From a virus, in IMG/VR virus record IMGVR_UViG_3300046367_000037, positions 1 to 30,086 of that record: a stretch of 30,086 bases of DNA; one strand, 5' to 3'. The notes beneath the pieces were generated by a model that was given only the letters and a program-made list of their open reading frames with translations, was not told the origin of the DNA and did no database searches. Positions 1 to 30,086 of this stretch are shown in pieces. The stretch's first letter is position 1, and each line of letters begins with the position of its first letter. The translations under genes were made by a program, and so were the position numbers.

Positions 1-1
1 C

Positions 2-532
2 TACTTGGGTGGTGACGGCGTGTCATTGTTCGGTGTTAGCTCTGGCGGCTCACGCGTCGGTCACCCATTGGTGAACGGTTCTGTGAACTACAACAGCCCA
101 ACCACCGGCGTTGACTTGAACGAAACCTCGTTGGAAAACGCTGTGATTCAGATCGCTGCGTGGACTGATGAACGCGGTCTGTTGATCGCTGCTAAGCCAG
201 TCAAGATGGTCATCCCACCAGCTTTGATGTTCGTTGCTAAGCGTTTGTTGGACACCGAACTCCGCGTCGGTACTGCTGACAACGACATCAACGCGTTGAA
301 GCAAATGGGTGCTATCCCCGGTGGCTACACCGTCAACCACTTCTTGACCGACAGCAATGCCTGGTTCTTGACGACTGACGTGCCAAACGGCTTGAAGCAC
401 TTCGAGCGTTCAGCTTTGACAAATTCCATGGACGGAGACTTCGATACGGGCAACGTGCGCTACAAAGCACGCGAGCGTTATTCGTTTGGTTGGTCCGACC
501 CATTGGGTATGTGGGGCTCAGCTGGCGCGTAA
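2..532 (+). CDS. Major capsid protein, C-terminal part (truncated by window edge)
   Basis: The reading frame is open from the first complete codon at base 2, so the N-terminal part lies outside the window; the TTG at base 5 is not a credible start. The visible 177 residues have the look of the C-terminal half of an HK97-fold coat protein: an LFG...HPLVNGS segment, then an Asn/Thr-rich stretch, a helix with ERGLLIAAKPVKMVIPP, and a final ERYSFGWSDPLGMWGS beta segment. The pattern PxxLMFVAKRLL followed by a Gly-rich loop recurs in the coat proteins of many environmental tailed phages. The protein would form the icosahedral shell. The strong terminator just after it fits a highly expressed last gene of a transcript. 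Codon choice is strongly biased (many TTG, AAC and GGT codons), as expected of an abundant protein. The assignment rests on pattern recognition, not alignment. Confidence 0.82.
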   Translation, partial: YLGGDGVSLFGVSSGGSRVGHPLVNGSVNYNSPTTGVDLNETSLENAVIQIAAWTDERGLLIAAKPVKMVIPPALMFVAKRLLDTELRVGTADNDINALKQMGAIPGGYTVNHFLTDSNAWFLTTDVPNGLKHFERSALTNSMDGDFDTGNVRYKARERYSFGWSDPLGMWGSAGA

Positions 533-547
533 GCCCAGTGAATCCAG

Positions 548-575
548 AAGGGGGCTCCGGCCCCCTTTCTTTTGT
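548..575 (+). terminator. Rho-independent terminator after the capsid gene
   Basis: An 8-bp perfect stem (548-555 AAGGGGGC, 560-567 GCCCCCTT) closes a TCCG tetraloop and is followed directly by TCTTTTGTG, a short T-rich run. It starts 15 bases after the capsid stop codon. It should reduce transcription into the HNH gene and give the capsid message a stable 3' end. Confidence 0.85.
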
Positions 576-598
576 GTTACGATTACCTGTATCGTAAC
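576..598. repeat. Perfect 8-bp inverted repeat between terminator and HNH gene
   Basis: GTTACGAT (576-583) and ATCGTAAC (591-598) are exact reverse complements separated by the 7 bases TACCTGT. The repeat sits immediately after the capsid terminator and 12 bases before the HNH start, overlapping the region where a promoter or ribosome binding site for that gene would lie (AGGAG at 600-604). It could be an operator, a small RNA hairpin that shields the start, or a site related to insertion of the HNH gene. The sequence alone does not decide. Confidence 0.6.
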
Positions 599-610
599 TA
601 GGAGAGCAAA

Positions 611-1198
611 ATGGAGAACCTTCCGAGCACCCGAGCCGAGGCAAAGAAAACCGGCAGCAAGTACTATTTCACTGGACAACCGTGCAAGCACGGGCACGTA
701 GCCCCTCGCAAGACCAAAGGTGCATGCGTCGAGTGTTTAAAGGCGGAGTGGGCCCAAGCAAACGTTACGCGCGCTGCGTACTTTGCCGAGTACAACAGGT
801 CAGAGGCTGGACAAGAAGCCAAGCGGTATTACTACGAGCGCAACAAAGAAGCGGTAAAAGCACGCGCCCAAGCACGTCCTATCGAAGAGAAGACTCGACA
901 CAAGCTCGCACACAAACAAGAAAATCCGGACTACTACAAGTCGCTGGTGAGCGCCCGACGCCGACGTTTCCGAGACGCTACGCCCAAGTGGTTGACTGCC
1001 GAGCACAAGCTGGAGATTCGGTTGAAGTACCGGTTGGCCATCGAGCTTAGCCGCCGACTTGGCGTGCCTCATGCGGTGGACCATATCATCCCGTTGCAAG
1101 GCGAAGAAGTGTGCGGCCTGCACGTGCCGTGGAACATGGAAGTCATCACGCAAGAACAAAACTTGAAAAAGTACAACAAGCTCGTTGACCCCGCGTAA
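611..1198 (+). CDS. HNH endonuclease with N-terminal zinc-finger-like segment
   Basis: This 195-residue protein ends in a recognisable phage HNH nuclease fold. Residues 157-158 (Asp-His, in VDHIIPLQG) give the first catalytic histidine, followed by GLHVPWN with Asn175, and Asn184 and Asn189 in the closing helix. The N-terminus carries Cys25-x-His-x-His29 and Cys39-x2-Cys42, which could bind zinc or DNA. Between them lies a highly charged helical stretch (about residues 60-125) rich in Arg, Lys and Glu. The start at 611 has AGGAG six bases upstream. Such enzymes nick or cut DNA at specific sites and are often free-standing homing endonucleases lying between structural genes, which fits its place between the capsid gene and its usual partners. 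A packaging-related nuclease role is less likely because that HNH normally lies next to the terminase. Confidence 0.9.
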   Translation: MENLPSTRAEAKKTGSKYYFTGQPCKHGHVAPRKTKGACVECLKAEWAQANVTRAAYFAEYNRSEAGQEAKRYYYERNKEAVKARAQARPIEEKTRHKLAHKQENPDYYKSLVSARRRRFRDATPKWLTAEHKLEIRLKYRLAIELSRRLGVPHAVDHIIPLQGEEVCGLHVPWNMEVITQEQNLKKYNKLVDPA

Positions 1199-1217
1199 AA
1201 TACATGGTACAAACTAC

Positions 1218-1238
1218 ACATCCCGGGGTCCCCGGTGT
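1218..1238. other. GC-rich hairpin downstream of the HNH gene
   Basis: CCGGGG (1223-1228) and CCCCGG (1230-1235) are complementary around a single T. In practice the central pairs must open to form a loop, leaving a short GC-rich stem that the outer ACA/TGT (1218-1220, 1236-1238) could extend past a 2-base bulge. No T-run follows, so it is at best a weak or Rho-dependent terminator, or an RNA-processing hairpin. Confidence 0.35.
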
Positions 1239-1259
1239 ATCTGACGGTCCCGGCCGACG

Positions 1260-1290
1260 ACATGCAGACAGATACGCCTAACTTGCATGT
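1260..1290. repeat. 7-bp inverted repeat upstream of the capsid-associated gene
   Basis: ACATGCA (1260-1266) and TGCATGT (1284-1290) are perfect inverted repeats 17 bases apart. They end right at the ribosome binding site (TAAGGA, 1290-1295) of the gene starting at 1302. In RNA they could form a hairpin next to the Shine-Dalgarno sequence and affect translation. In DNA they could be a binding site. No promoter consensus is convincing here. Confidence 0.4.
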
Positions 1291-1301
1291 AAGGAAACAT
1301 C

Positions 1302-1703
1302 ATGGCAAATACCACATTCAACGGCCCAGTACGGTCGCAAAACGGCTTTCAAAGCATCACAACAAACACTACCACTGGCGCCATCACAGTCAACTCCGCG
1401 TTTGACACCGGTGTTGTTTTGGGCACTCAGTCTTTGTCCGGCGCCGGCGCTGTTGACATTACCAACGCTTTCACAGCCCTGACAACCACTGGTTCAGCTC
1501 AAGCGTTGACTTTGGCTAACGGTTCTACCGGTGAAGTCAAGATCATCACTCACGTGGTTGATGGCGGCTCTGCTGTGTTGACACCCACTACAAAAATTGG
1601 TTTCTCCACCATCACCTTCACTGGTGTCGGCGAGTCTGCCATGTTGGTTTACACCGCTGCCGGTTGGGCAATCGTTGCTTTGAACGGCGCTGTTGCAGCC
1701 TAA
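1302..1703 (+). CDS. Putative capsid-associated (decoration-like) protein
   Basis: The 133-residue product is rich in Thr, Gly, Ala and Val, has almost no charge and is predicted mostly beta by inspection, typical of a small virion surface protein. The N-terminus contains repeated short TxTTGAITVN-like strands and the C-terminus ends YTAAGWAIVALNGAVAA. Its position as the first structural gene after the capsid gene (apart from the HNH insertion) is where many phages carry head decoration or head fibre proteins. The start at 1302 is preceded by AAGGA at 1291-1295. I recognise the type from environmental phages, where it is usually left as hypothetical, so capsid decoration is an inference from location and composition. 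Confidence 0.72.
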   Translation: MANTTFNGPVRSQNGFQSITTNTTTGAITVNSAFDTGVVLGTQSLSGAGAVDITNAFTALTTTGSAQALTLANGSTGEVKIITHVVDGGSAVLTPTTKIGFSTITFTGVGESAMLVYTAAGWAIVALNGAVAA

Positions 1704-1712
1704 TCAATCTCA

Positions 1713-1726
1713 GGGGCTTCGGCCCC
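1713..1726 (+). terminator. UUCG-loop hairpin between two virion genes
   Basis: GGGGC (1713-1717) and GCCCC (1722-1726) close a TTCG tetraloop, one of the most stable RNA hairpins. Only AGTTCT follows rather than a T-run, and the ribosome binding site of the next gene (AAGGAGA, 1734-1740) begins eight bases later. It may attenuate transcription or protect the upstream message from decay rather than stop transcription fully. Confidence 0.55.
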
Positions 1727-1746
1727 AGTTCTAAAGGAGAATTGAT

Positions 1747-2037
1747 ATGACAATGCAAGGTGACGTAAAAAGCGTCCACACGAGCACGAGTGCTTCGTTG
1801 GTGGGTTATCGCACACGTATCAAAGGCTTTTCTATTTGCGCCACAGCAAGTCAAGCAGGCACGTTGTTGCTGAAAGATGGCGGCTCTAGTGGTACGACAC
1901 GGATTGAGATTGACCTTCCATCAAACTCAAACCCTAACTCGTTCTACGTGGCCATCCCGCAAGAAGGCGTTTTGTTCACAACCGACGTGTATGCCACGTT
2001 GACGAACATCGCCAGTGTGACTGTCTTCTACGGGTAA
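1747..2037 (+). CDS. Small beta-rich virion protein, unknown function
   Basis: The 96-residue protein has alternating hydrophobic and Ser/Thr residues over its whole length, with segments such as YRTRIKGFSI, GTLLLKDG and RIEIDLP that look like beta strands. No signal peptide, membrane segment or cysteine pair is seen. It has a near-perfect Shine-Dalgarno sequence (AAGGAGA) six bases before ATG 1747, which favours this start over the second ATG at 1753. It lies in the block right after the capsid gene and ends five bases before a small membrane protein gene. A head or head-tail surface protein is the most reasonable guess. No specific function is recognised. Confidence 0.68.
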   Translation: MTMQGDVKSVHTSTSASLVGYRTRIKGFSICATASQAGTLLLKDGGSSGTTRIEIDLPSNSNPNSFYVAIPQEGVLFTTDVYATLTNIASVTVFYG

Positions 2038-2042
2038 CCACC

Positions 2043-2249
2043 ATGAAAGACCCGTTCGCAAACATGGATGAGTCGATGAAGCACGTCCTTGACGGCGTGT
2101 CCGTCATTGCAACTGTTGGAACACTGATCGAAATGCTTCCCTCAATCGCCGCACTTTTAACGATTGTCTGGACGGGCATCCGTATCTACGAGACCAGCAC
2201 GGTCCAGCGTTTGCTGGGTCGTAAAGGGGGCGAAGATGGCGAGAGCTGA
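2043..2249 (+). CDS. Small membrane protein, holin-like candidate
   Basis: This 68-residue protein has a charged N-terminus (about residues 1-17), a hydrophobic stretch at about 19-47 that could form one long or two short membrane segments (VSVIATVGTLIE and PSIAALLTIVWTGIRIYE), and a basic/acidic tail. Size and layout match small phage holins, and similar short proteins with an IVWTxIRIYE-type motif occur near capsid genes in environmental podoviruses. A better holin candidate lies next to the endolysin at 15003-15479, so this protein may be an additional holin or antiholin, or a membrane protein with another role. The start is five bases after the previous stop; its 3' end overlaps the next gene by 14 bases. 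Confidence 0.7.
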   Translation: MKDPFANMDESMKHVLDGVSVIATVGTLIEMLPSIAALLTIVWTGIRIYETSTVQRLLGRKGGEDGES

Positions 2250-2487
2250 TCTTCAAAAGGTAAACGTACGCAAGACCCAACACGGGTCAACTCAACTTTT
2301 CAAAGAAGGAGGCCGAATCATGGCTACAAAAAACAACGGCATCACTACTGCCAAAATGGGTAAAGTCAAAACTGCTGCTCCAAGCAAAGACGGCGTCGCT
2401 ACCAAGGGTAAAACCAAGGGCAAGCAAGTCGTCATGAAGGGTGGCAAACCACTCGGCATGTGCGGTGGTGGCAAAGCCAAGATGTAA
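2236..2487 (+). CDS. Small highly basic protein with KEGG motif
   Basis: Read from ATG 2236 (AGGGGG at 2225-2230 as ribosome binding site) the product has 83 residues. An alternative start at 2320 gives 55 residues and has a perfect-looking AAGGAGG at 2306-2312, but those bases also encode the Lys-Glu-Gly-Gly of a LFKEGGR motif seen in neighbouring small proteins, so the match may come from coding constraint. The C-terminal 55 residues are extremely basic: Lys makes up roughly a quarter and there is no Glu. They end in a glycine cluster (MCGGGKAKM). No fold is recognised. The composition suggests nucleic-acid or phosphate binding. It is the first of a run of tiny basic proteins, and gene order suggests expression with virion genes. 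Confidence 0.62.
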   Translation: MARADLQKVNVRKTQHGSTQLFKEGGRIMATKNNGITTAKMGKVKTAAPSKDGVATKGKTKGKQVVMKGGKPLGMCGGGKAKM

Positions 2488-2492
2488 TCACC

Positions 2493-2771
2493 ATGATGGC
2501 CAGCCGAGGGATGGGGGCCGTGGCTCCCTCCAAAATGCCAAAGGCGACAACCATCGAGCGTAAGGACGACCCGAACAAGGTCAAGGTCTTCGCAGAAGGT
2601 GGCAAGGTCAATGCTGCTGGCAACTACACCAAGCCGAGCCTTCGCAAGAAGATCGTGTCCCAAGTGAAAGCCGCAGCAACTCAAGGTACTAAGGCAGGCC
2701 AGTGGTCTGCACGCAAGGCGCAGTTGGTGGCCAAGAAGTACAAGGCTGCCGGCGGCGGGTACAAGGACTAA
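2493..2771 (+). CDS. Small basic protein, QWSARKAQLVAKKYK family
   Basis: The 92-residue protein begins at ATG 2493, six bases after the previous stop; a longer version from 2460 would overlap the preceding gene in another frame and is less likely. It carries the VFAEGGKV motif at about residues 32-39 and a C-terminal region with QWSARKAQ, AKKYKAAGGGYKD that I recall as a recurring signature in uncharacterised phage proteins, normally beside the next two genes. Lys and Arg dominate and the C-terminal half is helical by inspection. Function is unknown. Association with packaged DNA or with a host nucleic-acid target would fit the charge, but that is inference only. Confidence 0.78.
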   Translation: MMASRGMGAVAPSKMPKATTIERKDDPNKVKVFAEGGKVNAAGNYTKPSLRKKIVSQVKAAATQGTKAGQWSARKAQLVAKKYKAAGGGYKD

Positions 2772-2772
2772 G

Positions 2773-3006
2773 ATGAAAGCACCGCAGAAATCCCTGAAGG
2801 ATTGGGGCGACCAGAAGTGGCGTACCAAGTCCGGCAAACCGTCTTCCAAGACGGGGGAGCGGTACTTGCCTGAGAAGGCCATCAAGTCATTGAGTGCTGC
2901 CGAGTACGCTGCAACCACCAAGGCAAAACGTGCTGGTAAGGCGGCCGGGAAACAGTTCGTAAAGCAGCCACCCAAGGTGGCGGCAAAGACCAAGGGGTTC
3001 AGGTAA
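2773..3006 (+). CDS. Small basic protein, DUF5872-like
   Basis: The 77-residue protein has the pattern SLKDWGDQKWRTKSGK near its N-terminus, then TGERYLPEKAI and a Lys/Ala-rich tail. I recall this WxxQKWRTxSGKxSxxTGERYLPxKA arrangement as a widespread family of unknown function in phages, with relatives in large eukaryotic viruses, and the label DUF5872 fits my memory of it, though I could not check. The start is one base after the preceding stop, and its stop overlaps the next start by one base, so the two are almost certainly translated together. The conserved Trp, Tyr and Gly positions imply a specific fold rather than a simple polycation. Confidence 0.78.
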   Translation: MKAPQKSLKDWGDQKWRTKSGKPSSKTGERYLPEKAIKSLSAAEYAATTKAKRAGKAAGKQFVKQPPKVAAKTKGFR

Positions 3007-3266
3007 TGACAACTAAAAAGAAAAGCCCATCTTTGGCCGTAGGCCGTGGCGAAAAGCTGCCCGCGTCTAAGGGTGCTGGCCTCACAGCCAAAGGCCGCGC
3101 TAAGTACAACGCGGCAACAGGCAGCAACTTGAAGGCTCCACAGCCTCAAGGCGGCGCTCGCAAGAAGTCGTTCTGTGCTCGCATGTCCGGTATGCCCGGC
3201 CCAATGAAAGACGAGAAGGGTAAGCCCACTCGTAAAGCCGCGTCTCTGGCGCGATGGAAGTGCTAA
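3006..3266 (+). CDS. Small basic protein with FCARMSGM signature (DUF6321-like)
   Basis: The 86-residue protein contains the strongly patterned segments GLTAKGRAKYNAATGSNLKAP, RKKSFCARMSGMPG and a C-terminal SLARWKC. I recall this combination as a conserved uncharacterised family, DUF6321-like, in phages and some large viruses, usually next to the DUF5872-like gene as here. Two cysteines (in SFCARM and at the very C-terminus) are conserved in my recollection and could bind metal or form a disulfide. It overlaps the upstream gene by one base (TAATG) and directly abuts the adaptor-like gene downstream. Function unknown. The strong conservation of neighbours suggests that the two proteins act together. 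Confidence 0.78.
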   Translation: MTTKKKSPSLAVGRGEKLPASKGAGLTAKGRAKYNAATGSNLKAPQPQGGARKKSFCARMSGMPGPMKDEKGKPTRKAASLARWKC

Positions 3267-4199
3267 ATGGCAAACACCTCTGGACTCACCGGTTTTAACC
3301 TAGACCTCACCGAACTGGTGGAGGAAGCGTTTGAGCGCGTCGGTTCAGAGCTGCGCACTGGTTACGACCTCAAGACCGCACGTCGGTCTCTAAATCTTTT
3401 GTTCGCCGACTGGGCTAACCGTGGCGTGAACATGTGGACGTTTGAGCAGGGCACGATCAACCTCGTGCAAGGCCAGAACACCTACGCGCTGCCCGGCGAC
3501 ACCGTGGACCTGCTCGAACATGTAATTCGCACGCAGGCCAACCAGACAGCCAATCAGGCTGACCTGACGATAACGCGTATCAGCGTGTCGACGTATGCAA
3601 CACTTCCCAACAAGCTGCAACAAGCCCGCCCGATTCAGGTGTGGGTGCAGCGCATGGACGGACAGACTTCAGTAACCGGAGCACTCCTTGCCAGCAACAT
3701 CACTGCGACAGATACCACCATCACTCTGGACACCGTTGTTGGACTTCCGGCAACCGGTTTCATCAAGATTGACAACGAGTTCATCCAGTATGGCTACATC
3801 GACGGCAACTCGCTCTACAGCTGTTTCCGCGGGCAGAACAACTCCACGGCAGCTTCCCATACTACTGGTGCCGCGGTCTACTGGGCTAAGCTCCCAGCAG
3901 TAACCGTTTGGCCGACCCCTGACAACTCTCAGGCGTATCAGTTCGTGTACTGGCGCATGCGCCGCGTGCAAGACGCCGGCGGCGGTGTGAACGTCATGGA
4001 TGTGCCATTCCGTTTTGTGCCTTGCATGACCGCTGGCCTGGCCTACTACTTGGCGCTCAAGGTGCCGAGTGGCTTCAACCGTTTGGACGTGCTCAAGATG
4101 CAGTACGACGAGGCTTGGGCCAACGCTGCACAGGAAGACCAAGAGAAGGCCGCCGTGCGCTTCGTGCCGCGTCAGCAGTTCATTGGGGGTGGGTTCTAA
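3267..4199 (+). CDS. Head-tail adaptor-like protein (T7 gp11/P22 gp4-like role) with inserted beta domain
   Basis: The 310-residue protein opens with helices typical of short-tail adaptors: LVEEAFERVG, then TARRSLNLLFADWANRGVNMWT, followed by a beta segment (GQNTYALPGDTVDLLEHV). It ends with a helical part containing CMTAGLAYYLALK and LKMQYDEAWANA. This is the layout of proteins that bind the portal ring and start the tail. About residues 133-206 look like an inserted domain: TLDTVVGLPATGFIKI, EFIQYGYIDG, then CFRGQNNSTAASHTTGA. That pattern is a small beta module I associate with tail and baseplate proteins. The flanking segments (RPIQVWVQRMDG and LPAVTVWPTPD) read on naturally without it. 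The start codon directly follows the previous stop. The adaptor role is inferred from pattern and position near the other connector genes. Confidence 0.75.
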   Translation: MANTSGLTGFNLDLTELVEEAFERVGSELRTGYDLKTARRSLNLLFADWANRGVNMWTFEQGTINLVQGQNTYALPGDTVDLLEHVIRTQANQTANQADLTITRISVSTYATLPNKLQQARPIQVWVQRMDGQTSVTGALLASNITATDTTITLDTVVGLPATGFIKIDNEFIQYGYIDGNSLYSCFRGQNNSTAASHTTGAAVYWAKLPAVTVWPTPDNSQAYQFVYWRMRRVQDAGGGVNVMDVPFRFVPCMTAGLAYYLALKVPSGFNRLDVLKMQYDEAWANAAQEDQEKAAVRFVPRQQFIGGGF

Positions 4200-4628
4200 G
4201 TGGGCAATCGGTTCTCATCCGGCAAGAACAGCATCGCCGAGTGCGATCGCTGTGGCTTCCGCTTCAAACTGCACCAGCTTCGTCGTGAGGTCGTCAAGAC
4301 CAAGAATTACGAGCTGTTGGTTTGCGGGCCATGCTGGGACCCCGATCACCCGCAGTTGCAGCTGGGCATGTACCCGGTTGATGACCCTCAAGGTGTGCGC
4401 AACCCACGTCCTGATCGCAGCTATGTTTCGTCTGGCACGACAGGTTTGCAAATCATCGACGGCAGCAGCACGAGTCTTGATGCTCAGGGCTTCCAAGGTG
4501 AAGGCAGCAGGAACTTACAATGGGGTTGGAACCCTGTTGGTGGCTCCAGCTTTTTTGATGACGCACTCACACCAAACAACTTGGCATTGAGCGTGGAAAT
4601 TGGTACAGTCACCGTAACAACGACGTAA
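4200..4628 (+). CDS. Zinc-ribbon protein of the connector block
   Basis: Translation starts at GTG 4200 directly after the previous stop codon; no in-frame ATG precedes the cysteine motif. The first 51 residues hold a clear zinc ribbon: Cys15-x2-Cys18 and Cys42-x2-Cys45, followed by Trp46 and DPDHPQ. This CDRCGF...VCGPCWDPDHPQ pattern is familiar from uncharacterised phage proteins encoded among connector and tail genes. The remaining part (about residues 55-142) is Gly/Ser/Thr-rich, of low charge and probably beta or disordered. The zinc site suggests binding to protein or DNA. The setting between two adaptor-like genes suggests a virion or assembly role, but this is not proven. Confidence 0.8.
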   Translation: MGNRFSSGKNSIAECDRCGFRFKLHQLRREVVKTKNYELLVCGPCWDPDHPQLQLGMYPVDDPQGVRNPRPDRSYVSSGTTGLQIIDGSSTSLDAQGFQGEGSRNLQWGWNPVGGSSFFDDALTPNNLALSVEIGTVTVTTT

Positions 4629-4638
4629 GGAGCCGATC

Positions 4639-4836
4639 ATGGCAAAAATGGAATTTGGTAAAGCCGACATGGCTCAGGACAAAAAGATGGTTAAGGCCGC
4701 TGTGGGTAAGCATGAGAAAAACATGCACCCCGGTAAGACCCCAACCAAGCTGCGCGCGGGTGGTAAGACCAACAGCGACATGCTGAAAATGGGTCGTGGT
4801 TTGGCTAAGATCGCCAACCAAAAATCGAAAGGCTAA
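4639..4836 (+). CDS. Small basic protein, QDKKMVKAA/KLRAGGKT family
   Basis: The 65-residue product has a Shine-Dalgarno AAGGAG (4627-4632) six bases before ATG 4639. It contains QDKKMVKAAVGKHEKNMHPGK followed by TKLRAGGKTNSDMLKMGRGLAK, a pattern I recall from many small uncharacterised phage proteins. Lys is by far the commonest residue, and the His-x2-Lys/Met-His region could be helical. The Ala-Gly-Gly-Lys unit resembles the Gly-Gly motif in the small proteins at 2236-2771. Only two bases separate it from the next small gene. Function is unknown; a role with DNA or in virion assembly is possible. Confidence 0.74.
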   Translation: MAKMEFGKADMAQDKKMVKAAVGKHEKNMHPGKTPTKLRAGGKTNSDMLKMGRGLAKIANQKSKG

Positions 4837-4838
4837 TC

Positions 4839-5042
4839 ATGGCTACCTCAAAGCAACCACAGAAAAAGCCTATCGCCGCCGCCGGCGTCGAGAAGAATAA
4901 CACCAAGTCCAACAAAGACTTGAACGCTTCTTCGGCTAATCGCCACAGCAACGACTACAAGGGCACCAAGACTTCGGGTATCAAAATCCGCGGTACAGGT
5001 GCAGCAACCAAGGGCCTGATGGCTCGCGGACCAATGGCCTAA
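4839..5042 (+). CDS. Small basic protein ending in RGTGAATKGLMARGPMA
   Basis: The 67-residue protein has a Lys/Asn/Ser-rich, probably disordered N-terminal half and a strongly patterned C-terminal end, KTSGIKIRGTGAATKGLMARG, which I recall as nearly invariant in related phage proteins. That contrast suggests a flexible tail with a conserved C-terminal peptide that docks onto a partner. Starting two bases after the previous stop and ending one base before the adaptor-like gene, it is surely co-translated with them. No catalytic motif is seen. A minor virion protein or a scaffold/assembly peptide is possible. Confidence 0.74.
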   Translation: MATSKQPQKKPIAAAGVEKNNTKSNKDLNASSANRHSNDYKGTKTSGIKIRGTGAATKGLMARGPMA

Positions 5043-5043
5043 C

Positions 5044-5757
5044 ATGACCTACGACGAACTCTACGCAAACATCCAAGCGTACACGGAGAACACGTTCCCC
5101 GATACGTACCTTGCTGACGGTACACCTGTGTCTACGCAGACGCAGATTGACACCATCATTAAGCAGGCGGAGCAACGCATCTACAACACGGTGCAGTTCC
5201 CCTCTTTGCGTAAGAACGTCACAGGTGTTTTGACGGCCAACAATAAGTACCTGTCATGCCCCGGTGATTTCCTGTCCACGTTCTCTTTGGCTGTTGTCGC
5301 TGTCGATGGCAGCTACGAGTACCTGTTGAACAAGGACGTGAACTTCATCCGTCAGGCGTACCCTAAACCTACAGATACGGCCTTCCCGAAATACTACGCG
5401 CTCTTCGGCCCAACCACCACAAGCGGCGGCTCACCTGTCATCACAGACGAGTTGTCCTTCATCGTTGGCCCAACACCCGATGCCGCGTACGACGTCGAGC
5501 TCCATTACTACTATTACCCAGAGTCAATCACTGTTGCGGCCGATGGTCACACATGGCTTGGTGATAACTTTGACAGCGTGCTGTTGTATGGCTCTCTGGT
5601 TGAGGCCTACACCTTCATGAAAGGTGAAGCTGACATCATGGCGTTCTATGATGCCAAGTACAAAGAAGCTCTCGGCATGGCTAAGCGTCTGGGTGATGGT
5701 CTGGAGCGCGGCGATGCGTACCGTGACGGGCAGACGAAACTGAAGGTAACGGTATGA
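5044..5757 (+). CDS. Adaptor/connector protein (SU10-adaptor-like)
   Basis: The 237-residue protein begins with the helical pattern MTYDELYANIQAYTEN and QIDTIIKQAEQRIYNTVQFPSL, continues into a beta region (LTANNKYLSCPGDFLS, then ELSFIVGPTPDAAYDVELHYYY), and closes with helices LLYGSLVEAYTFMKG and FYDAKYKEALGMAKR. I associate this layout with phage adaptor proteins of the SU10 type, which form a ring between portal and tail nozzle. A second, longer adaptor-like gene lies at 3267-4199, so the two may form successive rings, or one may be a different connector part. The C-terminal GDGLERGDAYRDGQTKLKV tail is typical of the family. The stop overlaps the next start by four bases. Confidence 0.75.
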   Translation: MTYDELYANIQAYTENTFPDTYLADGTPVSTQTQIDTIIKQAEQRIYNTVQFPSLRKNVTGVLTANNKYLSCPGDFLSTFSLAVVAVDGSYEYLLNKDVNFIRQAYPKPTDTAFPKYYALFGPTTTSGGSPVITDELSFIVGPTPDAAYDVELHYYYYPESITVAADGHTWLGDNFDSVLLYGSLVEAYTFMKGEADIMAFYDAKYKEALGMAKRLGDGLERGDAYRDGQTKLKVTV

Positions 5758-6182
5758 CGATTGCTCAAGGCGCGACCAACACATTCAAACTCGGCTTGCC
5801 CAAGGGTAACTTTGACTTCGATGTGGACACGTTCAAGATCGCGCTGTACACCGGCGCGGCTTCGATCAATTTAGACACCACCGCGTACACAACGGATGGT
5901 GAAGTTGTTGCGTCTGGCTACACGGCTGGCGGCGAAACACTTTCTGTTTCTCAGGCACCAACGATCGGCAACCAGACGGGCGACGCCACGGTATACCTGT
6001 CGTTCAGCAACGTGGTTTGGACCTCGGCACTCACTGCGCGCGGCGCGTTGATCTACAAGTCGGGTTCAGGTAACCCAACGGTCTGCGTTCTGGACTTCGG
6101 TGCGGACAAGACTTCGACAACAACTTTCACGGTGCAGTTCCCCGCTGCTACCGATACAGCTGCGATCATCCGCATTGCATAA
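5754..6182 (+). CDS. Tail/virion structural protein, beta-rich
   Basis: The 142-residue protein starts within an ATGA overlap with the adaptor-like gene. It contains FKIALYTGAASINLDTTAY near the N-terminus, GYTAGGETLSVS in the middle and LIYKSGSG, VLDFGADKTST, TFTVQFPA towards the end. This sequence style is common in uncharacterised phage virion proteins encoded close to tail fibres. By inspection it is all beta with no cysteine pairs or membrane segment. A tail or fibre-attachment role is likely from composition and from the adjacent gene of similar type. Which exact tail part it forms cannot be read from the sequence. Confidence 0.72.
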   Translation: MTIAQGATNTFKLGLPKGNFDFDVDTFKIALYTGAASINLDTTAYTTDGEVVASGYTAGGETLSVSQAPTIGNQTGDATVYLSFSNVVWTSALTARGALIYKSGSGNPTVCVLDFGADKTSTTTFTVQFPAATDTAAIIRIA

Positions 6183-6191
6183 GGACCAACA

Positions 6192-6710
6192 ATGTTTAAC
6201 GAACAAGCAAAAGCTGGCGGTGTGTTCACGGTCCAGTGCCATGACAAAGACGGCAACCTGAAGTGGGAAGACTCTGTTCCAAACCTCGTGGTGAACGAAG
6301 GCTTGCAGAGCATGAACACCCAGTATTTCAAGGGTAGTGCGTACACAGCGGCATGGTACATGGGTTTGATTACCGGCCCCGGCTCAGGTACATCCATCGC
6401 TGCCGCAGATACCTTGGCATCGCACGTAGGTTGGACCGAGTTCACCAGCTATTCCGGCACGCGCCCGGCAATCACATTTGGTACAGCTACAACAGCAGAC
6501 CCATCGGTGATTTCAAATTCTTCGGTACCTTCCTCATTCTCCATCACAAGCTCTGGTGGAACTGTTGCAGGCGCGTTCATTTGCACCGTCACCACAGGTA
6601 CATCTGGCACTTTGTTCTCAGCTTCTGACTTCCAGTCGCCCGGCGACCGCGTGGTTGTGGCTGGTGACACATTGAACGTAACGTACAGCTTCAGCTTAGA
6701 CGCTGCCTAA
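6192..6710 (+). CDS. Tail/virion structural protein with ExxNLVVNEGL motif
   Basis: The 172-residue protein has AAGGA (6181-6185) six bases before ATG 6192. The N-terminal part GGVFTVQCHDKDGNLKWED followed by NLVVNEGLQSM is a pattern I recall from many phage tail-associated proteins. The central WYMGLITGPGSG and HVGWTEFTSYSGTRPAI are also typical, and the end is DRVVVAGDTLNVTYSFSLDA. It appears to be a beta-sandwich virion protein, encoded as a pair with the preceding gene. Function beyond a structural part of the tail, or a fibre base, is not evident. Confidence 0.74.
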   Translation: MFNEQAKAGGVFTVQCHDKDGNLKWEDSVPNLVVNEGLQSMNTQYFKGSAYTAAWYMGLITGPGSGTSIAAADTLASHVGWTEFTSYSGTRPAITFGTATTADPSVISNSSVPSSFSITSSGGTVAGAFICTVTTGTSGTLFSASDFQSPGDRVVVAGDTLNVTYSFSLDAA

Positions 6711-6721
6711 CGGGGTAGCGG

Positions 6722-7339
6722 ATGTTTAGCGGTTCGGCCTTTGCAGCAGCGCCCTTTGCGGCTACGGGGTCGGACACGTTCAACGCAGAAATCAACGAAT
6801 CAGCAAATGCGCTAGAAACGTTTCTGGCGTCTGTAGTATTCAGAGCAAGTGTTGCAGAGACAGCGACAGGTTCAGATTCTGTTAGCGTGGCTGCTTCTTT
6901 GTTTGGCGCGGTCATAGATGAATCCGCAGCAGGCTCCGATTCCGTCACGGTAAGCGCGTCATCTTTTGGTGCCACTATTGAAGAAAATGGCGTGACCGCA
7001 GATTCAGTTACTGTGGCAGCATCTACGTTTGGTGCTTCTATTGCTGAGACAGCCGTAGCCTTGGATGCCGTGTACGCCTATGCTTTGTTCATTTGCGTGG
7101 TTACTGAAAGCAGCACCGTCATTGATGTGGCTACTGCTAGGTTGTTGTGGGAACTCATCAACGACAGTCAAACGGCTGATTGGCAGAACGTTAACGCTTC
7201 GCAGTCTGTGACGTGGAATGGTATTGATGACAGCCAAAGTGCTGGCTGGCAGACGCTTAATACGGCACAATCGACCACATGGGCACCTATCGACGATAGC
7301 GCACCAAACACATGGTCTGACATACCTACATTGGATTAA
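6722..7339 (+). CDS. Repeat protein of the tail region (21-residue and 11-residue repeats)
   Basis: The 205-residue protein is made almost entirely of two repeat types. Residues 25-117 consist of a 21-residue unit, with conserved Glu at positions 46, 67, 88 and 109, an ASxFGA step and a (G/A)SDSV(T/S)V step. A degenerate first copy lies around Glu26. Residues 143-205 have a Trp exactly every 11 positions (143, 154, 165, 176, 187, 198) in the frame W-x2-(I/V/L)-(D/N)-x-(S/A)-Q. A hydrophobic stretch (about 117-128) separates them. Such short periods suggest a fibrous or solenoid structure with stacked Trp residues. Position just upstream of the fibre genes suggests a tail spike or fibre shaft part, or a fibre-binding protein. 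I recognise no specific family. Confidence 0.74.
   Translation: MFSGSAFAAAPFAATGSDTFNAEINESANALETFLASVVFRASVAETATGSDSVSVAASLFGAVIDESAAGSDSVTVSASSFGATIEENGVTADSVTVAASTFGASIAETAVALDAVYAYALFICVVTESSTVIDVATARLLWELINDSQTADWQNVNASQSVTWNGIDDSQSAGWQTLNTAQSTTWAPIDDSAPNTWSDIPTLD
6794..7072 (+). repeat. 63-bp coding repeats (21 residues each)
   Basis: About four and a half imperfect copies of a 63-bp unit encode a 21-residue repeat with the core E-(S/T)-A-x-(G/A)-S-D-S-V. The third to fifth copies are the closest. At the DNA level they share pieces such as TCCGATTCCGTCACGGTAA versus GCAGATTCAGTTACTGTGG but have drifted at third positions, so selection has kept the protein pattern rather than recent duplication of DNA. 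Confidence 0.75.
7148..7336 (+). repeat. 33-bp coding repeats (Trp every 11 residues)
   Basis: Six Trp codons are spaced exactly 33 bases apart at the end of the repeat protein. The unit reads W-x2-(I/V/L)-(D/N)-x-(S/A)-(Q/A) followed by three variable residues. The spacing has no insertion or deletion over the six units, which argues for a regular stacked structure. Confidence 0.85.
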
Positions 7340-7341
7340 AA

Positions 7342-9405
7342 ATGGCAATCGTCGTAAAAGATAGAGTACAGCAAACGTCAACAACGACAGGCACAAGCGA
7401 CTTTGTGCTGACCGGCGCGGTCACGGGCTTCCAATCGTTTGCCGCTATTGGCAACACAAACACCACGTACTACGCAGCTGTTGACCCAGCCACAGGTGAT
7501 TGGGAAGTTGGCACTGGAACATACAGCACCACAGGCCCGACGCTCACACGAACAACAGTTTACGAGTCGAGCACAGGCGGTTCCAAAATTAGCTTTGGCG
7601 CTGGCGCAAAGAACGTGTTCTGCGTGTACCCAGCCGAGCGAGCCATCTATGAAGAGCCTTCTGGCAACACGCTGATTGACGGTGGCCCACTGACAGTTAT
7701 TGGCGCGGGCGTTCCAAGCTACACCAGCTTCTCAGCCGTACTTGCTGAGCTGTATGGCAACGTAGATACCTTTGCGCAGGTATACGCGCAGAACTACAAC
7801 GATGGCGCAGATGCGTCAGCGGACATGATCGTATACCGCGATAACACTGTTGTTGACACGGCCAACTTCATGGACATGGGCATTAACAGCTCAAACTTCT
7901 CGTCCGCAACGTACCCCATTTTTACCCCCAGCTCCATGTACTTGTACGGCGATGGTGGTGAGATGTTTGTTGGTAGCGGCACTGACGATCTGATTTTCTT
8001 TACTGGTGGCGTGGACGTGGCCGACGAGGCGGCTCGCTTCGATAAGACATCAAAGGCTTTGACCACTGTAGGTAACGTGAACGTCGGTGGTGCTTTGGAT
8101 GTCACAGGCGCGGCTACATTTGGTTCTACGGTTCTTCTCGATGCGGACCCTACTCTTGCTTTGCAAGCGGCCACCAAACAGTATGTGGACACTGCGGTGT
8201 CTACCGGGCTGCACGTACACACCCCAGTGTTGGTTGCAACCACAGGCAACTTGACCGCGACGTACATCAACGGCTCTTCTGGTGTTGGCGCTACGTTGAC
8301 AAACTCTGGAGCACAAGCGGCGCTGGCAATTGACGGCGTGAACATGGCTACCAACGACCGCGTTCTGGTGTGGCAACAGAGCGCTCAAGCACAGAACGGT
8401 GTGTACGTTGTCACCACGGTGGGTTCCGGCGCTACGAACTGGGTTCTGACCCGCTCTTCTGATGCGGACACATACTCTCCAGCCGACACGGGCGGTCTTG
8501 GTGGCGGTGACTACTTCTATGTGCAGTCAGGTTCTACCGGCGCTGGCGACTCGTATATCTGTACCAACGACGGCACGATCACATTTGGCACGACGGCCAT
8601 CACGTTCTCTCAGTTCAGTGGTGCGATTACCTACGTTGGTGGCACGAACATTGACATCACGGGCCAGACGATTTCTCTGACTGGCACGGTTGCCCCGACG
8701 AACGGCGGCACAGGTGTAAACACAGTCACGACAGGCGATCTGTTGTACGGCTCAGCTTCAAATACGTGGAGCAAGCTGGCTGCTGGCGGTGGCTACAAGT
8801 CTCTGGTGATGAACGCTGGCGGTACAAACGTCGAGTGGAACGCGGTTGCACTGAACCAATCTGGAGCTGTGTCTGGCTCTTTGGGTGCTACAAATGGCGG
8901 TACGGGCCTCAACTCTTACGCTACGGGCGACTTGATCTATTCAAGCGCGGCAAACACATTGGCCAAGCTGTCTGGCAACATCACGACAACCAAGAAGTTT
9001 TTGAATCAGACCGGTACGGGTTCCGACTCCGCCGCTCCTTCATGGGATACCGTGTCAGCGTCAGACATTTCTGGCTTGGGCACTATGGCCTCGCAGAACG
9101 CCAACAACGTAGCGATCACAGGTGGAACGGTAACCGGCGTAGCAATTTCTGGCGCGTCAACAATCAACGCATCTGTGATTGGTGGCTCAACCCCTGCGGC
9201 CATCACGGGCACAACGGTGACAGGCACTACAGTTTCTGGTACTGTTGCGGTCGTAGCAGCTAATGGCGTGATGGCTATCGCTGCTACAGTGACTGCTGAT
9301 GTGGTGGTCCCAACGGGGTGTAACGTCATCTCTGTCAGCCCTTGGTCAGTAGCATCTGGGGTTTCATTCACGCTGCCATCCGGTAGCCGTCAGGTGATTC
9401 TATGA
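7342..9405 (+). CDS. Long tail fibre/adhesin protein
   Basis: The 687-residue protein begins with a domain I recognise from phage tail fibres (about residues 1-105): VVKDRVQQTSTTTGTSDFVLTG, GFQSFAAIGN, WEVGTGTY and FCVYPAERAIYEE. Around residues 264-283 comes ADPTLALQAATKQYVDT, a common fibre coiled/trimerisation element. Residues about 292-430 form a beta domain (NLTATYING...MATNDRVLVW...WVLTRSSDAD). Two TNGGTG...TGDLxY units follow at about 452 and 516, 64 residues apart, then a GTTVTGTTVSG-like beta-helical stretch and a short C-terminal end. The fibre would trimerise and reach the cell surface. It overlaps the next fibre gene by four bases. It has no chaperone domain itself. Confidence 0.85.
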   Translation: MAIVVKDRVQQTSTTTGTSDFVLTGAVTGFQSFAAIGNTNTTYYAAVDPATGDWEVGTGTYSTTGPTLTRTTVYESSTGGSKISFGAGAKNVFCVYPAERAIYEEPSGNTLIDGGPLTVIGAGVPSYTSFSAVLAELYGNVDTFAQVYAQNYNDGADASADMIVYRDNTVVDTANFMDMGINSSNFSSATYPIFTPSSMYLYGDGGEMFVGSGTDDLIFFTGGVDVADEAARFDKTSKALTTVGNVNVGGALDVTGAATFGSTVLLDADPTLALQAATKQYVDTAVSTGLHVHTPVLVATTGNLTATYINGSSGVGATLTNSGAQAALAIDGVNMATNDRVLVWQQSAQAQNGVYVVTTVGSGATNWVLTRSSDADTYSPADTGGLGGGDYFYVQSGSTGAGDSYICTNDGTITFGTTAITFSQFSGAITYVGGTNIDITGQTISLTGTVAPTNGGTGVNTVTTGDLLYGSASNTWSKLAAGGGYKSLVMNAGGTNVEWNAVALNQSGAVSGSLGATNGGTGLNSYATGDLIYSSAANTLAKLSGNITTTKKFLNQTGTGSDSAAPSWDTVSASDISGLGTMASQNANNVAITGGTVTGVAISGASTINASVIGGSTPAAITGTTVTGTTVSGTVAVVAANGVMAIAATVTADVVVPTGCNVISVSPWSVASGVSFTLPSGSRQVIL

Positions 9406-10493
9406 GTACAGTTATTTCAGCAAGCACAACGCTTAACACGGCGTACAACGTCGTACCAGACACGTCAGGCTCCTTGGCTTTTGCCACGGGCGCTTCACCT
9501 ACTACAGCCGTGACTATTGACTCAAGCCAGAACGTAGGTATTGGCACTGCTTCCCCTGCTGTGAAACTTGATGTGATTGGCACTGTTAGGTCAGCCCAAT
9601 CAGACACAAGCGATGCTTACCTTAGAACGCAAAACTCATTTGGCAATACGTACTATTTGCAAAAGTCAGATAGAGCAACAATTTATACACCAACGACACA
9701 GCCATTTACTTTTGACATTGCTGGTGGCGAACGTATGCGTATTGACACCGCAGGTAATGTAGGTATTGGTACAACAAACCCAACTTCAAAACTTTACGTT
9801 TCATCAACGGGCTTAATCCCCGGTCGTTTTGTATCAACGCAAGCAACTAGCTACCTTGAAATCGACAACGCAACTGGCGGCGCTTTAGTTGCAAGCAATG
9901 GCGATGCTTTAGTGTTTTGCACTTCTGCAAACGGTATAGAACGCGCCCGTATCGACGCCAGCGGTAACTTGATTGTTGGCAGCTCAAATACAAACGCAAC
10001 GATTCAAATTGGTACCGCAGGCTCGACTTTCGGAAACACTTACTTAAACATAGGTGATGGTGTTGCATCCGCAAGATGGCAACTTTCTACAGGCAGCTAC
10101 AACTTAACTTTTGCCCAAAATAACGGGTCAGGAGTTTATGTTGCAAGGTCTCGCATCAATGATGCCACTGGCGCATACGTGCAGCTTTCAGATGCCCGAG
10201 TAAAAACAAACGTTGTTGCATTAGGTAGTGTGCTAGATAAAATTGAGCAGCTCCGTCCAGTTAATTACAGTGTGGTTAATTCGCAAGAAGAGGCAACGCA
10301 TATTGGCTTTATTGCACAAGAAGTTTTGGCTGTTTTTCCAGAATCTGTGCATATACCGAAAGACACAGAGACTGACCACTATGGAATTAACTACGGTGCT
10401 TTTGCGCCGCTTTTGGTTAAAGCCATCCAAGAACAACAAGCCCTAATCACACAACTGCAAGCTGACGTAGCTGCACTCAAAGGCCAAGCATGA
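9402..10493 (+). CDS. Tail fibre with C-terminal S74 intramolecular chaperone
   Basis: The 363-residue protein begins with shaft repeats built on the unit xxID(S/T)xxNVGIGTxxP (about residues 36-52 and 112-127), passes through a variable receptor-binding part, and ends in a peptidase S74 (endosialidase-type) chaperone domain. The domain starts at Ser263 in LSDARVKTNV; the expected self-cleavage is just before this Ser, with Lys268 and Asn270 in the usual positions. HIGFIAQEV, YGINYGAFAPLLVKAIQEQ and a final coiled coil complete it. Released chaperone would be about 101 residues. S74 domains guide trimer folding of beta-helical fibres and then cut themselves off. The part after about 9580 is visibly more AT-rich than the flanks. 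Confidence 0.9.
   Translation: MSTVISASTTLNTAYNVVPDTSGSLAFATGASPTTAVTIDSSQNVGIGTASPAVKLDVIGTVRSAQSDTSDAYLRTQNSFGNTYYLQKSDRATIYTPTTQPFTFDIAGGERMRIDTAGNVGIGTTNPTSKLYVSSTGLIPGRFVSTQATSYLEIDNATGGALVASNGDALVFCTSANGIERARIDASGNLIVGSSNTNATIQIGTAGSTFGNTYLNIGDGVASARWQLSTGSYNLTFAQNNGSGVYVARSRINDATGAYVQLSDARVKTNVVALGSVLDKIEQLRPVNYSVVNSQEEATHIGFIAQEVLAVFPESVHIPKDTETDHYGINYGAFAPLLVKAIQEQQALITQLQADVAALKGQA
9525..9544 (+). repeat. 20-base direct repeat, copy 1 (first fibre gene)
   Basis: AGCCAGAACGTAGGTATTGG occurs exactly here and again at 10634-10653 in the next fibre gene, in both cases encoding the SQNVGIG part of the shaft unit. A 14-base piece (GTAGGTATTGGTAC) occurs again at 9759-9772. Identity at DNA level between otherwise diverged genes could support recombination between fibre modules. 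Confidence 0.9.
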
Positions 10494-11689
10494 GTTCAAA
10501 CACCCTAACCGCAGACAACGGCGTAACCAGCGGAACCTCTGGCATCAAGTACAACGGCGGTAACGACGGCACGTTACAGCTCCAGACAACAACGGCTGGC
10601 GGCACAGCCACAACTGCACTGACCATCGACAACAGCCAGAACGTAGGTATTGGTACGAGTTCACCAAGCACGTACGGCAAACTTGTCTCTGTTACTGGGG
10701 ACAACGCAACAACTTTTGCCGCTGTTGGCGCGACCAATATGCTGCGAGTACAAGGTTACAACTCAACCTACGTTGGTACTGTTCTTGAATCCGTTAATTT
10801 GGCGCAAAATGCAAACACGCCAATGTTTATCAACGCTTCTCAAACTAAGTTTGGTATTAGCGGTGTTTCAAAAATGACACTCGACGCTAGTGGTAACTTG
10901 GCGGTATCCGCAGGCAACATAACCGCGTCCGGAACACTCAACACAACAAACGGCCATATCAACCTAGGAACGTCTTACATCAATGGTGTAAACGACGCTA
11001 ACTGGGGCATTTTGTATAAACCTAGTAAGGCTGGTGCTGCTGCTGCTCACGGGTTCTTAAACGACGCAGGTGGTGGCATCGTGACCATTACAAACGCTGG
11101 TGCGCTTAATGCGGCAGGGACTATTTCAGGCACAAACATAACCATTGGCGGAAACACAACAGGCAACGCTGCGACTGCTACAAAGTTTTCGAGTGGGCAG
11201 TCAAACTGGTACGGCACGGGTATTATTGACAGCGTAGTTGGGATGATGGCGTGGAAAAATTACAGCAACAGCCATGTAATTTTTGATGCGTCCGCGAGCA
11301 CATCTCCTTCGGGAACTTCCGTTAACAACACGAACTCTACATACCCGTGGGGTGCTTCATACCCAACGCTTATGGGATGGAACGGTAGCGGCACTTATGG
11401 TGTTCGCGTAGATTCAGCTCGCATAGCTGACACAATCTTCGGTACGCTTACGGATAGGACAGGTTCACGGGCGTCAAACACCACGTATACAAACAGTACG
11501 GGCCGCCCCCTCACAGTCTACTGTTCGTTCAACAACACCAACGGAGGTGCTACGCTGTATATGAATGGTTCTATCATTCGCTACATTAACGGCTACGGTA
11601 ACGGTCCCGGCGTAACTTTCATCGTGCCGAACGGGTACACATATCAAGTTGCCATGAACTCAGCAGTTAATAAATGGTGGGAATATTGA
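10490..11689 (+). CDS. Second tail fibre with alternative tip
   Basis: This 399-residue protein starts in an ATGA overlap and has the same kind of N-terminal shaft as its upstream neighbour (TALTIDNSQNVGIGTSSP at about residues 43-60), then ITASGTLNTTNGHINLG and GGNTTGNAATATKF fibre repeats. The C-terminal half (about 240-399) differs completely: SNSHVIFDASAS, YPTLMGWNGSGTYGVRVDSARIAD and a closing beta domain FIVPNGYTYQVAMNS ending in KWWEY. The last part resembles fibre tips that need a separate assembly chaperone, which may be the next gene. There is no S74 domain. Two fibres with related bases and different tips suggest a branched fibre or two receptor specificities. Confidence 0.84.
   Translation: MSSNTLTADNGVTSGTSGIKYNGGNDGTLQLQTTTAGGTATTALTIDNSQNVGIGTSSPSTYGKLVSVTGDNATTFAAVGATNMLRVQGYNSTYVGTVLESVNLAQNANTPMFINASQTKFGISGVSKMTLDASGNLAVSAGNITASGTLNTTNGHINLGTSYINGVNDANWGILYKPSKAGAAAAHGFLNDAGGGIVTITNAGALNAAGTISGTNITIGGNTTGNAATATKFSSGQSNWYGTGIIDSVVGMMAWKNYSNSHVIFDASASTSPSGTSVNNTNSTYPWGASYPTLMGWNGSGTYGVRVDSARIADTIFGTLTDRTGSRASNTTYTNSTGRPLTVYCSFNNTNGGATLYMNGSIIRYINGYGNGPGVTFIVPNGYTYQVAMNSAVNKWWEY
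10634..10653 (+). repeat. 20-base direct repeat, copy 2 (second fibre gene)
   Basis: Exact second copy of the 20-mer at 9525-9544, in the equivalent position of the second fibre gene's shaft module. It marks the boundary after which the two fibres stop resembling each other. Confidence 0.9.
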
Positions 11690-11690
11690 A

Positions 11691-11984
11691 ATGAAACACT
11701 ACAAAGACCCAGTTACAGGTGAACTCTTTGCATATGAAGCAGACGGTTCACAAGATGCGTTTATCAAAGAAGGTCTTGTGCCTGTTACAAACCCCGAAGC
11801 AGATCAGCTTAGGGCGCAAAAAGGCCAAGAGTATTTCGATATGTTTTCCTATGATAGAAAGCGTTCAACAGAATACCCTTCTATCGGCGATCAGTTGGAT
11901 GCACTATTCCATGCTGGTATATACCCGGCAGAGATGGCTGCAAGAATCCAAGCCATCAAAGATAAGTACCCTAAACCAAACTAA
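11691..11984 (+). CDS. Putative tail fibre assembly chaperone
   Basis: The 97-residue protein opens with HYKDPVTGELFAYEADG, continues with VPVTNPEADQLRAQKGQ, and ends with EYPSIGDQLDALFHAG and a helical AARIQAIKDKYPKP. Short proteins with a DPxTGxxYAYxxDGSQ start and a YPxxGDQLDA end are commonly encoded immediately after a fibre gene and are annotated as fibre assembly proteins or fibre-associated proteins. The location, one base after the stop of the second fibre, supports that. It may cap or fold that fibre's tip. It has no cysteines or membrane segments. Assignment is from pattern and context. Confidence 0.7.
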   Translation: MKHYKDPVTGELFAYEADGSQDAFIKEGLVPVTNPEADQLRAQKGQEYFDMFSYDRKRSTEYPSIGDQLDALFHAGIYPAEMAARIQAIKDKYPKPN

Positions 11985-11996
11985 CAAGGAACCAAC

Positions 11997-12146
11997 ATGA
12001 TTAAATTAGAACTCACCATCGAAGCCATCAACGTCATCATGCACGCGCTTGGCGAATTGCCTGCAAAAACCAATGCGTATGAGCTGGCCATGCAGATTAA
12101 AGCTCAGGCTGAACAACAGGTTCCCAAAGACGAGCCAGCCGCGTAA
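11997..12146 (+). CDS. Conserved 49-residue phage protein of unknown function
   Basis: A short but well-formed gene: AAGGA at 11986-11990, ATG at 11997 and stop at 12144-12146. The product starts MIKLELTIEAINVIMHALGEL, goes on with an AYELAMQIKAQAEQQ helix, and finishes with a short acidic/Pro tail. I recall very similar 45-60-residue proteins (LxLTxxExNxVLxALGELP...IKAQAEAQ) in many phages, almost always beside fibre genes. It is likely a helical hairpin. No function is known to me. It lies in the gap between the assembly-chaperone-like gene and the collar-domain fibre. Confidence 0.75.
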   Translation: MIKLELTIEAINVIMHALGELPAKTNAYELAMQIKAQAEQQVPKDEPAA

Positions 12147-12170
12147 AATCCGGGCAACCAAGGAACAAAC

Positions 12171-13211
12171 ATGTCCAGCACCTACTCACCAGACCTGCGT
12201 ATTGAACTCATCGGAACCGGCGACCAAGCTGGTGTGTGGGGCAACACGACCAATACCAACCTCGGCACGTTGATGGAAAACGCTGTTGCGGGCTACACAT
12301 CTGTCAGCATCATTGCGTCCCCACAGGCTTTGACGGCCAACGACGGCGCTTTGGATGAGGCTCGCTTTGCGGCCATCGCTCTGACAACATCCACCGCTGC
12401 AAACTTTACGGTCTGCATCCCACCAAACTCCAAGCTGTACACGTTCTACAACGCCAGCTCTTACACGGCCACGATCTCAAACTCGACGGTCAAGAACGGT
12501 GTCACGCTCAGTGGAGGCACAACAGTAGCCATCCCTGCTGGTAAAACCATGTCATTGTGGTCGGACGGTACAAACGTAGCCCAGCAAACAGACCAACTGG
12601 TTTCACCATCAATGTCTGCGCCAACAATCACCGGTGTATCAGTGGCCCCTACCGCCACCTTTGGCACAAACACAACCCAGCTGGCCACAACTGCTTTTGT
12701 ACAAGCCGCGCTTCAGGCGCTGCATCCAGTCGGCTCAATCTACACCAGCACATCGTCTACCAACCCGGGCACTGCATTTGGCTTCGGTACATGGGTTGCT
12801 TACGGCGCTGGTCGTGTTTTGCTTGGCGCTGGTGGTGGCTATACAGCTGGCGCTACAGGCGGTTCTGCTGATGCAATTACGGTTTCCCACACTCACACCG
12901 CGTCTTCTACTTTTAGTGGTAGCGCACTAGCTGGGCACAGCCACACTGCCACAGACTCTGGCCACAGTCACGGCATTGCTTACAGTGGCACTCTCGGTTT
13001 CTCTGGTGGTGGCGGTTACGGTGGAACGGCTTTTGGCGGCGCTGTAAACCAATCAACACAGTCTGGAACAGCAAACGTTTCTATCTCATCTGTTTCTGCG
13101 GGTACTCCAGCAGGCTCAGTTTCGACAACGGTGGACTCGGCAGGCGCAAGCGGCACAAACGCCAACTTGCAGCCATACGTCGTGGTCTATATGTGGAACA
13201 GGGTTTCATGA
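12171..13211 (+). CDS. Collar-domain tail fibre with His-x-His motifs
   Basis: The 346-residue protein has AAGGA at 12159-12163 as ribosome binding site. Residues 1-180 form a fibre-like N-terminal region (DLRIELIGTGDQAGVWGNTTNTN near the start, typical of environmental phage fibres). At about residue 184 begins a collar-type tip: LHPVGSIYTS, NPGTAFGFGTWV, GAGRVLLGAGGGY. Three His-x-His pairs follow (240/242, 256/258, 265/267) and the C-terminus is NLQPYVVVYMWNRVS, the usual end of such fibres. In the T4 long fibre tip, His-x-His pairs bind iron ions inside the trimer, and the same is likely here. The stop overlaps the HNH gene by four bases. Confidence 0.86.
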   Translation: MSSTYSPDLRIELIGTGDQAGVWGNTTNTNLGTLMENAVAGYTSVSIIASPQALTANDGALDEARFAAIALTTSTAANFTVCIPPNSKLYTFYNASSYTATISNSTVKNGVTLSGGTTVAIPAGKTMSLWSDGTNVAQQTDQLVSPSMSAPTITGVSVAPTATFGTNTTQLATTAFVQAALQALHPVGSIYTSTSSTNPGTAFGFGTWVAYGAGRVLLGAGGGYTAGATGGSADAITVSHTHTASSTFSGSALAGHSHTATDSGHSHGIAYSGTLGFSGGGGYGGTAFGGAVNQSTQSGTANVSISSVSAGTPAGSVSTTVDSAGASGTNANLQPYVVVYMWNRVS

Positions 13212-13606
13212 AAACTTGCTCTTGTAAGTTTTGCGGTTCTGAGTTTCTGGCCTCTAGGTCGGATGCTATTCGCTGCAAGGCGTGCCGTAAAACGTACCTG
13301 AGTGATAGAAATAAGTTACCAGAAACAAGAAAGAGGCGTGCAGAGCAGCACAGAGAAATCCGTGAAAAATTGTTTACTGGTTATGGTGGCAAGTGTGTTT
13401 GCTGCGGGGAAAATAGGTTTGAATTTTTGGCGTTAGACCATGTAAACGGTGGCGGCAACAAAGAGAGAAAAACTTTATCAACCGCACAAATTGCAAGTCG
13501 CGCAATCAAGGATGGGTTTCCAGATAAATTTAGAGTTTTGTGCCATAACTGCAATTGTTCTCACGGCTGGTACGGATACTGCCCTCACGAAAAAGAAACG
13601 GCCTAA
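13208..13606 (+). CDS. HNH endonuclease (second, distinct type)
   Basis: Starting at ATG 13208 in an ATGA overlap, the 132-residue protein has an N-terminal zinc finger (Cys6-x2-Cys9 and Cys23-x2-Cys26), a basic helix, and an HNH core: Cys63-x2-Cys66, catalytic Asp77-His78 in LALDHVNGGG, and Cys112-x2-Cys115 in LCHNCNCSHGWYG. A start at 13193 would run further into the fibre gene and is less likely. This family is different from the HNH at 611-1198. The gene is more AT-rich than its neighbours (26 of 60 bases G/C at 13321-13380 by my count), suggesting later arrival. It probably nicks or cuts DNA at a specific site as a free-standing homing endonuclease. Confidence 0.9.
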   Translation: MKTCSCKFCGSEFLASRSDAIRCKACRKTYLSDRNKLPETRKRRAEQHREIREKLFTGYGGKCVCCGENRFEFLALDHVNGGGNKERKTLSTAQIASRAIKDGFPDKFRVLCHNCNCSHGWYGYCPHEKETA

Positions 13607-13609
13607 CAT

Positions 13610-14356
13610 GTGGACCCAATCAGTCTTCTCCTCATGGCGCAAAGCGCAGTCGGTGCTATCCGCGCTGGCTGTCAAATGCTGTCAGAAGGGAAGGCTGAAA
13701 TTGGCAAGTTCAAAAAGCAAGTTGAAGGCGGAGTAGCAGATGCAAAAGCAATCTACAACGAAGTCGTTGGAATCTGGGGGTGGCTCAAGGGTCTACTGCA
13801 ACCCAACGCTAAGAAAGTGGATGGAAGAGTTCAACAAGCAAAAGCAGTTCAAGTTGCAGCACCCCAACCTAGTGCGCCGAGCCGCAAAGCAAAAGCAGCG
13901 CCAGAACCAGAGCTAAGCTACGAGGAGTTTCAAGCTCGTGCAGTGCATGAGATATGTGAAAATTTGAAGGTCTATTTTGAGGCTATCCGCCAGCTCAAAA
14001 TTCATTGTCGGGAACTTGAAGAAGAGGCTCTCACCACCGAGAAGGTTGCCGACAGTGCGATTGACCGCATCGAGATTCAGTGGCAAATGCAGCAGTTGTC
14101 CGCGCAGCTAAAGCAGGCCATGATTTACGGTACGCCAGAGGAGCTCGGTTTGGGTTCAATGTACAAGGAGTTCCTCGCCAAGTACGATGAGATTTTGGAT
14201 GAGCAAGAGGTTGCTCGTGAGTTGAAGTTGAGGAAAGAACGGAACAACGCATGGCGACACGAGCACCGCAAAGAAATTCTGATAGCCAAGCTGGGCTACG
14301 TAGTCGTGATAACGGTGGCGGGTCTGTGGACGATGGGGTTGTATTCCGCTCTATGA
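13610..14356 (+). CDS. Coiled, C-terminally anchored protein of the lysis region
   Basis: The 248-residue protein uses GTG 13610 (MDPISLLLMAQSAVGAI), the start that matches my memory of MDPI-type N-termini in this kind of phage protein; ATG 13634 is an alternative. It has a short hydrophobic N-terminal helix, a Pro/Ala/Lys linker at about residues 65-105, a long helical, probably coiled-coil region (about 105-220) with RQLKIHCRELEEEA, and a C-terminal membrane segment (about 226-246, LGYVVVITVAGLWTMGLY). It overlaps the next small membrane protein gene by four bases. Proteins like this precede the holin and endolysin genes in related phages. A role in lysis control or membrane association is plausible but unproven. 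Confidence 0.72.
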   Translation: MDPISLLLMAQSAVGAIRAGCQMLSEGKAEIGKFKKQVEGGVADAKAIYNEVVGIWGWLKGLLQPNAKKVDGRVQQAKAVQVAAPQPSAPSRKAKAAPEPELSYEEFQARAVHEICENLKVYFEAIRQLKIHCRELEEEALTTEKVADSAIDRIEIQWQMQQLSAQLKQAMIYGTPEELGLGSMYKEFLAKYDEILDEQEVARELKLRKERNNAWRHEHRKEILIAKLGYVVVITVAGLWTMGLYSAL

Positions 14357-14532
14357 AAGAATTTTGGTACTGGGTGTTGATCGTCACGTTTCTCATTGCT
14401 TTAAACTTTGCGACGTGGCTTGGGCTACTGCACATGGACAAGAAGCTAAAACAAACAGAAGCGCTAGTGCTTCGCTTGGAAGATAAGGAAAAGAAAAATG
14501 ACCGCAGAAAAAAAGACCCTGACCCGGAGTGA
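14353..14532 (+). CDS. 59-residue membrane protein, spanin-like layout
   Basis: Starting in an ATGA overlap (14353), this short protein has one membrane segment near the N-terminus (about residues 4-26, FWYWVLIVTFLIALNFATWLGLL) and then a charged helical tail (KKLKQTEALVLRLEDKEKK...) ending in a Lys/Arg/Asp/Pro-rich stretch. The layout resembles a small inner-membrane spanin or an antiholin but is shorter than classical inner-membrane spanins. It overlaps the next gene by 35 bases in another frame. Position within the lysis region supports a membrane-disruption or regulation role. No lipobox-bearing partner gene is visible. Confidence 0.7.
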   Translation: MKEFWYWVLIVTFLIALNFATWLGLLHMDKKLKQTEALVLRLEDKEKKNDRRKKDPDPE

Positions 14533-15001
14533 GCTCGAAGTCATCATCAAGCGCCGCGCTGCGGTGCTCTTGATTGTCTTAGCCGCGCTGGTAGCCGTTA
14601 ATAGCTTTTTCAAAGACAGTAACTCCGGCCGCATCATGAAGGACATCATCGCTGCCAACAACCAGTGGGCGTGGTATCAAGCCAAGAACGTGCGCGCAGC
14701 CATATACAAAACAACCGCTGACTTGGTCGACGACAAGAAACTGTCTCAGCTGTACCACGCAGAAGCGCAGCGCATGAATGACGACATGGACGGTATTCGC
14801 GCTAAGGCTCAGGCCTTGGAGCTGGAGCAAAAGCTGCTCAGTGTCAAAGCCCCGTACTACACCTACTCAGCCATGCTCATGCAGCTTGGTTTGGTCCTGT
14901 CAACCGCAGCTATTCTTGCTGTGTCCATGCCTTTGTTCTACTCTGCCGTGGCCGTTGGCTCATTCGGTGTTGGTCTGTTTATTGTTGCTTTAGGAGTTTG
15001 A
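14498..15001 (+). CDS. DUF4337-like three-segment membrane protein
   Basis: The 167-residue protein has a membrane segment at about residues 21-36, a soluble stretch containing NNQWAWYQAKNVRAAIY and a charged helix (RMNDDMDGIRAKAQALELEQK), then two more segments near the C-terminus (about 122-144 and 148-166). The NxQWxxYQAKxxR signature with one segment before and two after is what I remember of DUF4337 proteins, found in bacteria and phages, function unknown. It starts inside the previous gene (35-base overlap) and ends one base before the holin-like gene. Context suggests a lysis accessory or membrane-associated factor. Confidence 0.78.
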   Translation: MTAEKKTLTRSELEVIIKRRAAVLLIVLAALVAVNSFFKDSNSGRIMKDIIAANNQWAWYQAKNVRAAIYKTTADLVDDKKLSQLYHAEAQRMNDDMDGIRAKAQALELEQKLLSVKAPYYTYSAMLMQLGLVLSTAAILAVSMPLFYSAVAVGSFGVGLFIVALGV

Positions 15002-15002
15002 T

Positions 15003-15479
15003 ATGTTGCCGATTGTTATGTCCATCGTTTCTGGTCTGCTGGCCAACAACATGCCCAAGGTGGCGGATGCCGTGATTGAGAAGGGCGTCGACTACGTGCA
15101 GGACAAGATGGGTATCACCCTCAAGCCTGAGCACGAGGCCACCAAGGAAGACTACGAGAAGTGGAACGCAGAGGCAGCCAAGCATGAGGAATTCATGGCT
15201 GAGCTCGATGAAAAGTCTCGCCAGCGCGCCACCGACATGCAACTGAAGGCCATGGATTCTGACGACCCGTTTGTTCGCCGCTTCCTGTACTACTTCATCA
15301 TGTTGTGGTCGACCTTCTCCGTAATTTTCATTCCGTGCTTGATCTGGGCGCCAATCCCTGAGAACAACGTGCGCTTCGCCGACACCATCCTTGGTTACGT
15401 GTTGGGTACGGTCATCACCGGTATGTTTGCTTTCTTGCTTGGTTCTAGCCAAGGCTCACGCAACAAGGACAAGAAATGA
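15003..15479 (+). CDS. Holin-like protein (GTA-holin-3TM-like)
   Basis: The 158-residue protein has an N-terminal hydrophobic/amphipathic helix (about residues 1-25), a charged middle containing an acidic helix, and two clear membrane segments near the C-terminus (about 94-115 and 126-147) joined by IPENNVRFADTILG, then a basic tail (GSSQGSRNKDKK). The FVRRFLYYF...IPExNVRFADTILGxxLGT pattern fits the three-segment holin family known from gene transfer agents and phages. It directly precedes the endolysin with an ATGA overlap, the classic holin-endolysin pair. It would form membrane lesions in the inner membrane that let the endolysin reach the peptidoglycan. Confidence 0.82.
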   Translation: MLPIVMSIVSGLLANNMPKVADAVIEKGVDYVQDKMGITLKPEHEATKEDYEKWNAEAAKHEEFMAELDEKSRQRATDMQLKAMDSDDPFVRRFLYYFIMLWSTFSVIFIPCLIWAPIPENNVRFADTILGYVLGTVITGMFAFLLGSSQGSRNKDKK

Positions 15480-16153
15480 TTCCAACCAGAGAAATGCTGG
15501 CGGCCGTCAAGGTCAAAGACCCAGACAAGTGGTTGCCACACATCATCAAGACTTGCGCAGAGTTCAACATTGACACGCAAGAGCGCATCGCTGCGTTTCT
15601 TGCGCAGACTGCCCACGAGTCGGCCGGTTACACAATGCTGGAGGAAAACCTCAACTACTCCGATGTGACCATGGCGGCGGTGTGGCCTGCTCGCTTTGCT
15701 GTGCAGGAGCCCGACCCCAACCGGCCGGGTAAGACCCGCGCCAAGAAGGACGAGAAGGGCAAGAACACACCCAATTCTTTTGCCAAGGCCCTGCACCGCA
15801 AGCCAGAAGCCATCGCCAACGCCGTGTACTCGAATCGTATGGGCAACGGCACTATTGAGTCCGGCGACGGGTGGGCGCACCGAGGTATGGGTTTAAAGCA
15901 ACTCACGGGCAAAGACAACCACAAACGCTGCGGGGACTATCTCGGTGTTGACTTGGTGGCTCACCCCGAGCTACTGCTTGAGCCTGAGTATGCGGCCCGT
16001 TCTGCCGGCTGGTTTTGGAAGACAAACAAGCTAAACAGCTTTGCTGACGCCAGCGACATCAAAGGTATGACGCAAGTAATCAACGGCGGCCTGATTGGCC
16101 TAGCACAGCGCCAAGCGCTCTATGATGCTTGCACTGGACAGTGCCGAGCCTAA
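15476..16153 (+). CDS. Endolysin, glycoside hydrolase family 19 type
   Basis: This 225-residue enzyme would cut the glycan strands of peptidoglycan at lysis. It carries the hallmarks of phage GH19 endolysins: Glu48 in AQTAHESAG, Glu57 in LEENLNYS, then GDGWAHRGMGLKQLTGK with Thr144, matching in order the Glu, Glu and Thr reported as catalytic in the SPN1S endolysin. The C-terminal part has SAGWFWKTNKLN and VINGGLIGL. No signal peptide or cell-wall-binding domain is seen, so export depends on the holin. Residues about 77-100 form an unusually charged loop (Lys/Arg/Asp/Pro) that lengthens the region between the two catalytic halves. The start overlaps the holin-like gene by four bases. Confidence 0.92.
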   Translation: MIPTREMLAAVKVKDPDKWLPHIIKTCAEFNIDTQERIAAFLAQTAHESAGYTMLEENLNYSDVTMAAVWPARFAVQEPDPNRPGKTRAKKDEKGKNTPNSFAKALHRKPEAIANAVYSNRMGNGTIESGDGWAHRGMGLKQLTGKDNHKRCGDYLGVDLVAHPELLLEPEYAARSAGWFWKTNKLNSFADASDIKGMTQVINGGLIGLAQRQALYDACTGQCRA

Positions 16154-16169
16154 GTGAGAAAATCCGACC

Positions 16170-18113
16170 ATGCCTCTCCAAAAATTACAATTCCGCCCCG
16201 GTGTCAACCGTGAAGGCACGACCCTTGCTAACGAGGGCGGCTGGTTTGAGTGCGACAAGATTCGTTTCCGCTCAGGCTACCCCGAGAAGTTGGGGGGCTG
16301 GATTAAAGATACGGGCGTGGCGGAGTCTACGTTGCAGCCGCCAGCGGGTGCGTATTGGGGTGTAGCACGCTCAATGTGGAATTGGGAGTCTCTGGCCGGT
16401 AACAACTACTTGGGCCTTGGCACCAACCTCAAATACTATATTCAGAACGGCCCTGACGGTTTGTTCTACGACATCACGCCGATTCGAGATACCAGCACCG
16501 TTGCGTCAAACGCGTTTGATACAGTGAACGGCTCCACGACGGTTACGGTGAATGACACAGGCCACGGGGCACAGAACGGCGACTTCGTGACAATCTCTGG
16601 TGTTGGTGGTGCAGTCAACGGCATCCCCGCTGCTGCGCTCAACCGCGAGTTCCAGATCACCTACATCAACGGTAATGAATACAGCATTACCGTGAGCGCC
16701 CCTGCAACATCAACAGGCACCACTGGTGCGGCAGATTTTGCCTACCAAATCACCACAGGTTTGGCTACGTACACTATTGCTACCGGTTGGGGTGCAGGTG
16801 GTTGGGGCGGTTCGAACGTTGGTGGGACAAGCACGGGTTGGGGTGAGGCTGCATCTACAGGCGGGATTGGCCAACAACTGCGTTTGTGGAGCCAGTCAAA
16901 CTATGGTGAAGACTTGATCTTCAACCCTCGTGGCGGCGGAATCTACTACTGGGCTGTAAACGTGAACCCGAACGTCTTCGACCGTGGCACGCAAATTACA
17001 CCGGCAAGTACCAGTGACACAACTTGCCCCACGATTGCAAACTTAGTGATGGTGTCAGACGCTTCACGCTTTGTGATTGCTTTTGGCACGAACGACCCGT
17101 CTGGTACTTTGTTCCCCACTACACAAGACCCGCTGCTGATTCGATGGTCTCAGCAAGAAGATTACCAGATGTGGACCCCCGCGGCCACCAACCAAGCGGG
17201 TGATTACCGACTGAGCCGTGGCTCAGAGATCGTTGCCACACAGCAGACACGCCAAGAGATTTTGGTGTGGACAGACGCCGCCGTGTACTCCATGCAGTAC
17301 CTTGGCCCACCCTATGTCTGGGGATTCCAGATCATGGGCGACAACATCTCTATCGCTGGCCCGAACGTGGTCTCGGTGGCGAACAACGTCACCTACTGGA
17401 TGGGTACGGACAAGTTCTACATGTACTCCGGCCGCGTTGAAACGCTGCCCTGCTCTTTACGCCAGTACGTTTTCCAGAATATCAACATGGAACAGTCGTA
17501 CCAGTTTTTCTCTGGAACGAACGAAGGCTACAACGAAATTTGGTGGTTCTACTGCTCGGCCAACAGCCTTGTGGTGGACCGCTATGTGGTGTTTAACCAT
17601 CTTGAGCGCACTTGGTACTACGGCACTATGGAGCGCACCGCTTGGTTGGACAGCCCCCTTCGCACGGTGCCAATGGGCGCGGGATACAACGGCCAGCTTC
17701 TGTACCACGAGACAGGCAATGACGACGGCACAACAACCCCGCCGAGCCCCATCGTGTCTTACTGCCAGTCTTCTGACTTCGATATTGGTGATGGGCACAA
17801 CTTTGGTTTGGTGTCGCGCATCATCCCAGACTTGACCTTTGACGGCTCAGATGTGTCACAGCCAACCGTCACGTTTACCGTGCGCCCACGTCAGAACCCC
17901 GGTGCAAACTATGGCACGTCGAACAGCCCCGATGTGGAGAGCGCCAACAACTACATTGGCCAGCGCACGTACAACGTTCAGCAGTTCACCCAGTATGTCT
18001 ATGTTCGCGTGCGCGGGCGTCAGATGGCGTTTCGTGTCGGCTCAAGTGAACTTGGCGTGGCATGGCAGCTTGGTGCCCCCCGCCTTGATGTGCGTCCAGA
18101 CGGAAGACGATAA
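16170..18113 (+). CDS. Tail nozzle/hub protein (P22 gp10- or T7 gp12-like role)
   Basis: The 647-residue protein begins LQKLQFRPGVNREGTTLANEGGW, a typical start of the large tail hub proteins of short-tailed phages, and contains many beta-propeller-like strands: YLGLGTNLKYYI, TIANLVMVSDASRFVIAFG, LVWTDAAVYSMQYLG, VVSVANNVTYWMGTDKFYMYSG. The end is a beta domain with VYVRVRGRQMAFRVGSSELG. Around residues 115-190 there is an apparent insert (TVTVNDTGHGAQNGDFVTISGVGG ... FQITYING) of a small beta domain. Hub proteins of this type form the hexameric tail nozzle below the adaptor rings. The stop overlaps the next gene by one base. The role is inferred from the N-terminal and repeat patterns together with gene order. 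Confidence 0.84.
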   Translation: MPLQKLQFRPGVNREGTTLANEGGWFECDKIRFRSGYPEKLGGWIKDTGVAESTLQPPAGAYWGVARSMWNWESLAGNNYLGLGTNLKYYIQNGPDGLFYDITPIRDTSTVASNAFDTVNGSTTVTVNDTGHGAQNGDFVTISGVGGAVNGIPAAALNREFQITYINGNEYSITVSAPATSTGTTGAADFAYQITTGLATYTIATGWGAGGWGGSNVGGTSTGWGEAASTGGIGQQLRLWSQSNYGEDLIFNPRGGGIYYWAVNVNPNVFDRGTQITPASTSDTTCPTIANLVMVSDASRFVIAFGTNDPSGTLFPTTQDPLLIRWSQQEDYQMWTPAATNQAGDYRLSRGSEIVATQQTRQEILVWTDAAVYSMQYLGPPYVWGFQIMGDNISIAGPNVVSVANNVTYWMGTDKFYMYSGRVETLPCSLRQYVFQNINMEQSYQFFSGTNEGYNEIWWFYCSANSLVVDRYVVFNHLERTWYYGTMERTAWLDSPLRTVPMGAGYNGQLLYHETGNDDGTTTPPSPIVSYCQSSDFDIGDGHNFGLVSRIIPDLTFDGSDVSQPTVTFTVRPRQNPGANYGTSNSPDVESANNYIGQRTYNVQQFTQYVYVRVRGRQMAFRVGSSELGVAWQLGAPRLDVRPDGRR

Positions 18114-18769
18114 TGGCAACTGATAACCGGTATCTAATCCCGCCGAAAGCCCCGCTATTGCCTTTGGCACCGGTGGAGTACAGCCAACAATATATCGAGC
18201 AGCTAACCAACGTGCTGCGCTTGTATTTCAACCAGCTAGACAACACCAACACCACACTACTGGGGGCAAACGGTGGTCAGTATTTGGAGAAGCCCTACGG
18301 GTTGTTTTTCAGCACTGTTGACCAAACGGCAGCGGTAACCAACACCGCGTATGAGCTGACATACCCAACGGCGTACTTGTCCAACAACATCTCTATTGAC
18401 TCAAACTCGCGCATCACGGTAGTGAAGCCGGGGGTGTACTCGTTCACAGTAACGGCGCAGCTTATTAGCACAAGCTCAAGCGCTAAAACGTTCTACATGT
18501 GGATTAACCGTGGGGGCACAGATATTGGGTACTCTACCCGAGCGTTGACGCTTTCGGCAAACAACGAGTATGACGAGGTGACTTGGGACTTCATCATCGA
18601 CATCCCAGACCCGGCGACGGATTACATCGAACTATATTGGTCTACCACAAGCACTGACTTGCGGCTAGAAGCCACAACAGCTTCGGCTCCACACCCCGGT
18701 ATTCCTTCGGTTGTGCTGTACGCAACGTTCGTCTCCCCGCTGCCCGCCGTATTGCCCACACCACCCTGA
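18113..18769 (+). CDS. Virion protein with jelly-roll-like C-terminal domain
   Basis: The 218-residue protein has an N-terminal tail (YLIPPKAPLLPLAPVEYSQQY) followed by a helix (IEQLTNVLRLYFNQLDN) that could bind the nozzle, then from about residue 63 a beta domain: YGLFFSTVDQTAAV, GVYSFTVTAQLISTSS, TFYMWINRGGTDIGYS, DYIELYWSTTSTD and VVLYATFVS. The pattern of short strands with AxxIS and FYMWI is reminiscent of C1q/TNF-like jelly rolls seen in phage fibre or tail-knob proteins. It is encoded directly after the nozzle gene with a one-base overlap. A tail-knob or fibre-attachment protein is likely; the exact function is unknown. Confidence 0.76.
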   Translation: MATDNRYLIPPKAPLLPLAPVEYSQQYIEQLTNVLRLYFNQLDNTNTTLLGANGGQYLEKPYGLFFSTVDQTAAVTNTAYELTYPTAYLSNNISIDSNSRITVVKPGVYSFTVTAQLISTSSSAKTFYMWINRGGTDIGYSTRALTLSANNEYDEVTWDFIIDIPDPATDYIELYWSTTSTDLRLEATTASAPHPGIPSVVLYATFVSPLPAVLPTPP

Positions 18770-18808
18770 CATGATAGACTCCCGTAACCCCTTTTCAGCG
18801 AGGCACCA

Positions 18809-20197
18809 ATGAGCCTTCAACACGCAGCCCAACACTTAGCCGCGCAAGGCCGTGGTCCAGACCGCACCTTGGTACACATGTCACCCCGTGAAGTTCAGGG
18901 TCTGCAAGCCCTTGCCAAAGCGCATGGTGGCTCTCTGACAATCAACCCACAAACAGGTCTGGCCGAAGCTGGCTTTCTCGACAAGTTGTTGCCTACACTG
19001 ATTGGTGTTGGCCTGACGGCCGCCACTGGTGGCGCAGCCGCCCCTTGGATGATTGGCGCTGGTGTTGGTGGCCTTCAAGCGATGCGCACTGGCAGCCTCA
19101 AAGAAGGTCTCATGGCCGGTATGGGTGCGTACGGTGGAGCTAGTTTAGCCGCAGGTGTTGGTGCAATGGGTACACAAGCTGGTACAAACGCAGCCGCCAC
19201 TGAAGCTGCCGCCGCCGGCGAAACCGCTGCAACAGCGGCAAGCGAGCAGGCAGCGCAGCAAGCAGCACAACAGCAAGCCACGAACACGGCCATGGAGCAA
19301 GCAGGAACACAGTCGGCCGCTGAATCGGCACGTTTGGCTGCTACTGCACCCCCAACGCTCAGCCCAGACATCATGGCGCAGTCAGCGCGAGAGTATGCCG
19401 CCGATACGGCAGGCACCGCAGCATCCCCATTCAGTGCGGCTACGCAGCAAACCATGGCCAACCCAATGCAGGCGGGCTTGCGTGCGGCAGCAAATAACCC
19501 CAGCGCATACGTTTCGCAAATGGGTGGTGGCACAAGTTTAGCCAAGACAGGGTTGGCTGCGATTGCTCCGGCCATGGTTCCAGACACACCGCCTGTACCC
19601 GGCGAAGAAAAGTACACAGGCCCCTTGAGCCGTTACAGCATGTCTGAGAACTACAAGCCTTACGACCAGCAGCAACCCAACCCGTACTACCAAGCGCAGT
19701 ACCAGAACTACCGTTACGCCGGCGGCGGCCCTATCGAGCAGATGTCGAACGCCAATGCAATCGGCGAGAACACTGGATTCCCGATGGCTGACTTGCACCA
19801 AGGTGCCTACGCTACTCCGTACCAAATGCCGATGAGCCAAAACGTGGTTGAAGGCACGGCCGACACAGGCGTTAACCGTATGACCGGACAGCAAACTTTT
19901 GCCGCTGGCGGTGGTATCTCCAGTCTGGGTAGCTACTCGGATGGCGGCCGCATGCTCAAAGGCCCCGGCGACGGCATGTCAGATTCAATCCCTGCCCAGA
20001 TCGGCGGCAAGCAGCCTGCACGTTTGGCTGACGGTGAGTTTGTGGTTCCAGCAGATGTGGTGTCACATCTGGGCAACGGTTCCACTGACGCCGGCGCCAA
20101 GCAGTTGTACAAGATGATGGACAGAATCCGTCAGCAACGCACAGGCAAAAAGAAGCAAGCACCCGAAGTCAACCCCGGTAAGGCAATGCCAGCATGA
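18809..20197 (+). CDS. Ala/Gly/Gln-rich putative internal virion protein with GDGMSD C-terminal motif
   Basis: The 462-residue protein starts with a conserved-looking segment (VHMSPREVQGLQALAKAHGGSLTINPQTGL), followed by a glycine/alanine-rich hydrophobic region (about residues 56-112), an Ala/Gln-rich helical region to about 180, a linker with the motifs YAGGG and FAAGGG, and a strongly patterned C-terminal domain from about residue 376: GGRMLKGPGDGMSDSIPA, ARLADGEFVVPADVVSHLGNG, AGAKQLYKMMDRIR. I recall both ends as recurring elements in uncharacterised phage proteins near ejection genes. Composition and position after the nozzle suggest an internal protein ejected with the DNA. The stop overlaps the GNAT gene by four bases. 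Confidence 0.74.
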   Translation: MSLQHAAQHLAAQGRGPDRTLVHMSPREVQGLQALAKAHGGSLTINPQTGLAEAGFLDKLLPTLIGVGLTAATGGAAAPWMIGAGVGGLQAMRTGSLKEGLMAGMGAYGGASLAAGVGAMGTQAGTNAAATEAAAAGETAATAASEQAAQQAAQQQATNTAMEQAGTQSAAESARLAATAPPTLSPDIMAQSAREYAADTAGTAASPFSAATQQTMANPMQAGLRAAANNPSAYVSQMGGGTSLAKTGLAAIAPAMVPDTPPVPGEEKYTGPLSRYSMSENYKPYDQQQPNPYYQAQYQNYRYAGGGPIEQMSNANAIGENTGFPMADLHQGAYATPYQMPMSQNVVEGTADTGVNRMTGQQTFAAGGGISSLGSYSDGGRMLKGPGDGMSDSIPAQIGGKQPARLADGEFVVPADVVSHLGNGSTDAGAKQLYKMMDRIRQQRTGKKKQAPEVNPGKAMPA

Positions 20198-20655
20198 ACT
20201 ACACCATCACGCTAGAAAAGTTCACGGAAAACTACAGGGAGCTCGAACCCCTGTATCGTCAGCACTACGCTGAGATGACTGAACGCCTAGCTGGTGAGGG
20301 TGTGTTCTACAGCCCGTACAACCCCCGATTGGATAAGTACGGTGAGGCATGCCAAGGTGGTTGGCTTTTGAATTTTGTTGTGCGCCATGATGGTGTCGCG
20401 GTCGGTTACAGCAATGTGTACTTGACCAACGACATGCACAACAACGACTTGATTTCTCAAGAAGACACGGTGTTCGTCCTGAAAGAGCACCGCAACGGAA
20501 TCGGCAAGAAGCTGGTTCAGTGTGTAGTTGAAGAGCTGCGCTCACGTGATGTGAAGCGGCTTATGGTATCGGCAATGACCGATTTACGTGTGGCTAAACT
20601 CTGGAAGCGAATGGGCTTCAAAGAGATGGCGACGCAAATGATTTATGAATTTTGA
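20194..20655 (+). CDS. GNAT-family N-acetyltransferase
   Basis: The 153-residue protein fits the GNAT fold: an N-terminal helix pair (about residues 8-35), strands with FVVRHDGVAVGYSNVYL, then the acetyl-CoA-binding loop and helix VFVLKEHRNGIGKKLVQCVVEEL (His99 to Gly104 with Gly102 and Gly104), and a final KLWKRMGFKEMATQMIYEF strand. The enzyme would move an acetyl group from acetyl-CoA to an amine on a protein, peptide or small molecule. Target unknown. Its start is four bases inside the preceding internal-protein gene and it is followed nine bases later by another, so it is expressed with late virion genes. This suggests modification of a virion protein or late host takeover. Confidence 0.88.
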   Translation: MNYTITLEKFTENYRELEPLYRQHYAEMTERLAGEGVFYSPYNPRLDKYGEACQGGWLLNFVVRHDGVAVGYSNVYLTNDMHNNDLISQEDTVFVLKEHRNGIGKKLVQCVVEELRSRDVKRLMVSAMTDLRVAKLWKRMGFKEMATQMIYEF

Positions 20656-20663
20656 GGTGACTT

Positions 20664-21788
20664 ATGTGCGGTTCAAGTAGCCCAGCAGGCCCATCGTCGT
20701 CGACAACCAACACGTCGAACATCCCCGAATACGCACGCCCGTACGTAGAGACGATGCTGGGTGCGACCCAGAAACAGTTGTTTGACACCAAGCAAACTGG
20801 CGGTACCCCCACGTATGACGAGATGGGTAACCAAACAGGCATGACCGGTCAGACCACAGAGATCACCGGCATGAAGGGCTACAACCCTTACAGCAACAAC
20901 ATGAACGACTACTTCGCTGGGGCCAGCCCCATGCAGGAGCAAGCGTACCGTGGTGCAGCCAACCTAGGCCCGACACAGCAAACCGCTGACGCATCCACCA
21001 TTGCCGCGCAGTCAGGCCTTGGCGCCTTGAACATGCAGTACAACCCGATGGGTGCCGGTTCACAGAACTTTGGCAACCGCGCGGCGGCTCAGTACATGAG
21101 CCCCTACGCCATGCAGGCGCTGCAACCACAGCTCCAAGAGCAAGCGCGTGCCTCTCAGATTGCCGGTCAACAACAAGCAGCTGAAGCCGTGGGTCGTGGC
21201 GCGTTCGGCGGCAGCCGTGACGCTCTCATGCGCGCGGAGCGCGAGCGCAATCTGGGTATCCAGCAAGGCAACACAATCAGCACCGGCTTGAACACGGCAT
21301 ACAACAACGCCATGCAGCAGTTCAACCAAGATCAAGCGCGTGCGATGCAGGCACAGCAAGCCAACATCGGCCAGCAACAGTTTGGTGCGAACCTCGGGCT
21401 TCAAGGCTTGCAGGCGGCAAACGCAGCTGCCGGTACGTTGGGCACCTTGGGTCAACAAGAGTTCGGTCAAGAACAAGCCGCCATCGGCTTGCAGAACCAG
21501 CTCGGCACGCAACAACAGCAGCTGGAGCAGAACAAGATCAACCAGCAGATTCAGAACTACGCGACTGGTCAGCAGTGGGGCATGCAGCAGCTCTCCAACA
21601 TGAACGCCATGTTGCGCGGCTTGCCTTTGCAAACAACCTCAACGCAGTCGTACCAAGCGGCGCCTTCAACTGCGTCTCAACTGGCTGGTCTGGGTACTGC
21701 GGCCTACGGCGTGAGCAAAATGGCTGGTGGTGGTTCCGTGAACGCTCCGTCAGGCTTGGCCGACTTGGCAATCTACAACATGGCTTAA
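20664..21788 (+). CDS. Gln-rich putative internal virion (ejection) protein
   Basis: The 374-residue protein has a polar N-terminus (MCGSSSPAGPSSSTTNTSN), an early YARPYVETMLGATQKQLF helix, a stretch rich in Tyr, Asn and Pro, then a long helical region of about 200 residues very rich in Gln, Ala and Asn (QQQFGANLGLQGLQAANAAAG and similar). It ends GTAAYGVSKMAGGGSV...YNMA with the Ala-Gly-Gly-Gly motif shared with its neighbours. The Cys at position 2 is not preceded by a signal sequence, so it is not a lipoprotein. Such Gln/Ala-rich helical proteins are typical of phage internal core or ejection proteins. Position among the ejection cassette supports this. Confidence 0.74.
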   Translation: MCGSSSPAGPSSSTTNTSNIPEYARPYVETMLGATQKQLFDTKQTGGTPTYDEMGNQTGMTGQTTEITGMKGYNPYSNNMNDYFAGASPMQEQAYRGAANLGPTQQTADASTIAAQSGLGALNMQYNPMGAGSQNFGNRAAAQYMSPYAMQALQPQLQEQARASQIAGQQQAAEAVGRGAFGGSRDALMRAERERNLGIQQGNTISTGLNTAYNNAMQQFNQDQARAMQAQQANIGQQQFGANLGLQGLQAANAAAGTLGTLGQQEFGQEQAAIGLQNQLGTQQQQLEQNKINQQIQNYATGQQWGMQQLSNMNAMLRGLPLQTTSTQSYQAAPSTASQLAGLGTAAYGVSKMAGGGSVNAPSGLADLAIYNMA

Positions 21789-21797
21789 GGAAGCGAA

Positions 21798-23144
21798 ATG
21801 CTCAACGTCAACCAGATCACCTCGCAACTGGCCAAGATGCCAGACAACGCGTTGCAGCAGTACGCAACGATGCACAAAGCCGACCCGTATATGTTGGCCC
21901 TGACGATTGCCGAGTCCAACCGCCGCAAGCAGATGCGCAGTGCCGCGCAGGGTGCGCAAGGCGCCATGCAGCAACCCAAGGTGGCCGACCAAGCCATCGC
22001 TGGAATGTCTCCACAACAGCTCCCTGAGAACGTTGGTATCGGCGCACTGCCTGCTGACAACATGAAGGGCATGGCTGGTGGTGGTATCGTGGCGTTTGAA
22101 GAAGGTGGGGAAGTCCCTCGCTTCAATGGTACAGAGGGTAGCGTGCCAATGAGCTACGAAGAGCAGATGAGTCAGCTCGGCCAGTTCCTCAATCCTTTGG
22201 ACCGCTTCAAGCGTCTGATTGGTGCCCCCGGCACACAGTCACGTGCAGAGACAATCAAGGAAGCCAACGTAGACACCGCCGCGCGCATGGACCCACTCAT
22301 GAAGGGTTACAAGTCTCGCGCCGGCGTGGATATGCCTGCCGCTGACGTTGCCGCCCCTGCACCCGATACCAAAAAAGGTCTTGGCGCCACGACTGCCGGC
22401 CAACAATCTGGTCTCTCTGGTGGCGCAGGTGGTGCTGGCACATACAAGCCAAGCACGCTGGCCGACATGCTTAAGGAAGCCAACCCTGAAATCGAGAAGA
22501 TGAACGCCGAAGACCGCAAGGCCATGGACCCATTCCGCGCGCAGTTCGAAGCAGAGCGTGGTGACTTGGCTAAGCGCAAAGAGTCGAACAAGGCAGAAGC
22601 TATTTTGGCCGCCGGCCTCGGCATGCTGTCGGGTAACTCTCGCTACGCGTTGCAGAACATCGGCACCGGCGCCCAGCAGGGACTGGCCAGTTTGAAGGAA
22701 GCTAACCGCGCAGACGACGCAGCCAAGCGTGCGCTCATGCAGTCCGAGATGCACTTGGCCCAAGCCGAGATGCAAGGTCGCAAGGGCAACTTCCAGAACA
22801 TGAACGCTTTGGCCAACCAAGCTCGTCAAGAGAAGCAGTTCGCTACCAGCTCCGAGTTGCAGCGCCAACAGATCGCCCAACAAGGCGCCTACTACCGTGA
22901 TATGGGTGAGGCGGCCAAGGCACGCGGCGGCATGGACGCTAAGGTGATGACCGAGTACACCAAGATTCAGAACAAAGCGACTGACTCCGTGGACAAAGAC
23001 ATCATGTCTGGCCTGCTCCGACCCGAGCAAAAAGAAGCCATGATCTTGCAGCGCACACGTGCAATGGCCATGGACAACCCATTGTTGTCCCGCTTCTTGA
23101 CGATGGGTTCGGAAGCCAAAGAACCACTCACCCGGGAGTTGTAA
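21798..23144 (+). CDS. Putative internal virion protein with MAGGGIVAFEEGG motif
   Basis: The 448-residue protein opens with LNVNQITSQLAKMPDNALQQYATMHKADPYMLALTIAESNRRK, a signature (given here in parts: NQITSQLAKMPDNALQQY; HKADPYMLALTIAESNRRK) I recall in many uncharacterised phage proteins. A central MAGGGIVAFEEGGEVPRF motif follows at about residues 91-110, then a Pro/Ala linker and a long charged helical region (about 225-430) with LKEANPEIEKM and AKRALMQSEMHLAQAEMQ, likely coiled coil. AAGGA lies five bases before the start region (21786-21790). It precedes the giant protein and belongs to the same Ala/Gln-rich class as its two upstream neighbours. An ejected internal protein that helps build a channel is a reasonable inference. 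Confidence 0.74.
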   Translation: MLNVNQITSQLAKMPDNALQQYATMHKADPYMLALTIAESNRRKQMRSAAQGAQGAMQQPKVADQAIAGMSPQQLPENVGIGALPADNMKGMAGGGIVAFEEGGEVPRFNGTEGSVPMSYEEQMSQLGQFLNPLDRFKRLIGAPGTQSRAETIKEANVDTAARMDPLMKGYKSRAGVDMPAADVAAPAPDTKKGLGATTAGQQSGLSGGAGGAGTYKPSTLADMLKEANPEIEKMNAEDRKAMDPFRAQFEAERGDLAKRKESNKAEAILAAGLGMLSGNSRYALQNIGTGAQQGLASLKEANRADDAAKRALMQSEMHLAQAEMQGRKGNFQNMNALANQARQEKQFATSSELQRQQIAQQGAYYRDMGEAAKARGGMDAKVMTEYTKIQNKATDSVDKDIMSGLLRPEQKEAMILQRTRAMAMDNPLLSRFLTMGSEAKEPLTREL

Positions 23145-23148
23145 CAAA

Positions 23149-23164
23149 TCGCACTTCTGTGCGA
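23149..23164 (+). other. Short hairpin after internal protein gene
   Basis: TCGCAC (23149-23154) and GTGCGA (23159-23164) pair perfectly around the tetraloop TTCT, starting five bases after the stop codon. No T-run follows. With the second hairpin just downstream it forms a two-hairpin region before the giant gene. Confidence 0.5.
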
Positions 23165-23176
23165 GAATTCAACCAC

Positions 23177-23206
23177 AGCGCCTCAGTCTTACCCGCTGGG
23201 GCGTTT
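23177..23206 (+). terminator. Possible weak terminator before the giant gene
   Basis: A ten-pair stem with two G-T pairs (23177-23186 AGCGCCTCAG with 23196-23205 CTGGGGCGTT) closes the loop TCTTACCCG, and the 3' side runs into a short TTT. It may partly terminate transcription of the internal-protein genes and lower read-through into the 6.1-kb gene. The T-run is short, so full termination is doubtful. Confidence 0.4.
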
Positions 23207-23239
23207 GCACATTTATGGGTTACTCACTGCTGATTGACT

Positions 23240-26200
23240 ATGGCCAACTACCTGCCCCTCCCTGACGGTTCACGTTTACGTATTCCAGAAGGCATGTCCG
23301 AAAACGAAGCGATGCAGAAAGCACGCGTAAAGTTTCCTGACCTGTTCCCCAAACAAGGCGGCATGATGGGGGCCTTGGGTAAAGGACTTGAGTCCACCCT
23401 GTCAAGTATGCGCACCGGCCTCGGTGCCCTGACCTCCCCAGAAGAAGCCGCCCAAGCAGGCATTGAGCGCGGCCAAGACATCAACAGTCGCTACGCCGAA
23501 GAAGTCAGCTTCGACAAAGTCCGTGAAGCCTACGACAAGAACGGCATCATCTCAGCAGCCAAAGAAGCGCTAGGCCAAGTCCCCAAAGCAATCGCTGAAC
23601 AGGCGCCCAACATTGCAGCTACTCTGGGCGGTGCCCGCCTTGGCGCCATGGCTGGTTCTGCTGTTGCTCCCGGCGTTGGTACCGTTGTTGGTGGTGTGGC
23701 CGGTGCGTTGGCTCCTTCGCTCTTGCAGCAGTTCGGTGGCAACATTGAGCGCCAACAAGCCGAAGGCGCCCCAATCAATCGTGGTGCTGCCGCTGCGGCC
23801 GCAGTCCCCCAAGCCGCGCTAGACGCCGCTGGTACCTTTATTCCGTTGGGTGGCAAGTTGGTGAGCCAACTCACAGGCATCCCAATCAAGGGTCTGGCCA
23901 ACAAGGGTGCAGCCAAACTGGCTGACGAGTCTCTCAAGAAGACGTTGCTCAAAGGTACGGCCATTGGTGCCTTGGCTGAAATCCCCACCGAGATCACACA
24001 GCAGATGTTGGAGCGCGCGCAAGCCGGCCTGTCCTTGACCAGCCCAGACGCTCTGAAAGAATACGGCGAGACCGCGTATCAAGTTGGTCTGTTGGCACCC
24101 ATCGGTGCAGTCGGCCGCTTCTCCGATAAGGGCGCAGCCCAACAAAAAATCAAGGAAGAGCAGGACGCCAAGGACTTGGCTGCTGCCGAGGAAGCAAACA
24201 AAGAGCCGTTGCAGATCGGCTACACGCCGCAGATCGCAGGACCCAACGCTGAGCCTCGCTTTGAGATTGCACCCCAGCCTACCCCCGACGTGATGGACTT
24301 GATCGGCAAACACGATGCCCTCGTCCCGCAGATGGATGCGCTGCAAGAGCAGATCAAAGAAGCCGGTGTTGCCGGTGACACGGCCAAGCTCGCTGAGTTG
24401 ATGCCTCAGTTCGACAAGATTCAGACAGACATGCAGCTCCTGACGGCCACCGTCGAGCAACTGGGCGGCACAACAAAGCCCTCCGCTGAGCTGGAGACAG
24501 AAGCGCAGACGCAGCTTACCCAAGCAAACAAACAAGTGGCCGCCGCACAAAAAGCGTTGGCCAAAGCATCCGAACTCGGCGAGTGGCAGCAGATTCCAAA
24601 GCTCAGCGCCAAGCTGGACGCAGCACGTCAGAACGTGACCGCCATCCAAGAGAAGACCCAGCAGCAGTTGCAGATGCGCCAGGTCGCAGAGACACCGAAG
24701 GGTGAGACACCCGGCCTGTTTGAGAAGCCGCCAGAGCAACCAAACAAACAAGATCAGGAGGCTGATCTTAAAAAAGCCGAAGCCGAGCGCGGTCTCTATG
24801 GCCCAGAAAGCAAAGCCGAGTCGGCCAAGCAAGCGTTCACCGAAGCAGAAGTTGGCCCACGTGGCCAGCTCGAAGCCGCTCCCGCAGAGCACGTTGCCTC
24901 CAAAGACAAAGCCACGCTCGACTTGTTCAGCCCAAGCAACCTCTACAACACTGCGTTGGAGAACCAAGATTGGGAAGGGGCCATGGCCGCTGCCGGCTCG
25001 TTTGCTCCCGAGAAGAAAGACACCAACGCCGAGGCCATTGAGCGCGAGCGTTTGATTAAGCAACTGGACGAGCGCCTGAACCTCCCCGGCCTCAAGAGCA
25101 CACGTGCCGCTCCAGAAGTCGTTGCCAAGACCATGGACAAGATCGACGCGCTCAAACGTAAGGTCGAGAACCCACAGCGCAACGCTAAGAAGTCTTGGTT
25201 GACTGACCTGTACGAGTCCGCTGCCGACTACGAGGCCATGGCTGCCCGCATGAAGTCTGGTGTGGCGCTGCCCACCGAAGCGGAGAAGGTTGCCCGTCTG
25301 GATGCCAAGCTAGGTAAAGGCAAAGCACCAGAAGTGCGGCAGATGGATGCAGCTGAGCGTTATCAACTCCAGCGCAAGATGGACTCAGCGTTGAAGCGCT
25401 ACGAGAACGCCTTGGCCAAGATCACACCGGTGCGCAACGAGATCGAGAAGGCGTACAAGCAGTTGTTTGATGTGCAGAAAGCGGCCCCAGAGCGCGATGT
25501 GCGCGAAGCCAAGAAGGCCGAAGCCGACGAAGAAGCCCGTGGCGCCAAGCCAGTGTCGCGCGCAGCGCGTACCGCCGCCCGTATCAACCGTGGTGATGTT
25601 GTGCCCGAGGCGGAGAAGACAGCCAAGATGCAAGAGCTGGCCACTAGCTTTGGTAAAGAGACAGAAGAATACGCTCGCACCAAGCGCATGCTTGCGCAGC
25701 GCGTCAAGAAGTTACAGGACAAGTACGGCAAAGGTGACCGTCACGTGACGGAGTACACCGACTACGCCCGCATTGAGCTGAAACAAAAAGCGATCGAGAT
25801 TGGCCGCAAGTCGCCAGAGTACAAGACCGCGCTTAAAGAGCAGGTCAAGTACTTGCAAGAGGTGTATGCCTCGGCCGGTAAGCAAGAAGTCAAATCCAAG
25901 CGCGACAAGTCGCCGACCATGCGCAAGCAGTCCGCTGCACCTGAGCGTTTCATCACTGGCTCCCCAGAGAGTAAGGCCCGCACGTCCGAGAAGCAAGAGC
26001 GCTACATGGAGTCCTTGAAGGATGCCTACGAAGCAATCAAGTCCGAGAACGACGGCACCTATGGTGAAGGCAACTGGCGCACAGCCCCACGCACCAACGG
26101 CATCAAGCTGGACGAAGCACAGAAAGTCATCGACGGTTTGAAGCTGCCCAAGGGCATCAAGTTCGTCTACGCCGAGTCGCTGGACGATGCCCCCAAAGAG

Positions 26201-29200
26201 TTCTACATGGAAGCTGCGGCCCAAGGCTTGAAGCACATGGACCTGCTCGACAAGAAGGGTGTGGTCTTGAAGGACGGCACAGTGATCGTCATCGGTGCGC
26301 ACCACGCCAACGTGAAAGACCTCGAAGCCACCATCGCTCACGAGTTGATCGGCCACTACAGTGTTCAAGGTTTGCTGGGCAAGAAGGGTATGGCCGACTT
26401 GATGAAGACCATCGACACCCAACAAGGTGGCGTGCTCAAGCTCGCCGATGACCTAGGCGTTGGTATCCAAGTGCGCAACGCGATTGCCGAAGCCAAAGAA
26501 GGCGGCGCAAGCGATCTCGACTCCCGCTATGTGGGTATGCAAGAGATGCTGGCCTACGTCGAAGAACAGCGTGTCACCGAGGACTTCTTGGCTAAGGCCA
26601 AGCGCTTCTTGAAAGAGATCGTCGGCGCCGTGCGCAAGGCGTTCCGTGACATAGGCCTCATCAACACAGCCGAGCTCAGCACCAGCGATATGTACAAGCT
26701 GTTGCGCGACGCACGAAAGCAATTCAACGAAGGCAGCACCGGCGCATACCGTGACCCCAACGGCGGCTTGCTGTTCCGCAGCGGCGCCAAGAGCACGGCC
26801 AAGCACAGCATCACAGCCAAACCTTCCACGCTCAAGGACAAGATTAAGGCCAACTTCTTCGGTCTGGGCGCACGCCAGCAGTTCGTGGACAGCTACGCTT
26901 CGATCGACTCGGCCATCCGCGCCGGCATGGACAAGAATATGCTGACCTCCATGGAGGGCGAGCAAGCCATGTACTACCTGCGCTTCACCGAGCAGCGTAG
27001 CCAATACGTCGGCCAGTTCGTGACGAACGGCCCCGTGTCGCTTGAGTCACAGAAGACACCACGCGGCACCGAGTACGTATTCAAGTCCAAGAAAGGCCCG
27101 ACCTTGATGAAGGTCGCTGAGCTCGCCGGCAAGTCTGGTCTGGGCAACGAAGCCACCATCGAAGACTACCTGACCTCATACCTTGTTGGTCAACGTGCCA
27201 ACGCAGTGGGCTGGAGCAAGCTCGGCAAGAGCGAGAAGGAAGCTCGCGCCGCTTACCAAGAAGTTATGGACAAGCTGGCCGCCAACCCCAAGGCCAAGAC
27301 AGCGTTCGAGGCAGCGACCAAAGAGTACAAGGCATACAACGACGGCCTCATTGACTTCTTGGCACAGTCCGGCGCGATCAGCCGTGGCAAAGCCGCTGAG
27401 TTGAAGTCCAAGCCATACGTGCCGTTCTATCGCGAGAAAGACGGCAACGTCGAGCTCGTAGTCGATGGTGAATCCATCCTGCGCATCGGCAACATCAAGA
27501 ACCAACCACAGCTCAAAGAGTTGCTGGGCGGCGATGAAAAGGTCATGCCGCTCTACGAGAGCGCTATGCAGAACACCGCCATGATTACCGACATGGCTCT
27601 GCGCAACATCAAGACCAAGAACACAGCGTACGCGTTGAAGAAGGTCGGCATCGTGAGCCGCGTCGGCGACGGCAAAGGCCCTGCTGACCCCAGCATCGTG
27701 CGCTTCTATGAGCACGGCGAACCCAAGTATGCGGTCGTTGACAAAGACGCCTTCGGCATCCCAGCTGAGCTCGTGGTCAAGTCCATGGAAGGTATCGCCA
27801 CCACCATCCCCGCCGTCGTGCGTTTGATGGGCTACCCAGCTGACTGGCTGCGCCAGTTCGTGACCCGCAACCCAGCGTACGCTGTGCGTCAGACCATTCG
27901 TGACCCGTTGTCTGCATGGCTCACCACCGGCACGGACTCAATGCCTGTGCTCAGCTCTCTGAAAGAACTCAGCAAGATGGTGGGCGGCCGCAGTGCAGCG
28001 GAGACAAAGCTCATGGAGTCTGGTGCGATTAGCAGCAACGTGTTTACAGGAGACTCCAAAGACTTGAAGACCTTCCTGCGCGACATCTCTGCTGGCAAGT
28101 CTGGCTGGGAGAAAGCCATGGCCAAGCTCGACGCCTTCGCTTTGCAGGGTGATTCGGCTACCCGCGCGGTGATCTACAACGAAGCGATCAAGCAGGGCAT
28201 GACCGAGATGCAGGCCCTGACCCGCACCCTTGAGTCCATGAACTTCTCGCGTCGCGGCTTGTCACCAAGCATGCAGGTGCTCTCCACGCTCATCCCGTTC
28301 TTCAACGCACAGATTCAAGGTCTGGACGTGCTGTACCGCGCCTACAAAGGCCAGATGCCGTTCGAGAAACAACTCCAAGTGCGCGAGAAGATGTTGAAGC
28401 GAGGCACCATGCTGGCCGTGGCCGCCGTTGCCTACGCCGCGCTCATGCAGGACGACGAAGCGTACAAGAACGCCAAACCCGAAGAACGTTATGGTAACTT
28501 CTTCCTGAGCATCCCGGGCATCGACGAACCAATGCGCGTGCCACTGCCGTTCGAATTGGGCTACATCTTCAAGGCGCTGCCCGAGGCGATCTACAACATG
28601 GCAGTCGGCGACGAGAAGGCCAGCAACGCCATGGCCGGTATCGGCAAGCTGTTCGCTCAGTCCAACCCGTTTGGTCTGCCCCAAGCTATCAAACCAGCGA
28701 CCGAAGTCATCCTCGGCAAGTCGTTCTACTCAGGCGACATCGAGTCGGCGCGTGACAAGCAAGTGCTCCCCACCGAGCGCTACCGCGACAACACGTCTGA
28801 GCTGAGCAAGATGATCGGCAGCGTCACAGGCGAAGTGGGCCTGAGCCCCGTCAAGTTGGATTACCTGATTCGCGGTTACTTCGGCAGCTTGGGCGTTGCG
28901 TTGGCTCAGATCGCCAACCCTGTTCTGGCCAGCACACCTGAGAAAGAAGTGGCCAAGCCAACCACCAAGGTCAGCCAGATGCCAATCATCGGCTCGCTGT
29001 TCCAACCCATCGAAGGTCGTGGCCCTGTGGATGAAGCCTACGCCAAGATGGAGGAAATCAAGCAAGCCAAGGGTACCTTCACACGCTTGGTCGAGCAAGG
29101 CAAACAAGCCGAAGCCCGTGCGTTCGCTCAGCAGTATTCGACAGAACTGGCCATGGCCAGCACATCGGGTGCCGTGTATAAGCGACTCGGCGAGCTGGCG

Positions 29201-29347
29201 AAGCAAGAGCGTGCGATCAAGGCCAGCGCCAACATGGATACACCGCAGAAAGACGAAGCGCTCAAACGCATCGCCGAAGCGAAGATCAAGTTGGCTCGGA
29301 TGTTGACTCAGGCTTCCGACCGCGCCTCTCAAACAGAACGCCAATAA
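23240..29347 (+). CDS. Giant polyvalent internal virion (ejection) protein with zincin-like and LPD38-like domains
   Basis: ATG 23240 gives 2035 residues; the upstream TTG at 23234 is an unlikely start. Visible regions in order: an N-terminal motif (YLPLPDGSRLRIPEGMS, residues 4-20); a Gly/Ala-rich hydrophobic region (about 120-165, and further hydrophobic helices to about 300); long charged coiled coils (about 350-900); a zincin-like site with His1034-Glu1035-x3-His1039 (HELIGH) and a possible third ligand in MQEMLAYVEE (Glu1102); a helical region; an LPD38-like part (about 1530-1700) with FVTRNPAYAVRQTIRDPLS and PFFNAQIQGLDVLY; a hydrophobic segment (about 1720-1740); and a PLPFELGYIFKALPE element. 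Polyvalent proteins of this type are carried in virions and delivered to the cell with DNA. Here it probably combines channel formation with an enzyme activity. Confidence 0.86.
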   Translation: MANYLPLPDGSRLRIPEGMSENEAMQKARVKFPDLFPKQGGMMGALGKGLESTLSSMRTGLGALTSPEEAAQAGIERGQDINSRYAEEVSFDKVREAYDKNGIISAAKEALGQVPKAIAEQAPNIAATLGGARLGAMAGSAVAPGVGTVVGGVAGALAPSLLQQFGGNIERQQAEGAPINRGAAAAAAVPQAALDAAGTFIPLGGKLVSQLTGIPIKGLANKGAAKLADESLKKTLLKGTAIGALAEIPTEITQQMLERAQAGLSLTSPDALKEYGETAYQVGLLAPIGAVGRFSDKGAAQQKIKEEQDAKDLAAAEEANKEPLQIGYTPQIAGPNAEPRFEIAPQPTPDVMDLIGKHDALVPQMDALQEQIKEAGVAGDTAKLAELMPQFDKIQTDMQLLTATVEQLGGTTKPSAELETEAQTQLTQANKQVAAAQKALAKASELGEWQQIPKLSAKLDAARQNVTAIQEKTQQQLQMRQVAETPKGETPGLFEKPPEQPNKQDQEADLKKAEAERGLYGPESKAESAKQAFTEAEVGPRGQLEAAPAEHVASKDKATLDLFSPSNLYNTALENQDWEGAMAAAGSFAPEKKDTNAEAIERERLIKQLDERLNLPGLKSTRAAPEVVAKTMDKIDALKRKVENPQRNAKKSWLTDLYESAADYEAMAARMKSGVALPTEAEKVARLDAKLGKGKAPEVRQMDAAERYQLQRKMDSALKRYENALAKITPVRNEIEKAYKQLFDVQKAAPERDVREAKKAEADEEARGAKPVSRAARTAARINRGDVVPEAEKTAKMQELATSFGKETEEYARTKRMLAQRVKKLQDKYGKGDRHVTEYTDYARIELKQKAIEIGRKSPEYKTALKEQVKYLQEVYASAGKQEVKSKRDKSPTMRKQSAAPERFITGSPESKARTSEKQERYMESLKDAYEAIKSENDGTYGEGNWRTAPRTNGIKLDEAQKVIDGLKLPKGIKFVYAESLDDAPKEFYMEAAAQGLKHMDLLDKKGVVLKDGTVIVIGAHHANVKDLEATIAHELIGHYSVQGLLGKKGMADLMKTIDTQQGGVLKLADDLGVGIQVRNAIAEAKEGGASDLDSRYVGMQEMLAYVEEQRVTEDFLAKAKRFLKEIVGAVRKAFRDIGLINTAELSTSDMYKLLRDARKQFNEGSTGAYRDPNGGLLFRSGAKSTAKHSITAKPSTLKDKIKANFFGLGARQQFVDSYASIDSAIRAGMDKNMLTSMEGEQAMYYLRFTEQRSQYVGQFVTNGPVSLESQKTPRGTEYVFKSKKGPTLMKVAELAGKSGLGNEATIEDYLTSYLVGQRANAVGWSKLGKSEKEARAAYQEVMDKLAANPKAKTAFEAATKEYKAYNDGLIDFLAQSGAISRGKAAELKSKPYVPFYREKDGNVELVVDGESILRIGNIKNQPQLKELLGGDEKVMPLYESAMQNTAMITDMALRNIKTKNTAYALKKVGIVSRVGDGKGPADPSIVRFYEHGEPKYAVVDKDAFGIPAELVVKSMEGIATTIPAVVRLMGYPADWLRQFVTRNPAYAVRQTIRDPLSAWLTTGTDSMPVLSSLKELSKMVGGRSAAETKLMESGAISSNVFTGDSKDLKTFLRDISAGKSGWEKAMAKLDAFALQGDSATRAVIYNEAIKQGMTEMQALTRTLESMNFSRRGLSPSMQVLSTLIPFFNAQIQGLDVLYRAYKGQMPFEKQLQVREKMLKRGTMLAVAAVAYAALMQDDEAYKNAKPEERYGNFFLSIPGIDEPMRVPLPFELGYIFKALPEAIYNMAVGDEKASNAMAGIGKLFAQSNPFGLPQAIKPATEVILGKSFYSGDIESARDKQVLPTERYRDNTSELSKMIGSVTGEVGLSPVKLDYLIRGYFGSLGVALAQIANPVLASTPEKEVAKPTTKVSQMPIIGSLFQPIEGRGPVDEAYAKMEEIKQAKGTFTRLVEQGKQAEARAFAQQYSTELAMASTSGAVYKRLGELAKQERAIKASANMDTPQKDEALKRIAEAKIKLARMLTQASDRASQTERQ

Positions 29348-29391
29348 GGCCGTCCTTGACCCCGATGGTGGCGCGGGTGTGAATCCGGAAG

Positions 29392-29419
29392 GGGAGCGCA
29401 GCTTTTAGGCCGCGCTCCC
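29392..29419. terminator. Hairpin between convergent genes
   Basis: GGGAGCGC (29392-29399) and GCGCTCCC (29412-29419) form a perfect 8-bp stem around a 12-base loop that contains a TTTT run. It lies in the 86-base gap between the giant gene's stop and the end of the minus-strand gene, the usual site for a bidirectional terminator. Neither strand has a T-run after the stem, so termination may be partial or Rho-assisted. Confidence 0.5.
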
Positions 29420-29433
29420 TGACTCCGTGAACA

Positions 29434-30086
29434 TCAAGCGTCGGGACGAAGAAGCTCTCCTGCGGCTGGAGCTTCTCCCAAGGGAAGTGAATCTTCATCA
29501 ATGGTGTCCTTTGGGCGGCTTATGTGCATCACGTTGACCCGCATGTTGGGGCCGTTCGTGCGCGAGGTCATGTCCTTTTTGATGTAGGTCACGTGGTACT
29601 TTGCTTCGAGCTGCGTCTTGAAGTCAGAATACCCGAAGCTCATGGCCACGCAGTGCTGCTTCAACAGCTGCTCCTCGATGTAGTATTCGATGAACCCATC
29701 CTTCAAGGTGTCGTGCTCAACTCGGCCCAGCACCTTGTTGCGCGTCATCGACTTGTCCACCTCGCCGTTGTCGCCACGGAACGCTTGGAACCCGCCGTCG
29801 AGTTTCTTCACGACCACGAAGCTACCGTAGTTGTCACGGGTGTAGGCGTTCAGCACGTCCTCAGCGTTGCGTTGCGCACGGCCAATGATGCCCCGAGCAT
29901 GCTCAACCAGTTCGCGCAGCGCATCCACTATGGCCTCGGTGGGCAGCGTGATGATGTCAGCGTACTTACTGCCGAGAAGAATCGAAGCCGCCACCGTGGT
30001 GGTGCAGGCCGCATGCCAGTAACGCTCGTCGTCCGAGAAGTTCATGGCCACTTTCAGCTTCTTGTGCACCTTGCTCACCATGGCAC
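29434..30086 (-). CDS. Unknown minus-strand protein, probably the C-terminal part of a replication-type ATPase
   Basis: The reading frame runs from the right edge of the window leftwards to a stop at 29434. The first in-frame Met is at 30081, but the frame stays open to the edge and no ribosome binding site can be seen, so the gene may begin outside. The 215 visible residues start VSKVHKKLKVAMNFSDDERYWHAA, pass through LLGSKYADIITLPTEAIVDALRELVEHARGII, then NYGSFVVVKKLDGGFQAF and a mixed alpha/beta end (MSFGYSDFKTQLEAKYHVTYIKKDM), and finish with an acidic tail. The ERxWxAA...ALLxG...L(V)E segment resembles helical regions at the end of phage primase/helicase-type ATPases, but no Walker motif is visible here. 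It converges on the late operon, so it likely belongs to the early/replication group. Confidence 0.6.
   Translation of the reverse strand, partial: AMVSKVHKKLKVAMNFSDDERYWHAACTTTVAASILLGSKYADIITLPTEAIVDALRELVEHARGIIGRAQRNAEDVLNAYTRDNYGSFVVVKKLDGGFQAFRGDNGEVDKSMTRNKVLGRVEHDTLKDGFIEYYIEEQLLKQHCVAMSFGYSDFKTQLEAKYHVTYIKKDMTSRTNGPNMRVNVMHISRPKDTIDEDSLPLGEAPAAGELLRPDA

Follow-up and report, generated by a model that had tools for sequence, protein, structure and literature searches.

In phage SU10, residues Trp839, Trp847 and Trp857 of a nozzle loop form a quasi-threefold star, in which each Trp contacts a single chain of the short fibre, a trimer (PMC9509320, in the part of that report cited here). 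Siphophage tape measure proteins contain 11-residue Trp/Phe repeats which, in the cited part of PMC3271669, are said to anchor partner proteins. In this study, we describe a family of proteins with a C-terminal ladder of Trp residues, starting from the IMG/VR virus record IMGVR_UViG_3300046367_000037, whose 30,086 bases were analysed as a whole (hereafter the window). Literature searches, as far as the listings tell, returned no description of a Trp-ladder repeat family, and neither virion proteomics nor a structure, nor any other experiment, was found for any of its members. The family is real, conserved and modular, and is without a name in the libraries searched. It comprises at least 173 distinct ladder proteins in environmental phage sequences, including the cultured SAR11 phages HTVC023P and HTVC027P.

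The ladder gene and its neighbourhood

The features of the locus are as follows.

5044..5757, + strand: SU10-type head-tail adaptor (PF24175, E 8.8e-22)
5754..6182, + strand: neighbour gene, phrog_644, unknown function
6192..6710, + strand: neighbour gene, phrog_8123, related to PDB 26la/44nx chain (E 1.8e-7)
6722..7339, + strand: Trp-ladder protein gene (P0001), 205 aa plus stop; 54 distinct closed relatives
6722..6769, + strand: N-terminal motif MFxxxxFAxAPFAxxG, residues 1-16, F type (alignment A1)
6770..7147, + strand: shaft, residues 17-142, 21-residue repeats (self-match lag 21, z 7.2)
7148..7336, + strand: C-terminal Trp ladder, residues 143-205, unit W-x2-I/V-N/D-x-x-Q-x3, six rungs
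7342..9405, + strand: fibre-like gene, 687 aa, DRV-type N-terminus (MAIVVKDRVQQT...)
9402..10493, + strand: tail fibre with S74 intramolecular chaperone
12171..13211, + strand: fibre, TGxxxGxWG-type N-terminus, Gp10_C domain; in sister lineages, fibres of this type come after the ladder gene

The 7342 fibre-like gene begins 3 nt past the end of the ladder-gene stop codon. On the other side, the product of the 6192 gene is a relative of chain U of PDB 26la/44nx (E 1.8e-7), and over the matched residues that chain has the same sequence as a protein found in Pseudomonas phages KPP25 (ORF007), CRPAP1904 and R4900a. Because this chain bears the name 'Structural protein', it follows from the name, which is all that is used here, that the phrog_8123 kind of neighbour is a virion component. 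Scans for promoters and terminators found fewer sites here than in shuffled sequence. Elsewhere in the window, a small ORF downstream of the fibre genes (13193-13606) has CxxC pairs and, by eye, an HNH-like stretch, and is perhaps a homing endonuclease. A relative of a DNA ejection protein is encoded at 20664-21788 (phrog_4287, E 3.2e-7), and a 2037-aa ORF with a TTG start at 23234-29347 (phrog_18222, unknown function) is perhaps a large ejected virion protein.

The ladder protein begins with MFSGSAFAAAPFAATG..., continues with 21-residue shaft repeats such as ETATGSDSVSVAASLFGAVID / ESAAGSDSVTVSASSFGATIE / ENGVTADSVTVAASTFGASIA, and ends with the ladder WELINDSQTAD WQNVNASQSVT WNGIDDSQSAG WQTLNTAQSTT WAPIDDSAPNT WSDIPTLD. 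It has six Trp residues in total, at 143, 154, 165, 176, 187 and 198, so that the original prediction of six Trp residues 11 apart from 143 to 198, with no insertion, is exact in the ORF at 6722-7339. For six randomly distributed Trp among 205 residues, even spacing with a step of 40 or less has a probability of 4e-8. The Glu residues at 46, 67, 88 and 109, which had been taken to mark a 21-residue period, are correctly placed (other Glu residues stand at 23, 26, 32, 87, 129 and 144), and the top self-match of residues 1-140 is at lag 21 (z 7.2), followed by lag 42 (4.4). For residues 143-205, the top lag is 22 (z 9.3) and the second is 11 (5.6); the stronger period within the window ladder is thus 22 residues, or two rungs, and not 11. 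At the DNA level, Tandem Repeats Finder detected nothing between 6600 and 7400, which indicates that the period is held at the protein level.

Relatives in the lineage of the window

Queried with the ladder protein P0001 itself, the search for relatives gave 17 pattern matches, of which 0 were confirmed. Relatives were obtained through the upstream 6192 gene, for which 77 loci were entered from the best 80 of at least 592 relatives; 74 of them had a following ORF, which was ladder-type in 69, closed in 63 and distinct in 54. Because they were found through the upstream gene, these 54 relatives were not selected for the ladder. All of their Trp gaps in the last 80 residues (192/192) are of 11 residues, and hence the spacing is kept by homologues in the lineage of the window, a point on which the original prediction had staked itself beforehand. 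Moreover, exactly 7 residues follow the last Trp in 49 of the 54 proteins. Protein length ranges from 162 to 540 aa, and the rungs number six (24 proteins), four (19), three (4) or two (7). The best shaft lag in this lineage is 20 in 46/55 sequences and 21 in 5/55. The 21-residue shaft of the window is therefore a local variant, and the two strict periods first proposed, 21 and 11, are both present in a refined form, with lag 22 the stronger one in the ladder.

The next long ORF (the longest ORF beginning within 250 nt) encodes a DRV-type fibre in 61/61 loci with sequence, the window included, and 3 more loci reach the contig edge. In 59 of these 61 loci, the fibre gene begins 3-13 nt past the end of the ladder gene; the remaining two distances are -3 and 43. 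The ladder gene is missing from its usual place in five loci, and of the 4 contigs searched (all but L095), two (L086 and L138) gave no ladder-gene match and two (L087 and L091) had the gene at another site, that of L091 being cut by the contig end. In L087, the relocated ladder gene stands again just before a fibre, of the TGxxxGxWG type. At another locus, L073:5926-6573 and the next ORF are tandem ladder-type ORFs, the second beginning before the end of the first, which would be a duplication or a frameshift.

Sister lineages

The ladder of the DSL-LC04 protein WJZ48131.1 is 57% identical to that of the window over 35 aa (E 1e-3). A query with WJZ48131.1 gave 76 closed and 62 distinct proteins among the best 80 of 115 loci, and a query with the six-rung ladder only gave 61 distinct closed proteins among the best 80 of 156 loci. 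The DSL-LC04-derived set has a 22-residue TGVxATG-type shaft and a ladder as in the window, with Trp gaps of 11 (137), 12 (9) and 43 (1) residues (n=147). The best shaft lag is 22 in 62/62 and 69/75 sequences of the two sister sets. The A3 profile, built from a sister lineage, matches the window ladder at 7202-7327 (E 2.6e-4) and 7139-7216 (E 0.002), and the A1 profile matches sister-lineage proteins in stretches that take in the ladder. Because A1 reaches the sister proteins and A3 finds the window ladder, the ladder is common to lineages with different shafts.

Each of 20 records searched has a single ladder gene, detected by A1 in 19 of them and by A3 in the other; record G010 has an additional short shaft-like match in a different ORF. 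A1 is without a match in HTVC023P, HTVC027P, 023Pt_psg01 and MW202675, all four of which are matched by A3. Two Trp residues stand 15 apart in HTVC027P. HTVC023P gp68, HTVC027P gp68, the 150-aa gene of 023Pt_psg01 and DSL-LC04 WJZ48131.1 each precede a fibre of the TGxxxGxWG type or a tail gene. A scan of genome contigs added a single MAG contig, 3,851 bases long. Five IMG/VR records (G005, G007, G009, G010 and G011) have two SU10-adaptor relatives above the cut-off per record, about 0.4-0.9 kb apart.

Modularity and linkage to fibre genes

The F and WG N-termini, the 20-21- and 22-residue shafts and the fibre types occur in several combinations, a common one being an F start with a 22-residue shaft and a TGxxxGxWG fibre. 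Many sister members have a WG-rich start in place of the F-type motif, and L238 has a WG start with a 20-residue shaft. Automatic typing misplaced L092, L135, L139, L155 and L156 (A shaft), L127 (F start), and L217, L219 and L222 (B shaft), to which the fibre counts below are insensitive. Across ladder proteins the N-termini are of the F or WG type, LYTN repeats or Gly-rich, and the ladder is constant. The rare N-terminal parts are the L[YF]TN repeats of L218, an extra stretch of about 190 residues in L236, which has no Pfam or PHROG match, and a Gly-rich stretch in L251, cut by the contig end, which has weak matches (E 0.028 and 0.0059). In L218:1849-3192, a third repeat type, LxPSLYTNTQTFYSATV, stands ahead of a TGV shaft and the ladder. 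Since N-termini, shafts and fibres are variously combined, the ladder is the constant part.

The next long ORF is a fibre for 158 of the 173 distinct ladder proteins, of the DRV type in 53 and of the TGxxxGxWG type in 105, counts that are not independent within one clade. Of the remaining 15, 7 are at a contig edge and 8 have another next ORF (a small CxxC ORF in five cases, a hydrophobic ORF in two and a second ladder ORF in one). A gap of 219-228 nt before the fibre, with room for a small ORF, is found in 40/64 loci with a downstream ORF.

Parts of this architecture are also seen without the ladder. L169:1-642 (MW202675) has a matching tip and shaft type, and its ladder is replaced by WNGxxW units, another Trp-rich C-terminus. 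In Venkman (MT375522, 26573-26809), A1 matches the tip and shaft positions (E 1.1e-4) of a 742-aa frame annotated as FhaB-like, without a ladder. CRP-901 gp53 (L165:6060-7004) has a TGV-type repeat shaft and a C-terminal GWGxxxWGxxxWG motif, and lies just upstream of the adaptor; its N-terminal domain resembles HTVC023P gp55 (47% over 60 aa). The layout of gp53 indicates that the shaft and the WG motif can also stand in the reverse arrangement.

Rung number

The variation of repeat number among relatives for which the original prediction had called is found, in that ladders have 1, 2, 3, 4 or 6 rungs. Counted by Trp alone, so that ladders interrupted by a 12-residue gap or a Tyr score shorter, 133 distinct ladders (window apart) have six (59), four (42), two (15), three (14) or one (3) rungs, and none has five or more than six. 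The third of the contributing sets was fetched by a six-rung query; the first, the neighbour-gene set, was not chosen by the ladder, and by Trp alone it has six (20), four (18), two (7) or three (4). Two apparent five-rung ladders and one of seven rungs were set aside, because a shaft Tyr had been counted as a rung. Clustering by shaft identity at 90% gave 121 clusters, with a ladder of four in 40, of six in 48 and of five in none. Clusters with both four and six rungs numbered 9, 4 and 2 at 60, 75 and 90% shaft identity, respectively.

The missing five, the lag of 22 in the window, the WYWYWY alternation in L235 and the alternating units of L099 are hints that the structural unit of the ladder is 22 residues. 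Lag 22 scored above lag 11 in 41 of 61 ladders with at least six rungs, and below it in 20. However, the pooled test did not confirm a 22-residue unit, since under its same-permutation null a value as high as that observed arises in 19% of cases, and the unit therefore rests on the single cases (window, L099 and L235) and on the missing five. Ladders of size three and single-unit differences do occur (L103, L104 and L121).

Library searches and structure models

The window protein had no match better than E 0.12 in the libraries searched. Among 40 A1 members, there was a single match each to phrog_12240 (E 9.4e-6), of unknown function, and to phrog_26778 (E 0.0014); one of 23 A2 members matched phrog_11583 (E 0.0017), and two of 36 A3 members matched Pfam CTD, a repeat model (best E 7e-4). 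None of these was taken as a home family. DHR14 designed helical proteins, matched by the A1 profile in the PDB (E 8e-4), were rejected as an effect of Ala-rich composition, single stretches giving E 0.24 or worse, and A2 had no PDB match at E 1.

The AlphaFold2 model of the window protein on A1 is unreliable (pLDDT 51.6, pTM 0.24), with strands in the shaft and weak helices over the ladder; a fold search with it gave no match at E 0.001. The model of the sister protein L017 on A3 (pLDDT 60.7, pTM 0.49) has a shaft of repeating strands predicted as a beta-solenoid (pLDDT 60-71) and a ladder mostly without secondary structure (pLDDT 45-59). The modelled shaft had no significant Foldseek match (best E 1.2), and aligned by VIA-align with single-chain beta-helices at Z 12.0-13.4 and rmsd 3.0-3.4 over 171-184 residues. 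The arrangement predicted for the 22-residue sister shaft resembles those of the SufBCD complex chain (5awg_B), FHA (1rwr) and HxuA (4i84), at 5-12% identity. AlphaFold tends to turn beta repeats into solenoids, and for this reason the model is only suggestive of a beta-solenoid in the sister shaft. With regard to the two-part rod beside fibre genes that was originally proposed, its architecture and the DRV fibre next to it (61/61 loci) stand, and the beta character of its shaft is favoured by the sister model and not by that of the window. The stacked solenoid suggested for the Trp ladder itself found no support in either model.

Discussion

We propose, at even chances, that the ladder protein is an elongated tail-associated spacer whose C-terminal Trp ladder offers a docking track to a partner, either a fibre or a tail component. 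It would be a virion protein of three modules, in which a short tip at the N-terminus is joined to the ladder by a beta-rich spacer whose length varies. Each unit of the ladder would present a Trp, with an Ile or Val at +3, both seated in repeated pockets of the partner. The constant partner would most likely be the N-terminal part of the downstream fibre or the tail subunits that hold that fibre, and the length of the spacer would set the distance to the N-terminal tip. Which end faces outward we infer from variability alone. The proposal builds on the fixed Trp spacing, on a ladder that stays the same behind spacers and tips that differ, and on a fibre gene nearby in almost every case. The SU10 dock loop is its physical precedent, and the tape measure repeats, whose unit is more hydrophobic, are another. 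Some support for the proposal comes from the upstream gene, with its relationship to the solved chain named 'Structural protein'. That the ladder is constant while N-termini and shafts are swapped points to a constant partner, and for this reason fibre anchoring is preferred over carbohydrate binding. Fibres of these N-terminal types are present in records with no A1 or A3 match (Pag-Yong1, CRP-6 and MW202481) or with only shaft-like matches and no ladder (Venkman and CRP-901), which suggests that such fibres do not, as a rule, require the ladder for docking; however, ladder absences are not firm, because A1 misses four records found by A3. Moreover, ladders of two and four rungs do not fit a simple rule of three per trimer, the strict spacing has exceptions in the sister set (gaps of 12 and 43) and in HTVC027P, and MW202675 pairs the tip and shaft with another Trp-rich C-terminus.

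Exposed rows of Trp are common in carbohydrate binders, and the ladder protein could in principle be a rod whose Trp row stacks on sugars of the host surface, the extra N-terminal stretch of L236 being a possible adhesin. We regard this as unlikely: the ladder is C-terminal while the N-termini vary, it is common to phages as different as DSL-LC04 (a lake record) and HTVC023P (a SAR11 phage), unlike a usual receptor-binding surface, and the ladder proteins scanned had no match to carbohydrate-binding families, an absence that does not exclude one. Glycan binding by the ladder is accordingly the less likely reading. The tight linkage to the fibre gene, which starts within 3-13 nt in 59/61 loci, and the low confidence of the window monomer model would also suit a non-virion assembly factor for the downstream fibre, such as a chaperone or trimerisation helper. 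This too we consider unlikely, since a repeated shaft whose length varies as strongly as this one (162-540 aa) is typical of spacers and not of chaperones, and fibre assembly genes usually lie after the fibre gene. The adaptor and the 7342 gene have additional matches to virion-structural and head-decoration PHROGs, which would favour a decorating fibre of the head or collar rather than a tail part. This is quite unlikely in view of the tail-type fibre that is the next long ORF nearly everywhere, also after relocation.

The shared strict spacing of Trp at 11 residues, with Ile at +3, together with weak tblastn matches to Paenibacillus, Enterococcus and Staphylococcus tape measures (E 0.2-4), recalls a ruler of the tape measure kind, whose Trp/Phe repeats would anchor small auxiliary proteins. 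Several observations make this very unlikely. The ladder unit has Q, S, T or D at the hydrophobic positions of the tape measures, and Pro is commoner in ladder units (51/192, 87/127 and 260/278 in three sets) than in the stretches of two tape measures (5/30 and 2/40). The protein is of 205 aa and lies among fibre genes, an SU10-type adaptor is present in 7/7 records, and a scan directed at the sheath gave a match in 0/10 records. At the sequence level, unit make-up and Pro counts do not agree with helical repeats with a hydrophobic core, and in place of a long gene among tail-tube genes there is a 205-aa gene between adaptor-side and fibre genes. Judged in this way, the ladder protein is not a tape measure protein.

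Beyond the docking proposal itself, it is conceivable, though doubtful, that the ladder is a quantised docking module built of 22-residue units, each of two non-equivalent rungs and mostly present as two or three units, with five rungs forbidden and six the limit. The rung number would then set how many fibre chains or tail subunits are held per molecule, and phages would swap fibre partners around a constant ladder. The rung numbers form a natural series with one number missing, and the family provides a testable rule by which a row of equal contacts may fix a virion part.

Among known systems, HTVC023P gp68 (QGZ17697.1) and DSL-LC04 WJZ48131.1, both annotated as hypothetical proteins, are relatives of the window protein. 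The window protein has what marks that family, a C-terminal Trp ladder, a repeat shaft and a fibre or tail gene next to it, and shares the tip as well; unlike the window protein, these two have a 22-residue shaft of the TGV/TGS type. With the siphophage tape measure repeats, as they appear in the cited part of PMC3271669, it shares the 11-residue period, Trp with Ile at +3, a variable number of rungs and a proposed anchoring role, and it differs in its polar, Pro-containing unit, its short length and its place beside fibres. With the loop by which the nozzle protein gp17 of SU10 docks the short fibre, as described in the cited part of PMC9509320, it shares a Trp row on one chain, at about one per ten residues, and the two phages share an adaptor family. 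The gp17 loop lies inside a large beta-propeller and has three Trp residues 8 and 10 apart, whereas the ladder belongs to a separate 205-aa protein that is not part of a nozzle beta-propeller, in a family with one to six rungs spaced at 11. By analogy, the ladder perhaps works like the SU10 dock loop.
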